Assembly: GCA_022826485.1 (NCBI GenBank)
Contig: JAJDUU010000025.1
Coordinates: 1 to 64,000 of the forward strand
DNA: 64,000 nt
Source of the DNA: Chloroflexota bacterium
Lineage (GTDB): Bacteria; Chloroflexota; UBA11872
Direction: 5' to 3'
Made by a program: the position numbers and the translations under genes. The notes below the pieces were generated by a model. That model had not been told where the DNA came from and ran no database searches. It saw nothing but the letters and a program-made list of their open reading frames with translations. Each line of letters starts with the position of its first letter. Position 1 is the stretch's first letter. Below, piece after piece: positions 1 to 64,000 of this stretch.

Positions 1-1954
1 GGCGCAAGTCGTCGAGAAGATCGTCACGCAGGAAGTGATCAGAGAGGTCCCGGTTGAGACCGTCGTCACCAAGGAAGTGGTGAAGGAGGTCCCGGTCGAG
101 TCCGTGGTCACGAAGGAAGTCGTCAAGGAAGTCGCGGTCGAAAAGATCGTGACGCAAGAAGTGATCAAGGAAGTCGTCAAGGAAGTCGAGGTTGTCAAGG
201 AGGTCCCGAAGGAAGTCGTCAAGGAAGTCGAAGTCATCAAGGAAGTCCCGAAGGAAGTCGTCGTCGAGAAGGTCGTGACGAAGGAAGTCGAGGTCATCAA
301 GGAAGTCACGGCCGAGATGATGATTCCGGACGGTCCGCTCACCGGCGGCACGCTGACGCTGAGCGCCAGCCGCGCCAACACGCAGGACATCTTTACGCCG
401 CTGCGGGCCGTCAGCAGCACCCAGGGGTTCGTGTTCGGCTACGTCTATGAGCCGCTGTGGATTGGCGACACCTGGGGCATGGGCGAGACGCCGCAGATGA
501 CGGGCAACTGGGACGCGGCGCTGGCCAACCGCTGGGAGGAAGTTGAGCAGGACCGGTCCTACATCTTCCATCTCAACCCGGACATCTGGTGGCATGACCG
601 GACGCGGGTTGTCGACGCCGACGACGTGCTGTTCGGCATGGAGATGGCGTTCGACCCGGCCTACAACAACAACAAGCACAAGACGGCCTGGGGCGACATC
701 GAGGGTGTGAAGGCTTGGGCGGAGAACCCGACCGAGAGCATCACGGACGCCTCGGGCGTGACCAAGATCGACGAGATGACGGTTCAGGTGACGATCGAGC
801 GGCCCGACAACAACTGGTGGGCGTCCGGCAGCAAGGTCTTTGCGATGCCGCGCCACCACTTCGCGGGTCTGGACAAGGCGATCGCGACCGAAGCGCGAGC
901 CGTGGACCTCTTGGGCAACGGCCCGATGATCTTCGAGCGCTACGTGACCCAGCAGTTCGCCGACCTCACGGCGAACAAGGATTGGGCCTACGGCGCGCCA
1001 TATGTGGACGACTACGTCGTGCGCTATGGCGACGGCGCAGCGCTCGACGCGGCCACCGAGGCCAACGAGCAGCCGAACCCGATCGACTTCCACCGTGCGG
1101 CGGGCGGCATCGAGGCCTTCGCCCGGTTGGCGGCGCAGGCCCACCTGCGGCCGTTCCCGCAGCGCTCGCCGTTCGCGTCCGGCGTGTTCCTGAACCAGAC
1201 GGCGGAGATTTTCGCCGACATGACCCTCCAGCAGCAGTCGATGCTGATCGAGGCCATGGTGCTGGCGGTGGACCGCGAGCAGCTGAACAACGAGCTGCAC
1301 GGCGGCACGCGGTTCATCTCGGACTACATCTTCGAGCACGTGGCGCTGCTGTCGGATCCGCCCGAGGGCACCTTCCGCGACCTGTCTTACAACCCGGACG
1401 CCGCACGTGAGCTGCTGGCGGAATCGGGCTGGGACACGAACAAGGTCATCAAGTGGATGCGGTGGCGAGCGCCGGCTCCGCGCGACCTGGCGATCAAGGC
1501 CTACTGGGACGAGGTCGGCATCCAAACCGAGTTCCTGATCATCGACGGCTCCGCCGTGATCGAGAAGCTCTACCAGGAGCGGGTGCACGATCTGGTGTTT
1601 GCCAACATGGGCGGCGACCAGAACCCCGTGGACGCGTGCCTGCGGATCTGCAGCGACCGGCTGTATGAGCTGGGTGGCTGGAACCACTCGAACATCAACC
1701 GGCCGTGGATCGACGAGGCCTACGCCAAGGTCCTCGGCGCGGCCAACGCCGAGGAGCGGCGCGAGGTGTGGCTGGAGATGGCGGCGCGGTTGCACGCGCG
1801 CGGCGAGATGGTCTACGGCCAGTTCTCGCGCGGGTCGCTGCTGAACCTGTACCACCGCCGGGTGAAGGGCGCATTCTGGATGCAGAACTACGCCATTCCC
1901 GTGCGGTCGCCGATCAACCTGGTGTGGATCGACCCCTACTGGGAAGAGCGGTAG
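1..1954 (+). CDS. ABC transporter substrate-binding protein, family 5 (peptide/nickel type), 5' truncated
   Basis: The reading frame is open from base 2 to the first bases of the window, so the start codon and any lipoprotein signal lie upstream. About the first 105 visible residues are a low-complexity spacer built from Val-Val/Ile-Lys-Glu-Val and Pro-Val-Glu units. This spacer is followed by a typical SBP_bac_5 body (GGTLTLSAS, YEPLW, WEEVEQDRSYIFHLNPDIWWHD, DADDVLFGMEMAF). Family members bind peptides, sugars or other solutes outside the membrane and hand them to a permease pair. No permease genes follow; a strong terminator ends the unit, so partners would be upstream. The V/K/E spacer is common in Chloroflexota binding proteins as I recall. 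Substrate unknown. Confidence 0.88.
   Translation, partial: AQVVEKIVTQEVIREVPVETVVTKEVVKEVPVESVVTKEVVKEVAVEKIVTQEVIKEVVKEVEVVKEVPKEVVKEVEVIKEVPKEVVVEKVVTKEVEVIKEVTAEMMIPDGPLTGGTLTLSASRANTQDIFTPLRAVSSTQGFVFGYVYEPLWIGDTWGMGETPQMTGNWDAALANRWEEVEQDRSYIFHLNPDIWWHDRTRVVDADDVLFGMEMAFDPAYNNNKHKTAWGDIEGVKAWAENPTESITDASGVTKIDEMTVQVTIERPDNNWWASGSKVFAMPRHHFAGLDKAIATEARAVDLLGNGPMIFERYVTQQFADLTANKDWAYGAPYVDDYVVRYGDGAALDAATEANEQPNPIDFHRAAGGIEAFARLAAQAHLRPFPQRSPFASGVFLNQTAEIFADMTLQQQSMLIEAMVLAVDREQLNNELHGGTRFISDYIFEHVALLSDPPEGTFRDLSYNPDAARELLAESGWDTNKVIKWMRWRAPAPRDLAIKAYWDEVGIQTEFLIIDGSAVIEKLYQERVHDLVFANMGGDQNPVDACLRICSDRLYELGGWNHSNINRPWIDEAYAKVLGAANAEERREVWLEMAARLHARGEMVYGQFSRGSLLNLYHRRVKGAFWMQNYAIPVRSPINLVWIDPYWEER
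2..318 (+). repeat. Coding repeat: Val-Lys-Glu-Val spacer of the binding protein
   Basis: Short in-frame units related to gtcgtcaaggaagtc and gtcccggtcgag recur about 20 times. They give a peptide of alternating KEV, VVK, PVE and VEK blocks. It probably forms a stiff tether between the lipid-anchored N-terminus and the ligand-binding domain. The near-identical units would make this stretch prone to slippage and to assembly error. Confidence 0.85.
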
Positions 1955-2001
1955 CGCTCACCGCGACGTCCCTGCTCTGAGCAGCGGCGCCCGCGGACAG
2001 C

Positions 2002-2035
2002 GAAGAGCCGGCGGTCGAAAGACCGCCGGCTCTTC
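2002..2035 (+). terminator. Perfect 15-bp hairpin with GAAA tetraloop
   Basis: The arms at 2002-2016 and 2021-2035 are exact reverse complements, with loop GAAA. The stem starts 47 bases after the stop of the binding-protein gene. There is no long T run, so it may stop transcription or act as a 3' stabiliser. Confidence 0.75.
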
Positions 2036-2173
2036 GGCGTCTCACCACACCTGCAGCAATTCGGTGCGAGTGACTCGACCCGAGTCGCCGCCCCGACCAC
2101 CGCCATCATGGATAATCGCGGCACTGTTTCCCGCGCCGGCTGACGGCGCGGCGCGATAAAGGAACCTGACGAC

Positions 2174-2926
2174 ATGCACTTGGTGCGCTACGAACTCGAC
2201 GGCAGCATTCGGCACGGCATCCTGGAAGACGGCTCGATCTCCGAGATCGAGGGCGATTTCTTCGGCGACCGTCAACGCACCGGCGCGGTGGTGGCGCTCG
2301 ACGCGGTCACGCTCAAGGCCCCGACCACGCCGTCAAAGGTCATCAACGCCGCCGGCAACTACGAAAGCCACATGGCCGGCGCTCCCAAGCCGCCCCGTCC
2401 CAAGCCGTTCCTGGCGCCCAGCACGTCCGTCACGGACCCGGGCGCCAACGTCGTCATGCCGCGCGAGACGCCGGTGTCGTACGAAGGCGAGATGGCCGTT
2501 GTCATCAGCAAGCGCGGCCGCCACATTGCCGAAGACGACGTCTCGGACTACATCCTTGGCGTGTGCTGCGCCAACGACGTCAGCGCCTACGAGTGGGTCG
2601 GCGCCGACAGCGATTGGTTCCGCGGCAAGGGCAGCGACACCTTCTCGCCGTTCGGTCCCTGGATCACCCCCGGCCTCGACTACCGCGACCTCCAACTCAT
2701 CACGCGCGTCAACGGCGAGGTGGTCGAGGACACCCGCACCACCAAGATGTTCTACGGCGTCGACGAGTTGGTCAGCTACGTCTCGCGGTACATGACCGTC
2801 GAGCCGGGCGATGTCTTCTTCACCGGCACCTCGGGCGAAAGCACCCCGCTCAACGACGGCGACGTCGTGGAAGTCGAGGTCGAAGGCAACGGCGTCCTCA
2901 GCAACACCTTCGTGCTGGCGCCCTAG
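2174..2926 (+). CDS. Fumarylacetoacetate hydrolase (FAH) family protein
   Basis: The protein has 250 residues. Family members cleave or decarboxylate acyl-pyruvate or 2-oxo-acid products of ring or sugar-acid breakdown, using one divalent metal. Visible FAH marks are the KVINAAGNY start of the core, PVSYEGEMAVVI (metal-binding Glu pair), CANDVSAYEW, the RGKGSDTFSPFGPWI stretch, TRVNGEVVEDT, and VFFTGTSGES near the end. An AAAGGA site lies upstream of ATG 2174. It stands alone between a terminator and a convergent dioxygenase gene. The exact substrate cannot be read from the sequence. Confidence 0.9.
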   Translation: MHLVRYELDGSIRHGILEDGSISEIEGDFFGDRQRTGAVVALDAVTLKAPTTPSKVINAAGNYESHMAGAPKPPRPKPFLAPSTSVTDPGANVVMPRETPVSYEGEMAVVISKRGRHIAEDDVSDYILGVCCANDVSAYEWVGADSDWFRGKGSDTFSPFGPWITPGLDYRDLQLITRVNGEVVEDTRTTKMFYGVDELVSYVSRYMTVEPGDVFFTGTSGESTPLNDGDVVEVEVEGNGVLSNTFVLAP

Positions 2927-3274
2927 CGAGACTGCTTCAGCCTCGCTGTCATTCCGATCAAGCGCCTGCCGCCCGTCCGTCATTCCGGCGGAGAGCCTGC
3001 CCCGGACTTGATCCGGGGCCGGAATCCAGTCCGGGTCACCGGCGCGTCGAGTGGACCTGGACCCCGGCCCCGTATCGCGTATGGGGCAGGCTCTTCGCCG
3101 GGGTGACGAGGGAGCGCCGGGGTGACGAGGAATAGTCCTGGATTGAACGGCCCGCCGCAGCGGCTTGAACACCCTCGGCTTGCAACATAGATACTCCGAG
3201 CGCAGCGAGGAATCTAGAGCGCGTCACCTCCGGCCAGAGGCTGGTCGACGCCGGCTGCCCGCAGCCGCGCTGAG
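2927..3274. repeat. Intergenic dispersed repeats, no gene
   Basis: There is no credible reading frame. The stretch holds palindromic pieces of a dispersed type: a gtcattccggcgg ... ccggaatccag unit near 2980-3035, an inverted partner (ggggcaggctcttcgccggggtgacgag) near 3085-3130, and a ctccgagcgcagcgaggaatct unit near 3190-3213. The last unit type recurs at 28.1-28.35 kb. These look like genome-wide extragenic repeats that could fold as hairpins between the two converging genes. Confidence 0.6.
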
Positions 3275-4024
3275 CTAATCCACCAGTCCCATCAAGGCCC
3301 GCCGCCCCGAGTCCGTTTGCCTCGCGAGGTAGGCCGGGGTGGATTTCATCTCGTCGTGCCCCGCGAACTCGACCTGCGACGGCTTGAACAGCAGCCAGAT
3401 CACCCGGCGCGGCTGGTCCGAGTCGTTCGGCGTATTCGTGTGCCAGAGGTTCGTGTTGTTCAGCAGACAGGCGCCCGCCGGTCCGGTGGCGTGCACCATT
3501 CCGGGAAGCAGGCGCGGCTGACCGTCGTGGTTGGCCCACGGCGGCGGTGGCTCGGTGCTCAGGTGACTCGCCGGCAGGAAGGCGGTCGCGCCGTTGTGCT
3601 CGGCAATATCGTCCAGGAAATAGGTGAGACGGAGGTAAGGGCCGCCGTCGCGATGCCAAAGCGTTGCCGCCCGTGAATGCGGCGCCCGGTAGTTGTCCGT
3701 GGCATCGCAGCACAGCGTGGCGTCATGCCCCAGCGCGGCTTGCACGAGCGGGAGCACGGTGGGGAGGTCCATGAGGTCCTCGAAGACCGGGTCCAGCTCG
3801 AATAGGCGGTTGATATCGATGGATCCCGACCCCGGAAGCGACGTCCGCCGATAGTCCTCCACGGCCGTGGGCACGTTGGCGTGATCGCGAAAGAGCTCGT
3901 CGAGGCGTTCGCGAACCCGCACGAGGTGAGTCGGGGGAATGGCGCGAGGTACCAACGTGTATCCGGTGAATTCCAAGCGCTTGAGGTGCAGCGCCGTCGC
4001 GTGGACCTCGGGCACGGGTTCCAT
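3275..4024 (-). CDS. Phytanoyl-CoA dioxygenase (PhyH) family protein
   Basis: The protein has 249 residues and is a non-haem Fe(II)/2-oxoglutarate oxygenase type. The facial triad is visible as WHRDGG (His and Asp) about residue 124 and LWHTNTPN (distal His) about residue 193. RRVIW downstream supplies the Arg expected to hold 2-oxoglutarate. Family members hydroxylate varied small molecules, so the substrate is unknown. It converges on the FAH gene and diverges from the phosphonoacetate hydrolase. A second, unrelated-in-detail member lies at 31.5 kb. Confidence 0.88.
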   Translation of the reverse strand: MEPVPEVHATALHLKRLEFTGYTLVPRAIPPTHLVRVRERLDELFRDHANVPTAVEDYRRTSLPGSGSIDINRLFELDPVFEDLMDLPTVLPLVQAALGHDATLCCDATDNYRAPHSRAATLWHRDGGPYLRLTYFLDDIAEHNGATAFLPASHLSTEPPPPWANHDGQPRLLPGMVHATGPAGACLLNNTNLWHTNTPNDSDQPRRVIWLLFKPSQVEFAGHDEMKSTPAYLARQTDSGRRALMGLVD

Positions 4025-4281
4025 CGCTGACCTCGTTCAATGACTGATCGCACGGCTGGCGCTGCGAGGATAGCGCCGGCTCGGTGGCCCAGGCTGCGCG
4101 CAGCGTGGGATCGCGTCCCCAACGCGCACGCTCAAACCGCTGTTCCGAGCGCAGCGATGGTTCGTACTCGAAGTTAAGCCCCGAATACGCAAAAAAACTC
4201 CGGCCCTTTCCGCGGGACTGCCCAGTCCAGTCGCCCCCGATAAACTGGCCGAGAACGCGAACGCCGTACGCGAGGCCGCCC

Positions 4282-5478
4282 TTGTCGAAGCCCCCGACGC
4301 CCATTGTTGTGATCTGCGCCGACGGCGCCGACCCCGCCTATGTCGACGCGGCCATCGACCACGGGTGCATGCCCACGCTCGAACGGTTCCAGCGCGAAGG
4401 CGCCTATCACCTGGTGCCTGCGGCGATTCCCTCGTTCACGAACCCCAATAACATGACTATCGTCACGGGTCAGCCGCCGGCGGGACACGGCATCTCCGGA
4501 AACTACTTCTACGACGCCAAGCGCGAGGTCGAGGTGATGATGGACCACCCACGCTTCCTGCGCTGCGACTCGCTCTTCGCGCGGTACAGCCGGGAGGGCT
4601 ATCGCGTGGCCGCCATCACGGCCAAGGACAAGCTGCGCACCATGCTGGCCACCGGCTGGCGCGGCATCTGCTTTTCCGGCGAGTTGGCGCACGCCACGAC
4701 CGAGGACGAGCACGGCATCGCCGAGGTGACCCGTCGCATGGACCAGGCCAATCCTGGGATCTACTCGGGCCGCATGAGCGACTTCGTCATGGCCTGCGGC
4801 GTCTTCCTCGTGCGTGAGGGCCTGGCGGACCTGCTCTATCTGTCGCTCACGGACTTCGTGCAGCACACCCATGCGCCCGGCTCGCCGGAAGCCGACGCGT
4901 TCTACACGTCGCTCGATGGCCGGCTCGCCGAGCTCGACACGCTGGGGGCCGTGATCCTGCTGACCGCCGACCACGGCATGAACGACAAGTGCCATCCCGA
5001 CGGCACGCCCAACATCGTCTATCTGGAAACGCTGCTCGACGCGGCGATCCCTGGGCCGTTTCGGGTGGTGCTGCCGGTGACCGATCCGCACGTGACGCAC
5101 CACGCCGGCCTGGGATCGTTCGCCACGGTCTACCTCCCGCCCGATCAGGTCGACGCGGCCATCCAGCGCCTGCGCGACGACCAACGCATCGACGACGCGC
5201 TTCCGCGCGGCGAAGCCGCCAGCAAGTACGAGCTTCCCGCCGACCGCATCGGCGACGTCGTCGTGCTCAGCGACCGCGGCTCCGTCCTGGGCCGAGCGCC
5301 CGGCGCGCACGATCTCTCGGTTCTGAGCGCTTCGCGCCTCCGCTCCCACGGCGGCCTGCACGAGGTCACCGTGCCCCTGGCGTCGAATCGCCGGCTGACG
5401 CCCGATGTGTCGGCCCGGGCCGCCACGTTGCGAAACGCCGACGCGTTCCCCATCGCGCTGAACGGGCTGCAAACCTAA
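4282..5478 (+). CDS. phnA: Phosphonoacetate hydrolase
   Basis: This alkaline-phosphatase-superfamily enzyme cleaves the C-P bond of phosphonoacetate to acetate and phosphate, using two zinc ions. Seen: ICADGAD (metal Asp), the TNPNNMTIVTG nucleophile-Thr block, GISGNYFYD, DFVQHTHAPGSPEAD (Asp/His ligands), TADHGMNDK, and HVTHHAGLGSF (final His). The open frame extends back to 4084, but those residues look non-coding. TTG 4282 gives MSKPPTPIVVICADG and about 398 residues, close to the family norm. There is no other phosphonate gene nearby, so it may supply phosphorus or carbon alone. Confidence 0.85.
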   Translation: MSKPPTPIVVICADGADPAYVDAAIDHGCMPTLERFQREGAYHLVPAAIPSFTNPNNMTIVTGQPPAGHGISGNYFYDAKREVEVMMDHPRFLRCDSLFARYSREGYRVAAITAKDKLRTMLATGWRGICFSGELAHATTEDEHGIAEVTRRMDQANPGIYSGRMSDFVMACGVFLVREGLADLLYLSLTDFVQHTHAPGSPEADAFYTSLDGRLAELDTLGAVILLTADHGMNDKCHPDGTPNIVYLETLLDAAIPGPFRVVLPVTDPHVTHHAGLGSFATVYLPPDQVDAAIQRLRDDQRIDDALPRGEAASKYELPADRIGDVVVLSDRGSVLGRAPGAHDLSVLSASRLRSHGGLHEVTVPLASNRRLTPDVSARAATLRNADAFPIALNGLQT

Positions 5479-5539
5479 GGCAGCGCCCACCCCCTGCGCT
5501 ACGGCGCCGATCGTGGCACCCTCGACTGAGGGAGGCTCG

Positions 5540-7312
5540 ATGAGCGACGCACCGTCGTCCCAATCGCCCAACGCCGTTTGGCTCCTCCGCCGACTGGCAG
5601 CCTACTTGCGACCGCACTGGCGCTGGCAGGTGGCCGCGATCGTTGCAACCGTCGTCTTCTCGGCCGCCATCCTGGTCTTCCCTTGGATGACTAAGATCCT
5701 CATCGACGACGTCGTGGGGGTCGGCAACCTGGACCTGCTCGGCCCGGCGGTGGCTGGCATTGTCGCGTCCGCCATGGTCATGGCCGCATTCAATCTGGCG
5801 GCCAGCTACTTGTTCACCACCGCCGGCGAGCAGGCGATCAACGACCTGCGCACGCAGCTCATGGGCCACACGCTGCGGCTTCCGCTCGCCTACTTTCGGC
5901 GCCATCGGACCGGGGAGGTCGTGGCCCATTTCACCACCGACTCGGTCGCGGTGACGGGCGTTTACCGCGCGGCCCTTGGCGCGGCCGTAGCCGCCGTAAT
6001 CGAGCTAACCGTAATGCTGCTGGTTATCGCGGTCATCGATTGGCGCTTCGTCCTCGTGTCCCTTGTCATAGTGCCGATCCAAGCGACTCTTCCCGCGCTG
6101 CTGGGCCGGCCCCAGCGCCGGGCTGGTGAACGGGAGCAATCGGCTTTGGCCGCGCTTGGCGGGCTTGCCACTGAAATGGTCGCCGGCGCCCGTGAAATCA
6201 AGGCCTTCAATCGGCAAGGCTGGGCGGCGCGTCGGCTGGCAGTCGACCTGCGCCGGCTGTTCAGCGCTCGACTGCGCGTGGCGGCGTTGCAGCACGCGCG
6301 GCTCTTCTTCGACGTCGTTCACGAGCTGATTTGGGTTGCGATCTTCGCGGTCCTTGCCGGCGCCATTCTTGGCGGTGAGATCGAATTTGGCGTGGTCTTC
6401 GCGCTGGCGATGTACATGTCGTACTTCGTGCGGCCGGCGTACGTGCTGATGAGCGCATACGGCGAGACCCAACACGCGCTGGGCGCCGCGCGGCGGCTGT
6501 TCGCATTTCTCGACACTCCTGCGGAGCCGGTGAGACCGGAGGCAGCGCGGCACCTGCCGGCAATCCGTGGCGAGATTGCCTTTGAGAGCGTCAGCGCCGC
6601 TTACGAGAGCGGTGCGCCGGTGATCCATGACGTGAGCTTTACGGCCGCGGCCGGTCGGACCACTGCGCTGGTCGGTCCCAGTGGCTCCGGTAAGACCACC
6701 ATCGTGAACCTGCTGCTGCGCTTCCTACAGCCGAGCAGCGGACGCATCGTCGTGGACGGACGCGACATCGCCGCAGCTACCGCGGGCGAGTTTCGGCGCC
6801 AGATGGGGGTCGTGTTCCAGGATCCCGTGCTGTTTGCCGGCACGGTGGCCGACAACATCACGTTTGGCCGCGATCACATATCCGAAGCGCGGGTGGTCGA
6901 AGCGGCCACCATCGCCAACGCGCACGACTTCATCACGGCCATGCCGCAGGGCTACGAGACGCAAATCGGCGAGCGCGGCCTGCGGCTCTCCGGCGGCCAA
7001 GCCCAGCGCGTCGCGATTGCCCGGGCTATCGCCGCCGATCCGCGCGTGCTCATCCTCGACGAGGCCACCGCGGCGCTCGACGCCGAGGCTGAGCGCCTAG
7101 TGCGCGCGGCCTTGGATCGGGCCGCCGAAGACCGCACCATGCTGGTAATCGCGCACCGGCTGGCGACCGTGCGCGGCGCCGACCGGATCGTTGTGCTCGA
7201 CGCCGGCCGGGTCGTGGACACGGGTCGGCACAAAGAGCTGTACGGACGCTGTGACCTCTACCGAGAGCTCTGCGACCTGCAGATGACTCCGACGGGCGAG
7301 ACCGGTCTATGA
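5540..7312 (+). CDS. ABC exporter half-transporter 1 (membrane domain plus ATPase)
   Basis: The type-IV ABC exporter fold comprises an N-terminal six-helix membrane domain (about residues 20-310) and a C-terminal ATPase. ATPase motifs are GPSGSGKTT (Walker A, about residue 380), the Q-loop in VFQDPVLF, LSGGQAQR (signature), LILDEATAALD (Walker B) and the IAHR His switch. ATG 5540 follows GGGAGG and is preferred to the earlier GTG 5513. Its stop overlaps the start of the next half-transporter (ATGA). The two are therefore co-translated and probably form a heterodimer. Cargo unknown: lipid, drug or peptide are all possible. Confidence 0.92.
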   Translation: MSDAPSSQSPNAVWLLRRLAAYLRPHWRWQVAAIVATVVFSAAILVFPWMTKILIDDVVGVGNLDLLGPAVAGIVASAMVMAAFNLAASYLFTTAGEQAINDLRTQLMGHTLRLPLAYFRRHRTGEVVAHFTTDSVAVTGVYRAALGAAVAAVIELTVMLLVIAVIDWRFVLVSLVIVPIQATLPALLGRPQRRAGEREQSALAALGGLATEMVAGAREIKAFNRQGWAARRLAVDLRRLFSARLRVAALQHARLFFDVVHELIWVAIFAVLAGAILGGEIEFGVVFALAMYMSYFVRPAYVLMSAYGETQHALGAARRLFAFLDTPAEPVRPEAARHLPAIRGEIAFESVSAAYESGAPVIHDVSFTAAAGRTTALVGPSGSGKTTIVNLLLRFLQPSSGRIVVDGRDIAAATAGEFRRQMGVVFQDPVLFAGTVADNITFGRDHISEARVVEAATIANAHDFITAMPQGYETQIGERGLRLSGGQAQRVAIARAIAADPRVLILDEATAALDAEAERLVRAALDRAAEDRTMLVIAHRLATVRGADRIVVLDAGRVVDTGRHKELYGRCDLYRELCDLQMTPTGETGL

Positions 7313-9099
7313 GCGCCCAGGTCAAGGCTGCCACCCACGGCACAATCGCCGGCGTCCCGGGCGCCTGGACGACGTTCCGGCGCCTGCTGGGCTATGCCCG
7401 TCCGTATCGGGTGACCGGAGGGCTCGCCACGGTGGCGGCCGTCGGTGTCTCGGTGCTTGTGCTCGCCCGTCCCTGGCTCATGAAGCTGCTCGTCGACGAT
7501 GCATTTGGCGCGGGAAACGCGGAGCTGCTTGCCCCGGTGCTCATCGGCATGGCTTCGCTGGAGACGGCCGTGGCCACGCTGAGCTACGCCGCCGAGTATG
7601 GCTATGCCCGCGTCGGCGAACGCGCCATGAACGATCTGCGCGCGGGAATCCTGCATCACACGCATCGCTTGCCGCTCACCAGCCTGCGCCAACGACGGAC
7701 CGGCGACATCGTGGCGCATTTCACCTCCGACGCCACCGCGATCGGCGGGGTCTATCGGCACGTGTTCGCGGAGGGCGCTCTTCCGGGCCTTCGCGTGATG
7801 GCGGTGGTGGCCATCATTCTTGCGGTGGACTGGCGCTTTGGCCTGCTCGCCGTTTCCTTGATCCCGTTCTATGCCCTCCTGCCGGTGCTGCTGCAAGGCA
7901 GGGTCCAGGGGGCGAGTCACGGCGTGCAGGAGGCCATGGCGAGTCTGTCGGCGCTGCTCACCGAGTTCGTGGGAGGTGCCCGTGACCTCAAGGCCTTCAA
8001 TCGCGAGAATTGGGCCGCTGGGCGGCTGTGGGCCGAGGCGCGCCAGCTGTGGCGGGGGCGTTTGCGCCTAGTTGTGGTGCAGGGCGTGGCGGCGATCCAG
8101 ATGGTCGTCTACTGGGGGGCGTCGGCGGCGATTTGGGTCGTACTCGCCCCGCAGGCGGTCGATGGCCAGATAACCGTGGGGTTGCTGATCGCGCTGATCT
8201 TCTACCTCATGATGCTCGCAGAGCCGGTGCGCCTCATCGTGAATTCCTACGTCGAGATCCAGACGGCGCTGGGAGCGGCGCGTCGCGTCTTCGCCTTCCT
8301 GGACACGCCTGAAGAGCCGAGCGGGGACGTGGCCGCGTCGCCGCCGATCCGGGACGGTGAGGTGCGCTTCGAGCGTGTGGACTTCAGCTACACCGACGAC
8401 CAACCGGTCTTGCGCGAGGTCAGCTTCCACGCCACGCGCGGCACGACCCTGGCGGTCGTGGGACCGAGCGGCGCCGGCAAGACGACCCTGATCAACCTGC
8501 TGCTCCGCTTTGTCGATCCGGCATCTGGTCGCATCACCGTTGACGGCCACGACACCGGCGCCTTCGATCCCGCGGCGCTGCGCGGATCGTTCGGGGTCGT
8601 GTTCCAGGACCCCATGCTGTTCGAGGGCACGATTGCCGAAAACATCCACTTCGGTCGTGAGGAGCTAACCGAAGCGCAGGTCGAGCGCGCGGCCGTCATC
8701 GCCAACGCACACGACTTCATCACCGCCACCGAGCACGGCTACGTGACCCGCATCGGCGAGCGCGGCCTGCGGCTGTCGGGCGGCCAGGCGCAACGAGTCG
8801 CGATTGCCCGCGCCATCGCCGACGATCCGCGCATCCTCGTTCTCGACGAGGCCACGTCGGCGTTGGACGCCGAGTCCGAACGCCTAGCGCAGGAAGCGCT
8901 GGCCCGCGCCTCGCAGGGTCGAACGACCATCGTCATCGCCCACCGGCTCGCCACCGTGCGACGCGCCGACCTGATCGTGGTGCTCGATGAAGGCCGCGTG
9001 CTCGATACCGGTCGTCACGAGGAGCTCTACGCGCGGTGCGATCTGTACCGGCGGCTCTGCGATCTGCAGTTCGTGCAGCCCGATTCCGCTTCGGATTAG
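7309..9099 (+). CDS. ABC exporter half-transporter 2 (membrane domain plus ATPase)
   Basis: The protein has 596 residues, with the same architecture as its upstream partner and strong paralogy (shared RRTG(E/D)(V/I)VAHF, ARE/DIKAFNR-like, ANAHDFITA, IGERGLRLSGGQAQRVAIARAI). Motifs: GPSGAGKTT, VFQDPMLF, LSGGQ, LVLDEATSALD, IAHRLATVR. Both halves keep the Walker B Glu and the signature. So this is not the degenerate-site kind of heterodimer, and both ATP sites look competent. It starts inside the stop codon of the preceding gene. Confidence 0.92.
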   Translation: MSAQVKAATHGTIAGVPGAWTTFRRLLGYARPYRVTGGLATVAAVGVSVLVLARPWLMKLLVDDAFGAGNAELLAPVLIGMASLETAVATLSYAAEYGYARVGERAMNDLRAGILHHTHRLPLTSLRQRRTGDIVAHFTSDATAIGGVYRHVFAEGALPGLRVMAVVAIILAVDWRFGLLAVSLIPFYALLPVLLQGRVQGASHGVQEAMASLSALLTEFVGGARDLKAFNRENWAAGRLWAEARQLWRGRLRLVVVQGVAAIQMVVYWGASAAIWVVLAPQAVDGQITVGLLIALIFYLMMLAEPVRLIVNSYVEIQTALGAARRVFAFLDTPEEPSGDVAASPPIRDGEVRFERVDFSYTDDQPVLREVSFHATRGTTLAVVGPSGAGKTTLINLLLRFVDPASGRITVDGHDTGAFDPAALRGSFGVVFQDPMLFEGTIAENIHFGREELTEAQVERAAVIANAHDFITATEHGYVTRIGERGLRLSGGQAQRVAIARAIADDPRILVLDEATSALDAESERLAQEALARASQGRTTIVIAHRLATVRRADLIVVLDEGRVLDTGRHEELYARCDLYRRLCDLQFVQPDSASD

Positions 9100-9212
9100 C
9101 CCAAAGGCGCTGGTGGCGGGACCGGCGCCGCTGCCATGACCCGCACCCGGGCCGGCGGTTGCACGGCTTGCGATGATTGAGGCGGGGCACTGAGAGCGAC
9201 AACGAGATTCTG

Positions 9213-10658
9213 ATGCAACCGATGGAATTCGGCGCGCAAAAGCAGCTATTCATCGACGACCTCGTCATCGACGAGACCGTCGGCGTCACACGGAACCTGA
9301 ACCAGCCAGCGAAGTACGTGGGCAATCCGGTCATGATCCCGATCTACCCCTGGGAAGGCCGGCTCGAGCTGTTTGGCACGGTCTGGCGTGACGCGGACGG
9401 CAGCTTCCGCATGTGGTACCAGGGCATGGGCGGCATGGGCGTGGCCGACATGGGCCGGGACCTGACGGGCACGCCGCTGGAGGACCTCAACTTCGACATG
9501 AGGAACCTCCAATACAGCATCTGCTACGCCACCTCGCACGACGGCGTCCACTGGGAACGACCCAATCTGGGCCTGGTCGAGTTCAACGGCGCCACCGACA
9601 ACAACATCGTGATCTCGAACGCGGCCTTCGCCAACGTGATCGAGGACCCCCGCGACCCGGACCCGACCCGGCGCTACAAGTCGTTGTTCTTCGAGGACCA
9701 GGACTGGCAAGCGCTGGGCTCGCTCCACATCGACCAGGGAGTCTCGGTCGCGTTTTCGCCCGACGGGCTGCGGTGGACCAAGCATCCCGGCAATCCCGTG
9801 ATCACCAGGTCCAGCGACAGCCACACGCTCTTCGGCTGGGACGACCGGCACGGCTGCTACGTGGCCTACGCCCGTCCGACCATGCGCGAAGGCAACATGA
9901 CCCGCCGCATCGGTCGCTGTGTGAGTGACGATTTCGTCAACTGGAGCGACCCGGAGGACGTGCTGGCGCCGGACGAGCACGACCCGCCCGCAGTGGAGTT
10001 CTACGGCATGCCGGTGTTCCGATATGAGGGTCACTACCTCGGCCTGCTCTACGTCTTTCACACGCGGCCCGAAGAGCCCATCCAGCGCAACTTCCGCAAC
10101 TTCGGTCCCATCGACGTCCAACTGGCGTCCAGTCGCGACGGCATCAGCTGGGATCGGGCCGGCGATCGGGAGCCCTTCATCCCCAACGGCCCGCCGGGAA
10201 GCGACGACGCGGGCGAGATCTTCGTGGCTCGCGCGCCGGTGGTCGTGGATGACGAGCTGTGGTTTTACTACTCGCCCAGCGCCGTGGAGCACGGCGTCAC
10301 CGGGCGCAGCGGACCAATTTGCCTGGCCAAGCTGCGGATGGACGGATTCGTCTCGGTGGACGCCGGCGACGAGACCGGCACGTTGGTCACCAAGCCATTC
10401 CGTTGCGCCGGAGGTCCGCTGACGATCAACGCCGCCGCGCGCGGCGGTTTGGTCGGCGTCGCCGTCCTCGACGAGAGCGGCACCCAGCACCACGGGTACT
10501 CGCTGCACGAGTGCGCGCTTTTCGACGGCGACTCGGTCCGCCAGCGGATGACCTGGCAAGACAAGCGCTCGCTGGATGGGCTGCAGGGACGGAACATTCG
10601 CCTCAAGTTCTACCTGCGAAACGCCAAGCTCTTCGCCTTCACCGTCGGCCGAGAATGA
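9213..10658 (+). CDS. Five-bladed beta-propeller glycosidase-like protein
   Basis: The protein is about 481 residues from ATG 9213. It has repeated propeller-like blades with Trp/Asp motifs: FRMWYQGM, ISYATSHDGVHWE-type SICYATSHDGVHWERP, SVAFSPDGLRWTKHPGNPVI, ASSRDGISWDRAGDREPFI, and DDELWFYYSP. Such (S-x-DGxxW) blades are seen in GH43/GH32/GH130-like proteins and many uncharacterised relatives. Catalytic acids cannot be assigned by eye. The stop overlaps the start of the E1 alpha gene, so it belongs to that operon. A role in sugar or sugar-acid processing is an inference. Confidence 0.65.
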   Translation: MQPMEFGAQKQLFIDDLVIDETVGVTRNLNQPAKYVGNPVMIPIYPWEGRLELFGTVWRDADGSFRMWYQGMGGMGVADMGRDLTGTPLEDLNFDMRNLQYSICYATSHDGVHWERPNLGLVEFNGATDNNIVISNAAFANVIEDPRDPDPTRRYKSLFFEDQDWQALGSLHIDQGVSVAFSPDGLRWTKHPGNPVITRSSDSHTLFGWDDRHGCYVAYARPTMREGNMTRRIGRCVSDDFVNWSDPEDVLAPDEHDPPAVEFYGMPVFRYEGHYLGLLYVFHTRPEEPIQRNFRNFGPIDVQLASSRDGISWDRAGDREPFIPNGPPGSDDAGEIFVARAPVVVDDELWFYYSPSAVEHGVTGRSGPICLAKLRMDGFVSVDAGDETGTLVTKPFRCAGGPLTINAAARGGLVGVAVLDESGTQHHGYSLHECALFDGDSVRQRMTWQDKRSLDGLQGRNIRLKFYLRNAKLFAFTVGRE

Positions 10659-11680
10659 CCCGCCGGCAGCCGCTCGCCGACGAGATGTCACACCGCGACG
10701 CCCTGACCGCCGACTACCTGCGCGAGATGTACCGGCTCATGCTGTTGGGCCGGCGCTTCACCGAGCGAGCGCTGGAACTCGCCGCGGAGCAACGGCTGCC
10801 GGTCGGCATGCACCCGAGTGCGGGGCAGGAAGCGGTTGGCGTGGGCGCCTGCTTTCGGTTGCGGCCCGGCGACTGGGTCTTGCCCTCCCTGAGAACCACT
10901 GAAGCGTTCTGGACCCGAGGCGTCACCGTTCTCCAGATGTTCAACGCCATCATGGGCAACGCCGGCAGCGTCAACGCTGGGAAAGAGTCCTTTCACCACA
11001 GCGGCTACCCGGATCTGGGCATCCTCGCCGGCAGCGCCATCGTGGGCGCGCAGATTCCGCAGGCCGTGGGCGTTGCTTGGGCGATCAAAATGAAGCGCAT
11101 CGACAACGTGGCGGTCTGCTTCTTCGGCGACGGCGCGGCGGGCCGCGGTGACTTCCACGAAGGCCTGAACCTTGCCTCGCTCTTGAAGGTCCCGGTCGTG
11201 TTCGTCTGCGAGAACAATCTCTACTTCCAGACGGTTCCCGCCGCGGTCGGCCAACCGATCGAGGACATCGCGGACCGCGCGGCCTCCTACGCGATGCCGG
11301 GCCAGGTCGTCGACGGCCAGGACGTCCTCGCGGTCTACGACGCCGTGCAGACGGCGGTTGCCAGGGCCCGCGCCGGCGAGGGTCCCACGCTCCTGGAGTG
11401 CAAGACCTACCGGTTCTTGGGTCACTACCCCTCGATGCTCCGCGACGACCGTCCGCCCGAAGAGATCGCCCATTGGACGAAGCGCGACCCGATCTCAATT
11501 CTGGGACGGCATCTCGAAGAGCTTGGCCATCAGGACGGCGCAGCCGTCGAAGCGGTCGAGGCCGCCATCGCGAAGGAGCTAGACGACTCTTTAAGGGAGT
11601 GCGAGGCGACGCCGTTTGCAGACGCGAAGCAGGCGTTCACCAACGTTTACGGCGAGCCGATCGAGGCCATGGGTCTGTGA
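10655..11680 (+). CDS. Thiamine-diphosphate-dependent dehydrogenase E1 component, alpha subunit
   Basis: The protein is about 341 residues from ATG 10655 (ATGA overlap with the upstream stop); ATG 10685 is an alternative start. The ThDP-binding block GDGAAGRGDFHEGLNLA...ENN is clear. So are the AVGVAWAIK and HPSAGQEAVGVGA stretches typical of pyruvate, branched-chain 2-oxoacid and acetoin dehydrogenase E1 alpha. It decarboxylates a 2-oxoacid (or acetoin) with the beta subunit encoded next door. No lipoyl E2 or E3 gene is adjacent, so these may be encoded elsewhere or the pair may act outside a classical complex. Confidence 0.9.
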   Translation: MTRRQPLADEMSHRDALTADYLREMYRLMLLGRRFTERALELAAEQRLPVGMHPSAGQEAVGVGACFRLRPGDWVLPSLRTTEAFWTRGVTVLQMFNAIMGNAGSVNAGKESFHHSGYPDLGILAGSAIVGAQIPQAVGVAWAIKMKRIDNVAVCFFGDGAAGRGDFHEGLNLASLLKVPVVFVCENNLYFQTVPAAVGQPIEDIADRAASYAMPGQVVDGQDVLAVYDAVQTAVARARAGEGPTLLECKTYRFLGHYPSMLRDDRPPEEIAHWTKRDPISILGRHLEELGHQDGAAVEAVEAAIAKELDDSLRECEATPFADAKQAFTNVYGEPIEAMGL

Positions 11681-12651
11681 GAGAGATCGAGCTTCGAGCG
11701 GCCATCAGGGAAGGGCTCGCGCAGGAGATGCGCCGCGACGAAACGGTGTGCCTCGTCGGGGAAGACATCGCCCGCTACGGCGGAATCCTTGGCGTCACCG
11801 AGGGGATGCTCGAGGAATTCGGTCCCGAGCGCGTCGTGGACATGCCGATCTCTGAAGCGGGGTTCGCCGGGATGGCGGTGGGCGCGGCGCTCATGGGCCT
11901 GCGTCCGGTCATCGAGATGCAATTCACCGGCCTGCTGACCGTGGCGATGGACCCTCTGGTCAACACGGGGGCGAAGGCGCGCTACGTCCACGACGGGGCG
12001 ATGTCGGTCCCCATGGTGGTGCGCTCGCCGCACATGATGCACGGCAACGCCTACATGAGTCAGGCGCTGGAAGCCTGGTTCGCGCACATCCCAGGCTTCA
12101 AGGTCGTGACTCCGTCCACACCTGCCGACGCGAAAGGGCTGATCGTCGCTTCGATTCGAGATCCCGACCCCGTGCTCTTTGTCGAGCACGAGGACCTCTA
12201 CGCGACCATCGGGCCGGTCCCGGAAGAACTCTTCACCGCGCCGTTCGGAGAGGCCTGCGTCCGGCGCGAGGGCGTCGACGTCACCGTCGTTGCGTGGTTG
12301 GCCGCCGTCCCCGCCGCCGACGCGGCGGCGGGCGAGCTGGCCGCCCAGGGAATCTCGGTTGAGGTCATCGACCCAAGGACCCTGGTGCCGTTCGACAGCG
12401 AAGCCGTCTTGCGGTCGGTGCGCAAGACTGGCCGGTTGGTCATCGTGCATGAAGCCGTGAGACGCGGCGGGTTCGGCGGCGAGATAGCCGCGATGGTGGC
12501 GGGCAGCGACGTGGTTTCGAAGCTCAAGGCGCCGATCGAGCGGGTCGCCAACCCCGGCGTATCGGTCCCGCACGCCAAGCATCTGAACCGAGCCGTCCTG
12601 CCCGACAAGGACGACGTGATCGCCGCGGTGAAACGAACGCTGGGCTCGTAA
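11677..12651 (+). CDS. Thiamine-diphosphate-dependent dehydrogenase E1 component, beta subunit
   Basis: The protein has 324 residues and starts at GTG 11677 overlapping the alpha-subunit stop (GTGA), which indicates coupled translation. Transketolase-like features: VGEDIARYGGI, MPISEAGFAGMAVGAALMGLRPVIE (ThDP Glu region), RSPHMMHGN, GFKVVTPSTPADAKGL, VEHEDLY, and the C-terminal IDPRTLVPFD / VIVHEAVRRGGFG block. It forms an alpha2-beta2 E1 with the upstream product. The gene ends four bases before the stop codon of a convergent creatininase remnant. Confidence 0.9.
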   Translation: MREIELRAAIREGLAQEMRRDETVCLVGEDIARYGGILGVTEGMLEEFGPERVVDMPISEAGFAGMAVGAALMGLRPVIEMQFTGLLTVAMDPLVNTGAKARYVHDGAMSVPMVVRSPHMMHGNAYMSQALEAWFAHIPGFKVVTPSTPADAKGLIVASIRDPDPVLFVEHEDLYATIGPVPEELFTAPFGEACVRREGVDVTVVAWLAAVPAADAAAGELAAQGISVEVIDPRTLVPFDSEAVLRSVRKTGRLVIVHEAVRRGGFGGEIAAMVAGSDVVSKLKAPIERVANPGVSVPHAKHLNRAVLPDKDDVIAAVKRTLGS

Positions 12652-12654
12652 CTC

Positions 12655-12727
12655 CTACCCGCCCGATCGCTCCGCCAGCAGCCGGAGCGCGCCGTTCGCG
12701 ATGGTGGCGACGATCTCGTCGAACGCC
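12655..12727 (-). pseudogene. 3'-end remnant of a creatininase gene (left copy of island direct repeat)
   Basis: Read on the minus strand, this fragment encodes AFDEIVATIANGALRLLAERSGG followed by a TAG at 12655-12657. It matches the end of the intact creatininase at 17.1 kb (AFEEIVANIADGALRLLAERS). At base level, 12665-12727 and 17084-17146 agree at about 58 of 63 positions. The remnant carries what looks like a natural C-terminus (RSGG-stop), while the intact gene has a different tail. That is the pattern left when an element inserts into a gene's 3' end. Confidence 0.75.
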
Positions 12728-12786
12728 CCGGCTGCGTGACCGAATGGCTGTGGTAACTAGACGTGTGTGGTGCTTGGTAAGCCGGG

Positions 12787-14085
12787 CTAGTCGAGGCCAA
12801 GGAGCCACATAGGAGCCCTTGAGAACTGAGTCAGTGACACCTCACGGGAGAGGATTCCAGAGACTGTGTGAACCGAGCCTGAACCCGGTGCTGACGAAAT
12901 CCTCGCGCCGGCCGCATCTCTTGCCTCTGCCACTTCGATCCAGAGATCGGAAAGCGTCTCAATGTCGGCCGCACTTTCCCACAGGCCTAGATCGGTACCT
13001 AGCGCCGACCACCAGAACTCGAGGTTCGCTTTCGATACCTCCGCAGCCGTGAGCAGTGACGCGGCGCGGGCGGATGCGAGCCGCAGCATCAACAGGCTGC
13101 GCGCCAAAATGGGCGTGGCTGCCCTTCCCCGGACATCGGTAACCTTGGCTTCACCAAAGATCGCCGTAGCGCTCGGACTCTCATTGTGCAGCGCACGATA
13201 CATGGTGTCGGAAGTCTGATCCTTCAATGAGTTGATAGTTGCACCCAAAGTCGAATACGTACACAGGCCTTTCTCGACAACGAGTATGAATGCCTGGCGG
13301 AGGAGTGACAAGTCCAAAGCTACGCTTGCCCGGTCGGCGGAGGGCTCGAGCGCCGTCCACGAATGAAATAGAGGTTCGGCCAACTCTAACAGCGGGTCTA
13401 CCGGCGGCGGTGCGGGAGCCCGAATGCGTGCCGGGCGATAGCTCATCTCGTTGCGTCGTGCGGGGTCTTCAGAGAGAGTCTCAAGGTCGATACTCCACGC
13501 ACGAAGCCATTCAGCGGCTACAACCTGTCTGGCTGGATCCGTGACTCCGACAGCCTCTAGCCATTGCGAAAGAGTCTTGGACTCCACCGAAATAGCATCA
13601 AGCAAACTTACAGCTCTACCGGGCTCGCGTGACCAAGCAGAGAGAAAGCGCCAGGTTGCTCGATGAGTATTCATGCCAAATTGCTTCGCCTGAAAGTGCC
13701 TATTCAATGCGATGTGTCGATTGCGGAACACGCCGACTCCCTCGCTCGCAAGCAAGGACATTGCTGCGCGTAACTCCGCATAGTACGCGAGGTGATAGGC
13801 GGAATAGCGATCTCCCCGTGACGCGGCGTCAAACGCTCGGGAGAGATAGTTCCAACCGTCAGCTAGGTGCAGCGGGACGGAGCAGGCGATATACTCGCCG
13901 AGCTTTGCCGCATCAATCGATTCTGACTCCAGCGCGTCGATTACGTCGCTATAGGGGTGGGCTATATTTAGCCAGCGTTTCCAGCGACGGATGCGCCTGC
14001 CGACTGACCTCAGGGAGTTCTCCACAGCGATCGGAGAGGCAGCTCGAATAAAGTCGCTCTCGCAACTTGCTATTGCCGGAATCAT
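12787..14085 (-). CDS. Uncharacterised island protein, possibly HEPN-like
   Basis: The protein has 432 residues and I do not recognise the family. It is largely helical by composition. The segment LADGWNYLSRAFDAASRGDRYSAYHLAYYAELRAAMSLLA, followed by FRNRHIALNRHF near residue 119, has an Arg-x(4-6)-His arrangement. This recalls HEPN-type ribonucleases or YaaC-like proteins, but that is pattern resemblance only. It is the last gene of a three-gene minus-strand unit, six bases after the DGQHR gene. In a modification cassette lacking a restriction enzyme it is the best candidate effector. Low GC supports recent arrival. Confidence 0.6.
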   Translation of the reverse strand: MIPAIASCESDFIRAASPIAVENSLRSVGRRIRRWKRWLNIAHPYSDVIDALESESIDAAKLGEYIACSVPLHLADGWNYLSRAFDAASRGDRYSAYHLAYYAELRAAMSLLASEGVGVFRNRHIALNRHFQAKQFGMNTHRATWRFLSAWSREPGRAVSLLDAISVESKTLSQWLEAVGVTDPARQVVAAEWLRAWSIDLETLSEDPARRNEMSYRPARIRAPAPPPVDPLLELAEPLFHSWTALEPSADRASVALDLSLLRQAFILVVEKGLCTYSTLGATINSLKDQTSDTMYRALHNESPSATAIFGEAKVTDVRGRAATPILARSLLMLRLASARAASLLTAAEVSKANLEFWWSALGTDLGLWESAADIETLSDLWIEVAEARDAAGARISSAPGSGSVHTVSGILSREVSLTQFSRAPMWLLGLD

Positions 14086-14091
14086 GAAAAA

Positions 14092-15615
14092 CTATACTTC
14101 GATGTAGCCGAGCGATTGAGCCACAAACTGGGCGCCCTCGGAGATTGGGGGTCCGGCCGATCCGGCCAAATGGCGCAGCAATTGGAGCCGCACCTGCTTG
14201 TAGCCACTTCCGGTGCGATAGCGGCTTTGGCGATTCTCAATTTCCTCGGATAGGCCCGGCGTTACGGCTGAACGCCAGTCAAATCTTGAGATGTCCTGTG
14301 TCAGCTGTCGAATAAACTCGCTGATTCCCCTGTGCGATTTGAGCTCTTCCAAAGCGATGCTGACCTCTTTGACGTTCGTTGCTTCCGCTGACGTGGGCTG
14401 CCTCCATTCGCTGAACGAGATATCGTGCTGGAGGGTATAGGAGATATCATTGCAGACCTGCAAGAACCCTCTGACGCCCTGGTCCGTAGCAAGTATCGCG
14501 AATCGTCCAGCGAAGGCTGGATCATGTCCGTCGGGGGTATCCGCACGCGGCGTTACTTGGCGGAGGTGAACTGCCCATTCCTCTTCCGAGGCACGAATCG
14601 CGCCTTCCAGGCCCGACCACAGTTCGATTAGGTAGGCGGCTTGCTGAGCCCGACTCCATGGAAGCACGTCTGTTCGCTGGTCGGACCGCTCAGTTCCGAA
14701 AAAGCCTCCGATTCCGGTCCGCCGACTCCCAGTCCAGCCTCGCACGAAGCTTAGTGTTAGTGATCGCACGAACGCCGCTTGCGTAACCTTTCCTCTCTCA
14801 CGGCCTAGCATGCCGATCCGCTGACGCCAGCAACTCTCAGGATGGCTCCATAGAGCCTCAGTAAGCTCCTGCGCACGAGTCTCTCGGTATGCCATCGGGC
14901 CCTCGACAGTCTCGAGCCAATCGACAGTCCGGAGCAATGGATATAGATCGTACGCCATCGATGGATTGATTCTCTTGGGCGTTATGTTGATGGTCCAAAA
15001 GAGATACGCCTGCCAACTAATGTCAAGGTCCACGAATAGCACTACCGGCAGTTCGAAATCTCCGTTCAATACCTGACTGTCCGGGAATGCAAAGAGCCGG
15101 TGCTGGCCGTCAATGATCTCGATTGGAACTAGCCTGCCGCTTGTCGGCTCCCAGCCAACGTCTTCTGAGCCTTCTGGAAGCACTAGGTGCACTACGGATT
15201 CGTCCAGCACTTCGACGGTGACTAAGTCACTTGGACTTGCCGTTACACCACGTCTCTCGGTCGTGGTGCCGACTAAGTTGCCGACAACTGCAGTCGGCAG
15301 CCATCCCGGCTTCCTGAGCTCACGGAATCGACTCTGCTGCGCAGTGTTTAGAGTTGCCCATGGGTACCCTGCACTGACGAATCGTGCTATCTCCTCGGAG
15401 CGGGACGTATCATGGCCGCGCTGAATTCCAATGTCTTCTATCCGCGGACCTGTGGCTTCGCGTGCCCGAACACCCGACAGTCTTCTAAGGAGAGACGCTG
15501 GCATCGAACAGATATAGAAATACGGCAGGGGCTTTCGCTGGCGGGACGCCTCGTCAAATCTATAGCTGTTCCATTCGTCCAGCCACTGGCGAACCCGGAT
15601 CGCTGGTATGCGCAT
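14092..15615 (-). CDS. DGQHR-domain (DndB-like) protein
   Basis: The protein has 507 residues. IEIIDGQHRLFAF about residue 165 is the signature of the DGQHR/DndB family. It is followed by PVVLFVDLDISWQAYLFWTINITPKRINPSMAYDL, typical of these ParB-like-fold proteins. DndB regulates DNA phosphorothioation; other DGQHR proteins sit in varied modification or defence loci. Here it lies between a DNA methyltransferase and an unknown protein, with no dndCDE genes, so the role is not DND. GC is low and it shares the island's strand and spacing. Confidence 0.82.
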   Translation of the reverse strand: MRIPAIRVRQWLDEWNSYRFDEASRQRKPLPYFYICSMPASLLRRLSGVRAREATGPRIEDIGIQRGHDTSRSEEIARFVSAGYPWATLNTAQQSRFRELRKPGWLPTAVVGNLVGTTTERRGVTASPSDLVTVEVLDESVVHLVLPEGSEDVGWEPTSGRLVPIEIIDGQHRLFAFPDSQVLNGDFELPVVLFVDLDISWQAYLFWTINITPKRINPSMAYDLYPLLRTVDWLETVEGPMAYRETRAQELTEALWSHPESCWRQRIGMLGRERGKVTQAAFVRSLTLSFVRGWTGSRRTGIGGFFGTERSDQRTDVLPWSRAQQAAYLIELWSGLEGAIRASEEEWAVHLRQVTPRADTPDGHDPAFAGRFAILATDQGVRGFLQVCNDISYTLQHDISFSEWRQPTSAEATNVKEVSIALEELKSHRGISEFIRQLTQDISRFDWRSAVTPGLSEEIENRQSRYRTGSGYKQVRLQLLRHLAGSAGPPISEGAQFVAQSLGYIEV

Positions 15616-15687
15616 TACACCATCCTCAGGCTAATGCACGAATCGATGCCGATCATGTCTCGGTACCGGAGCCGCGCGTTCCTCCGG

Positions 15688-17016
15688 CTATGCATATGGG
15701 GTATCGTCGATCATGTCTGGGATTGGCCTAAGCTCAGAAACCACATGTGGCACGCCGGTTAACTGCCGTCTGGATGTGGGCGCATTCCAGAACCTTCCGG
15801 AAGCATACCAGTAGCCGGTGGTCACTGCGTCGGACAGGCGCACAGGCAGCAATCTTGCATCGATTCCAAACTTCGACAGCGGGGGCTTTGCGATGGCAGA
15901 TCTGGCCACTGAAGCCGCACGATCGCCTAGCGAATCATCCCCTAGCACCAGCTCGAAATCACCCGCGACAATCTTGAAATCACCGGCAGGTAGGCGGTTG
16001 CTCTTTGTGACTCGAACCCATGAAATGGGAATGCCTTCCTCGCTGATGACCTTGCCTAGCAATTTGGCGAACTTGAGAAGCCGCAACTCGATAATGGTTT
16101 GCTTGAACTCCTCACGACGATGCCTATCGTCGCCCATTCGAGATAAGAATCTGGTCGCCGATTGCACGGTCCGGTCATAGAGACGCACATATTCCGCTGT
16201 GAGATCGAGCCCGTATCCAATGCGACCCATGGCATTTGCCATGGCTGGTACAGATCCGACGCCAGCAAGGGGATCCAGAACTATATCGCCCTCGACGGTA
16301 GTCAACGCGAGCATTCGGTAGGTGAGTTCCTCAGGAAACGGGCAGAAATGCGTCCGGACTCCTGACCATGAGCCTTGCGTGGGAATCGGGATACTCCAGA
16401 GGTTCGTCGGCATCGAGCCGTCCGGAGAGTAGCGCTCTGGGTACCGTCGCCACCAGATCGAGTTAGGGATCGGCGAGCGGAGCCCGGTGGGATCGAATCT
16501 GAAGTTGTCTGTCTTCGAGAACAGCAGTATCTGTTCAGTGATATCCCTGAATTCGCCGTGGTGAGTCCAAGGCAGGGCCTTTTGCTTGTCCCACGTAATG
16601 GCTTCACGCAGCCCCCAGCCAGCTTCCTCCGCGCAAGTGGCGAGCCTATCGGGTATGCGAAGGACGCGTCCATTCCTCCGCACGGATCCCGCAACAAGCC
16701 AAAACGTGGCGTCATCAGCCGTGATTCTATAGCAGTCTCCGAACAGCCTTGCCACCTGTGCAAGGTAGTCATCGAAAGGTTGACCACGGGTGCCGATTTG
16801 CGATGCGTTTCCATAATCGTGCATGTCGAGGTACGGCGGCGATGTGATGATCGAGGACGGAGGCGGAGCACCCTGCCAGAGGTCGCCAAGCTTCAGGGCG
16901 TCCCCAATGTTGAGTCCACGTCGAAGCGCCGACCGTTCCATGACGGGCAGTTTAGGCCACCATCGTCGGGAGATCAGCACCGACAGTTCCGGACCCATGG
17001 GGAATCTGCCGGCCAT
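15688..17016 (-). CDS. DNA methyltransferase, beta-class (N6-adenine or N4-cytosine)
   Basis: The protein has 442 residues. Catalytic motif IV TSPPYLD is near residue 59 and the AdoMet motif I DPLAGVGSV near residue 246. Motif IV before motif I is the beta-class order. WDKQKALPWTHHGEFRDITEQILLFSK is typical of the class. The region after residue 280 is probably target recognition or a fused domain with no clear match. The start could be ATG 17016 or an internal ATG at 16941. It is the first gene of the island operon. No restriction endonuclease is adjacent. Confidence 0.85.
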   Translation of the reverse strand: MAGRFPMGPELSVLISRRWWPKLPVMERSALRRGLNIGDALKLGDLWQGAPPPSSIITSPPYLDMHDYGNASQIGTRGQPFDDYLAQVARLFGDCYRITADDATFWLVAGSVRRNGRVLRIPDRLATCAEEAGWGLREAITWDKQKALPWTHHGEFRDITEQILLFSKTDNFRFDPTGLRSPIPNSIWWRRYPERYSPDGSMPTNLWSIPIPTQGSWSGVRTHFCPFPEELTYRMLALTTVEGDIVLDPLAGVGSVPAMANAMGRIGYGLDLTAEYVRLYDRTVQSATRFLSRMGDDRHRREEFKQTIIELRLLKFAKLLGKVISEEGIPISWVRVTKSNRLPAGDFKIVAGDFELVLGDDSLGDRAASVARSAIAKPPLSKFGIDARLLPVRLSDAVTTGYWYASGRFWNAPTSRRQLTGVPHVVSELRPIPDMIDDTPYA

Positions 17017-17037
17017 CTCGCCCGGTGCCCGGCCGAA

Positions 17038-17754
17038 TCAGTCGTGGGTTTCTCTTCTGGTGGCTGGCAGTCTCAATGTGCTTGAACGCTCCGCCAGCAG
17101 CCGGAGCGCGCCGTCCGCGATGTTGGCGACGATTTCTTCGAACGCCGCGGCGCCGAGTTCCGGTGAGGCATTTTCCACGGGATTCAATCCGAGGATTCCC
17201 TGCGCCTCCAAGTCCACTTCAGACCGAACCTTGGTGAGGTCAACGAACGCCGGGTCCACGTGCCAGAGCACGCTGGTTTCCCATTTCGCCGCGTGGTCCA
17301 GGGGATACTCCTCGTCATCGATGGCCGCGTTGTCGGGCAGGATCCAGAGCGCGATCCCGGCGGCCTCCGCGGCCGGACGCGCGCCGCGCTCCAACGCGGC
17401 TAGGTGGTCGGGATTGCCGTGGCCCGAGATGATGACCACCACGACGAAGCCCTCCTCGGCCAATTGCGCCACGTACTCATGCGCCAATGCTTCGAGCGTG
17501 GCCGCCGAGATCTCGATCGTGTGGCTGAAGCCGGCATAGGGCTTCATCGTCTGGTGCCCGCAATACAGCGGCGGCAGGGAGATGGCGCCGATGCGGTCGG
17601 CGACGGCATCGGCAAAGGCGGCGGCCTTCAGCCCGTCGAGGCCAATCGCCGCGTGATAGCCGTGCCACTCCAGGGCGCCCCACGGGAGCACGGCCACCGG
17701 CGCCTTGGCGCGAATGGCTTCGATCTCATCCGGTCGCAAGCGTTCGTATTTCAT
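17038..17754 (-). CDS. Creatininase family amidohydrolase
   Basis: The protein has 238 residues from ATG 17754 (MKYERLRPDEI); longer upstream readings have no homology-like content. Family metal sites appear as LPWGALEWHGYHAAIGLDG (Glu/His/Asp), SGHGNPDHL (variant of the usual NGHGGN), and HAAKWETS (Glu). Members open cyclic amides such as creatinine, 3-dehydro compounds or mycofactocin precursors. The last 14 residues (STLRLPATRRETHD) have no counterpart in the displaced remnant at 12.66 kb and are encoded by island DNA. This tail is probably harmless. Confidence 0.82.
   Translation of the reverse strand: MKYERLRPDEIEAIRAKAPVAVLPWGALEWHGYHAAIGLDGLKAAAFADAVADRIGAISLPPLYCGHQTMKPYAGFSHTIEISAATLEALAHEYVAQLAEEGFVVVVIISGHGNPDHLAALERGARPAAEAAGIALWILPDNAAIDDEEYPLDHAAKWETSVLWHVDPAFVDLTKVRSEVDLEAQGILGLNPVENASPELGAAAFEEIVANIADGALRLLAERSSTLRLPATRRETHD
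17084..17146. repeat. Right copy of the 63-bp island direct repeat (inside creatininase)
   Basis: This is the 3' coding part of the intact creatininase gene and matches 12665-12727 with five mismatches. It is the presumed recombination site through which the methyltransferase island entered. Confidence 0.7.
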
Positions 17755-17895
17755 GGTGCGGCCTCCGGCTCCAGCGGCGGGCCGGGAGCGTATCAGAGCT
17801 GCGGCATGGAACTGCCAAGCGCCGAACTTGCGCGCTGCCGCGACCGTGCGTAGGTTCAGGGATTCACCGCAGCCCACCACGATTCGAGCGAAGCC

Positions 17896-18570
17896 ATGAC
17901 CGAGCTGGACCCGGCGATCCTCGACGGCCTGCTGGAATACGACACCCCGACCATCTGCAACGCGATCGAGGAGATGGAGGTGCGGGATCCGGTCGACGGG
18001 TATATGGGCTGGGACGTTCGCTGCATGTATCCGGAGATGGGACGCATGGTGGGCTACGCCGTCACGGCGACGGGACGCAGCACCGTGCCCGGCTCGCCCC
18101 AGAAGGGCGATGGGTTTCCGCAGTGGTTCGAGTTGGTCGAGAAGTCACCCAAGCCGGCGGTGCTCGTGCTAAAGGACGTTGGCCCCGACCGCTACCGCTC
18201 GGCTCATTGCGGCGACGTGATGGTCACGATTTCGCTGGCGCTGGGAGCGATCGGGCTGGTGACCGACGGCGGCGTGCGCGACTTCGAAACCGTGCGCGAG
18301 CTTGGCTTTCGCTACTTCGCCTCCGGCTTGGTGGCCGCGCACGGCACGCCCGAGATCGTGCAGGCGGGGCTGGACGTCACCATCAGCGGCACGCTCGTGC
18401 GCACCGGCGACATCATCCATGCCGATGTGAATGGAGTCGCCGTCCTGCCGCCGGAACACTGCGCCGAAGTGCTGGAGCGCTGTCCCGGCGTGCTCGAGAT
18501 CGAGGAGCGCCGGCGCGCCCTGGCCAACTCTCCCGGATTCAGGGCCGCGGATTTGCGCAATATGCCCTAG
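17896..18570 (+). CDS. RraA / 4-hydroxy-4-methyl-2-oxoglutarate aldolase family protein
   Basis: The protein has 224 residues. The core block GDVMVTISLALGAIGLVTDGGVRDFE carries the Gly-rich loop and the Asp-Gly-x-x-Arg-Asp motif that bind 2-oxoacid and metal in HMG/CHA aldolases. YDTPTICNAIE is the usual N-terminus. The same fold includes RraA, an RNase E inhibitor in Enterobacteria, but in this catabolic setting an aldolase or oxaloacetate-decarboxylase-like role is likelier. It is divergent from the creatininase and convergent with the sugar permease. Confidence 0.85.
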   Translation: MTELDPAILDGLLEYDTPTICNAIEEMEVRDPVDGYMGWDVRCMYPEMGRMVGYAVTATGRSTVPGSPQKGDGFPQWFELVEKSPKPAVLVLKDVGPDRYRSAHCGDVMVTISLALGAIGLVTDGGVRDFETVRELGFRYFASGLVAAHGTPEIVQAGLDVTISGTLVRTGDIIHADVNGVAVLPPEHCAEVLERCPGVLEIEERRRALANSPGFRAADLRNMP

Positions 18571-18583
18571 GCCCGCTCGACGG

Positions 18584-19522
18584 TCAGCCTTCCAGCAACC
18601 GGCCGCGGATCCGCAAGAACCAGAACACGAAGAACGCCGTAATTAGCAGGATCATCACGGCGGACGCGGCCGATATGCCGAAGTTGAAGCCGATGAACGC
18701 CTCGCGATAGGTCAGCAGCGGCAGCACCATCGTCGTGTCGCCGGGACCGCCGCCGGTCGTCAGGAACGGCAAGTCCCAATTGCGGAAGGTATAGATCGTG
18801 TCGAGCAGCAGGATCGTCAGAATTGTCGGTCCCATGGCGGGCAGCGTGATGTGGCGAAAGCGCCGCCAGCGCCCGGCGCCGTCGACCGAGGCGGCTTCGT
18901 AGTGGTCTTTGGGAATGCTCTGCAGGCCCGCCAGCCACATGATCATCGTCAAGGGATAGCCGCCCCAGCCGTTCGTGGCGATGAGCGCGGGCATGGCCAG
19001 CGTGAAGTCGCCGAACCACTCCGGCGGCGGGCAGCACTCCACGATGCCGAGGGTCCGCAGCATGCTGTTGAACCCGCCGCGATGGTCGAGCAGCAGCACC
19101 CAGGTGATGGCCACGACCGCCGGGATGATCAGCCAGGGCGTGATGAAGATGGCCCGGAAGAACGCCCGCAGCGGTCCGCGCATGCGCGACATGAGCAACA
19201 GGGCCAGACCGCCGCCCACGATCTGGTGAATGATGAGGCTGGCGGCCACGAAGACGATCGAGTTCTTGAGCGCGATCCAAAACAGCTCCTTCTGGAATAG
19301 ATCGGCATAGTTCTCCAGGCCGACGAACCGCTCCCCGGCGCGCGAGAACAGGTCCTGGAACAGGCTGAGGTGGAACATGCGGCCCATCGGAAAGACCATC
19401 AGGGCCACCATCACCAGGATTGCCGGGGCGACGAAGGCATAGGGCAACAGCGCCCGCCGCCATGACCCACGGCGCCCCGGGGCGGCACTGCGCGATGCCT
19501 TGCGGACTGCTGGAGCGCCCAT
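18584..19522 (-). CDS. Carbohydrate ABC transporter permease (MalF/UgpA type)
   Basis: The protein has 312 residues with six predicted membrane spans (LLPYAFVAPAILVMVALMVFP is the first). The EAA cytoplasmic loop YEAASVDGAGRWRRFRHITLP docks the ATPase. It is the third gene of a minus-strand importer operon (MalG-type permease, binding protein, MalF-type permease). No ATPase gene is present, so a shared MsmK/UgpC-like ATPase encoded elsewhere is presumed. Confidence 0.9.
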   Translation of the reverse strand: MGAPAVRKASRSAAPGRRGSWRRALLPYAFVAPAILVMVALMVFPMGRMFHLSLFQDLFSRAGERFVGLENYADLFQKELFWIALKNSIVFVAASLIIHQIVGGGLALLLMSRMRGPLRAFFRAIFITPWLIIPAVVAITWVLLLDHRGGFNSMLRTLGIVECCPPPEWFGDFTLAMPALIATNGWGGYPLTMIMWLAGLQSIPKDHYEAASVDGAGRWRRFRHITLPAMGPTILTILLLDTIYTFRNWDLPFLTTGGGPGDTTMVLPLLTYREAFIGFNFGISAASAVMILLITAFFVFWFLRIRGRLLEG

Positions 19523-19555
19523 AGCGGCGGCTAGCCCCTCTCGGCCTGCGCGAAT

Positions 19556-19600
19556 GGCTCTCTTGGGGAGCGCGGGCCAAAGCCCGCGCCCCCAAGAGCC
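19556..19600 (-). terminator. GC-rich hairpin between binding protein and permease genes
   Basis: The arms cttgggg-a-gcgcgggc and gcccgcgc-ccccaag pair around a CAAA loop, with flanking ggct/agcc. It lies in the 106-base gap after the binding-protein stop. It probably dampens read-through or protects the upstream message, so that more binding protein than permease is made. Confidence 0.6.
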
Positions 19601-19628
19601 GTGCTCGCTGTGGGAGCGAGTACGCCGC

Positions 19629-20945
19629 CTAGCCGCTTACCGATTCGTTCCACTCCGTCTCGGTGCGGTCCAGGACCTCCTGGTACGAGGCCGTACCGTT
19701 GATGGCGTCGTGAATGTGGCGCACGAAGATGAGGCGCTCGTCGCCCAAGCCCTCGTGCCCCTGCGCGCCCTCGAACGTGGCCCACTTGATTGCCTCGCTG
19801 ACAAGACCGCTCATCTTGCCCTCCGCGTAGGTGGGCGACGCGTTCTTGTTGGCCGGCACCTGGTTCCCCAGACCGGCGAGCAGCGTGTTGCCCTCCACGC
19901 CGGCGATCCACGCCAGGAAGTCGAAGGCTTCCTGCGGGTTCTCGGTGCGGTCGGCAATGCTGTTGCGCCAGCCGAAGGTGAAGCCCGCCCGCTTCGAGGG
20001 ACCCTCGAGCGGCGGACCAACGAAGAAACTGAGATCCTCGCGGCTCAGGTAGCCGTTGAAGTGCGCCGAGTTGTCGTAGAACATCCCGCTCACGCCCGAG
20101 CCGAAGTTCTCGATCAGCGTTTGCTCGGTGCCGTTCAGGCTGCCGGGCGCGACCATGCCCTCGTTGAGCTCCATGTCGAGCACGTAGCTCAGGGCCGCAA
20201 GCCCCTCGGAGGTATTGGCCTCGAAGCTGAGATCGTCGTCGTTCTCGACTTCCCCGCCCGCCTGCCAGATTTGCGGATACAGGTGGCTGTAAACCTGCGG
20301 GTTCTCGAGACTCCAGGCGTGCGAGATGCCGTATTGCCCCGCGTCGGGATTGGTGACCTGCTTGCCGATCTCGATGTGCTCATCCCACGTTTGGGGCGGG
20401 CCATCGACGCCCGCGGCCTCGAACGTGCCCTCGTTGTAGTGGGTGAGCCCGGCGATCGTGGACATGGGGACGACGATGATCTTGTCCTCGATCCGGTTCT
20501 TGAGCGGCTCCGCGTACTCCGACCAGTCGAAGTTCGCGGCGTTGGACATGCTCTCGACCTCGCGGATCATGCCCTGGTCCCAGAAGTCGCCGAGCTGCCA
20601 GAAGCCAATCTGGATGCAGTCCGGCAGCGCCCCGGCGGCGTGCAAGGTGATCATCTTGTCCTGGGCCTGCGAAAAGCCAAGGTTCTGGGGCTCCACCTGG
20701 ATGTGGGGTACGGCCGCGTGGAAGGCGTCCAGGATCTGGGCGGCCTCAGCTTCCCCGACCTCAGAGAACGCCCAGTTCAGGTACTCGATCGTGACGGTTT
20801 CCCGTTCTCCGCTGTCCATGGCGGCTGCTTCGGTCTCGGCCTCGTCCTCGCCGCAGGCCGCCAGCAGCGACGCGGCGGTGGCGCTGACGGCCACGCCAAA
20901 GCCGGCCGCCATCAACGAGCGCCGGCTGAACTTGCGTGAATTCAT
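19629..20945 (-). CDS. Sugar ABC transporter substrate-binding lipoprotein (family 1)
   Basis: The protein has 438 residues from ATG 20945, chosen because AGGAGGT sits just upstream. The N-terminus has SRRSLMAAG, which fits a twin-arginine signal, and then LLAAC, a lipobox ending at the lipidated Cys. The mature protein reads as an SBP_bac_1 solute-binding domain (VTIEYLNWAFSEVGEAEAAQILDAFHA, FDFLAWIAGVEG). It delivers a carbohydrate or polyol to the two flanking permeases. Tat export combined with lipidation is notable but known for such proteins. Confidence 0.9.
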   Translation of the reverse strand: MNSRKFSRRSLMAAGFGVAVSATAASLLAACGEDEAETEAAAMDSGERETVTIEYLNWAFSEVGEAEAAQILDAFHAAVPHIQVEPQNLGFSQAQDKMITLHAAGALPDCIQIGFWQLGDFWDQGMIREVESMSNAANFDWSEYAEPLKNRIEDKIIVVPMSTIAGLTHYNEGTFEAAGVDGPPQTWDEHIEIGKQVTNPDAGQYGISHAWSLENPQVYSHLYPQIWQAGGEVENDDDLSFEANTSEGLAALSYVLDMELNEGMVAPGSLNGTEQTLIENFGSGVSGMFYDNSAHFNGYLSREDLSFFVGPPLEGPSKRAGFTFGWRNSIADRTENPQEAFDFLAWIAGVEGNTLLAGLGNQVPANKNASPTYAEGKMSGLVSEAIKWATFEGAQGHEGLGDERLIFVRHIHDAINGTASYQEVLDRTETEWNESVSG

Positions 20946-21045
20946 ATACACCTCCTGTCCGTCGTGGTTTCGGGCGCTCGGCCCGCGGAGCCGAGCACCG
21001 CAGTCGATCAGCGTTACCCGATACGCCACCTCCTCACGTGCGCGG

Positions 21046-21885
21046 CTACTGCTTGACGGCCCCGAGGGTCAACCCCGACACCAGATACCGCTGCGCCAGG
21101 GCATAAAGCACGAGCAGTGGAATGCTGGCGAGCACGGATGCCGCCAGCATTTGGTGCCAGTCCACGTTTTGCTGTCCGATGAGCGTGACGATGCCGAGCG
21201 GAATCGTGCGCATGTCGTCCGACACCGTCAGCTGGACGGCGAACAGCAAGTCCTGGAACGACAGGATGAAGGCGAAGACCCCGGTAGCCACGATTCCCGG
21301 CAGGGCCAGGGGACGCATGATCGTCCACAGCATGCGCAGCCGGCCCGCACCGTCGATGAATGCGGATTCCTCCAACTCAATAGGAATCGTGGCGAAGTAG
21401 GTCGTCAGCATGAGGATGGCCAGCGGAAGCGCAAATGAGGCGTAGGTGATGATCAGCGCCAGGTGGGTGTCGTAGAGCCCGAACTGCCGCACGAGCGCGA
21501 AGAACGGGATGATCATGGCCACCGGCGGAATCTGCTGCGTGCCCACCACGAAGAACTCCAGCGGTCGCTTGCCGCGGAAGGCAAAACGCGACATGCCGTA
21601 GGCAGCGAGCGCTCCGAGCGTGACGGCGACGAGCGTGGTGGCGCCGGCCACGAAATAGCTGTTGAGAAAGATGCGGAGCCAGAGGCCGGTGCCGAAGACC
21701 TTGCCGTAGGCCTCCAGCGTCGGCGTCGGCGGCAACCACTCCGCCGGGTGCTTGAAGATCTCGCCGTTCGGTCGCACGGAGTTGGTGATCAGCCAAAAGA
21801 TCGGGTACAGCACGACGGCGGACAGGACGAGCAACAGCAGACCGCGAATGATGGGTTCTGGTTGGACTGGCCAGCGGCGCAGCAA
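21046..21885 (-). CDS. Carbohydrate ABC transporter permease (MalG type)
   Basis: The protein has 279 residues and several membrane spans. The EAA-loop equivalent is IPIELEESAFIDGAGRLRMLWTIMRPLALPG. NSVRPNGEIFKHPAEWLPPTPTLEAYGKVF is the usual MalG-family periplasmic entry segment. It is the first gene of the importer operon, 100 bases upstream of the binding protein. It pairs with the MalF-type permease at 18584-19522. Confidence 0.9.
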   Translation of the reverse strand: MLRRWPVQPEPIIRGLLLLVLSAVVLYPIFWLITNSVRPNGEIFKHPAEWLPPTPTLEAYGKVFGTGLWLRIFLNSYFVAGATTLVAVTLGALAAYGMSRFAFRGKRPLEFFVVGTQQIPPVAMIIPFFALVRQFGLYDTHLALIITYASFALPLAILMLTTYFATIPIELEESAFIDGAGRLRMLWTIMRPLALPGIVATGVFAFILSFQDLLFAVQLTVSDDMRTIPLGIVTLIGQQNVDWHQMLAASVLASIPLLVLYALAQRYLVSGLTLGAVKQ

Positions 21886-22121
21886 CGCCCACCCGCCCGC
21901 CGGTGCAAGGCCGACGCCCGATTGTCGCGCGGCTGCGTTGCGGATCAGGACCCCCTCGGTCGCACGCGCTCATGGCCGAGCGCGTGCACCAGTCCCGCTA
22001 GCAGACGGCGCGAGTATACGCGGGGTCTGAACTAGCCGCGAACGGGAATCTCTAAGGCCGAAACTGCGGCCCCGTACAATGCGCACTCGCCGTGCAGCGT
22101 GCACATCCGAGGAGTGGCACC

Positions 22122-23273
22122 GTGGCGCGCAAGGTCAGCGTCGGCGTCCTGGGCATTGGGACGGTCGCCGAGCTGTTCTATCTGGAAGCCATCGTCAAGC
22201 ACGGGGATCGCGCCGAGCTGACGGCGCTCTGCGACGTGGCGCCGGGCCGGGCGCAGGCCGCCGCCGACAAGTGGGGCGCCAGGGCCGCGTTCACGGACTT
22301 GGGTGAGATGCTTGCGTCGACGGACGTCGAGGCGGTGCTGGTGCTGACCAAGCACAGCCAGCACTACGAGCACGCCAAGCAGGTGCTCGAAGCCGGCAGG
22401 CATCTCGGCATCGAGAAGCCCATCGCGGCGACGTTTGAGCAGGCGACGGAGATCGTGCAGCTTGCCGAAGCGCGCGGGCTCAAGCTGGCGGCGGCGCCGG
22501 CCATGGCCTTCGAGCCGGTGGCGCGGCGCGCCGAGGCGCTCATTGCCGGCGGCGCCATCGGCCGGGTGGCGGCGATGCGCACGCATATGACCGCGAATCC
22601 CGCCGACCGGGAAACCGAGTGGCAGCAGATCGGTCGCAACCTGGCCCGGATCGATACGCCTCCCACGGACCAGACCTGGATGTACCAGGCCGGTGAGGGC
22701 GGCCCCCTGTTCGACCTGACGCCATATCAGCTCATACCGCCCACGCGGCTCTTGGGCCCGATCAAGCGCGTGGGTGCGCTTGCCGGTATCGCCGTGCCCG
22801 AGCGAGTCTCCGGGAGCGGCCCGACCAAGGGGCAGCGCTTCGCCACAACGGCCCCCGACAACGTCGTCATGATGCTCGACTGGGGCGAGAACCGCTTCGG
22901 CATGGTCTATTCGGGATATCTGCCGGCAAACTTCCGGGGTCCGCACACCGAGTACTACGGCGACGCGGGGGTGCTCGCGGTCAACGGGGGCACGGGTGTT
23001 GACAGCATCGAGCTTTACCGCACCGTCACCGGTGGCCGTGAGAGCCGTTGGGAGGCGGTGGGCGAGCCGAACGACGGTTGGGACGTCGTGGACCGCGCCG
23101 GTGCGATCACGCACCTGGTGGACTGCATCGCGGATGACGCCGAGGTGCAGCTCTCCGCGCGTCAGGCGCTGCACATCCTCGAGGTGATCGACCTGGTGCA
23201 CAAGTCGAGCGCCGGCGGCCGGTTCCTACCGACAACGACGACGTTCGACCTGCCGGGGGCTATTCCCGCCTAA
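22122..23273 (+). CDS. Gfo/Idh/MocA family oxidoreductase
   Basis: The protein is about 383 residues from GTG 22122, which follows a GAGGAG site; GTG 22092 is an in-frame alternative. The N-terminal Rossmann fold is VSVGVLGIGTVAELFYLEAI (GxGxxA-like), with the family lysine in GIEKPIAATFEQA. The C-terminal alpha/beta domain has EGGPLFDLTPYQL. Members oxidise or epimerise sugars and cyclitols with NAD(P). Adjacency to the sugar importer suggests it acts on the imported compound, an inference. Confidence 0.88.
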   Translation: MARKVSVGVLGIGTVAELFYLEAIVKHGDRAELTALCDVAPGRAQAAADKWGARAAFTDLGEMLASTDVEAVLVLTKHSQHYEHAKQVLEAGRHLGIEKPIAATFEQATEIVQLAEARGLKLAAAPAMAFEPVARRAEALIAGGAIGRVAAMRTHMTANPADRETEWQQIGRNLARIDTPPTDQTWMYQAGEGGPLFDLTPYQLIPPTRLLGPIKRVGALAGIAVPERVSGSGPTKGQRFATTAPDNVVMMLDWGENRFGMVYSGYLPANFRGPHTEYYGDAGVLAVNGGTGVDSIELYRTVTGGRESRWEAVGEPNDGWDVVDRAGAITHLVDCIADDAEVQLSARQALHILEVIDLVHKSSAGGRFLPTTTTFDLPGAIPA

Positions 23274-23297
23274 TCCGCCGGGCCCGACGACCTGGCG

Positions 23298-24056
23298 TTA
23301 CGCGGTCGAGTCGTTGCGCACATAGACCGAAACGTGATTGGCGCTGGAGGCGTCGAACGGCGACCGGCTCCAATTCGACCAGCGCGCGTGCAACCGCATG
23401 CCGGCGAGCTGGGCCATCAGGTCGAGCTCGGACGGCCAGGCATAGCGGAGCTTTATCGGGCGCATGTCGATCGAGCCATCGGACAAGTAGACGACCTGGC
23501 TGGTCACTTGTTGGGCGACCGGATCATGTCGCGAAAGGTCCAGACTCGCGCGATCGACGTCTAGCCAGACAACGCTGATCGACTGGTTGCGTTGAAAACG
23601 TGTGAGGTCCGGCACGAACGCTTCGATCACGAACGCGCCGTCCGGCTTGAGGCGTTTCGCCACGTTGCCGAAACAGCGCACCTGGGCCGCTTGCTCCAGC
23701 AACACGTAGAACGTATTGAAGACGACGAAGACGAGGTCGAACGGTCCCGGGCGACCGACGTCGGCAAAGTCGCCCATGGTGACCGGAATGTCCGCGCCGC
23801 CCGGCTTTTCCCACAGCTTCGCCACCATGGACTCCGACGCGTCGATGCCTTCGACGGCCACGCCGGTCGCCGCCAGCGAGAGGGCGAAGCGACCCGTCCC
23901 AATGCCCAATTCCAGCGCACGGCCGCCCTGAGCCAGGTCCGCAAGAAGTGCAACCGCGGAGGGATCGGCGTCCCCGTGGAGGTCGTCGTAAACCTCGGCC
24001 CACCGCTCGTCGTAGGTGGCCGGGTCGATCGGTTCGTCTGCCGCTGCCGTGAGCGA
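23298..24056 (-). CDS. Class I SAM-dependent methyltransferase, start codon not evident
   Basis: The AdoMet motif LELGIGTGRFAL is followed by VEGIDASESMVAKL, VTMGDFADV, FDLVFVVFNTFYVLL and KPDGAFVIEAFVPD, a standard class I fold. Protein-like sequence (IDPATYDERWAEVYDDLHGDADPSAVALLADLAQGGRALEL) continues upstream in frame to a TAA at 24057-24059. Yet there is no ATG, GTG or TTG between that stop and TTG 23909, which would cut off the first 49 residues. Either a rare start codon is used, or a small indel or sequencing error has removed the true start. Substrate unknown. Confidence 0.75.
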   Translation of the reverse strand, partial: SLTAAADEPIDPATYDERWAEVYDDLHGDADPSAVALLADLAQGGRALELGIGTGRFALSLAATGVAVEGIDASESMVAKLWEKPGGADIPVTMGDFADVGRPGPFDLVFVVFNTFYVLLEQAAQVRCFGNVAKRLKPDGAFVIEAFVPDLTRFQRNQSISVVWLDVDRASLDLSRHDPVAQQVTSQVVYLSDGSIDMRPIKLRYAWPSELDLMAQLAGMRLHARWSNWSRSPFDASSANHVSVYVRNDSTA

Positions 24057-24136
24057 TTATGCGGCACTCCCAAACGGCGCCCACGTCGGCGGCGTGCATC
24101 TGCCATGCTTGACCGAGCGAGTCGAGGAGCGCCGCC

Positions 24137-25174
24137 ATGTCCACCGATACGCCTCCGCCGCAATCCAGCGACCAGACGCCCGTGCTGACCGACGGCCCCG
24201 TGATCGACCTCCTCGGCGGAAACCTGAACACCGTTATTCCGCCGAGCAGCGCGCCCGCCGCCTATGGCGACCACGTCCGACGCGGCGGCGTGAACGTCAT
24301 CCACGTCACCCTGGCGCTCTACGCACGAGACATCGAGCATCAGCTCGACGAGTTCTTCGACGCATTCAATCTCTGCGAACAGATGGGCCACAAGCTCATG
24401 CTCGTCGAGCGCACGGCGGACATTCACGAAGCCCATGTTTCGGGCAAGTTGGGGCTGATCCTCGGATTTCAGGGTTTGGATGTGCTGCGGCACAACACGC
24501 AGTTCATCCCCATTTATCATCGGCTGGGCCTGCGGGTCGCCGCGCTCACGTACAACGAAGCCAATCAGGTGGGCGCAGGCTGTCTCGAGCCGCGCGACGA
24601 CGGCCTGACGCTGCTGGGCATCCGCATGGTGCGCGAGCTGCGGCGCGCGGGGATCGCGCTCGATCTGTCGCACGCGGGCGTGCGGACGTCGCTGGACGCC
24701 ATCGAGCAATACGACGGCCCGGTGATGTTCACCCACTCAAACGCCCATGCGGTTACGCCCAACCCGCGCAACCTGACCGACGAGCAGATTCGCGCCGCGG
24801 CCGCCACGGGCGGCGTCGTCGGCCTGGCGTCGTATGCCCCCTTCTGCCACCAGGAAGACAAAGACCACCTGGACCTGGAGGACTATTTCCGGCACATCGA
24901 CTACGTCTGTGAATTGGTTGGCCCGGAGCACGCGGCCATCGGCTCGGACATCACGCCGCAATCGAAGGTGAAGTGGGAAAACGCCACCAAGCGCATGTAC
25001 CCCGACATGGTGGGGCGCTACGTGCTGGAGACCGAGTACGTGGAGGGGCTCCACACCCACGCCGAGTTCCCGGCCATCCCCGAGGGCCTTCGGGAGCGTG
25101 GATATGCGGAGGACGAGATTCGGGGCATCCTGGGAGGAAACGCCGCCCGTGTCTTCGAGCGGATCTGGGGCTAG
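24137..25174 (+). CDS. Membrane dipeptidase family (peptidase M19), ligand-poor variant
   Basis: The protein has 345 residues. The fold is recognisable from LDLSH (metal His), VMFTHSNAHAV, NLTDEQIRAAAATGGVVGL, and AAIGSDI near the end. The usual N-terminal DGHxD metal site is replaced by DLLGG, and the bridging Glu (normally in IEG) is replaced in LGFQGLD. So two or three canonical zinc ligands are missing. As I recall, divergent M19 relatives with a GFQ block exist, so this may be a subfamily with altered chemistry. It overlaps the M24 gene. Confidence 0.82.
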   Translation: MSTDTPPPQSSDQTPVLTDGPVIDLLGGNLNTVIPPSSAPAAYGDHVRRGGVNVIHVTLALYARDIEHQLDEFFDAFNLCEQMGHKLMLVERTADIHEAHVSGKLGLILGFQGLDVLRHNTQFIPIYHRLGLRVAALTYNEANQVGAGCLEPRDDGLTLLGIRMVRELRRAGIALDLSHAGVRTSLDAIEQYDGPVMFTHSNAHAVTPNPRNLTDEQIRAAAATGGVVGLASYAPFCHQEDKDHLDLEDYFRHIDYVCELVGPEHAAIGSDITPQSKVKWENATKRMYPDMVGRYVLETEYVEGLHTHAEFPAIPEGLRERGYAEDEIRGILGGNAARVFERIWG

Positions 25175-26351
25175 GCCCCGACGGCAGCCAGGCTTAGGGT
25201 CCAAGGCCAGTCCCGCGCTGCTCAACCACTCGCGCGCCCTGGAGCTGATGCGTCGGGACGGTGTCGACGTGCTGATTCTCACGCAGCCCAGCAACTTCCT
25301 CTACTTCTCGGACTTCACGCAGGTCAATTCGTTCTCGTTCATCGACCGCCCGGCCATCTGCCTATTCTTTGCCGACCCCGCGGTCGATCCGATCGCGATC
25401 ATTCCGCGCTGGAACTACGAAGCGTTCGTCAGGGTGAGCTGGATTTCCGATGTCGTGGTCTACGCCGAGCACGCCGCGCCGGGCAGCGGCGCCGAGGCCG
25501 GGGGCTGGCGGCGGGCGCTGCGCACCGCACTCACCGATCGCACCGAGGCGCGGACGGTGGGCGTGGAGGAGAAGGCCATCCCCAAGTGGATCATGGACGA
25601 GGTGACCGCGGCCTGCGCCGACCGCACGGTGCGCGACTGCAGCGAGCTGATCCGGCGCGTTCGCGCCGTCAAGACTGCCGCTGAGCTTCGCCATCTGCGC
25701 GCGGCGACCCAGGTGCTGGAGATCGCCTCTGCCGACATGCTGGCGGCTGCTCATACGGGCGTGACGGAGGCCGAGTTGGCGGCTGCGTTTCGCGCCAGCG
25801 TCGGCCGTCAGGGCGCCGAGGGCATCAAGAACTTCGTGCTGGGGTTCGGCCGCGAAACCGTCATCACGCACAAGGTGCCCGGCAGCCGGCGGCTTGCCGA
25901 GGGCGATCTGATCCGCTTCGACCTGGGCGCGCTGGTCCACGGCTACCACGCCGACAACGCGCGCTCGTACGTGTGGGGAACTCCCAGCGCCGTGCAGGAA
26001 CGGCTCTATGCCGCCGTGATGCGGGGGCAGGCACAGGGAGTGGAGCTGCTGCGACCCGGCGTGTCGGCAGGCGAGATCTATGCGGCAACCGTGGACGGCC
26101 TGCGGCAGGAGCTGCCCCAGGCGCGCCTGGAGCACGTGGGACACGGCATCGGCGTTGAGCATCACGAGAGCCCGGCGCTCATCCACGGCAACACCCAGGC
26201 GCTGGAACCGAACATGGTCATCAACCTCGAAACGCTGTATCACGACCCGGAGCACGGAGCCTTCGCGGTCGAGGACACGTATCTGATTACGCCGGACGGC
26301 CACGAGCGATGGACGCACCTGTCCCGAGAGCTGGGCTTGGCGGCGGCCTGA
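25149..26351 (+). CDS. M24 family metallopeptidase (Xaa-Pro dipeptidase-like)
   Basis: The protein is about 400 residues. The N-terminal creatinase-like domain (LLNHSRALELMRRDGVDVLILTQPSNFLYFSDF) is followed by a pita-bread catalytic domain. All five metal ligands are visible: RFDLGALVHGYHADNARSY (two Asp), HVGHGIGVEHHESP (His), INLETLYHD (Glu) and AVEDTYLIT (Glu). GTG 25149 keeps the family N-terminus and overlaps the M19 stop; ATG 25248 would cut into it. It removes N-terminal residues before proline, or acts on creatine-like substrates; coupling with M19 suggests peptide or amidated-compound use. Confidence 0.88.
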   Translation: MSSSGSGARPRRQPGLGSKASPALLNHSRALELMRRDGVDVLILTQPSNFLYFSDFTQVNSFSFIDRPAICLFFADPAVDPIAIIPRWNYEAFVRVSWISDVVVYAEHAAPGSGAEAGGWRRALRTALTDRTEARTVGVEEKAIPKWIMDEVTAACADRTVRDCSELIRRVRAVKTAAELRHLRAATQVLEIASADMLAAAHTGVTEAELAAAFRASVGRQGAEGIKNFVLGFGRETVITHKVPGSRRLAEGDLIRFDLGALVHGYHADNARSYVWGTPSAVQERLYAAVMRGQAQGVELLRPGVSAGEIYAATVDGLRQELPQARLEHVGHGIGVEHHESPALIHGNTQALEPNMVINLETLYHDPEHGAFAVEDTYLITPDGHERWTHLSRELGLAAA

Positions 26352-26353
26352 CG

Positions 26354-27109
26354 GTGGGCCGGGTGCTCGGGTATGCGGGATGGGCGGTGATGCAGGTGTT
26401 CCGCAACTTCGGCACGCTTGGTCTGCGGCTCAATCTCCTGTGGTTCCTCGCGGCGCTGCCGTTACTGCCGGCGGTTGGCATTCCGGTTGCGCTAGCGGTG
26501 CAGCAGGCCGCGAGCGGATTCGACTCGCCGCAAACGCCGCTGGTGCTGGCGCTCGCGCTAGTTGGCGCCACGGGCGCCGCGTGCTTGTCGGCGGGGCCCG
26601 CGACACTGGCGCTGGTCCATACCACGGCGCGATTCGTGCAAGGCGATGAGATTGGAATCGTCGACTTTTGGCGCGCGCTGCGACAGTTCTGGCCGCGTGG
26701 GTGGCTGGTGCTCTTCGCTGACCTCCTCGTGCTCTATGCGCTGGTCTTCGGCTTCTACTTCTACCTGAACTCGGGGCAGCTCCTCCTGCAGGCGTTCGCG
26801 TTCGTGGCGCTGTACCTGACGCTGGTCTGGGTCGGCGCGCAGGCCTATCTCTTTCCCCTGGTCATTCGTGCCGACGTATCGCTGCCGCAAGCGTGTCTGG
26901 GCGGGTTTGTGCTGGCTCTCGGCCGCGTGGGGCCATCCGCCGCGTTCGGGCTGGTCGCCGCCGTGGCCATCGGCGTGAGCGTGGCCTTTGTGCTCCCGCT
27001 AATGGTCTTGGCTCCGGTTACTCTGGCCTTGGTCGGACTTCGAATGGCGCAAGACTCGATTGGCGGGCCTTTGGGAGAGACGCCGGAGACCGATCCCGAG
27101 TATTCGTGA
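26354..27109 (+). CDS. Integral membrane protein, YesL/DUF624-like
   Basis: The protein is about 251 residues from GTG 26354, three bases after the M24 stop; ATG 26309 is a longer alternative overlapping it. About six hydrophobic spans are visible (LNLLWFLAALPLLPAVGIPVALAV, LFADLLVLYALVFGFYFYL, AFVALYLTLVWVGAQAYLFPLVI, FGLVAAVAIGVSVAFVLPLMVLAPV). The ATLALVHTTARFVQGDE and NLLW patterns recall YesL-type proteins often found beside sugar importers. Function unknown. Confidence 0.6.
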   Translation: MGRVLGYAGWAVMQVFRNFGTLGLRLNLLWFLAALPLLPAVGIPVALAVQQAASGFDSPQTPLVLALALVGATGAACLSAGPATLALVHTTARFVQGDEIGIVDFWRALRQFWPRGWLVLFADLLVLYALVFGFYFYLNSGQLLLQAFAFVALYLTLVWVGAQAYLFPLVIRADVSLPQACLGGFVLALGRVGPSAAFGLVAAVAIGVSVAFVLPLMVLAPVTLALVGLRMAQDSIGGPLGETPETDPEYS

Positions 27110-27166
27110 GGCGACAATGGGTGAGGCTGGGTCGCGAGCGCCGCCCGCAGCCGCAGGAGGAAAGCA

Positions 27167-28045
27167 ATGAGTGAATCGACCTCGGTTGAGTTGGTGGCCG
27201 ACGCGCACGCCATCGTCGGCGAGGGTCCGGTGTGGGATTCGACGGCGGGCCTCTTGGTCTGGGTCGACATTGAGGGCAAGCGCATCCACGAGTTCGACCC
27301 GGCCACGGGCGTGGACCGGGAGATCGAAGTTCCGGAGTGTCCCGGCGCCGTGGTGCGCCGTGCGTCCGGCGGCTATATGGCTGCGGTGACCAACGGCTTC
27401 GCCGCTGTGGACCGTGACGGCGCTTTCGAACTCGTCGTGCCCGTGGAGGCCGACCTGCCCGAGAACCGCATGAACGACGGCAAGTGCGATCCGCAGGGCC
27501 GGTTCTGGGCCGGCACGACGCGCATGACTCACGACCTCCCGATTGGCGTGCTCCACCGGCTGGATACGGACTTGTCGCTCCATCCCATGGTCGGGGAGCT
27601 CTGGGTGTCCAACGGGCTGGACTGGACCTCCGACAACAGCCGCATGTACTTCATCGATTCGTTTGCGAGGAGCGTGGACGTCTTCGACTACGACCCCGAC
27701 ACCGGCGCGATCGCCAATCGCCGCCCGCTCATCGACGTGCCGGAGTCATGGGGCATTCCCGACGGCATGACGCTGGACGCCGAGGGCTATCTGTGGGTGG
27801 CGTTCTGGGGCAGCAGCCGCGTGCGGCGGTTCGATCCGGAGGGGCAATTGGACCGCGAAATCACGCTGCCCGTCACTCAGGTCACAAGCTGCGCCTTTGG
27901 TGGACCCGATCTGCGAGACCTCTACATCACGAGCGGGGCGCGGGGTCTCGACGCCGAGGCGCTCGAGCGCGAACCCCACGCTGGCGGCCTGTTCCGCGCG
28001 CGGCCGGGGGTTCAGGGGCGACCGGCGTTCGAGTTTCGGGGGTGA
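27167..28045 (+). CDS. SMP-30/gluconolactonase family lactone hydrolase
   Basis: The protein has 292 residues and a GCAGGAGG site before ATG 27167. The six-bladed propeller metal site is visible: IVGEGPVWD (Glu), NRMNDGKCDPQGRFWAGT (Asn), LWVSNGLDWT (Asn) and GIPDGMTLD (Asp). Members hydrolyse sugar lactones such as gluconolactone or L-arabinonolactone. It fits downstream of a Gfo/Idh-type dehydrogenase that would make a lactone, though the two genes are 4 kb apart. Confidence 0.9.
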   Translation: MSESTSVELVADAHAIVGEGPVWDSTAGLLVWVDIEGKRIHEFDPATGVDREIEVPECPGAVVRRASGGYMAAVTNGFAAVDRDGAFELVVPVEADLPENRMNDGKCDPQGRFWAGTTRMTHDLPIGVLHRLDTDLSLHPMVGELWVSNGLDWTSDNSRMYFIDSFARSVDVFDYDPDTGAIANRRPLIDVPESWGIPDGMTLDAEGYLWVAFWGSSRVRRFDPEGQLDREITLPVTQVTSCAFGGPDLRDLYITSGARGLDAEALEREPHAGGLFRARPGVQGRPAFEFRG

Positions 28046-28213
28046 TGCGGAGGCTGTAGACGGACGACTGTGCGGGGCGGCCTCCATGTCCTTGCGCACC
28101 CCGCCCCGTGTCATTTCGAGCGGAGCGAGAAATCTGAGATGCCCATCCTCAGACGCACGGACGAAGGGCCGACGGCTCGGGTGCCTGGCCCAACGTCCTT
28201 AGATTCCTCGCGT
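28046..28213. repeat. Dispersed tcatttcgagcggagcgag repeat in intergenic DNA
   Basis: The gtcatttcgagcggagcgag element near 28108-28135 is followed by an inverted relative (ttcctcgcgtgcgctcggaatgac) near 28204-28227. The pair can fold into a long hairpin. Related units lie at 3.2 kb. No gene is visible. Confidence 0.55.
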
Positions 28214-28351
28214 GCGCTCGGAATGACAGAAGAGGGGCGCCCGGAATGACGGAAGAAGGGCGCTCGGAATGACAGAAGAGGGGTGCTCGGAATGACGAGA
28301 AATGGGCGCTCGGAATGACGAGGAATTGGCGCTTGGACTGACGGAAAGGGG
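28214..28351. repeat. Six tandem 23-bp units
   Basis: There are six exact-length 23-bp units starting at 28214, 28237, 28260, 28283, 28306 and 28329. Each begins gcgctcggaatgac or a close variant, and the last 9 bases vary (agaagaggg, ggaagaagg, gagaaatgg and so on). The array grew from one arm of the dispersed extragenic element to its left. It lies between convergent genes and is non-coding. Confidence 0.85.
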
Positions 28352-28381
28352 CGCTACGAACCGACTCGGCCGCGTCTCCTG

Positions 28382-29419
28382 CTACCCACCCTTGGCGCCG
28401 GCGACGTCCTTGCGCTGGAAGATCCAGAAGGCCAGACCGCCGAGAATGACGGTGTAGGCCAGCATCACCATCGCGGCGGGCAGAGGGTCGGGCACTGCGC
28501 CGACGCCCCCCGCTCCGAACGAGAATCCGCCCGTGTCCATCCATCCGCTGGCCGCCCGCCCCAGGACAAACGTCGAGATGCCCTCGAACCAAGCGAAGTT
28601 GGCCAGGATGCCGACGACGATTTGCTCGATCACGTAGTAGCCGACGCTGATCGCAATGCCCATTCCCGACGATGACGTCAATACCGACATCAGCACGGCC
28701 AACGCCACATACGGCAGATAGACATAGATGAGCTTGCCGAACGCGATGGCAAGTTCGGACCACTCGCCGGCCCCGACAATCTCACCTTCCAGCGTAAGGG
28801 TGCCGATCACGCTGGCGATGCCGACGGTTGCCAGCACCAATGCGCTCAGGCCCACGCTTGCGAGCGCGATCACGAGCGTCTTGGACGCCAGCAGCTGCCA
28901 GCGGCCGACGCCCCTCACCAAGACGGTGCGCAGGGTCCCCCAGCCGTATTCGGTTCCTGGAACCGACGCCGCCAGAATCATGATGAGAATGACGCCAAAG
29001 AAGGCCAGGGAACTGACCAACGCAAACAGGAGGCTGTTGGGCGGGAACATGGCTTCCCGCATGTCGCCGGAGTTCTCGTTTACGGATTCACAGCTCTCGG
29101 CAAATTCCTGCAGACTCCTGACGATGTTCTGCTGTTCCTCCTGAGAGAAACGCTCGAAGTCCAGCGGAAGATCGCCTTCCTGCATGTCAGTGAGATCTGC
29201 GCAGGTGAACTCGATCTCGACGGTTTCCCCGGCCGTATCGGTTGCGTCGAACGAGATGCTCGATTGAGCGGCGGGCCCTCCGACTGCCACGAAGGCATAG
29301 GTGCTCCAGAAGATGAGCTGTGAGATGGCCACGCCGATGAGCAGCAGAATCCACGGCATCCGGCGGCGGTGCAGCTTGAACCACTCCCAGCGGGAGAGCC
29401 TGAGGACCTGCCCGATCAT
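28382..29419 (-). CDS. ABC-2 type transporter permease
   Basis: The protein has 345 residues. The first span (MPWILLLIGVAISQLIFWSTYAFVAV) is followed by an extracytoplasmic loop of about 90 residues. Five more spans complete an ABC-2 membrane subunit (FFGVILIMILAASVPGTEYGWGTLRTVLVRG is the conserved segment). It overlaps the ATPase gene by four bases. It probably exports a lipid, drug or peptide, or acts in a self-protection exporter. A tandem repeat array lies immediately downstream. Confidence 0.85.
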   Translation of the reverse strand: MIGQVLRLSRWEWFKLHRRRMPWILLLIGVAISQLIFWSTYAFVAVGGPAAQSSISFDATDTAGETVEIEFTCADLTDMQEGDLPLDFERFSQEEQQNIVRSLQEFAESCESVNENSGDMREAMFPPNSLLFALVSSLAFFGVILIMILAASVPGTEYGWGTLRTVLVRGVGRWQLLASKTLVIALASVGLSALVLATVGIASVIGTLTLEGEIVGAGEWSELAIAFGKLIYVYLPYVALAVLMSVLTSSSGMGIAISVGYYVIEQIVVGILANFAWFEGISTFVLGRAASGWMDTGGFSFGAGGVGAVPDPLPAAMVMLAYTVILGGLAFWIFQRKDVAGAKGG

Positions 29420-30330
29420 TCGAGCTCACCCGCGACGTCGCCGGTGACTTCGAGGAAGTACTGCTCCAACGACTGTTGCAAGGGCGTGATCTCCGCGACG
29501 TAGACGCCGGACTTGCCGAGCGCGGCGGTGAGCTCCGAGGTGCGGTCGTGCGGCACGGTCACGATGAGCGCCTCGCCCTCGATCCGCACGTCGTCCACCC
29601 ACTCCAGCGCCGAGAGTATTTCGACGGCTTCCGCGTCGTTTGAGGTTCGCAGTCGGATCTGTTCTTGCTGGTGGAGTAAGTCGCCGACGGCGCCCTGGGC
29701 GATCACCTTGCCCTTGGACAGGATGGCGACGCTGTCGCAGATCTGCTCGACCTCGTTGAGCAGGTGGCTGGAGAGCAGCACCGTGCGGTCGGCGCTCCCC
29801 AGGCTGCGAATCAAATCACGAACTTCGGCCATGCCCGCCGGGTCCATGCCGTTGGTCGGCTCGTCCAGGATCAGCAGCTCGGGGTTGCCGAGCAACGTGT
29901 AGGCCAAGCCCAAGCGCTGCTTCATCCCCAGCGAGTAGGTCTGGAAACGGTCGCCGGCCCGGTCGGCCAGACCGACCTGTTCGAGCAGATCGTCCAGCTC
30001 CTTGGGCGAGCCGCGGCCGGATACGCCCTGGAAATAGGCCAGATTGCGGCGTCCCGAGAGATAGGGATAGAAGTACGGCTGCTCGACGATGGCGCCCACG
30101 CGATGCAGGGCCTCGCCGTGGCTCATCCGCGAGCCAAGCAGACTGAAGCTGCCCGAGGTCGGCCGCACCAGCCCCAGCAGCATGCCGATGGTGGTGGTCT
30201 TGCCGGAACCATTGGGCCCCAGCAGCCCGAAAATCCGACCGCGTGGCACTTCCAGCGTGAGCTGATCGACCGCCAGGATGTGACCGTAACGCTTCGTCAG
30301 CGCATCGGTCTGGATGACCAGATTATTCAA
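29416..30330 (-). CDS. ABC transporter ATP-binding protein (ABC-2 exporter)
   Basis: The protein has 304 residues. Motifs: GPNGSGKTT (Walker A), VEQPYFYPYLSGRRNL (Q-loop region), YSLGMKQRLGLA (signature), LLILDEPTNGMDP (Walker B), LLSSHLL (His switch). The C-terminal 80 residues match the regulatory tail of CcmA/DrrA/BcrA-type ATPases. It is first in a two-gene operon with the permease at 28382. Confidence 0.92.
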   Translation of the reverse strand: MNNLVIQTDALTKRYGHILAVDQLTLEVPRGRIFGLLGPNGSGKTTTIGMLLGLVRPTSGSFSLLGSRMSHGEALHRVGAIVEQPYFYPYLSGRRNLAYFQGVSGRGSPKELDDLLEQVGLADRAGDRFQTYSLGMKQRLGLAYTLLGNPELLILDEPTNGMDPAGMAEVRDLIRSLGSADRTVLLSSHLLNEVEQICDSVAILSKGKVIAQGAVGDLLHQQEQIRLRTSNDAEAVEILSALEWVDDVRIEGEALIVTVPHDRTSELTAALGKSGVYVAEITPLQQSLEQYFLEVTGDVAGELE

Positions 30331-30722
30331 CAGCGCTCGCCTCGGCAGAGCACGCTCGCGCGGCGTGACGGCACATCATACGGGGTCATGGCAAGAATCC
30401 TTGGGAATGATGCCTTGCGTTCGGGCCTAGCGCGCTTGGTTCCGGGATGGCGGAAAGACGCTGCTGCATGCGATCCCTTCAAACGACAGCCCCAGCGAGC
30501 GCACCGGGGACGATTTCCCGTACCACCAGGCCCGACCCCAGCAGCCGCTGAGGCTGCCGGGAAATACACAACGCGCCTTGCGGCGCGCTATTGGCCCGGT
30601 GGTGGCGGAATGGTATCACGCTAGGGGGCAGAGCGCCCCGCGACGCCAGCGCAGCGAGTCGGCTTGCGCCATCCTCTCTGGCTGGGCGCGTGGGAGCGGT
30701 CGCTGGCGTCCGATTGGTCGCC
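30331..30722. other. Gene-free stretch with small hairpins
   Basis: No convincing reading frame. Two small GC hairpins are visible: cagcc-gctga-ggctg at 30541-30555 and cgcgcc-ttgc-ggcgcg at 30571-30586. Promoter elements for the exporter operon should lie at its left end, but none stands out. Confidence 0.5.
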
Positions 30723-31118
30723 CTACGCGGGCTCCTCGCGCCGGACGGTTCCCGCCCGGTCGATCTCTCGGTCGAATGAGGCCACCACGCCGACGCCCGT
30801 CCGCTCCGCACTCGCCACCAGATAGGCGTCGGCAAAGTCCTGGCCCTGGACTTCGTACAACTCCACCGCGCGCAGGAGCAGCGGGCCGTCAACCACGCGG
30901 ATGGCGCGGAAGGCAAGGATGGCCCGCAGCGCCTCCGCCACCTGGGGGCGTGGCGCCTCGTAGTAGGACTCCAGGACGTAGGCGACCTCCGCCAGAATGA
31001 GGTCCGGCAGCAGCAGGTTGTCCGCCTGTTGCAGGAAGCGAGTCGCCCGGCGCGCCTGCGTGGGTGGATCGCCGGTCAGGTGCCGGACAATTACGTTGGT
31101 GTCGACGAACGCCGTCAT
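30723..31118 (-). CDS. PIN-domain ribonuclease toxin (VapC type)
   Basis: The protein has 131 residues. The acidic PIN residues are visible: FVDTNVIVRHL (Asp), LILAEVAYVLE (Glu), QDFADAYLVASAE (Asp) and VASFDREID (Asp). It should cleave tRNA or other RNA when free. The start overlaps the stop of the AbrB-type antitoxin gene (ATGA), the standard antitoxin-then-toxin order. Confidence 0.9.
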   Translation of the reverse strand: MTAFVDTNVIVRHLTGDPPTQARRATRFLQQADNLLLPDLILAEVAYVLESYYEAPRPQVAEALRAILAFRAIRVVDGPLLLRAVELYEVQGQDFADAYLVASAERTGVGVVASFDREIDRAGTVRREEPA

Positions 31119-31363
31119 CGCCGCGAGGCGGCCCTGGCCTTCCGCGTCTCACGCACCACCTGGTCCCAGGGCGTGCCTCGCTTGGCGGCGGGCACGGTCA
31201 CCGAACCGGCGAGCTGCATGAGATCGGCGCTGCGCGCCAGGATCGCCCGCTGACCCTCGACCCGGAAGACGACCTGGTCGCCCTCCTCGATGGTGAGCGC
31301 CTCGCGCACCGCGCGAGGAATCGTGACCTGGCCTTTTGACGTGACACGCGCCGCAACGTCCAT
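31115..31363 (-). CDS. AbrB/MazE-family antitoxin
   Basis: The protein has 82 residues. The N-terminal swapped-hairpin DNA-binding fold is clear: ARVTSKGQVTIPRAVREALTIEEGDQVVFRVEG. The C-terminal tail (GTPWDQVVRETRKARA) would wrap the PIN toxin. It starts at ATG 31363 and overlaps the toxin start by four bases. It probably binds its own promoter just upstream. Confidence 0.9.
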   Translation of the reverse strand: MDVAARVTSKGQVTIPRAVREALTIEEGDQVVFRVEGQRAILARSADLMQLAGSVTVPAAKRGTPWDQVVRETRKARAASRR

Positions 31364-31476
31364 GCGCTGCTCCTTACTACAAATTGATAGTAAGGATACG
31401 CCAATGGCCGAACCCTGCGACTTCCGGGGCTGCCCGCAGCCCGGGACGCCGGCGCTCGGGGCTCGGCCTTGGCCGT

Positions 31477-32400
31477 CTACAGCGCGAAGGTATCCGGACC
31501 GGTTCGACGCCAGTCGGGGCGGTAGCCCTCCTTGGCGTTGAATCCCTTGGACGGGAATACCTGTTGGGGCGTGCGCCAAGGCCACGCCTGGCCGCCGATG
31601 ACGCGGTAGTCGTCGTCCCTGCCGCACATCCAATAGAACATATGCGCCACGAATATGGCCGTGCGGTGGCCGCCGTAGTAGGCGGTGTGGAAGTCGAAGT
31701 CGTCCTCCACGATCCAATCCCGCTGCGGCTCGGCCGAGCGCCAGTAGTTGTACTTCAGCATCCGTCGCCGGCCGGTCGAGGTGGAGACACCGCGCCGGTG
31801 CAGGATGCTTTGGTGATGGATGCCGATCGTCCCGGCGGGACCTTCGAGCAGGACGCCCTGCTCCTCGAAGTCGCGCTTGTTGGGTCCGATGTGGGTGCCG
31901 GGAAACACCTCCGTGGGGCCCATCCCGGCCGGGGTGTCCTGCGGAAAGTAGAAGACTTCCAGGAAGTTGAGCTCGGGACCGAAGATGTGATCCGCGTCCT
32001 GATGCCAACCCTGCGCCGGCATGGGGCACTCGGCGAGATGGTGGCTGGTGATCACCGGCAGGCCGACGTTGGCGCCCAGCAGGGACCGCAGCGCGCCCGC
32101 GAGCTGCGGATTCAGCAGCACGTGTTCGATGAACCACTCCTCGAGCAGGATCGAGCTGGGCTCGTGCGAAGCGCGGATGCGCTCCAACTCGTCGAGCGTC
32201 AGCCCTGGCGGCATCATGATCGGGTTGAGCGGGGCTTTGCCGTCCAGATAGTCGCAGCACTTCTGATTGATCTCGTCCGGCACGACGCCCTTGAGCAACA
32301 AGTGCCCGTCGCGACAGAAATCGAGCACCTGGCTGTCGGTGAGCGTGGGGGCGCAGTCGAACGATCGGGCTTCGCTGTCGTACTCGATGTTGGATGGCAT
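31477..32400 (-). CDS. Phytanoyl-CoA dioxygenase (PhyH) family protein
   Basis: The protein has 307 residues. The Fe(II) triad is seen in GWHQDADHIFG (His, Asp) and HHQSILHRRG (distal His), with RRRMLKYNYWR supplying the likely 2-oxoglutarate Arg. GMGPTEVFPGTHIGP is the common PhyH strand-turn. It is longer than, and only distantly similar to, the member at 3.3 kb. Substrate unknown. This is the last clear core gene before the tRNA-Lys scar. Confidence 0.9.
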   Translation of the reverse strand: MPSNIEYDSEARSFDCAPTLTDSQVLDFCRDGHLLLKGVVPDEINQKCCDYLDGKAPLNPIMMPPGLTLDELERIRASHEPSSILLEEWFIEHVLLNPQLAGALRSLLGANVGLPVITSHHLAECPMPAQGWHQDADHIFGPELNFLEVFYFPQDTPAGMGPTEVFPGTHIGPNKRDFEEQGVLLEGPAGTIGIHHQSILHRRGVSTSTGRRRMLKYNYWRSAEPQRDWIVEDDFDFHTAYYGGHRTAIFVAHMFYWMCGRDDDYRVIGGQAWPWRTPQQVFPSKGFNAKEGYRPDWRRTGPDTFAL

Positions 32401-32539
32401 GGGCGACGGTACCCAAGGTTGCCGAGGCCGCCTATTCTATGCGGCTTCGCCCGTGAAGGGAGTCTATGGGCTCAACGGCTCAGCGAGAACCTGCACGGAC
32501 GCCGGGCGCCCGTCGCCAAAGAAATCAGGCGCCCGGACC

Positions 32540-32587
32540 TGGTACCCCCGGTAGGAATCGAACCTACAACCTTCGGATTAAGAGTCC
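32540..32587 (-). tRNA. 3' half of a tRNA-Lys(CTT) gene, displaced attachment-site remnant
   Basis: On the minus strand, the sequence runs from the anticodon stem (GGA) through loop CTCTTAA with anticodon CTT. It continues through variable loop AGGTT, a perfect T-arm (GTAGG-TTCGATT-CCTAC), the acceptor 3' strand CGGGGGT, discriminator A and encoded CCA. Upstream of the GGA, the first two stem positions no longer pair, and no D-arm or matching ACCCCCG 5' acceptor strand is in place. A 3' half broken exactly at the anticodon stem is the classical scar of an integrase that targets tRNA genes. The complete tRNA should lie at the other end of the element, beyond this window. Confidence 0.8.
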
Positions 32588-33906
32588 TGTCCGGCGGGGT
32601 TTGCTGGACCCCAATTAGGCAGCCGTCAACGTTCCCCACTTCAGTTAATCCGCGATTCCGAACGGCCCTCGGAAACTGTCAGCACGACGGGTGAGCGGCC
32701 CGAATGTTGGCGAAATGTTGGCAGGCCGCAGGTGCCTTGGCGAGTCGGCCAGTTGTGTCCGGCAAGCCCTTGGCGTTCTGTTTCGGCAGGTCTTTCAGCC
32801 TCGGCAATCGACGTCGCCGTCGTCGATGTGCAGGTCGCAAAGGGCCCGAACGGGTCACCCGATCTGGGAAAGATCTCCCTGGTTTCGCAGGGCACGATGC
32901 GGCGCACACGGCGCTGCGCAGTTCGGGATGCCTGACGGCAGGCAGGCGTAGGCACCCCGATGTTGGGCATGTCCGACCTTCGCATTTTGCCGCCGCGCAC
33001 AGCCGCGGACCGCTGCCTAGCGGCGCTGCTTGTGAAGTACACGTCTCCCCGCAGACCATTGAGAAGTCCCGCTCGGTCCAATAAGTCGTAGCTGCGCTGG
33101 GCGACCACGGATGCGGCGCCTTCCCCGCCCGACTTCATCCTGCTCTTCGTTCACGGCTGTGTGGCCCACCTCATCGGCTAGCACGTGCGCTTCGCCCATT
33201 ACCAAGAAAGCCCCGCGCTGGCGGACAGTTCAGCGACTACAAGATCGACCTGTACGGGGCGTGTGCTGCGGGTATTTGCCGGCTGGCTCGGGCACGAGGA
33301 GTACGCGGACCAGCACAAACTGGCCTGGTTTAGGCCGCTGCGGACAAGTGCTAATCCCGTTGTGCCCCTCAACGCCGAGTAATCCCGGGGGCTGGAGCCA
33401 CCCTGACCGGGCCCGCGGGCGAACGATGTTGTAATCGCTGCTCGACATTGGTACCCGGGCGCCGGAGTTGGCTGACACTCGGCTGGTCGAACCGGATCTG
33501 AAGGCGGGATTAGAAGCGGCGGATTCCGGCTCGGATAGGTGCGTGCCGGACTATACCGTTTTGACGGTGGACCAAACTTGTTACAGGGAGCCAGAAGTTG
33601 CCCTTGGACCCTTCCCTGGCATCTCGTTGCTTCGGGTTTCTGGCGAAGGGATGACAAAGGGATTACCCGCCCGGCACTCCAAGATGTAGGGTGGATGTCC
33701 AGCATCCGCCGGCTGCGCAGAATACCGCCTCCACCTATGCATTGCGCCTGCCGTGGGCATCCTCGCCAGGGCATTCGGACACTCGGCTTGGACGGCGCGA
33801 GCCACCGCTGGTAGACAGTGACTGCGACAGGGTCTGGATAACGAGCCTGGGGTGCTCGTCTGCAAACTGTCCCGGCACTGAATGGTCCATGAACCGGGTG
33901 AGCGTC
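32588..33906. other. Left end of the accessory region, no supportable gene
   Basis: There are many short overlapping open frames on both strands, but none has a ribosome site, a recognisable motif or consistent codon use. The stretch looks like decayed mobile DNA between the tRNA-Lys scar and the nuclease-ATPase gene. Confidence 0.5.
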
Positions 33907-36651
33907 CTACGCCCGCACCTTCGGTAGATGAGACTGTTGAGCTGACAGTGTGTGCGGGGCGAGCAGGACATCACCAGCCCTGATCGCCTCAATCAGACGA
34001 GCTTGGTTCTCAAGTTCTTGCTGCGCTTGGGGTGGCAGTGAGGCGCGGAATTTGTCGATGTCCGCAAAGATGGCCGAAGCGCCACTAGAGTCCCCGCAGT
34101 ACGCCAGGATGACAGCATACTGTGCGTTGATCGGAATGAGGTGCCCGAGCAGATTGTACTCGTTGACCACCGGGAGAAGAACCTCTTCCATGAAACACCG
34201 CGCCTCAAGAGCGTCACCCAGCAGGCCGATCAGTTCGTCCACGATTTCCTGGCCGACCTTCACGAGAGACGTGGGAGCGTGAGCAACTTGGTAAAGCTTG
34301 AAGGCATTGAACCAGTGCAACGCCCCACCTCCTCCCAACGAATGGTTGATCACACCGACCAAGTACAGGCTATCTGCAAGATGTTTCAACATCTTGCTGT
34401 CGGTTGCATTCGTGCCCAGGCGTTCGACGACCGCACGCCGGCTTTTGCCAACTAGCCACGCAAACGTGAGCCCGAGGCGCGTAAGGTATCGGTCGCATAC
34501 CCCCTGTGCAACGGGAAGCGCCAGCTCGTCATTGCCACAGTCATGGAGAGCCAATGCAAAGGTGTAGTCGACGACTAGGCGAGCCGCCCCTCCTGCATCG
34601 ACGGCCTGATACAGGCGGGTGGCCTGGCCTAGATCTCTGCGGTGTCCGGCGATGGCGATGCGCTTGGTGGCAATTCGCGCACGTGCCTCGACTTCGGCCT
34701 GTACAAACTCTGCCAGCGCTTCCATCTCCAAAAGATATTGCTCCGCCGCTGCACAGTCCGACCTGATGAGGCTCGCAAAGGCCAGCCCGTCGTAGGCCCA
34801 GAATCGGTCATCTGCGGATTGTGCCTGGTCCGCGGCAAACGCTTCGAGCAAGCCCCTAAACTCATGCTCAAGCCCAAGTTCGATGAAGAACTCGTCGGTG
34901 GAGAGATCAACAAGTTCTTCAACGTGGCCAGTTTGTGGTAAGAGCCGGTACGTCAGCAATGCGCGCTTGGCGTCGGGCACCTCCCTGATCGAGTCGATCA
35001 ATATGGCTCTGAGCCGCTGAGCCGAGTCTCGGAGTGTGCCAGGCTCCAACTCCTCTCGCGCGTTGATCGCAAGCATTCGGAAGGCGTCGTGCAGCTGCAC
35101 TTGGCCCGCTTGTAGTTGGCTAACGATCCCGAGTTCGATGAGAGCACTGAGCCGGTTGGCAGCGACTGCTCGGGTAACTCGGAGGGTGTCCGAGACGAGG
35201 CGAAGTGACTCCTCGTGCGTCAACGGGACCGTAGCCAGGCTGAGGACAGCGGAAATCTGACGATCTAGTTCTGTGCCGGCACCAAACGCATCTGCCAAGA
35301 TTGCACGCTGAGGCACCGACCCCACGTGCTCGTTCTCTTCACAAGCGGTGCAAAAGGCAGCTGCGTCTCCTCCGTACTCACTGGCCGTGATCGATGCTGC
35401 GCCCCGGACGTAAAGGGGAAGACCTCCGGTCAGCGCTCGTAGGCGCTCGGCCGTCCTTGCATTGATCGGCACGCCCTGACTTGAGCACTCCGCGGCGATT
35501 GCTGGCAAGGGCCACCCACGGAGTTCGATCGGCCTGACACTGAGTCGGGCTGCCACCGTGCTGGTGGATGCTGCAGGTTGGGCGAGAAAGAGGAATCGAA
35601 GTGCAGGGGCCGCCCGCACAACTGCCACCACCTCGTCCGCGGCAACGTCCTGTGTGTTGTCCACGATGACTAAGGCTGTAAGGCCCTTTAGCTCCACGAG
35701 CCTGCCGAGTGTCCTCAGCGAGTCAATCCCGCTCGCTCCTGGCAGAAGGACAGTGGCGAGCGACTCCCTATCGCCGTCGAAAACTCGGGGCGCAAGCTCG
35801 CGGGAAAGTGCCGCAGCGAATGAACCAGGAATGGCATCGACCGCGTCTAGGTAAGCAAGCGTCCCTTCCTGGTGGATTGCCTGCTGCGCAGCCCATGAGG
35901 TCTTCCCGCTTCCCGAGACCCCAACCACGAGCAGTGTTCGCGCTTCCGATCCGAGGTCCGGTTCACATTCCTGCGGCCGATACGGCGACGGCGGGACAGG
36001 CAGGTCATGAATCTCGAACACCATCTGTTCAAAGAGCTCTGGCAACTGCGTCAGCGCGATTTCGTGCGTGGAGTATGGAGGCGTGCCACTTGCGGCCTGC
36101 TGCATTGCTGCGGCGAGCTTGGCAACGAGGGTCTCGGGTCTCAGCAGTCCGGCGGGAATTCCATCCGCTTGTCCCGCGCACCAGTCGTAGGCTGCGGAGA
36201 TGCTCTCCCAGGCCGGGGGAAGGGCCGGCCGGCTCGTCTCGAGCTGCCCGTGTTCGAACCCGGGTGCCCTGTAGTGAAAGTCGTCCGGCCAGCACTGGAT
36301 TTCCTTCAAGAGCGCGGCGCTGGGAGCGACGTTTGACGCTATGAGAAAGTCGGCTCGCCCTACGCGTCGGCCTGACACGTGCTCAGTCCTCAGCTTGGCA
36401 AAGCGTTCAAGCGCACTCGCTACGTCGCTGGGCTGCAGCGGAACGGATCGGCTTTTGACCTGTACATACAGCACCCCATCGGGCCAGTAGATCTCCACAT
36501 CCTCGTCGGTTTCGACCCGAATTCTCTCGCTTGCCATCTTCGCCATACGCAGGAGGCATCCCGCGGCAAACAGATGCTGGTAGAGAAATCCGCGGTGGAC
36601 ACCCTCAATGCGGGCGAGTTGACCCTGATCGAGCACGATCGGCTTAGGCAT
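33907..36651 (-). CDS. Avs-like STAND ATPase with N-terminal nuclease domain
   Basis: The protein has 914 residues. The N-terminus (RGFLYQHLFAAGCLLRMA, then VRVETDEDVEIYWPDGVLYVQVKSR about residues 46-69) fits a PD-(D/E)xK nuclease of the DUF4297/Cap4 kind: Asp-x-Glu then Gln-Val-Lys. A P-loop ATPase follows (GVSGSGKTS about residue 245, LVIVDN about 328, LTGGLPLYVRGAAS as the NB-ARC/NACHT-like GLPL). The C-terminal 450 residues are helical repeats suited to target sensing. This is the architecture of antiphage STAND proteins, in which ligand sensing drives oligomerisation and nuclease activation. It is single-gene and GC is lower than the core. Exact family uncertain. Confidence 0.72.
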   Translation of the reverse strand: MPKPIVLDQGQLARIEGVHRGFLYQHLFAAGCLLRMAKMASERIRVETDEDVEIYWPDGVLYVQVKSRSVPLQPSDVASALERFAKLRTEHVSGRRVGRADFLIASNVAPSAALLKEIQCWPDDFHYRAPGFEHGQLETSRPALPPAWESISAAYDWCAGQADGIPAGLLRPETLVAKLAAAMQQAASGTPPYSTHEIALTQLPELFEQMVFEIHDLPVPPSPYRPQECEPDLGSEARTLLVVGVSGSGKTSWAAQQAIHQEGTLAYLDAVDAIPGSFAAALSRELAPRVFDGDRESLATVLLPGASGIDSLRTLGRLVELKGLTALVIVDNTQDVAADEVVAVVRAAPALRFLFLAQPAASTSTVAARLSVRPIELRGWPLPAIAAECSSQGVPINARTAERLRALTGGLPLYVRGAASITASEYGGDAAAFCTACEENEHVGSVPQRAILADAFGAGTELDRQISAVLSLATVPLTHEESLRLVSDTLRVTRAVAANRLSALIELGIVSQLQAGQVQLHDAFRMLAINAREELEPGTLRDSAQRLRAILIDSIREVPDAKRALLTYRLLPQTGHVEELVDLSTDEFFIELGLEHEFRGLLEAFAADQAQSADDRFWAYDGLAFASLIRSDCAAAEQYLLEMEALAEFVQAEVEARARIATKRIAIAGHRRDLGQATRLYQAVDAGGAARLVVDYTFALALHDCGNDELALPVAQGVCDRYLTRLGLTFAWLVGKSRRAVVERLGTNATDSKMLKHLADSLYLVGVINHSLGGGGALHWFNAFKLYQVAHAPTSLVKVGQEIVDELIGLLGDALEARCFMEEVLLPVVNEYNLLGHLIPINAQYAVILAYCGDSSGASAIFADIDKFRASLPPQAQQELENQARLIEAIRAGDVLLAPHTLSAQQSHLPKVRA

Positions 36652-36664
36652 GTCAGTCGTCTTT

Positions 36665-36677
36665 ACTCAACTTGAGT
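36665..36677. promoter_or_regulatory. Palindrome upstream of the STAND gene
   Basis: actcaa-c-ttgagt is a perfect inverted repeat 14 bases before ATG 36651. A second palindrome (gaatcc-tcggaa-ggattc) lies at about 36682-36699. The first could be an operator overlapping the leader, but no dedicated regulator is adjacent. Confidence 0.35.
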
Positions 36678-36746
36678 GCTCGAATCCTCGGAAGGATTCC
36701 AGCAACTCGCCGTCTTCACGAGCACGTCTCTAGGTGCAGTTCTCAC

Positions 36747-37549
36747 CTAGATTGCAGGAGAGATCTGAACAACCTGGGCACCAGAGCGCCATAGGGTAGC
36801 GGCTAGGCTCTTGAGGGTACCGCGGCGAGGAGTCTTGGGGCTGAGGCCGCCACCCAGCAGCGGTGCAGGCCCCGCGCGCCGCGCCCCGTCTTCATACCCG
36901 GCATCGCCCCACACACGCGTTTCGGCGCCGTGCAGTAGATGCCGCACTTGCGTGATGTCCGCCAGGTTGGCTGGCGTTGTCGCCACGCTGTGCACCAGCC
37001 CCGTGGCCGCGTCCACTCCGATGTGCGCTTTCATCCCCAAGTACCACTGGTTGCTCTGCTTCACCTGACGCATCTCCGGGTCCCGCACCTGGGCACAGTT
37101 CTTCGTCGACGCCGGCGCGTCGAGGATGGTCGCGTCCACGATCGTGCCTTCCCGCAGCCCCTGCGCCGCCAGGTTCTGGGTGATCTCCGCCAGCAGCCCC
37201 TCCCCCAACTGGTGCCGTTCCAGCAGGTGCCGGAAGTGCAGGATCGTCGCCTCGTCGGGGCGGGGGCTTCGGGCCGTCAGCCCCACAAACCGCCGCACCG
37301 CCACGCTGTCGTAGACCGCGTCTTCCATCGCGGGGTCACTGAGGTTGTAGTACAGCTGCACGCAGTTAATCCGCAGCAACAGGCCCAGCGGCTAGGGCGG
37401 CCGGCCGCGTGCGCCGGTGGGGTAGACCGGGCGATTGCACGTTTCCGCGCCCACGGCATCAGCGCATCCATGCGGTGGAAAGAGCGCTCCCGCCGCGTCT
37501 GGCGCGACTGCCCGTCATACTCCACGTCGGCAAATGTGCGCGGCGGCAT
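36747..37549 (-). pseudogene. IS5-family transposase remnant
   Basis: The N-terminal piece (MPPRTFADVEYDGQSRQTRRERSFHRMDALMPW) is read from ATG 37549. The frame then shifts near 37440 to RPVYPTGARGRPP. A TAG (37392-37394) falls where family members usually have Tyr in GRPPYPL. After it, LLLRINCVQLYYNLSDPAMEDAVYDSVAVRRFVGL, the first catalytic Asp (TIVDATIL) and WYLGMKAHIGVDA are intact. The frame is lost again after GDAGYED, so the terminal catalytic Glu region is missing. It is non-functional and has no convincing terminal inverted repeats. Confidence 0.85.
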
Positions 37550-38068
37550 CCCCTGGCCCTCACCGAGTGCCCGTCACGTGTGAGCATAGGCGCCGCCCCC
37601 AGCCGTCTAGCCTTTTTCGGAGGCTTCCTAGAGCCGACGCGTGGCACATGGTGGACTGTAGCTGGCACCCGACCAACTTGAGCCTACTGGTCAAGCGGCG
37701 CCGTCACTCTATTGCTTGTTTCTTCGAGCTGGCCTGGGCTGTGCGACGCGAAGTGGCTCGCGTCCCGACCCCAAGGTGCTGGGCTGAATTACGGAAACCT
37801 GGATTCCGGCGGGCGCCGTTCCCACCTACGGTTGGCTGTGACAGATCAAGGCCAACCGATGAAACGGCCCAGGCTCATTCGCACCGGCCGGTTGAGAGCC
37901 GACCCGCCAAGGAGTTCACCCGATGATCGACACACGACATCCTGGCAACGGTGCGCTTGGCTCCAGCAATGGAAAACGCCGATGGCCCGCAGCGCCTGAA
38001 CGGCGGAGCCGTCGAGGCCGACGTTGTGAAGCCGGGCCACCCGCTAGAGCGACGCTGGGATCCATGGC
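37550..38068. other. Non-coding stretch before the conjugation module
   Basis: No gene is supportable. It contains copy 1 of the 13-bp motif shared with 44.86 and 46.19 kb. Confidence 0.5.
37789..37801 (+). repeat. TTACGGAAACCTG motif, copy 1
   Basis: This 13-bp sequence occurs in the same orientation at 37789, 44858 and 46191, all within the integrase/conjugation segment. The flanks differ except for GAAT to the left and GAT to the right in copies 1 and 2. Confidence 0.7.
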
Positions 38069-38797
38069 ATGAAGAAGTTTCGCCGCAGAGCCAACGGCCT
38101 CCACACGATACGAGCCTTTCTCAAGCCAGCGCATGGCTCGGCGCTGCCGTTCGACCATGACCAAGTTCAGGAGCCCCATACCGCGCTCGATCAGGCTTTC
38201 GCCGACCTCACCGCCGACGAACGCCTGGCCGTCCGCTTCATCATCGAGCCGGCGGACGCGGCCACCGTGCATGACTTTCGCGCCCAGGCCGAGCGTCTGT
38301 GGGCCGAGCGGCATGCGCTGCCAGACACACTGGGCGGGCGCATCCGCCACCTCGGCAGCAGCCTCTGGTGGGGCGTGCGCCAGCGCTCCTCCCTGTCCCT
38401 TCTGCGACTGGACGCGCCGGCGGTGGAGGCGAAAGCCCGCGCCCCTCTGCTGACCCTGCAGATCCATTGCTGGGTGCAGGCGGCGACGCGGGATCTAGCC
38501 GAAGGCCGCATGGGATGGCTGCGGCAGGGCTTCGACGCATGCGCGAGCTGGCGGAACTGGCTGCGCCCGCGCGAGCCCTGGCGCCGCAGACGCTTCGACC
38601 GCTGCTTTGACGAGGAACGGTCGTGGCCCGGCGCCCAGTTCGTGGTGAGCCTCGATGAAGCGTGTGCCCTCACGGGCCTGCCGCGGCTGGTGCTGGCGAC
38701 CCTCAGCGAGCGGCAGGTCTGGACGCGCTGGAGTGGTGGCGACGGCGAGGCGCCGCATGCCACCGGGCCGCATTCGAGCGAGGGTCCCGGCGCGTGA
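38069..38797 (+). CDS. Coupling-protein partner, paralog 1 (unknown function)
   Basis: The protein has 242 residues. It is clearly paralogous to the next gene: TIRAFL / TIRAYL, the TADERLAVRF block, (A)KA(R/H)(A/S)PLLT, RFDRCF...WPGAQFVVSLDEACALTG. It lies directly upstream of a TraG/VirD4-like ATPase, so both proteins probably work with the coupling ATPase in DNA transfer. There is no membrane span or signal peptide. The family resembles uncharacterised proteins next to type IV coupling proteins in Gram-positive-type and Chloroflexota elements. Confidence 0.6.
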   Translation: MKKFRRRANGLHTIRAFLKPAHGSALPFDHDQVQEPHTALDQAFADLTADERLAVRFIIEPADAATVHDFRAQAERLWAERHALPDTLGGRIRHLGSSLWWGVRQRSSLSLLRLDAPAVEAKARAPLLTLQIHCWVQAATRDLAEGRMGWLRQGFDACASWRNWLRPREPWRRRRFDRCFDEERSWPGAQFVVSLDEACALTGLPRLVLATLSERQVWTRWSGGDGEAPHATGPHSSEGPGA

Positions 38798-38852
38798 TCG
38801 GCGACGGTTGCCGCACGCGCCGCACTGCGGGGACGGCCCGGCCGATGAGCCC

Positions 38853-39617
38853 ATGACGCCGCCTACTGGGGACCTCCCGATCCCCTGCACGATTCGGGCC
38901 TATCTGGCGCCCAAGCGGCACTGGGCGCTGCCGCTGCGCCACGACTTCACCCAGGACCCGGTCGTCCTGCTCGACCGCGGCTTCGCCCACCAGACGGCTG
39001 ACGAGCGCGTGGCGGTGCGCTTTCTCGTGGCGCGGGCGGGCGAGCGCCGCGCCCGCGAGGCGCTGCGCGGCGTCGCGCAACTCCGCGCCGGCCAGCGGCT
39101 GTCGGGCGGCGGCCTGGGGCGCACGGTGCTGCGCGAGATCGGTAGCGCGCTGTGGGAGATGCTGGCCTTCCTCATGACCGGCCAGAACTACAACCCGACC
39201 TCCCGGGAGCCCACCCATGAGATGCAGGCCCAGGCCCGGGCCGCCGAGACCAAAGCCCACAGCCCGCTGCTGACCATGCAGCTCCAGCTCTGGATGCATG
39301 CCCCATCCCGCCCTCAGGCCGAGGATCGCTTCGACCTGCTGCTGGCCTGCTTCGAGCCCACCCGGGGCGCGTTCAACTGGCTCGTGCCCCGCCGCCCCTG
39401 GCGCAAGCAGCGCTTCGACCGCTGCTTCGTGGATCAGGGCTGGTGGCCGGGCGCCAGCTTCGTGGTGAGCCTGGCCGAGGCCCACGCGCTGACCGGCCGG
39501 TCGTTGGTTGAGCTCGAGACCCTCGTCGGGACCCAGGTCTGGACGCATTGGGGCGGTCGCTACGGCGACGTGCCCCACGGCCGTGACTTGCGCCTGGGCC
39601 GGACCGGCCACGCATGA
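38853..39617 (+). CDS. Coupling-protein partner, paralog 2 (unknown function)
   Basis: The protein has 254 residues from ATG 38853 (MTPPTGDLPIPCTIRAYLAP). It shares most conserved blocks with the preceding gene, so the two arose by tandem duplication. Its stop overlaps the start of the coupling ATPase (ATGA), which argues for stoichiometric co-expression. The (R)RPWRKQRFDRCF...WWPGASFVVSLAEA segment is the most conserved. No enzymatic motif is seen. Confidence 0.65.
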   Translation: MTPPTGDLPIPCTIRAYLAPKRHWALPLRHDFTQDPVVLLDRGFAHQTADERVAVRFLVARAGERRAREALRGVAQLRAGQRLSGGGLGRTVLREIGSALWEMLAFLMTGQNYNPTSREPTHEMQAQARAAETKAHSPLLTMQLQLWMHAPSRPQAEDRFDLLLACFEPTRGAFNWLVPRRPWRKQRFDRCFVDQGWWPGASFVVSLAEAHALTGRSLVELETLVGTQVWTHWGGRYGDVPHGRDLRLGRTGHA

Positions 39618-41017
39618 TTGAGCACCCGGGCAAAGAGTGGGCCTGCATCAAGCCCCACGACGCCCTCAAGCACGTCCTCGTGGTCGGACCCACGGGGGTG
39701 GGGAAGAGCACCTTCCTGTACTGGTGGGCGCGCTCCGCCATCGAGCAGGGCCACGGCCTGCTCGTGCTTGATCCCAAGGGCGACCTGGTCGAGGCGCTGC
39801 TCGCCGCCGTGCCGGCGGGCCGCGTCAAGGACACGCTCCTGCTGGACTTCGCCGACACCGAGTGGCCGGTGGCGCTCAACCCGCTGGACGTGCGGGATGC
39901 GGCCGAGGGCGAACGCGTGGCCGGGGCCGTCTACACCATGATGAAGGAACTGGTAAAGGGCGAGGACCTGCACTGGGGCACCTCGATGTCGCAGGCGTTC
40001 GCCTACGGCTTCCGCACCCTGGCCGCCAATCCCCAGATCAAGCCGTCCATGCTGGACCTGGAGCGGCTGTTCTTCGATCGCGACTGGCGGCAGACCCTGC
40101 TGCCGCAAGTGACGGACCCGTTCCTGCGGTCGTACTGGCAGAACCAGGTGGACCGCACCTCGACGCGGCAGTTCGAGCTGACGTTCGGCGGAGCGCTGCG
40201 GCGGATGGCGATGCTGGTGCAGGACCCGCGGGTGCGCAACATCCTGGTGCAGCCGCGCTCGGCGGTGGCCTGGGACGGGGCACTGGCCGACCGCAAGATC
40301 GTGCTGGCCAATCTGGACCAGGCGGACACGGCGCTTGGCGCGGCGGGTTCGCGGCTGCTGGGCAGCATCCTGGTGACGCAGTTCTGGCAGGCGGTACTCA
40401 GACGACCAGCCGACATCCGGCCTCCGTTCTTCGCGGTGTTCGACGAGTTCCAGGAGTTTCTGGACACGGGGCGGGACATGGCGGCGTTCTTCGAGCGCTC
40501 GCGCAGCTACGGGGTGGGGCTGACGGTGGCGACGCAGAACCCCGGCCATCCGCGGCTGCGGCCGATCCTGGACAGCGTATTGATCAACACGCGCACCCAC
40601 GTGGTGTTCGGAGGCCTGCGGGCCCAGGTGCGGCACTTCACGGATGAGATGGCGCCGACGTTCACCCGCCAACAGCTCGACGGGCTGCCGGCGTATCACA
40701 TGGCCATCACGACCTTGGTGGACAACCGGCCGGCGCGGCCATTCGAGGCGGCGGTGGCGCCGATCCCGTCGGGTGATCCAGAGATGGCCGAGCAGGTGCG
40801 AGTCCACTGCCGACGGCAGGTCGGCCAGCCGCGAGCACGGATCGAGGCGCTGGTGGCGGAGCGCTACGGCGAGCCGCCCACGGACTCCAACCGCGAGAGC
40901 AGGGAAACCACGCCAGCGCCCCCGGAACCGCCCCAGCCGGGTGCCACAACCGGCGTCAAGGTGGGCTCCTCAGAGCCGCTGGACGGTCTGGATCCCAACC
41001 CGCGAGCAGGCGCATGA
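39614..41017 (+). CDS. TraG/VirD4-like conjugative coupling ATPase
   Basis: The protein has 467 residues. The N-terminus lacks membrane helices and begins right at the P-loop domain: HVLVVGPTGVGKSTFLYWWA (Walker A), HGLLVLDPKGDLVEALL, FFAVFDEFQEFLD (Walker B DE), GLTVATQNPGHPRL (sensor TQ/N), and a TraG-like end (YHMAITTLVDNRPARPF). It is a soluble-type hexameric pump that would feed DNA to a secretion channel. No VirB4 or mating-pore gene is in view, so the element may be only mobilisable or have lost the rest. The C-terminus is disordered and proline-rich. Confidence 0.88.
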   Translation: MIEHPGKEWACIKPHDALKHVLVVGPTGVGKSTFLYWWARSAIEQGHGLLVLDPKGDLVEALLAAVPAGRVKDTLLLDFADTEWPVALNPLDVRDAAEGERVAGAVYTMMKELVKGEDLHWGTSMSQAFAYGFRTLAANPQIKPSMLDLERLFFDRDWRQTLLPQVTDPFLRSYWQNQVDRTSTRQFELTFGGALRRMAMLVQDPRVRNILVQPRSAVAWDGALADRKIVLANLDQADTALGAAGSRLLGSILVTQFWQAVLRRPADIRPPFFAVFDEFQEFLDTGRDMAAFFERSRSYGVGLTVATQNPGHPRLRPILDSVLINTRTHVVFGGLRAQVRHFTDEMAPTFTRQQLDGLPAYHMAITTLVDNRPARPFEAAVAPIPSGDPEMAEQVRVHCRRQVGQPRARIEALVAERYGEPPTDSNRESRETTPAPPEPPQPGATTGVKVGSSEPLDGLDPNPRAGA

Positions 41018-41034
41018 CCGCGGCGCCAGCCATT

Positions 41035-41110
41035 CGGATGAACCATCGGATCACCTTTCGGATGACGTTGCGATAGCTGGCTCGATAGCGGGCTCGAAAG
41101 GCGTTTCGAG
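41035..41110 (+). repeat. 12-bp periodic array beginning 18 bases after the coupling gene
   Basis: Units start with CG at 41035, 41047, 41059, 41071, 41083, 41095 and 41107: CGGATGAACCAT, CGGATCACCTTT, CGGATGACGTTG, CGATAGCTGGCT, CGATAGCGGGCT, CGAAAGGCGTTT. In frame, this gives Arg at every fourth residue, interrupted by two TAG codons (41074, 41086). It could be iterons for an initiator, or the start of a small Arg-rich protein that is read through or broken. Confidence 0.6.
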
Positions 41111-41293
41111 TGGCACAAGCGCTCGACGCGAACGTCTGGCTTGTGCATCCGCGTCCAGCCAAACCTGATGGCAGAGGCCCAATGTTTCGCATACGTCAAG
41201 CATTGGTGACCTTTCGCTTCGTGGAACTGTTAACCCGTACCCCCACTCCTCGTCCTCTTCGATCCTCGTCCTGGGGGTACGGGTTCTTGCCCG

Positions 41294-41760
41294 ATCCGAG
41301 CCCTCGCAGTTCCAGCGACTGCTCCATACCCACGACCCCTGGCATCCCCAATCCTCGAGCTACCAACTCCCATGGGGTCCGAGCCCTCGCAGCTCCGGCG
41401 TCTGCGCCATGCCCACGACCCCTGGCATCCCCAATCCTCAAGCTCCGGTATCCCGTCAGGTCCGAGCCCTGGCAGATCCGGCGTCTGCGCCATACCCACG
41501 CCCCCTGGCATCCCCAAGCCTCAAGTTGTCGATTCCCGTGGGGTCCAAGCCCTCGCAGTTCCAGCGACTGCCCCATGCCCACAACCCCGGGGATCCCCAA
41601 TCCACGAGTTGTCGATTCCCGCTGGGTCCGAGCGCTGACAGGTCCGGCGCCTGTGCCATACCCACGACCCCTGGCATCCCCAAGCCTCCGGTTGTCGCTT
41701 CCCGTGGGGCCCCAGCCCCCGCAGCTCCGGTGTCTGCGCCATACCCGGTGCCCTGGGCGG
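41294..41760. repeat. Five and a half tandem units of about 83 bp
   Basis: Units begin tccgagccctcgcag (or a variant) at 41294, 41378, 41461, 41544, 41627 and a partial one at 41710. Lengths are 84, 83, 83, 83 and 83 bases. Each contains a ccatacccacgacccctggcatcccc-like core. The final partial unit runs into the 5' end of the replication-relaxation gene, whose first codons (cggcagctccaggtcctgcgtctgctctacacc) resemble the unit. Since 83 is not a multiple of three, the array is unlikely to be protein-coding. Confidence 0.8.
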
Positions 41761-41774
41761 TTCCTAACCTCGTG

Positions 41775-42707
41775 ATGCGGGTCCGCGTGGGAGCCCGGCA
41801 GCTCCAGGTCCTGCGTCTGCTCTACACCCATCGACTGCTCACGGCCGCCCAGGTCCAGGCTCTAGCCTTCGAGACTGCCACCCGGCGCACCTGCGAGATC
41901 TGCCTGCAGCGGCTGCATCGCAAAGGGTGGGTCGTGCGAGCCGAGCCTCTGCATGGGGGCGCCGGGGGTGGCCGCAGCGGCTACGTCTATGGTCTCTCCG
42001 CTGAGGGTGCCGACGTGCTCGCGACGTTGGCCGGGATCCCGCTGGCTGAGATCCCGACGGTCGCCGGACCCGAGGCCTTGGAGGCGAGGTATGTCAATCA
42101 TCAGCTGGCGGTCAACGGGTGCATGCTGGCGATCCGGCAGGCCTGTCGGGCCCATCCCGGGGCCGCCCTGCACGAGTGGACGGCCGACCCGCACTCGCGG
42201 GTGAGGTATCGGGTAGGGCGAATCTCGCGGACCGTGCATCCCGATGCCATTGCCGAGATTGCCGTGGATGGCCGACGCCGCTGGATCTATCTGGAGGTCG
42301 ACCGCGGCACGGCGGAGTTGCGGCGTTACGGACTGAAACTGCGGCGCTACGCGCACTTCTATCTCTCGGGCAGCTGGCGGCGGGAGTACGCGACGTTTCC
42401 GGAGATACGGATCGTGACCGCCCATCGGCCGCGGGTGCAGCGGATGCTGGGGGAAGTGGAGGATGCGCTGCAGAGCTTCAGCCGGACCGAGCGCGACGCG
42501 CTGGTGGCCAATGTGGTCGTGGCGGTGACGTGGGAAGCGGCGTTCCGGGCGGATCCAGTCGCGGCTGTCTGGTCATGCATCTTTGCCGGGGACTGTCGCG
42601 AGCCGCTGCTTGCCAACGGCGACGCCAAATCGCGCATCGGCGCTGCCACGTCGGAGCCGAGGGACCAGCCGGCGATGTGTCGAGACGCGCAGCATCTCGG
42701 AGACTGA
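41775..42707 (+). CDS. Replication-relaxation family protein
   Basis: The protein is about 310 residues from ATG 41775. The N-terminal winged helix is VGARQLQVLRLLYTHRLLTAAQVQALAF...ICLQRLHRKGWVVRAEP. It is followed by GRSGYVYGLSAEGADVLA, the VNHQLAVNGCMLAIRQAC segment, and a nuclease-like strand set (HPDAIAEIAVDGRRRWIYLEVDRGTAELRRYGLKLRRYAHFY). The last set has the Asp / Glu-x-Asp arrangement of the Replic_Relax family. Members are found on plasmids and integrative elements beside TraG-like genes and are thought to relax or replicate DNA at the transfer origin. An 83-bp repeat array lies immediately upstream. Confidence 0.78.
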   Translation: MRVRVGARQLQVLRLLYTHRLLTAAQVQALAFETATRRTCEICLQRLHRKGWVVRAEPLHGGAGGGRSGYVYGLSAEGADVLATLAGIPLAEIPTVAGPEALEARYVNHQLAVNGCMLAIRQACRAHPGAALHEWTADPHSRVRYRVGRISRTVHPDAIAEIAVDGRRRWIYLEVDRGTAELRRYGLKLRRYAHFYLSGSWRREYATFPEIRIVTAHRPRVQRMLGEVEDALQSFSRTERDALVANVVVAVTWEAAFRADPVAAVWSCIFAGDCREPLLANGDAKSRIGAATSEPRDQPAMCRDAQHLGD

Positions 42708-43405
42708 GGAGGTCGCGCTGTGCGCCTGGGCCCGCGGGTTGAACGCAGCCGGCATCGCGCACCCCGCTAACTTGCAGCGCCCAGCGGAATTCTGGGTTGC
42801 CAACAGCTGGCTCACGCCAGATCTTGGAGTCGCGTCTCGCAATGATTCCAACCACCGAGGGACCGATGGGTACTGTGTGGCCGTCGTCGACGCTCGGTGC
42901 GTTGAGATCGTGGGCAGCGACCGGCAACCGGCGACCAAGCTATAAGGATGCGGCGGGCATTACCTCCTGGGATTCGGTGTGGCGCACGTGATGCGAGGTG
43001 TCGCGACCGGCCGTAGCTCTGACCGGCAGGCGGCATGCCGGGCCGGCGGGCGTTCTCACGCCTCCGCATCACCTCGCCGGTGGCGCGACATGACGGGCGC
43101 GGACCACCGGTCCATGGAATTCCCCGATCGCCACTCCGCGATCCCGCCGCGCGCGGGGCGCTCGCAGGCACGTTGCCACGCGCGCGTCGCCAGGATCGCC
43201 ACGCGCAAGCGGCCGCAGGGCCACCGTGACACGAGCCGGCCGCCCCCCGGCTGGCGCGGCCACGAGTCACAGGCGGACCGACATGCGGACGGCACGGGCC
43301 GTTGACGGGCGCGGGCGGCTGGCGGCATGCACCCAGCGCGTCGGTGAGAGCCGCGTGCGTGTGCGGCGCCGGCCAGGTGGGTGCATGGCTCCAGCTGCAC
43401 CTGCC
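42708..43405. other. Gene-free stretch
   Basis: There are no recognisable genes on either strand. The overlapping Arg/Pro/Ala-rich frames are artefacts of high GC. Nothing structured was noticed. Confidence 0.5.
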
Positions 43406-44452
43406 ATGAGCTTCGTCCCACGCTTTTCGATCACGAATCGGATTGCGGCCGCGCTGACCGACATCGAACGGGCCCGCGATTTCCTCGACGCCGCCACGCT
43501 CTCAGATGCGTGGATTCACGCCATGCAGTCGACTGCGCTCCTGCTGGAAGCCCACCACACGACGCACATCGAAGGGACGCACCCCACGATCGACGAGGCG
43601 GCCGAGCTCCTCGCTGGAGCCTCGGTCCCCAGTGCCGATCCCGATGACGCGCGGGAATTGCTCAGCTAGCACGAGGCATTCGAGTTCGTCAGCCGGTAGC
43701 TGACCGATGGCAGGCCAATCACGGAAAACCTCGTCCGTGAGATTCGCCATCGCCTCGTGGCGGGCGTCCGTGGTGGCGCAACCGCGCCCGGCGCGTACCG
43801 GACCATCCAGAATTCCATCATCGACTCAGCCACAGGCGACGTGATCTACGGCTCGCCGACGGCCGTCGAGGTGCCGGAGCTCATGCGCGACCTCGTCCAG
43901 CGGATGAATCACCCACACGACGGGCATCCGGGGATCGTCGGCGCCATCGCGCAGTTTCAGTTGGTGCACATGCATCCGCTCCTTTAGGGCAACGGTCGCA
44001 CGTCGCGGCTGCTGTCGATGCTGCCTCTCCACCGGGCCGGCTACGACTTCAAGCGGCGCTTTGCAATCAGCGAGTACTACGACCGGGATCGGACCGCCTT
44101 CTACGACGCCATCCAGAGCGTGCGCCGGACGCAGATGGACATGACCCGGTGGATCCAGTTCTTCACGCAGGGGTTGGCCACGCAACTCGCCGAGGTGAAA
44201 CAGCGCGGCGAAGTCGCCATGCGGCAGGATGTGCTGGCCCGCCGCCATGCCCTGACCCAACGGCAAGTGGTGGCGCTAGGCGCAGTGCTTGAGCGTGGCC
44301 GGCTGACGATTGCCGAGTTTCAAGACCGAGTTCTGGGCATTCCGCGACGCAGCCGGCAACGGGATCTCCGGGCGCTGGTGAAGAAGGGCGTGCTTGTGCG
44401 TCGCGGGCAAACCAACCGCGTGGAGTGCGTGCTGGCACGCGGCGCGGCCTGA
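43406..44452 (+). pseudogene. Fic-family protein gene with three in-frame TAG codons
   Basis: One continuous frame from ATG 43406 (ATG 43385 possible) to TGA 44452 encodes a Fic protein of about 348 residues. It covers the inhibitory-like helix (THIEGTHPTIDEA), AFEFV...ITENLVREIRHRLVAGVRGG, PGAYRTIQNSII, the catalytic HPLL-x-GNGRTSRLL, and a C-terminal winged helix. The only stops are TAG at 43667, 43697 and 43985. The third falls on the acidic position inside the Fic motif HxFx(D/E)GNGR. Fic proteins AMP-ylate target proteins and often act as toxins. Either it is a dead gene or the TAG codons are read through. Confidence 0.85.
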
Positions 44453-44857
44453 GCTCGCGCCAAACTTGCGCCACAACTCGCGCCACCAGCCGATGCCCCT
44501 AACGCCTTGCCGTGGCTTGCATATCGGCGTCGGGCGCTCGGCCCGCCGCCGCGATCAAGCGGCCGATCCTCGTTCCGGTCGAAACCCGTCGCCAAGGTCG
44601 AAGTCAGCTCTCGGGATCGGCTCGGCTGGTACCGACCGCATGGCCGACCTGGACCGCGATCAGCCCGAGTCGGCGAGGACGACACCGAGCCATCCTTGAG
44701 ATGCAGCGGGGCTCTATGGCCGTGACCGGGACGTACGGCGTCCCGTTGCCGACGGACCCGGATCGTGCCTCTTGAGCCGATGCCGTGACCTTCAACCACG
44801 CCGCTGCCGTACCGACCGTCGGCGGAGATGTCGGTCATGCGCGGAACGTGGACGAAT

Positions 44858-44870
44858 TTACGGAAACCTG
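44858..44870 (+). repeat. TTACGGAAACCTG motif, copy 2
   Basis: Same orientation as copy 1 (7,069 bp to the left), with GAATT before and GGATAGG after the core region. Confidence 0.7.
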
Positions 44871-45251
44871 GATAGGCAATCTCGACCGGAGACCGCATGC
44901 TGCGGGTGCCGCATACCCCGCGCAGCAAGTTATCGACGCGGGCCTGCGGCGGGATTGATGCGACGGGACGTCGGGAGGTCGTCCGCGTCACGAAGGTCAG
45001 GGCGACGACGCGCCGGGAGGACGTGGTCGTCGTCGGTTGGAGGACGTCCGAGCGGCGGGAGGTCGCTTGGAGCCTCAGATTTCGTAGTCGGCGGATTGAG
45101 CCGCCGGCGGGCATGCCACCGAATAGTGGTTCGCGGCCCGCCGGCGCTGGATCGCGGCGGGCCTTGGCCGCCCATGCACGGGCGGAAGGAGGAGCGTCGT
45201 GGATCCAGGATGTGCGCGTTGGCTGCCGCAGGCAGCGCAACGCATGGTTCA

Positions 45252-45280
45252 GCGTGGCAAGCGCCCGGCGCCTGCCACGC
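45252..45280. repeat. 29-base inverted repeat
   Basis: gcgtggcaagcgcc and ggcgcctgccacgc pair 13 of 14 positions around a single central base. Such a stem must form at least a small loop by opening inner pairs. It could be a cruciform site or a terminator inside the decayed segment. Confidence 0.6.
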
Positions 45281-46190
45281 CACACACAGCCGCGGTTGGC
45301 GCGTCGCCCGCGGCGGGCCTGAGCGCCAAGCCCGGGCTGTGGCCACCCGGCAAGTGCCCTCTGGGAGCGACCGGCGCGGAGCCGGCGGTTGGCGCTGCTG
45401 GCGGATCTGCTGGGCGCGGGCTGGTAGCAGCAGATGCCGGTGCGCTTCGGCGTGGCGATCGCTGAGCTGACCCGCCGGCAGGCGGCGGCTGCGATTCGTC
45501 AATTGACCGAGCAATCGACACACGAATATGGGGCGCGGGGCACGTAGCGCCGGGTGGCGTTGGACCCGGACTGGATCGGGCGACCGCGGGGACGGACCCG
45601 ACGGGCGAGCCATTGTTGCCGACCCAGGTCGAGACCCTGTGGCTGCCGGGCGACCGGCTGGGCCTGGACGTGAAAACGACCAGACCGGCGCGCTACGGCT
45701 GCGACGCAGGCAGGCTCGATCGCCGAACTGCGGCCGCTTGGATTGCCGAACTGACCCACTTGGTGCTGTTCAGTCCAGCGGAGGCCGCCGGGCGCTGAGC
45801 GACCAGATTCGAGAACCGGCAGCCATGGGATGGCGCCCACGCATGGCCGTGTCGGGCGTTGGGTGGTACCGCGCGGGCGTCGCAAGCCTTGGTGTCCGGC
45901 ACCTTCTGGCACGCCTTGCGCCGTGCACGGCTGACGTCTGAAGCCGGGCGCAGCGCACGCGTCGCCAATGCGACCGCGTGCCCGAGACCGCCTGGCACAG
46001 CCGCGCCCGGAGGCCACCGCTGCAATCCCCCACGCTCGCACGATCTCGCCTCCGGTCGCGCCGCCACCCGCGACCACAGGCCCGGCGACCTCTGCTTCGG
46101 CTGAGCGACGGCCGTCACGCAGCGGACGGTCCACCAAGGCCGAACCGGGAACCACGCAGTGACGCGGGACACAGCCGAGGCTTACCGAGT

Positions 46191-46203
46191 TTACGGAAAC
46201 CTG
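46191..46203 (+). repeat. TTACGGAAACCTG motif, copy 3, upstream of excisionase/integrase
   Basis: This copy is 172 bases before the excisionase start, where an attachment-site core would be expected for an integrase module. The right flank CCTAGGCG shares TAGGC with copy 2. Confidence 0.7.
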
Positions 46204-46374
46204 CCTAGGCGAACGGCGCGATTGCGCCGATGGTGGGACCGTGCTCAGGTTGCAACCAACGCCCAGCGTGGCAAGGCCGCAGGGCTCGTGCGAACGGGAT
46301 CAGTGGCCGGATCCGTGCCGCGGGTTGAGTTCATCGCCCGTCGGTCGCCACCCCATGGGGTGGATCCCACCGCG

Positions 46375-46629
46375 ATGACGCCGGCCCGCCGCCGGAGTAC
46401 CGCCGCCGATCGCGCCCTCCGAATGCACACGGTGCGGGAAGTCGCCGAACTTTGGCAGCTCAACGAGGGCCGCGTCCGCCGTATGTGTCACGTCGGCCTG
46501 ATCCGCCACATCCGCATCGGGCGCTGGATCCGCATCCCTAGCCACACGCTGCAGGAAGACCTTCACGCGCTGCTCGATGCCGGGCAGCCCGGGTTGAGCA
46601 GCCACCAGGACCAGAAATGGAACGCATGA
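46375..46629 (+). CDS. Excisionase-like MerR/HTH protein
   Basis: The protein is 84 residues from ATG 46375; ATG 46423 is an alternative. VREVAELWQLNEGRVRRMCHVGLIRHIRIGRWIRIPSHTLQEDL is the winged helix-turn-helix of phage-type excisionases and element regulators. It lies three bases before the integrase start, so it is almost certainly its directionality factor. Confidence 0.8.
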   Translation: MTPARRRSTAADRALRMHTVREVAELWQLNEGRVRRMCHVGLIRHIRIGRWIRIPSHTLQEDLHALLDAGQPGLSSHQDQKWNA

Positions 46630-46632
46630 CCC

Positions 46633-47733
46633 ATGGCTCACATTCGCAAGCGCGGCCCCCGCCGCTGGGAGGTGTCCGTACACCTCGGCGGCGGCAAGCG
46701 CCGCTGGCGCTCGGTGCGCGGCACCAAGCGGCAGGCCGAACGCGTCGCCGCCCGCCTAGAAGAGGACGCGCAATCCGGGGCGCTCGTCGAACCCACCGCG
46801 GTCACCCTCGGGACGTACCTTGAGCGGTGGCTCGAAACCCATGTGCGCCTCCACAACGCCCCGCGCACCTACCAGGACTATCGCTATCACGTGCAGCGGT
46901 TTCTCCAACCCCGCTTGGGGCAGATCAAGCTCAGCCAGCTGCGCCCGCTCCACCTGCAGGAGCTCTACGTCGACCTCCGCCAGCAGGGCCACACGCGGAC
47001 GGTGGACTACGTCCACCAGGTCGTGCGTAAAGCCCTCAACGACGCGGTCAAGCTCCAACTGCTCTCGCGCAATCCGGCCCTGGCAGCGCGGCCACCACGG
47101 TCGCGGTCGCAGCCCGTGGACATCCCGAGCATTGAGGTCATCCGGGCGGCGCTCGCCACCATCCACGGCACCGATCTCGAATTGCCGATCCGCCTGGCCG
47201 TGACGACGGGCGTGCGGCCCGGTGAACTGGTCGCCCTACGCTGGCGCGACCTCGACCTTGAAACCGGCCGCGCGCAGATTCGCCAGACACTCCAACGCAT
47301 CACGGGCCAGGGCCTGATTTTCGCGCCGACGAAGACCCATCGCAGCACGCGAACCATCGCCCTCGACGCCACCGTCGTCGAGCAGCTCACCACACACCGG
47401 GCCGGCCAGGCGGCGCACCGGCAGGCCCTCGGTCCGCTCTATGACGACCAGGATCTCGTCTTCGCCCAGGCCGACGGGGGTCCGATCGACTCCCGCGTGA
47501 TGCTCGATCGATTTCAGCGGGCGCTCCATCGGGCGGGTCTCCCGTCGCTGACGATCAAGGACCTCCGCCACGTGCACGCCAGCATCATGCTCAGCGAGGG
47601 CGTGCATCCGCGGGTCGTCCAGGAGCAATTGGGTCACGCGAGCATTACGCTCACACTTGACACCTACTCCCACGTCACGCCCGGTATCCAGTCGGAGGCC
47701 GTGCAGCGGGTGGGCAAGGTCTTGGACGCCTGA
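46633..47733 (+). CDS. int: Tyrosine recombinase / integrase
   Basis: The protein has 366 residues. The N-terminal arm-binding region (MAHIRKRGPRRWEVSVHLGGGKRRWRSV) and SAM-like core-binding domain (TLGTYLERWLETHVRLHNAPRTYQDYRYHVQRFL) are followed by the catalytic domain. It carries Arg in TTGVRPGELVALRW, Lys in APTKTHRSTRT, DLRHVHASIML (box with Arg/His), LGHASITLTLDTYSHV (His and nucleophile Tyr). All active-site residues are present, so the enzyme should be functional. With the excisionase it would integrate and excise the element. The target could be the tRNA-Lys gene or a site with the 13-bp motif. Confidence 0.93.
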   Translation: MAHIRKRGPRRWEVSVHLGGGKRRWRSVRGTKRQAERVAARLEEDAQSGALVEPTAVTLGTYLERWLETHVRLHNAPRTYQDYRYHVQRFLQPRLGQIKLSQLRPLHLQELYVDLRQQGHTRTVDYVHQVVRKALNDAVKLQLLSRNPALAARPPRSRSQPVDIPSIEVIRAALATIHGTDLELPIRLAVTTGVRPGELVALRWRDLDLETGRAQIRQTLQRITGQGLIFAPTKTHRSTRTIALDATVVEQLTTHRAGQAAHRQALGPLYDDQDLVFAQADGGPIDSRVMLDRFQRALHRAGLPSLTIKDLRHVHASIMLSEGVHPRVVQEQLGHASITLTLDTYSHVTPGIQSEAVQRVGKVLDA

Positions 47734-48398
47734 CGGCGCTCGAGTCCGGATGTGTTCTTACACCGATTACCGTTTCATGGGCCCGTAGACGCGCACCTGA
47801 GCCATGCAAGAGACCGCTCTCCCAATGAGCAGTCATCGCCGCTCACGGCGGCTCGATCAGCGCGACCATCAATGGCAGGTGATTCGTGATTAGCGGAGGC
47901 TTGTTGCCTTGCTAACACCGGTCGACCGAGACAAATGGACGGAGCGTGAGGTTCGGTTGCGGGCGCTGCTCCTGGTTGCGGCGGCTGAGCACTACCGACT
48001 GTCCAAGATTATGCGCAACTATTACGCGACTGATCACCAAATGAAACAGGCCACCGTGCGACCCGCAGCTTTCCGAATACTTGGCGGAGGGTTCGAATCT
48101 CGTTTGGTAGGCCAACGGGGACTGTACTGCGAACTTTCCATTGGGAGGTCACGCTGTAAACCGGGCTCGCTCACCTGGCTCAGCGGAAGGTCCGAGTGTC
48201 GCAATCGCACTAGATCATGCACTGGCGACGCAGCGCGTGCCTCATTCACCCAGCACCTGGGATCTCATCACCCGTCCTTGTACACGCGCTCAATCGCTCG
48301 CCCCCGTAAACGCGCGCTTAATGAATCTCCCAGGCAACCACAGCTACGCGACGCTTTAGCACAATCCGCGATAGCGAAACCTCTTCTGACTAAACCGC
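47734..48398. other. Gap between integrase and patatin gene
   Basis: No gene is supportable. A tRNA-like T-arm string (ggagggttcgaatctc) occurs near 48082-48100 but the surrounding sequence does not fold as a tRNA. This may be the boundary between the integrase module and the defence genes. Confidence 0.45.
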
Positions 48399-49622
48399 TC
48401 ACCAATTCGACGCCCGCTCCACCAGCAGAATCCGTGTCAACTGTTCCCCGCGCAATGCCAGTTTATTGATATCGGCTTGGCTCATTGCTGAGAAGTTCGT
48501 TGGGTAGTCCCAAACATCATTCCTACGCACAAAGTCCGAAGGCACATTGGTGAATTTCCGATCCTCCGATCCCAAATACGGAAGTAGCAAGCCGCGAATG
48601 ATGCCCTGATTCGCGTACTGGATCAGTAGGGATCTGCGAGCGTCCTGCGCCTTTCGCATCACAGCTTCAAATGAACGTATCATTCGAAACGGCCACAAAT
48701 ATGGGACTGCTTTGGTTGAGAATAGACCTCGCCCCGCATCGCAAGCAACGATATACGGCACCGAAAACACATTCGAGCTGAATTCCGACTGACGATTCGG
48801 CTCCAAGCACGATGTGCCTAAGTTGTCAAACACGCCGCCGTCCGTAAGAAATACCCGATTCTCCTCAACAGATCCATCACGCCCGCTGAACGACATCGTC
48901 TTGTCGAGACACGGCAGCAACACCGGATACGCAGCTGAAGCTGCGACCGCTGTCGAGATCTTGATGCCGTTGCCTACCACGCGTCCATACCTCCAACAGC
49001 TGCTTTCCAAGCTCCCAAATCGAAATGCTGCGCCGCTTCGCAGCTCGCAAGCGTTGATCACAACGTCGATCCCTGATCGCTTCACAGCATCGATTGTCAT
49101 CCCACCAAATAGAATTCTATCGAGCTCGTCTTCGAGTGCATTGGTCCTGCTCGACCAGCGCGATACTGGTGGCTGGATACGAGCAAAATACTTGTCCCTT
49201 ACGACTCTTCCTGCGCCAAACAGACGCACCGTAATGCCACTTAGAGTTCTTAAGGTATCCGACGCTGCAGCCAAGGTTCCAGCGGAGATCAGCGTCAGCA
49301 GTGATCGGAGGCCCCGGACTCCAAACAGGCTCCGCCGGACGATTGTTGACAAGAGTCCCTGACGCAGTAGATTCTGTACACGCAAATCAAAGTCATCAAA
49401 GTCGTCGTCCCAATAAGCGTACATTGCGGCAATAATCGATCCGCCAGATACGCTCGAAATAACTCTGACTCGTGACAACAGTCCGTGTTCATGAAGCGCT
49501 CGTAAGCAACCTAGATGAAAGGCAATGGCCCTGAATCCCCCGCCTGACAGCGCCAAACCAATGTCACGTCCAGCTACCGCTCGAGCGTGCGGTGTCGGGA
49601 TTTTGGGTTGGTCGGCAAACAT
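48399..49622 (-). CDS. Patatin-like phospholipase (CapV-like effector)
   Basis: The protein is about 407 residues from ATG 49622, four bases after the stop of the E2-E1-JAB gene; the longer frame from 49697 overlaps it. Patatin marks: LALSGGGFRA (oxyanion loop, about residue 25), ISSVSGGS (nucleophile Ser in S-x-S-x-G, about 56), and LTDGGVFDNLG (catalytic Asp, about 259). It would hydrolyse membrane phospholipids. In CBASS, CapV effectors of this fold kill infected cells by membrane damage. Here it is third in the operon. No signal peptide. Confidence 0.88.
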   Translation of the reverse strand: MFADQPKIPTPHARAVAGRDIGLALSGGGFRAIAFHLGCLRALHEHGLLSRVRVISSVSGGSIIAAMYAYWDDDFDDFDLRVQNLLRQGLLSTIVRRSLFGVRGLRSLLTLISAGTLAAASDTLRTLSGITVRLFGAGRVVRDKYFARIQPPVSRWSSRTNALEDELDRILFGGMTIDAVKRSGIDVVINACELRSGAAFRFGSLESSCWRYGRVVGNGIKISTAVAASAAYPVLLPCLDKTMSFSGRDGSVEENRVFLTDGGVFDNLGTSCLEPNRQSEFSSNVFSVPYIVACDAGRGLFSTKAVPYLWPFRMIRSFEAVMRKAQDARRSLLIQYANQGIIRGLLLPYLGSEDRKFTNVPSDFVRRNDVWDYPTNFSAMSQADINKLALRGEQLTRILLVERASNW

Positions 49623-49626
49623 CAAG

Positions 49627-51909
49627 CTAGTCGTCCATGTCGGATCTCCGAAACATGTGCGCGGCGATCCGGGGGTTTGAACTTCCATTCGGTGCAACGA
49701 TCAACAGTAAGGCTTGCGTGTTCCTCGGGTCGATCGTCTCAACAATGGCACGCATTCCTCTTCGATCCTTAGGGCTTGGCTGAAGATCTCCCATTGGATG
49801 CGTATGCCACACGCCGATAAACTTCACGCTGCCGCGAAACTGCCGTCGTTTAGCGGAGTCTGTCGAGGCAACATCCATGGTGCCGCACACAAATCGATCT
49901 CGAGACGCGCTACTGTCAGGTGGCGGGTCGGATGCCTCGGACACCCAGGCTATTTTGCTCACGTCGTCTCTCTCGCCGAAGAGAACTCCACCAGTCTCCA
50001 CGTCGGCCCCGCGCTCGTGTCGAGACTGTTCGACTGCGGAATCCATAGCGTTAATAGCGGCGGCCGAGAGCCTAACGTCATAGCCGTGTTGCGCCTCAGA
50101 CACGACGACGTCAGGTTCGAAGCTCATCGTACGCTCAAAGCACGTGGCATTCGATCCAGGACTGGACCGGAGTGATACTAGAGTCGCGGTCGCTGACCCC
50201 CAGTTAGGCCTCGACAATGCCGCAGCCAGTCGATTTAGCATTACTCCGGTCAGCGCCGCAACGTCCGCTGCCGAACCCATAAACGTGGGCTCCGAGCATC
50301 CGGGCTCCGGCTGAAAGCGCTCGCTACGGGAGCCGGGAGGCCAAGACTCATCGGCCAGCTGTCGCAAATCAGGTGCTGTGTAAGCCTGCAGCTTGGCCGA
50401 ACGCGCTACGTCGGCCGTGCCTCCTGAATGGCCTGGTCGCGCCATAACCAGTAGCCCCCGGTCAGCACGACGCCCAACTACGACCGACGCAAAGTCCGGA
50501 AATCCTCTTCCAGTCCGCCGCACGTACTCCGACTTGGCAAGAACCGCGGCGTCTGCGGTTGCATCAATGATCAGATCTATTTGATCCGACCAGCCGCCTG
50601 TGCCGAGAACGCTCGATCGGATATCTCCACCAGATGCTTTCACTTCAACACCTGGATCAATTGCAGTGATTCGTCTCTTTAGCGCAACCGACTTCGGCTG
50701 ACCCACATCGTTTTCTTCAAATGGCTGGCGTACAAGCACACCTGGCGTTACAAGGCCACGATCCCTCAAGACCAGCCGCTTGACCTTAGCTCGCGCAAGA
50801 AACTCTGCGAACCATCCGCCAAGGGCGCCACATCCCCATACCTCGACTGTTCGGCCATTGAACCATCCCATACTGGATCCACTGTCCCTCCGCCGAGTTA
50901 CTTCTGGACGGGCCTCAATCAAGGGACACCAGTCAATCCGAGCGCCAGCCAATTGATCGGCATTGCGACCAGAAACCATTCTTTGGAAGTTGGGCAACTG
51001 CGCTGAAGATATCTGCCAGGCTGCCAGGTGAATACGAATCGTTCCTCCGGCCGTAAGGCGGCGCATTGGCGAGCCCATGACAACGAGCAGCGGACTGCTA
51101 CCGTTGCACTGATGCCTGACCCGAGTCAGCAGGTCGACAGATTGGCACGTATCGATGCCGCTACTCTCAATGTAATCCAATAGATCAGAAACTGTCTCGG
51201 GAAACTCAAAAGGGAGTTTTTTGCCCAGAAGCAGCCCGGCTCCGATGCAATCTCCTGGCCCGCCACTAGTGGATGATCTCCAGCCAACGATGTCGATGCG
51301 GCCCCCAGTCACGCACCGAATTCGGACAAAACCCAGCCAAGGCAGATCAGTATGCGCCGGCACATTCGTCCTTGAAACGACGAGCGGCACATCAGGTCTC
51401 GAGACATATGCGACGGGCGGATGGAGAGGCGCGTCGTCGGGATCTAGATTCCCCTTGGCCGCAGACACCAGCCATTCCTGAAGACGCTGCATGAATCCGA
51501 ACATTCCGTCGCTCGGGTCCCACTCAATCGACGGGGCCTGAAACAGGCAGGGATTTCGATTCCATTGCACATGCGGGTATGTAGCCCACCGGTCGTGAGG
51601 TACGGACACGCGTGGGTGGTCGAAGGGAAAGTCCTTCGGAATCCAGATGAGGAATCGCTCACGCTCGCGAAGCGGGAGACCGTTGCGCCGGTGATCAATC
51701 GCGCCGCAGTTCAAGGAGACTTCAGCCACCAAGAACTCGTGGCCGCGGCCATGACGGTGAATTCGGATATAGTCGAACAGTCCTTGTGACTCCGCAGCTA
51801 CAGCCTTGACCTGGTTGAGCGCGAGCCGCTGGCCTTCAGTCACGCCTTCGGCCAAACCCAACACGCTGTGAAGGCGGTCGATCCTCGCCCCGTGCCTGAT
51901 TGATGGCAT
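49627..51909 (-). CDS. E2-E1-JAB fusion: ubiquitin-type conjugation and deconjugation protein
   Basis: The protein is about 760 residues from ATG 51909; the frame runs on to 52101 but overlaps the MBL gene. The N-terminal E2-like domain has WIPKDFPFDHPRVSV...NRNPCLF (catalytic Cys near 121) and EWDPSDGMFGFMQRLQEWL. The middle E1/ThiF domain has VEVWGCGALGGWFAEF (nucleotide loop, about 360), RDRGLVTPG..VRQPF, DLIIDATAD, and GCSEPTFMGSAADVAAL. The C-terminal JAB protease has ETGGVLFG (Glu) and WHTHPMGDLQPSPKD, a perfect His-x-His-x7-Ser-x2-Asp zinc motif near 699. Type II CBASS encodes Cap2 (E2-E1) and Cap3 (JAB) separately; here all three are fused. It overlaps the MBL gene by 74 bases. Confidence 0.87.
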   Translation of the reverse strand: MPSIRHGARIDRLHSVLGLAEGVTEGQRLALNQVKAVAAESQGLFDYIRIHRHGRGHEFLVAEVSLNCGAIDHRRNGLPLRERERFLIWIPKDFPFDHPRVSVPHDRWATYPHVQWNRNPCLFQAPSIEWDPSDGMFGFMQRLQEWLVSAAKGNLDPDDAPLHPPVAYVSRPDVPLVVSRTNVPAHTDLPWLGFVRIRCVTGGRIDIVGWRSSTSGGPGDCIGAGLLLGKKLPFEFPETVSDLLDYIESSGIDTCQSVDLLTRVRHQCNGSSPLLVVMGSPMRRLTAGGTIRIHLAAWQISSAQLPNFQRMVSGRNADQLAGARIDWCPLIEARPEVTRRRDSGSSMGWFNGRTVEVWGCGALGGWFAEFLARAKVKRLVLRDRGLVTPGVLVRQPFEENDVGQPKSVALKRRITAIDPGVEVKASGGDIRSSVLGTGGWSDQIDLIIDATADAAVLAKSEYVRRTGRGFPDFASVVVGRRADRGLLVMARPGHSGGTADVARSAKLQAYTAPDLRQLADESWPPGSRSERFQPEPGCSEPTFMGSAADVAALTGVMLNRLAAALSRPNWGSATATLVSLRSSPGSNATCFERTMSFEPDVVVSEAQHGYDVRLSAAAINAMDSAVEQSRHERGADVETGGVLFGERDDVSKIAWVSEASDPPPDSSASRDRFVCGTMDVASTDSAKRRQFRGSVKFIGVWHTHPMGDLQPSPKDRRGMRAIVETIDPRNTQALLLIVAPNGSSNPRIAAHMFRRSDMDD

Positions 51910-52999
51910 GTGGGAGGGGGCGCCGGTAAGACTGCTGGGTCTCGATCTCCGGGGGAAGCTTCCGAAGCACGCCATCGGAGAATTCAAAGACGACTGGAAC
52001 CGGCGACGTTGCATTCGGATGCTCTTGGGTACAGACAAAATGGCCCTTCTCGACAACTTCCTCATACCGGTGCTTCGCCTTGGCGTGCGGCGGATCGTCA
52101 CCTTCTCGATTCGAGGCGGGCACTGGCTGAGAGCTAGAGACGATATATCCGTCCGGGATGCTCGCGTCTTCGAGCGCAGCCATGACGTCGTCCTGGAGAT
52201 GATCTTTGCCGTCGGGTCCCCGTGTGTACATCACCGACTTTGAGCAATGATGTGGGGCAAGCAGCACATTCCATGCCACGTCGTGCCGCTGACTGCGTTT
52301 GAAGATGGCCATTACAACCGCGTAGGAGAGGTCTCCAAGCAGAAGCGCACTACAACTGCCGGATGTGTCAATGAGCGCAACCTGCATGCCCATGCTGGTG
52401 TCGTTACGCTCCCCATCCGCGTCTTCCTTGAAGGGTGAGTGAATGAAGGCCCGAAACGTCTGCGCGTGGTCTGTACCGTCAATTGTCGTCACGTCGCTGC
52501 CTGGCACTGAGAGCAGATGAGGCGGAAATCCGGCGAACTCGGGATCCTTCAGCAGGTCGTCGAATCCGATCACGCGGACGCGATCTCCAGACGCCACTGC
52601 ACCCCGAGTCCTGATCGTCTTCCTCACTCGTCGCATGGCCTCATCTCTAAATGCCAGGGCGTCGTCGCAGAGATCCTTCCGGTATTCGCGGAAGATTCTG
52701 GGCGTGAACCACAGCTCTCCGACCTGCACTTTGTTATTGAGCTGGGCAAATCCGCGACAGTGATCCTCGTCCGGGTGCGACAGCGCAAAGGCCGCGAGGT
52801 ATGGCCGGCCTGCGCGTCTTGGAAGGTGCTCGATTAGGCCGTCAACGACCGGCTCGCGCGGATCGTCGGCGTCGGTGGCGGCTTCAGTCTGGTTCACGTC
52901 GACCTGCATGACGACCTCGTCGGCTACTACGATGCTTGTGCTGTCGCCATTGCCGACTGGCCAGAACACATAGCCGCGCTTCGGAAACTCGAAACTCAT
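51836..52999 (-). CDS. Metallo-beta-lactamase-fold hydrolase (ComEC-like)
   Basis: The protein has 387 residues. It starts with VFWPVGNGDSTSIVV as in ComEC-type MBL proteins. The zinc motif is ALSHPDEDHCRGF (His-x-Asp/Glu-Asp-His, about residue 70). Later ligands are in LLLGDLSY (Asp) and VLLAPHHCSKS (His). Such proteins hydrolyse phosphodiester or nucleotide bonds. First gene of the operon, with AAGGAG before ATG 52999. It could process a nucleotide signal or DNA; neither is shown by sequence. The C-terminus (last 60 residues) is charged and overlaps the E2 start. Confidence 0.83.
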   Translation of the reverse strand: MSFEFPKRGYVFWPVGNGDSTSIVVADEVVMQVDVNQTEAATDADDPREPVVDGLIEHLPRRAGRPYLAAFALSHPDEDHCRGFAQLNNKVQVGELWFTPRIFREYRKDLCDDALAFRDEAMRRVRKTIRTRGAVASGDRVRVIGFDDLLKDPEFAGFPPHLLSVPGSDVTTIDGTDHAQTFRAFIHSPFKEDADGERNDTSMGMQVALIDTSGSCSALLLGDLSYAVVMAIFKRSQRHDVAWNVLLAPHHCSKSVMYTRGPDGKDHLQDDVMAALEDASIPDGYIVSSSQPVPASNREGDDPPHAKAKHRYEEVVEKGHFVCTQEHPNATSPVPVVFEFSDGVLRKLPPEIETQQSYRRPLPHAINQARGEDRPPSQRVGFGRRRD

Positions 53000-53017
53000 T
53001 GGTACTCCTTGGTACTC
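52999..53017. promoter_or_regulatory. Direct repeat ttggtactc at the defence operon start
   Basis: ttggtactc occurs at 52999-53007 and 53009-53017, spaced by one helical turn. It covers the ribosome site and start of the MBL gene, in the divergent region facing the XRE gene. It is a reasonable operator for the adjacent XRE repressor. Confidence 0.45.
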
Positions 53018-53059
53018 TACGGGTGCGAATCTGCCTGCACCACGGAAACGTAGCGCTCT

Positions 53060-53470
53060 ATGAGAGATTCGTCAAGTGATGCTATACGAAGTCGTATCCC
53101 CACTGAGTCCCAGGCTACCGGTCGCAACGCGCGTCTGGCGCTGCGTCTGCGCGAGACCCGTCGGGCTATGGGCTACACGCAGGCAACGCTCGCTGCGCGT
53201 GCCGGTCTAGCGCCAGCGGCCATTTCGCACTTCGAGAACGGTGTGCGTCGCCCCAGCGCCAAGAACTTGGAACGCCTGGCCGACGCTCTGTCGGTCAGTG
53301 TGGACTACCTGATGGATCGCGACGTTAGCGAGCGGACCACCAAGCCACAATTCCAAGCGGTGTTTCGGCACATGGCCGACATGAGTGACGAAGCACTGAT
53401 TGATCTCCAGAGGTTCAGCGAACGGCTAGCCGAGGTGGATCGGATGAAACGTGAATCCAGCGACCCGTAG
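53060..53470 (+). CDS. XRE-family transcriptional repressor
   Basis: The protein has 136 residues. The helix-turn-helix is LRETRRAMGYTQATLAARAGLAPAAISHFENGVRRPSAKNLERLADALSVSVDYLM. The C-terminal helix (MSDEALIDLQRFSERLAEVDRMKRE) is typical of repressors partnered with ImmA/IrrE proteases. It is divergent from the MBL/E2-E1-JAB/patatin operon and overlaps the protease gene by 20 bases. It probably represses both directions from the 60-base shared region. Confidence 0.9.
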   Translation: MRDSSSDAIRSRIPTESQATGRNARLALRLRETRRAMGYTQATLAARAGLAPAAISHFENGVRRPSAKNLERLADALSVSVDYLMDRDVSERTTKPQFQAVFRHMADMSDEALIDLQRFSERLAEVDRMKRESSDP

Positions 53471-54386
53471 AAACGCCGATCCGGAGTTGGCCGTCGACGC
53501 CGCGCGCGCCGTACTTCGCCAGCGTGCCGGTGATTCCACGCCAGTCGACGTTGTTGCCATCGCTGAGGGACTCGGCATAAAGCTAGAAGGAAGCACCAAC
53601 CTCGGCAGTTCGGCCTCTGGATGTCTGATGCTTGTTGGCACAACTTTCGGGATTCTGTTCAACACCTCGGTGACCAGTCCTGGCTATCGCCGATTCACAA
53701 TCGGTCATGAGCTCGGTCACCATCAGATGACGCACCATCGCCAAGTGCTCCTCGCCAACGGCCAGATGCACGTATCCCAGTCGGGCTTCGTATCGAATCG
53801 ATGGCACGAGTTGGAAGCCGATCACTTCGCTGCCGAACTGCTGATGCCCCGCGACCCGTTCAGCGCGGCGCTCGACCGCCGCACGCCCGGACTTGACGCC
53901 GTTAGGGAGATAGCTGATGAGTTTGAGACCTCGCTGACGAGTACGGCCATCCGCTTCGCAAAGCTGAGTTCCGAACCCGTCGCGGCAGTCGTGAGCCAAG
54001 GTGGCACCGTACGCTATTGCTGGGTCTCCGAGGCACTGAGCAACGTGCCCGGCATTGGACGTATCCCGATGCGACCCGACGATCCATTGCCCAGCACAGC
54101 GACCCTTTCGCTGAATTCGAACCCACAGAAGGTGCGGCGCGCGCACCGGGTTGCGGTGAATTGCCGATCCGACACGTGGTTTCCCAGGGCCTACGCGACG
54201 TTCGCGCTTCGAGAAGACGCCATTGGACTCGGATCGTACGGGCGAGTGCTCACCATCCTGACCGCCGATGACGTGCCGGATCCCGAGGAATACGACTCGG
54301 TACCACATCGCAGTTCGCGGACCGAGGACCCTTGGAGCGAGGGCTGGGGAACAGCCTCTAGAAGTGCCCGACGGAGTTGGCGCTAG
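53451..54386 (+). CDS. ImmA/IrrE-family (M78) metallopeptidase
   Basis: The protein has 311 residues and starts at GTG 53451 inside the repressor gene. The zinc motif FTIGHELGHHQM and the downstream Glu in LEADHFAAELLMPRD are intact. Members cleave a partner XRE repressor when triggered by DNA damage or other stress (ImmA of ICEBs1, IrrE of Deinococcus). Here the pair would switch on the divergent conjugation-phospholipase operon. The last about 120 residues (VSQGGTVRYCWVSEALSNVPG...) may sense the trigger. Confidence 0.9.
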   Translation: MNPATRRNADPELAVDAARAVLRQRAGDSTPVDVVAIAEGLGIKLEGSTNLGSSASGCLMLVGTTFGILFNTSVTSPGYRRFTIGHELGHHQMTHHRQVLLANGQMHVSQSGFVSNRWHELEADHFAAELLMPRDPFSAALDRRTPGLDAVREIADEFETSLTSTAIRFAKLSSEPVAAVVSQGGTVRYCWVSEALSNVPGIGRIPMRPDDPLPSTATLSLNSNPQKVRRAHRVAVNCRSDTWFPRAYATFALREDAIGLGSYGRVLTILTADDVPDPEEYDSVPHRSSRTEDPWSEGWGTASRSARRSWR

Positions 54387-54759
54387 CCGTCCCTCTCGCA
54401 GCGCGACGACTGGGTTTGATCGCAGCGATGAACAGCTCCGCCTAAAGAATCTCGTGTCAGTCCCGAGCGGTTGAGCGGAGCCGCCGGATGCGGGATTCAG
54501 ACTCGCGCCTTTGGCGGGGGCGAGGCTTGGACTTCGCGGGCAAGGTCTGGAGCCCACACCCGCCGGATCAGCCAAACAGAGGTGTTTACGCGGCCAGCGT
54601 GAGTCGCTGTGGGTGATGATGAGCGATCACTGCGCGCAGTTGTTCTTCAAACCTGGCGACGGAGCTATGAACAACGCACTGAAGACTGCGTGGGAGTGGA
54701 CGCCTGGGTGGGCCTGGTTTGACGGTAAGCCGTACCATCCTTGAGTTGGTGAGTGTCCT
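54387..54759. other. Gap between protease and SNF2 genes; possible tiny ORF
   Basis: There is no firm gene. A short frame at 54616-54744 reads MMSDHCAQLFFKPGDGAMNNALKTAWEW and onward, without a recognisable family. It could be a small accessory protein or chance. Confidence 0.35.
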
Positions 54760-57700
54760 ATGAGGTCCGGTGGTTCTTTCTCGGTGATGGAGGGTCAAAC
54801 TGAGGTGAGCACTGAAGTCGTGATCCGTGAAGGACAGGTGCTGACTGGCCCGCAGTTCAGTGAGCCGATGCGGGTGGAGACCGTTCGGACGAACGGAATC
54901 GGCTCCGTGGAGGCGGGGCTGGTTGGCCAGCGCACTGAGCGATTCCGTCGAGTGACCCTGACGTCGGCTGACATCGCCAGCGTCACCATCGCCGATCCCG
55001 TCCTCTCCTACGATGGCGACGGACGGCTCCTGCGACTTGGCCTCCACGCGTACTCCCTCGGCATCGCCCACGAGTTCGACCCGTACTTCGGCCTGTCCAT
55101 CTCCCGGGTCGACCCGTTGCCCCACCAGTTGGAGGCCGTCTACGACTACCTGCTCAAGCTCCCCAGCGTGCGGTTCCTGCTCGCCGATGACGCCGGTGCC
55201 GGCAAGACCATCATGGCCGGCCTGCTCATCCGGGAACTCAAGCTGCGGGGCCTAGCCGAACGAGTGCTCGTGGTGTGCCCGGCGAACCTGGCCTTTCAGT
55301 GGCAGCGAGAGCTCCGGGAGAAGTTCGACGAGCGGTTCTTCGTCCTGAAGGGCAGCGACATACGGGATCAGTTCGGCATCAACCAATGGCTCGAACAGCG
55401 GCAGGTCATTACGTCGCTTGACCTAGCCAAGCGGGACGACATCCTTCCCGGTCTGCGGCAGGTGCGCTGGGACCTGGTCATCGTCGACGAAGCTCACCGG
55501 ATGTCGGCGCGAGACGAGACGCATAAGAGCCAGCGCTACCGGTTGGGCGAACTGCTGCGGGACAGCGCCGACAACCTGCTGCTGCTGACCGCCACGCCTC
55601 ACAAGGGCGACCCGCAGAACTTCACCCTCTTCCTCCAACTCTTGGATCAGGACGCCTACGCCGACGTGAAGTCCATCCGCCAGGCGATGGCGCGCAGGCG
55701 GGCGCCGTTCTACCTGCGCCGGACCAAGGAGGCGATGGTCTACTTCCCGGAGCGCCAGCCGGACGGCGAATGGGCAGCCAAGCCCGTATTCACCAAGCGC
55801 ATCACGCACACAGCCGGCTTCACCATGGACGGCGCGGAGTTCGAGTTGTACCAAGCGATTACGCGGTTCGTGAAACGTCAGAGCGCCCGCGCCGCGGCCC
55901 AGGGCGACGACCCTCGCGCCCGCGCGGTCGGCTTCCTCATGTCCCTTTACCAGCGCCGACTCGCCTCCAGCGCCCATGCCATGCGTCGCTCCCTTGAGAA
56001 TCGGGCCAACCGCTTGGAAGAGGGCCTCAAGCAGGCTCAAGACTTGGCGCGGACGGCACCACCGGACCTGCCCGACTGGGAGGACCTGGAAGAGTTTGAG
56101 GAGACCGAGCGCGAGCATCTGGAGCGGTTGCTGGAGGCAGTCACGCTAGCCGGGAACGCCGATGAGGTCCGCAGGGAGGTTGCCGAGCTCCGACAACTCG
56201 CGGCACAAGCCGAAGCCATCGAAGCATCGGGTGAGGAGGCCAAGCTCACCCGCCTCAACGAGATCATCCGAGAGCAGGGCTTCTTCGACGACCCCGACCA
56301 ACGGCTGCTCATCTTCACCGAGTTCAGGGACACCCTCGATCATCTGGTACAGAGGCTGACGTCCTGGGGCTTCCGCGTAGGCTCCATCCACGGCGGCATG
56401 AGGCCCGGCTCGCGGGATGATCCGGGTTCCCGCCTCTACGTCGAGCAGCAGTTCCGGGACGGCGCCATTCAGGTGTTGGTGGCGACCGAGGCAGCGGGCG
56501 AGGGCATCAACCTCCAGTGCTGCCACATCCTCTTCAACTACGACATCCCCTGGAACCCCAATCGGCTGGAGCAGCGTATGGGTCGCATCCACCGCTACGG
56601 CCAGAGATTCGACTGCCTCATCTTCAACTTCGTCGCCGCGAACACAATCGAAGGGCATGTGCTCCAGCGGTTGTTGGGAAAGCTCCAGGAGATTCGGGAC
56701 GCTCTGGACGACGACGCCGTGTTCAACGTGGTCGGCGAGGTGCTGCCCGCCGCGCAGATAGACCGCGTCTTTCGGGACTTCTACGCAGGAAAGTTGGAAG
56801 AGGCGGACCTGGAGGATCGCCTGCTGCGGGACGTGGACGAAGGACGCTTTCGGGAAATCTGCCAGACCGCGTTAGAGGGCCTCGCCGCCAAGAAGCTCAA
56901 TCTTGAAATGCTCGTGGAGCGCCGCGCTCGCGCCCAAGAACGTCGGGTCGTGCCTGAGACGATTGCTCGCTTCATGACCGCGAGCGCACGGGACGCCGGG
57001 TTGACCCTGGATCCGGTGTACCGCCTGTCCCACACGTTCCAGCCGGGGCGGACTCCCCCGGCGCTGAGGCAATACGAACGGGAGCCGGACTGGAGCCTCC
57101 CCGATCTCGTCGCTCGCTATCCCCGTCTCTCGACGGACCGGAACACGGCGGAGCAGCACAGCCTGGAGTGGGTCACGCCGGGTCATGCGCTGTTCGAAGC
57201 TCTGCGGCGTCACTGCCTCGAAATCGGCCAGGACGCCTTTGCCAAGGGCGCCTGCTTCCATTCGCTCGACCACGAAACCCCGGCGCGAATCGACTTCTAC
57301 CGAGCCCGCGTGGTGGACGGGCTGGGGCGCATCGTCCACGAGCGGCTGTTCGCCGTCGAACTCGCCGATGGCGCCCTACCTCATCTCCGCGAGCCGGACG
57401 TACTGGGCAATCTGAGCCCTGCCGATCTGGGTCCTGACGACCTGCCCTCAGTCGCGGCAAGCCCCGAGGTGACCGATTGGCTGAGCGAGCACGCGCTTAC
57501 CCCCTTCATCGAAGAAGTCAAGGCCGAACGAGTGACCGAAATCGACCGCATCGCGGATCACGTGGAGCTATCGCTGACCGAGGTGCTTCAGCGTATCGAC
57601 CAAGAGATCGGCCGCGCCTCGGAGGACGTGGAGCAGCAGATCATGGGCGCCGAGGGGCGACTTGCTCAGGCGGATGCCCGGCATGGTGAAGCGATGGCCC

Positions 57701-58242
57701 GACGGGAGCGGCGGCGACGCGAGTTGACCCAGCAGCGGGCGCTAACCCTTCAGGGCGTCGAACGGCTCGCCAGCGTATTGGTCCTACCCCACCCCGAGCG
57801 CGAGACCCCCGAAGTGAAGCGGCTGCGTCCCAACCCGGAAACTGAGATGACCGCAATGCGGGTGGTCATGGACTACGAAGAGGCCCAGGGACGCCAAGTC
57901 TTCGACGTGCACGAGAAGAACCTGGGCTACGACGTGACCAGCCTCGACGTGCAATCCGGCCAGCTACGTCTCATTGAAGTGAAAGGCTTGGCCGCCGAGA
58001 CGGGCACGATCCTGCTCACGCCCAACGAGCGGCGCGTGGCCGAGGACCGCCGGGACTGCTACTGGCTCTACGTCGTCACCAACTGCGCCGCCGAGCCGCA
58101 GTTGCAGGAACCCATAGAGGACCCCGCACGCTTCCCGTGGCACGAGGTCACCAAGGTGCAGCACTATTGGCTGGAAGTGGACGCGATGACTCAGCCTGTG
58201 CAGGTGAGGGAGGAGCAGGCGGATTACGAGGTGTCTCCCTAA
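54760..58242 (+). CDS. SNF2-family helicase with C-terminal DUF3883
   Basis: The protein has 1,160 residues. Helicase motifs: LLADDAGAGKTIMAGLL (Walker A, about 143), VVCPANLAFQW (Ia), LVIVDEAHRMSA (DEAH, about 242), LLLTATPHKGD (III), and in the second lobe LIFTEFRDTLD, ATEAAGEGINLQCC and QRMGRIHRYGQ (VI). A coiled-coil region follows, then a DUF3883-like nuclease-fold end (VMDYEEAQGRQVFDVHEKNLGYDVTSLD...LRLIEVKG, with Asp and Glu-x-Lys). Such helicases occur in DISARM (DrmD) and DUF1156-linked defence loci. High GC. ATG 54787 is an alternative start. Confidence 0.88.
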   Translation: MRSGGSFSVMEGQTEVSTEVVIREGQVLTGPQFSEPMRVETVRTNGIGSVEAGLVGQRTERFRRVTLTSADIASVTIADPVLSYDGDGRLLRLGLHAYSLGIAHEFDPYFGLSISRVDPLPHQLEAVYDYLLKLPSVRFLLADDAGAGKTIMAGLLIRELKLRGLAERVLVVCPANLAFQWQRELREKFDERFFVLKGSDIRDQFGINQWLEQRQVITSLDLAKRDDILPGLRQVRWDLVIVDEAHRMSARDETHKSQRYRLGELLRDSADNLLLLTATPHKGDPQNFTLFLQLLDQDAYADVKSIRQAMARRRAPFYLRRTKEAMVYFPERQPDGEWAAKPVFTKRITHTAGFTMDGAEFELYQAITRFVKRQSARAAAQGDDPRARAVGFLMSLYQRRLASSAHAMRRSLENRANRLEEGLKQAQDLARTAPPDLPDWEDLEEFEETEREHLERLLEAVTLAGNADEVRREVAELRQLAAQAEAIEASGEEAKLTRLNEIIREQGFFDDPDQRLLIFTEFRDTLDHLVQRLTSWGFRVGSIHGGMRPGSRDDPGSRLYVEQQFRDGAIQVLVATEAAGEGINLQCCHILFNYDIPWNPNRLEQRMGRIHRYGQRFDCLIFNFVAANTIEGHVLQRLLGKLQEIRDALDDDAVFNVVGEVLPAAQIDRVFRDFYAGKLEEADLEDRLLRDVDEGRFREICQTALEGLAAKKLNLEMLVERRARAQERRVVPETIARFMTASARDAGLTLDPVYRLSHTFQPGRTPPALRQYEREPDWSLPDLVARYPRLSTDRNTAEQHSLEWVTPGHALFEALRRHCLEIGQDAFAKGACFHSLDHETPARIDFYRARVVDGLGRIVHERLFAVELADGALPHLREPDVLGNLSPADLGPDDLPSVAASPEVTDWLSEHALTPFIEEVKAERVTEIDRIADHVELSLTEVLQRIDQEIGRASEDVEQQIMGAEGRLAQADARHGEAMARRERRRRELTQQRALTLQGVERLASVLVLPHPERETPEVKRLRPNPETEMTAMRVVMDYEEAQGRQVFDVHEKNLGYDVTSLDVQSGQLRLIEVKGLAAETGTILLTPNERRVAEDRRDCYWLYVVTNCAAEPQLQEPIEDPARFPWHEVTKVQHYWLEVDAMTQPVQVREEQADYEVSP

Positions 58243-60194
58243 TGCCATGGAATGACAGCCTACTGAAGGAACAGAAGACGGCAGCGTCTCATATAGGCAA
58301 CCACGCTAGGTTGTTAGCTGGACCAGGCACGGGTAAGACGCTCACGCTGACCCGACACATCAGCTTTCTAATCATTGAGAGAAAGCTAACACCCAACAGT
58401 ATTCTAGCTATTACGTTCACGCGGGCAGCAGCCAGAGAACTTCAACAACGGGTCGTAGATGAGCTTGGCGACAACCGAAATCCTCGAATCTCAACTTTGC
58501 ATTCCTTTGCTCTCCGCCAACTCCTAAAGAACGCCACACAAATCACTGACTTACCACAACCTCTCCAGATTGCAGATGACTGGGAGGAGCATAATATAAT
58601 CTTACCAGATCTAAGGTCACTGTGTGATCTATCTCGCATTAGTGAAGCTCAGGAACTCTTAAATCAGTTGTCGGCAGACTGGCAGAGTCTCACTGCAGAT
58701 GAGTCGGACTGGAACAAGAGATTCCCTAATCCAGCCTTTCTTGGTGCGTGGCGGGAACACCGGAGAGTCTACGGCTACACATTGAGGTCAGAGCTGGTCT
58801 ATCAGCTTAAAAAAGCTCTTGAACAGCGTGGGGATTTTGAACTTGAGAGTCCGATTGAGCATCTCCTCGTTGATGAATACCAGGACTTGAATCGGTGCGA
58901 CCTTGCGGTTGTGGAGCGAATTGCATCGCGCGGGACTGAGTTATTCATTGCGGGCGATGATGACCAGAGCATCTATGGCTTCCGCAAAGCTGATCCCGCA
59001 GGCATACGTCGATTTCCGGAGGATTACTCGGGAGCAACTGACCTTGAGCTGAAGGTATGTAAGCGATGTGACAGAAGTATTCTGGATCTTGGTCTATTTG
59101 TTGCCCGGCAGGACCATCGACGAGTTGACAAGACTATAGAAACTGAGGACGGAAGGCCAGAAGGGGAGGTAGCCCTGCTGCGATTTGACGGCCAATTTGC
59201 GGAAGCTACAGGCATCGCCAACCTATGCGCCAGCCTTATGGAGGGACGAGGGTTACAACCCGATGACATTCTGATCCTTCTCCGTTCCGACCGAAACGGG
59301 GCTTTCTCTCGGCCAATCAGAGAGAAACTGGAAGAAGCGAACATAAAGGTATCGGCGACGGATGCGACTAATCCGTTAGACTCAAGGCAAGGAAGAGCCT
59401 TTCTTGCCTTCTTGCGATTAGCTGTGAGAAATGAAGACTCGCTCGCGTGGCGAACACTCCTTCAGGTTTGGTGTCAAGGCGTTGGTGAGAAAGCCATTGG
59501 TGCCGTCTATGACCTTGCTCGCAGTCGTGACGAGAGCTTTGCTCAAACGATAATATCCGCTTATTCCAACAAGGACATTCTACCGACGAACCATCGCTCT
59601 CGCCTCTTCGGGGGAATTGATAAGGCGATGAACCAGCTTAAGGCTATGATTCCAGATGAGACTGATATAGAATATGCTTCGCCTGGCGAGTTGATAGATG
59701 TAATCCAATCTGCCGCAGGGTGCATTATTTCTGACGGAGAAGAACAAGCTGCTGTCCTATCAAAAGTCAAGCAGTCTGCTAGGGCTCTCGAAGTGATTTC
59801 TATTGAGGAGTTAGTCCGTACAATAGGAATCTCGAGTGAGGACATTGAGCAGGTACTAGAAGTAGGGAAAGTTAATATCTTGACTATGCACCGTGCTAAA
59901 AGACTTACCGCAAAGGCGGTTATCGTGGCTGCGGCCGAGGATCAATATGTTCCAGGTAGGGCTACTGGCGAAGAAATAGGAGACGAACGGCGCCTGCTAT
60001 ACGTGTCGCTTACCCGTGCGAGGCATCACCTCTTCATCACTTACTGTGACAAGAGGACGGGCCAGCAGATGCACACAGGTCGTGATCGCGGAAGAGCTGC
60101 ACGGTCCCTGACCCAGTTCCTCATTGATTGCCCATACACACCTAACGACGGCCGAGTGTTCGTCTCCGAATACTGTAAGAGGGCAGTCCCATAA
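58242..60194 (+). CDS. UvrD/PcrA-type superfamily 1 helicase
   Basis: The protein is about 650 residues from ATG 58242, overlapping the TAA of the SNF2 gene. Motifs: LLAGPGTGKTLTLTRHI (I), ITFTRAAARELQQR (Ia), LLVDEYQDLN (II), FIAGDDDQSIYGFRKAD (III), VNILTMHRAKRLTAKAVIV (V) and RRLLYVSLTRARHHLFI (VI). It unwinds DNA 3' to 5'. Its base composition is about even AT/GC by eye, far below the SNF2 and DUF1156 genes on either side. It therefore looks like a later insert into that operon. Confidence 0.9.
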   Translation: MPWNDSLLKEQKTAASHIGNHARLLAGPGTGKTLTLTRHISFLIIERKLTPNSILAITFTRAAARELQQRVVDELGDNRNPRISTLHSFALRQLLKNATQITDLPQPLQIADDWEEHNIILPDLRSLCDLSRISEAQELLNQLSADWQSLTADESDWNKRFPNPAFLGAWREHRRVYGYTLRSELVYQLKKALEQRGDFELESPIEHLLVDEYQDLNRCDLAVVERIASRGTELFIAGDDDQSIYGFRKADPAGIRRFPEDYSGATDLELKVCKRCDRSILDLGLFVARQDHRRVDKTIETEDGRPEGEVALLRFDGQFAEATGIANLCASLMEGRGLQPDDILILLRSDRNGAFSRPIREKLEEANIKVSATDATNPLDSRQGRAFLAFLRLAVRNEDSLAWRTLLQVWCQGVGEKAIGAVYDLARSRDESFAQTIISAYSNKDILPTNHRSRLFGGIDKAMNQLKAMIPDETDIEYASPGELIDVIQSAAGCIISDGEEQAAVLSKVKQSARALEVISIEELVRTIGISSEDIEQVLEVGKVNILTMHRAKRLTAKAVIVAAAEDQYVPGRATGEEIGDERRLLYVSLTRARHHLFITYCDKRTGQQMHTGRDRGRAARSLTQFLIDCPYTPNDGRVFVSEYCKRAVP

Positions 60195-60223
60195 TCCCCG
60201 CTACCTGCAAACGCCTGGCTGAG

Positions 60224-63163
60224 GTGGATTTTCCCATTGCGGAGGCGTCGCGGCATGCGGCGCGGGAGAAGTCGATTCGGCATGGGCATCCCTCGACGCT
60301 GCATCTGTGGTGGGCGCGGCGGCCGCTGGCGTCGTCGCGGGCTGTGCTCATGGCGCTATTGCTACCCGATCCGTGTGACGAGCACTGTCCGCCGGCGTTC
60401 AAGGCGCGTGCGCGGGAGACACTGTTGGCAATGCGAACTCGACCGGGTGCGTGGGACGAGCAGGTGGAGACTGACGAAGGGCTGCGGCGCGTATTGCTCC
60501 GGTTCATCGCCGACTTCGCCAACTGGGACAACGCGGCCAAGCCGGAGCATCTGGAAGCGGGCCGCTCGTTGATTCGCGCCGCCCACCCGGAGGAAACGCC
60601 GCTGGTGGTCGATCCGTTTGCGGGGGGCGGCTCAATTCCCCTGGAGGCGCTGCGGTTGGGCTGTGAGGCCTTCGCCAGCGACCTCAATCCCGTTGCTTGC
60701 CTCATCCTCAAGGTGATGCTGGAGGACATCCCAAGGCACGGGCCGGGTCTGGCCGACGAGTTGCGCCGCGTGGGCGCAGAGGTAAAGGCCAAGGCGGAGA
60801 CCGAACTCGCCGACCTATATCCCACCGACCCGGACGGCGCAACACCCATCGCCTATCTGTGGGCGCGGACCGTGCGGTGCGAAGCGCCCAACTGCGGGGC
60901 GGAGATTCCCCTGATGCGCTCCATGTGGCTGTGCCGGAAGCCCAACCGCAAGTGGGCGCTGCGCTCCAACGTGGTGCACGATGACAGCACTCCTCGCGTG
61001 GAGTTCGAGATCTTCGAGCCGGAGTCCGATAGCGAGGTAGCCATTGGGACCGTGACAAGGGCCAGGGCGACATGCGTCTGTTGCGGCACGGTGCTATCTC
61101 CTGAGCGAGTACGGTCGCAACTTGCCGCTCAGCGCGGCGGCGCGGACGCGGTGTTCGACGAGCAAGGCAACCGCGCGGGCGGAGCGCAAATGACGGCGGT
61201 GGTGACGCTCAAGCCAGGTGAAAGAGGGCGGCACTACAGACTGCCTACGGAGGCCGACTACGCGGCTGTCCGATTGGCGCAGGAGCGTGTCGCGAAGATG
61301 TTGGACGAGTGGGAACGCAACGGGAGACAGGGGCTCTGCCCCGTGCCGGACGAGCCTTTACCGCCCATCGGGACACTGGGATTCAGAGTCCAGAGGTACG
61401 GGATGCTCCAATGGGGAGATTTGTTCACGGCGCGGCAGAAGGCGACATTGGTAGGACTATCTCAGAATATTCATCAATCAGGTGAACCTACTCAACCTAT
61501 ATCTGCTATTGCTCTGAACAGAACTGCAGACGGAAGCGCATCAGTCTCCAGCTGGCTTGCTTCGGGAGAAGAATTTAAGCATGTATTTGCCCGCCAGGCA
61601 CTCCCTATAGTTTGGGACTTTGGTGAGTCGAACTATCTCGCCGAAGCTTCCAGGACTTGGATTAGCGCGACCAACTCAATCGCGAGGGTCGTCGAGAACA
61701 GTACGTCGGCGTCAAAGGTCGGCCAAGCCGACCAAGCTGACGCTATGAACCACCCACTGCCTGACCAATCTGCAGAAGTCTGGTTCACAGACCCCCCATA
61801 TTACGACGCAATCCCTTACGCCGACCTATCAGACTTTTTCATCGTCTGGCTCAAGCGTACACTGCCAGACCATCCTCTGCTACGAGATACTCTTGACTCC
61901 AGTAATTTACTGTCTCCCAAAACTCGCGAGATAGTACAGGACGAGAACAAGCGGGACGATGGTCGTCCAAAAGATCGCCACTGGTTTGAGGAGACGATGG
62001 CAGGTGCCTTTGCCGAAGGACGTCGCGTTCTGAACGCCGATGGCATCGGCTCAGTCGTCTTCGCCCACAAGACCACCGAAGGATGGGAAGCTCTGCTGTC
62101 GGGGATGATCCGTGGCAACTGGACCATCACCGGATCCTGGCCGATCGCCACCGAGATGGGCTCGCGCCTGCGCGCCCGCGATTCCGCCGCCCTCGCCACC
62201 AGCGTCCACCTCGTCTGCCGCCCGCGACCTGAGGATGCACATGTAGGTGACTGGGCCGACGTTCTCCGCGAGCTGCCGGAGCGGGTCGCTGACTGGATGC
62301 AGCGGCTCCAAGGCGAAGGCGTCCGTGGGGCGGATCTAGTCTTCGCCTGCGTTGGGCCTGCGCTGGAGATATACAGCCGCTACCGCGCAGTGGAGACGGC
62401 GGACGGCCGGGAGGTAGGCCTGCCGGAGTACCTCGAAAAGGTGTGGGAGGTCGTTGGGCGCGAGGCGCTTGAGCAGGTGCTGGGCACGGCCGAGGCCCAG
62501 GCCCGCAATGGCGCGGCAGGCGCGCTGGAGGAAGACGCCCGCCTGACCGCGCTGTTCCTCTGGACTCTGCAGAGCACGTCGGAAGGCGCGTTCTCACAAG
62601 ACGGTGCCGCCCCCAATGACGGAGAGGACGAAGCGCCGCGCAGGAAGTCGTCGGGCTACAGCCTGCCTTTCGACGTGGCGCGGCGGTTCGCCCAGCCGCT
62701 GGGCATCCACCTCGACGACTGGGAGTCGCGCATCATCGAGACGAAGAGAGGCGTCGTGTACATGCTCCCTGTCACTGAGCGCGGGAAGCAGCTGTTCGGC
62801 GAGTCGGGCGCCGCCGCCGTAGCCGACGAGATGGAGGCGGCAGCGAACGTTTCTCCGCAATTGAGCCTCTTTCCCGACGAGCCACCCGCCGTCCGGGGAC
62901 GAGCGCGGAGGCGGAGCAGGTCATCGACGCCGACTAGCGGCAATGCAGAGCTTAGGCTGTCGGCGACCACGCTGGACCGGGTGCATGCTGCCATGCTGTT
63001 GCAGGCGTCGGGTCGCAGCCAAGCCCTGCGCAACCTGCTGCGCGCCGAGCAGGAGCGCGGATCCGACTTCCTGCGCCTCGCCAACGCGCTGACGGCGCTC
63101 TACCCACGGGGAAGCGAGGAGAAGCGGCTGCTGGATGCCATGCTATTGGCGGTACCTAGGTAA
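60224..63163 (+). CDS. DUF1156 DNA adenine methylase (defence-associated)
   Basis: The protein is about 979 residues from GTG 60224. DUF1156 signature: REKSIRHGHPSTLHLWWARRPLASSRAV. AdoMet motif DPFAGGGSIPLEALRLG about residue 129; catalytic TDPPYYDAIPYADLSDFF about 522. A Cys-rich zinc patch (CEAPNCGAEIPL, CVCC) lies between. Family-like residues (CKRLAEV) continue upstream of the GTG, but no start codon precedes them before a stop at 60176, so the natural start may have been lost. Bases 61440-62050 are visibly AT-richer than the rest. DUF1156 proteins modify DNA in multi-gene antiphage loci with DUF499 ATPases. Confidence 0.88.
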   Translation: MDFPIAEASRHAAREKSIRHGHPSTLHLWWARRPLASSRAVLMALLLPDPCDEHCPPAFKARARETLLAMRTRPGAWDEQVETDEGLRRVLLRFIADFANWDNAAKPEHLEAGRSLIRAAHPEETPLVVDPFAGGGSIPLEALRLGCEAFASDLNPVACLILKVMLEDIPRHGPGLADELRRVGAEVKAKAETELADLYPTDPDGATPIAYLWARTVRCEAPNCGAEIPLMRSMWLCRKPNRKWALRSNVVHDDSTPRVEFEIFEPESDSEVAIGTVTRARATCVCCGTVLSPERVRSQLAAQRGGADAVFDEQGNRAGGAQMTAVVTLKPGERGRHYRLPTEADYAAVRLAQERVAKMLDEWERNGRQGLCPVPDEPLPPIGTLGFRVQRYGMLQWGDLFTARQKATLVGLSQNIHQSGEPTQPISAIALNRTADGSASVSSWLASGEEFKHVFARQALPIVWDFGESNYLAEASRTWISATNSIARVVENSTSASKVGQADQADAMNHPLPDQSAEVWFTDPPYYDAIPYADLSDFFIVWLKRTLPDHPLLRDTLDSSNLLSPKTREIVQDENKRDDGRPKDRHWFEETMAGAFAEGRRVLNADGIGSVVFAHKTTEGWEALLSGMIRGNWTITGSWPIATEMGSRLRARDSAALATSVHLVCRPRPEDAHVGDWADVLRELPERVADWMQRLQGEGVRGADLVFACVGPALEIYSRYRAVETADGREVGLPEYLEKVWEVVGREALEQVLGTAEAQARNGAAGALEEDARLTALFLWTLQSTSEGAFSQDGAAPNDGEDEAPRRKSSGYSLPFDVARRFAQPLGIHLDDWESRIIETKRGVVYMLPVTERGKQLFGESGAAAVADEMEAAANVSPQLSLFPDEPPAVRGRARRRSRSSTPTSGNAELRLSATTLDRVHAAMLLQASGRSQALRNLLRAEQERGSDFLRLANALTALYPRGSEEKRLLDAMLLAVPR

Positions 63164-63194
63164 TCGACGAATCCACGAACTACGGAGGGAAGCG

Positions 63195-63446
63195 ATGACG
63201 ACGAACCATGAACTCCTCAACCGCATCACCGCGCGGCCCGCCGTCTTTGGCGGAAAGCCGATCATCCGTGACATGCGGATATCGGTCGAGCTTGTGTTGA
63301 GCCTGCTGAGCCAGGGCGCCACCCAGGATGAGCTCCTGGATGACTACCCCGAACTGGAGCCAGAGGACATCCGCGCCTGCATCGCCTACGCCCACACCGT
63401 GATATCCGGCGACACGCTGGCGCCGGTTTCGGTTGCGGCACGGTGA
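63195..63446 (+). CDS. DUF433 antitoxin (VapB45-like)
   Basis: The protein is 83 residues from ATG 63195, preceded by GGAGGGA. NRITARPAVFGGKPIIRDMRISVELVLSLLSQGATQDELLDDYPELEPEDIRACIAYA is a full DUF433 winged-helix domain. It overlaps the following DUF5615 gene, the usual antitoxin-toxin arrangement. It lies inside the DUF1156-DUF499 operon. Confidence 0.92.
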   Translation: MTTNHELLNRITARPAVFGGKPIIRDMRISVELVLSLLSQGATQDELLDDYPELEPEDIRACIAYAHTVISGDTLAPVSVAAR

Positions 63447-63799
63447 GATTCCTCACCGACCGATGCGCCGGGCGACGGTTGGTGGAGTGGTTGCGTGACA
63501 ACGGACACGACGTTGTTGAAGCACAGACCCTCGGCCCGGATCCAGGCGACCGGGCTTTGCTGGAACGAGCGGGGGCGGAGAACCGGGTTCTCGTCACGCT
63601 CGACAAGGACTTCGGCGAGCTCATCTACCTGCAGCGGGTTTCGCATGCAGGACTGATACGCCTGCCCGATGTTCGGGTGTCCCAGCGAATCGAAACCGTT
63701 CGTGCGGTCATCGAGGATCACGGTAAGGCGCTGGAGGAGCGGGCTGTCATAACCGTACGCGGCGGACGAATCCGGATATCGCATCCGCCGACATCCTGA
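63443..63799 (+). CDS. DUF5615 PIN-like toxin
   Basis: The protein is 118 residues from GTG 63443, overlapping the antitoxin stop. FLTDRCAGRRLVEWLRDNGHDVVEA, DRALLERAGAENRVLVTLDKDFGELIYL and GLIRLPDVRVSQRIETV are the DUF5615/Mut7-C blocks with Asp residues for RNA cleavage. The usual first motif FLxDExL reads FLTDRCA here, with the acidic Glu replaced. That might weaken the nuclease. Confidence 0.9.
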   Translation: MRFLTDRCAGRRLVEWLRDNGHDVVEAQTLGPDPGDRALLERAGAENRVLVTLDKDFGELIYLQRVSHAGLIRLPDVRVSQRIETVRAVIEDHGKALEERAVITVRGGRIRISHPPTS

Positions 63800-63824
63800 G
63801 CATCAGCAGTTTGGAGTCTTTCCG

Positions 63825-64000
63825 ATGCAACCCTGGTACAAGGTCGTAACGCTACGCGAGGAGGTCCGGGAGGGCCGGTCCTTCAGCCCAGACGAGTTCG
63901 CCATTGCCCTGGAGCAGGTCGTGGCGGGAACGGCGCCCCCGGACTACAGCGATCCGGCGCAGTTCTTCTCGCGCACCTGCTTCACCCGCGCGCTGACGGA
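63825..64000 (+). CDS. DUF499 ATPase, N-terminal part (runs off window)
   Basis: The frame opens at ATG 63825 and is still open at the window end: QPWYKVVTLREEVREGRSF, then SPDEFAIALEQVVAGTAPPDY and FFSRTCFTRALT. This is the standard N-terminus of DUF499 proteins, large AAA-type ATPases found next to DUF1156 methylases in antiphage loci. Only 58 residues are visible. Confidence 0.82.
   Translation, partial: MQPWYKVVTLREEVREGRSFSPDEFAIALEQVVAGTAPPDYSDPAQFFSRTCFTRALT

Follow-up and report, generated by a model that had tools for sequence, protein, structure and literature searches.

A Predicted Nuclease–STAND–TPR Protein, Avs-Like in Architecture, at the Edge of a Chloroflexota tRNA-Lys Island

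Does a single gene at the edge of a mobile element in a Chloroflexota bacterium (UBA11872) encode a compact antiphage receptor? The DNA analyzed here, called the window, is a stretch of 64,000 nt from contig JAJDUU010000025.1 of assembly GCA_022826485.1. The original prediction, made from the letters alone, read one of its genes as a nuclease–STAND ATPase with a helical-repeat sensor, similar to the Avs proteins. The predicted open reading frame of 914 codons was found exactly and without an internal stop; its strand, which had not been given, is the minus strand. The protein is referred to as P0001, and the features discussed below are listed in Table 1.

Table 1. Features of the P0001 gene and of the surrounding island, in window coordinates
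Feature	Position	Strand	Basis
Attachment-site copy, 3′ part of tRNA-Lys(CTT), left end of island	32537..32587	(-)	51-bp repeat, 100%
Nuclease–STAND–TPR protein P0001	33907..36651	(-)	intact ORF, 914 aa
C-terminal tail, ends PKVRA-stop, SEC-C zinc finger missing	33907..33966	(-)	comparison with L002
TPR-like helical array, putative sensor, residues 541-895	33967..35031	(-)	mostly high pLDDT; least conserved domain
Winged-helix region, residues 441-535	35047..35331	(-)	profile alignment to same region of PH0952; model
MHD-like motif L-H521-D522-A-F-R525	35077..35094	(-)	H, D, R invariant 16/16; aligned with PH0952 vHDmvR
STAND NTPase core, residues 228-440	35332..35970	(-)	AAA_22 matches and fold match
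GLPL motif, residues 409-413	35413..35427	(-)	G410 and P412 invariant
Walker B-like strand ending D331-N332 (DN, not D[D/E])	35656..35676	(-)	invariant 16/16
P-loop, residues 241-253	35893..35931	(-)	SGxGKT invariant 16/16
Linker, residues 131-227	35971..36261	(-)	alignment and AlphaFold model
Cap4/HamA/LmuA-type PD-(D/E)xK nuclease domain, residues 1-130	36262..36651	(-)	Pfam, PADLOC, PDB profile and fold matches
Nuclease motif D51-x-E53 ... Q64-V-K66	36454..36501	(-)	invariant in all members with the domain
Leader inverted repeat, 12-nt arms, 4-nt spacer	36677..36704	.	92% complementary
Inverted repeat, 8-nt arms, end of transposase remnant	36729..36751	.	perfect complementarity
Transposase remnant (DUF772/DDE_Tnp_1), just upstream of P0001 gene	36747..37379	(-)	Pfam 3.7e-13 and 2.8e-15
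Tyrosine integrase of island	46633..47733	(+)	Phage_integrase 2.5e-24
CapH-like and CapP-like regulators	53060..54386	(+)	PADLOC 2.6e-19 and 1.6e-54
HmaA and HmaB	54760..63163	(+)	PADLOC HmaA 1.4e-170, HmaB 2.2e-116

Domain Anatomy and Conserved Residues

Sequence comparison and structural modeling established the domain anatomy of P0001, its conserved active and switch residues, and a gradient of conservation along the chain. In the AlphaFold model, an alpha-beta nuclease is followed by a P-loop domain and then by a winged-helix region, and helices are arrayed over approximately residues 540–890, in agreement with the long helical C-terminus that had been predicted. The full-length model reached medium quality (pLDDT 72, pTM 0.48, from a six-row alignment), all structural models being built on 5 or 6 sequences; residue conservation was read from an alignment of 16 relatives. 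No Avs, Cap4, Pfam, NCBIfam, or PADLOC (2023 release) model spans P0001, and a PDB search with its single sequence returned nothing relevant.

The predicted PD-(D/E)xK nuclease motif was located as DVEIYWPDGVLYVQVK at residues 51–66. H19, G21, Q25, H26, E47, D51, E53, Q64, and K66 are invariant in all 15 relatives that have this region among the 16 aligned. Similarity to known defense nucleases is weak at the sequence level. The Pfam model Cap4_nuclease matches P0001 at 4e-4, under its curated cut-off, and PADLOC matches to LmuA (3.8e-6) and HamA (2.6e-5) are confined to about residues 19–88. A comparison with Cap4 and DUF4297 profiles, suggested as a check, gave a weak but consistent result, with a Cap4/DUF4297-type nuclease in 13 of 16 members at E values up to 1 (best 5.7e-6). 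The top three PDB matches of the nuclease profile were HamA (E 0.012), LmuA (0.025), and Cap4 (0.17), each weak singly but consistent jointly. When the model of the nuclease domain was ranked by fold, HamA came first and Avs3 (8dgc) second, with Cap4, LmuA, and HerA-DUF4297 within the first twelve, at moderate scores for this domain alone (best E 0.005). Defense nucleases are therefore among the best structural and profile matches of the N-terminal fold, as the original prediction implied.

The P-loop ATPase with a GLPL-type motif was likewise recovered: P0001 reads GVSGSGKTSW at residues 244–253 and TGGLPL at residues 408–413, and both motifs are conserved across the 16 relatives. AAA_22 matches all 16 members (best 2.4e-8), and by fold the core matches 6mfv, a plant resistosome, ORC, and EfAvs5. 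All 16 relatives share S246, G247, G249, K250, T251, D331, N332, P412, H521, D522, and R525 without exception. P0001 thus contains the P-loop, Walker B, GxP motif, and winged helix with MHD of a STAND NTPase, except that its Walker B reads DN; the invariance of this DN suggests that ATP hydrolysis may be weak. The STAND ATPase PH0952 (6mfv), which has a TPR sensor, is both the top fold match of the full-length model (E 3.8e-8) and the top sequence-profile match of the NTPase part (0.0015), LKVHDAxR being aligned with vHDmvR; the plant resistosome and EfAvs5 also match the full-length model by fold. The helical array resembles PH0952 and Rap TPR proteins in fold, and TPR_MalT and TPR_19 matches occur in relatives.

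Compared to relatives outside the Chloroflexota, identity falls from 47% in the nuclease to 35% in the STAND NTPase and 29% in the TPR repeats. Such a gradient would be expected if the repeats faced a changing target; a generally faster drift of the repeats would look the same.

It is very improbable that P0001 instead regulates transcription or stress responses as a STAND protein like MalT or IniR, with an N-terminal domain that binds DNA but does not cleave it. One relative matches TPR_MalT, and one from E. coli matches the NCBIfam model IniR (7e-7, residues 326–529), but the latter, weak match covers just the ATPase core. Furthermore, none of the catalytic residues D, E, Q, and K varies, no other domain is as conserved as the nuclease, and the search for a LuxR-type DNA-binding end was negative. 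The gene is also mobile, patchy in distribution, and adjoins defense systems. The ATPase and TPR part groups best, by profile as well as by fold, with PH0952, a STAND–TPR protein of solved structure, and not with housekeeping regulators. The antiphage STAND logic originally proposed therefore holds as an architecture, as a nuclease-like N-terminal fold and an ATPase distinct from housekeeping regulators, the two points on which it could have failed, both came out in its favor.

The Island and the Distribution of the Gene

The gene had been placed just inside a tRNA-bounded element. No complete tRNA was found in the window by ARAGORN or Rfam, and it was at first suggested that the element was not tRNA-bounded; this view was overturned when comparison with congeneric genomes exposed a tRNA-derived repeat. 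The 51-bp attachment-site copy is repeated exactly within a complete tRNA-Lys at 75.9 kb of the contig (G000:C48:75897-75975), and the left flank resembles all five congeneric genomes only up to window position 32587. These repeats bound an island of 43.3 kb at tRNA-Lys(CTT), in which the P0001 gene is the first gene. Three congeneric genomes (G001, G003, and G005) have an intact tRNA-Lys adjoining the same flank, and the other two (G002 and G004) carry different insertions of about 7 and 24 kb at the same site. A tRNA-Lys integration site is thus documented in a Chloroflexota genus, holding islands of different sizes (~43, 24, and 7 kb), one of them defense-rich.

Third-position GC of the P0001 gene is 0.66, compared to mostly 0.8–0.9 in flanking genes, and this difference marks the gene as foreign to its flanks. 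The palindromes predicted in its leader are present as two hairpins, modestly beyond chance. Downstream in the island, the gene for HmaC (6.5e-91) lies just outside the window (G000:C48:63825-66605) and completes the Hma system, a putative new defense system (PMC8565338). Other cargo includes a T4CP/mad8-like ATPase and a replication-relaxation protein.

Several further observations concern the island. No obvious CBASS cyclase adjoins the capH and capP genes. A serine/threonine kinase-like gene (G000:C48:66638-68125) resembles the PD-T4-6 and mad6 defense kinases. At the start of the replication-relaxation gene (41295–41746), an 83-bp unit is repeated in tandem in 5.4 copies with 80% matches; as 83 is not a multiple of 3, each copy shifts the reading frame. 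A 25-nt direct repeat (core TTACGGAAACCTG) occurs three times, at 37784, 44853, and 46186, across the integrase end of the island, and these repeats are possible Xis or Int arm-type sites.

The P0001 gene is present in a single copy in its genome and was not found in 23 other genomes of the same order, nor did a protein search reveal another full-length copy among 400 genomes spread over the Chloroflexota. In a separate scan, the whole-family alignment gave 308 matches in the 400 phylum genomes; these were dismissed, as the listed ones, apart from the window gene, were almost entirely to SEC-C and mostly in frames of SecA-like length. The sole close relative is L002, from a Chloroflexi metagenome-assembled genome, which is 66% identical over residues 99–912. 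Full-length homologues from Pseudomonadota and Streptomyces are about 35% identical to P0001, with 97% of the length aligned. Searching plasmids with tblastn matched 54 records, of which 24 cover 80% or more of the length with ~33–37% identity, in Pseudomonas, Rhizobium, Agrobacterium, Bosea, Salipiger, Shinella, Klebsiella, E. coli, and Streptomyces; these relatives are annotated merely as "SEC-C" or "ATP-binding" proteins. In E. coli, 64 of 5426 complete genomes have a match, nearly always chromosomal, and the matches form two groups that are ~72% identical to each other at the DNA level. No description of the family was found in the open-access library that was searched for SEC-C defense proteins and for the accessions of five relatives.

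The family is established as mobile, and some of its members reside in defense islands and prophages. One set of E. coli copies lies divergently beside GajA (4e-240) and GajB (3e-194) in an integrase-bearing island (as in L022). Another set is cargo of a lambdoid prophage (as in L024), with a DUF977 gene on one side and hokD on the other; the same protein is present in several IMG/VR contigs. In Rhizobium Mim1, ietA and ietS lie a few genes upstream of the relative. DNA methylase and HNH nuclease genes are directly upstream of it in Salipiger, and type I restriction genes are just downstream in a Streptomyces viral contig. Gabija and ietAS act on phages.

Since many relatives are plasmid-borne, the target may be plasmids rather than phages. 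The protein would then be a weapon in conflicts among plasmids, integrative elements, and prophages, with the same mechanism but another trigger, and not a host antiphage system. The relatives on large plasmids of Pseudomonas, Rhizobium, Agrobacterium, Klebsiella, and Streptomyces, those carried as prophage cargo, and the location of the window copy in an integrative island are in line with this reading. However, antiphage systems also commonly travel on such elements, and the neighboring Gabija and ietAS are themselves active against phages, so we regard it as unlikely.

Some records were set apart from this survey. MT836905 (L019, "Bacteriophage sp.") carries an Agrobacterium-like copy but was set aside as a phage record, as its TraG-type gene makes a plasmid origin probable. 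When viral contigs were scanned with the Bosea and P. mandelii proteins, no match appeared. On a Klebsiella plasmid (L007, ~7985–8408), an open fused frame adjoining GajAB joins about the first 84 nuclease residues to a SEC-C tail, the NTPase and repeats being deleted, and in about 20 Klebsiella and Raoultella plasmids the match is restricted to the nuclease start.

The SEC-C Tail and the Integrity of the Gene

A SEC-C zinc finger ends 11 of the 16 relatives. At the point where P0001 reads PKVRA-stop, L002 continues. The DNA of the two genes diverges right after the PKV codons and can be aligned again slightly downstream; SEC-C was therefore probably lost from P0001 by a short indel event, as judged from this alignment. 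SEC-C is also missing in the Streptomyces relatives and in one Rhizobium relative, and its distribution requires three changes on the tree, such as a single gain plus two losses. PADLOC matches to PDC-S12 and CBASS E2 within the family were rejected, as they reflect the SEC-C tail alone. The CBASS E2 and E1-E2 models match this tail at the C-termini of L005, L010, and L020, which indicates that SEC-C fingers recur in other defense proteins.

Could the window copy be a decaying, end-truncated, and non-functional relic? A change immediately ahead of its stop codon removed SEC-C, and a transposase remnant abuts its promoter side. Furthermore, its closest relative, L002, has lost the nuclease domain and lies at a contig end, with a gene for an IstB-like ATPase, of a transposition type, just upstream. 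Such decay is nevertheless quite unlikely for P0001, as the frame is open through its 914 codons, no key residue has been lost, and the Streptomyces relatives and one Rhizobium relative lack SEC-C as well. Pairwise dN/dS against L002 is ~0.3, a value to be read with the caveat that L002 may itself be decaying.

Proposed Mechanism and Comparison with Known Systems

On the combined weight of sequence, models, and genomic context, P0001 is probably a single-protein, NLR-like receptor against phages (or other mobile elements) that acts as a ligand-gated nuclease. In the resting state, the STAND module would hold ADP, gripped by the P-loop and the histidine–aspartate pair of the MHD motif, and would keep the N-terminal Cap4-type nuclease off. 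Binding of a ligand made by an invading phage or plasmid to the TPR-like array would lead to nucleotide exchange and oligomerization, by which the nuclease domains would be brought together. The gathered domains would then cut double-stranded DNA, and either the invader would be cleared or the infected cell killed. The trigger and outcome are inferred, and gating, oligomerization, and DNA cutting are expected from what has been established for STAND proteins, Avs, and Cap4.

A broader proposal, possible but doubtful, is that P0001 belongs to a separate and widespread family of compact NLR-like receptors, in which a Cap4-type nuclease is run by a STAND–TPR module, the SEC-C finger is gained and lost as a regulatory or targeting element, and the DN Walker B favors nucleotide exchange and not hydrolysis. 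Two sharp mechanistic questions arise from the removable finger and from the DN Walker B. Intact natural copies in E. coli chromosomes and prophages make protection, trigger, and mechanism directly testable in E. coli.

Compared to known systems, P0001 shares individual parts with several. First, its nuclease resembles those of Cap4, LmuA, HamA, and HerA-associated DUF4297 proteins, with the G-F-x-Y-Q helix and the D...QxK motif in common. However, these nucleases are controlled by SAVED domains or by SMC-like or helicase/translocase partners, while that of P0001 would be controlled by the STAND–TPR module of the same chain. No SAVED domain matched P0001 or its relatives; similarity to Lamassu or Hachiman did not extend to the whole effector, and the scanned neighboring genes included no LmuB or HamB. 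Second, PH0952 is alike over the NTPase, winged helix, and TPR, including the HD motif, but its matched chain has no nuclease effector. Third, the TIR-, Sir2-, and nuclease–STAND–repeat proteins of P4-like satellite hotspots (Rousset et al. 2022, PMC9122126) are built alike, with a single mobile gene that encodes an effector, a STAND NTPase, and C-terminal repeats of TPR or other types. As effectors, that paper names TIR, Sir2, Mrr_cat, and BpuSI_N, and neither SEC-C nor DUF4297 occurs in its text.

The closest comparison is with Avs (AVAST), especially Avs3, which likewise has an N-terminal Cap4-type nuclease, a central STAND NTPase, and a C-terminal repeat sensor in one chain. P0001 has the architecture of Avs1-5, in which a nuclease or Sir2 effector, a STAND NTPase, and a repeat sensor form a single chain. 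Avs proteins themselves recognize terminase, portal, or another phage protein and assemble into an active oligomer. No Avs family among the PADLOC and NCBIfam models matched P0001 or its 16 relatives at E values up to 1, and P0001 is, as predicted, much shorter, with 914 residues compared to ~2,000 modeled residues of Avs3; P0001 is therefore not a member of Avs1-5. The term "Avs-like" thus stands for the logic of the protein and not for membership. Avs3 also differs in its repeat region, and a SEC-C tail is frequent in the P0001 family. Collectively, these comparisons point to a real and apparently unnamed family of Avs-like nuclease receptors whose underlying logic is already known, and which would add to bacterial NLR-like immunity at roughly half the length of Avs3.
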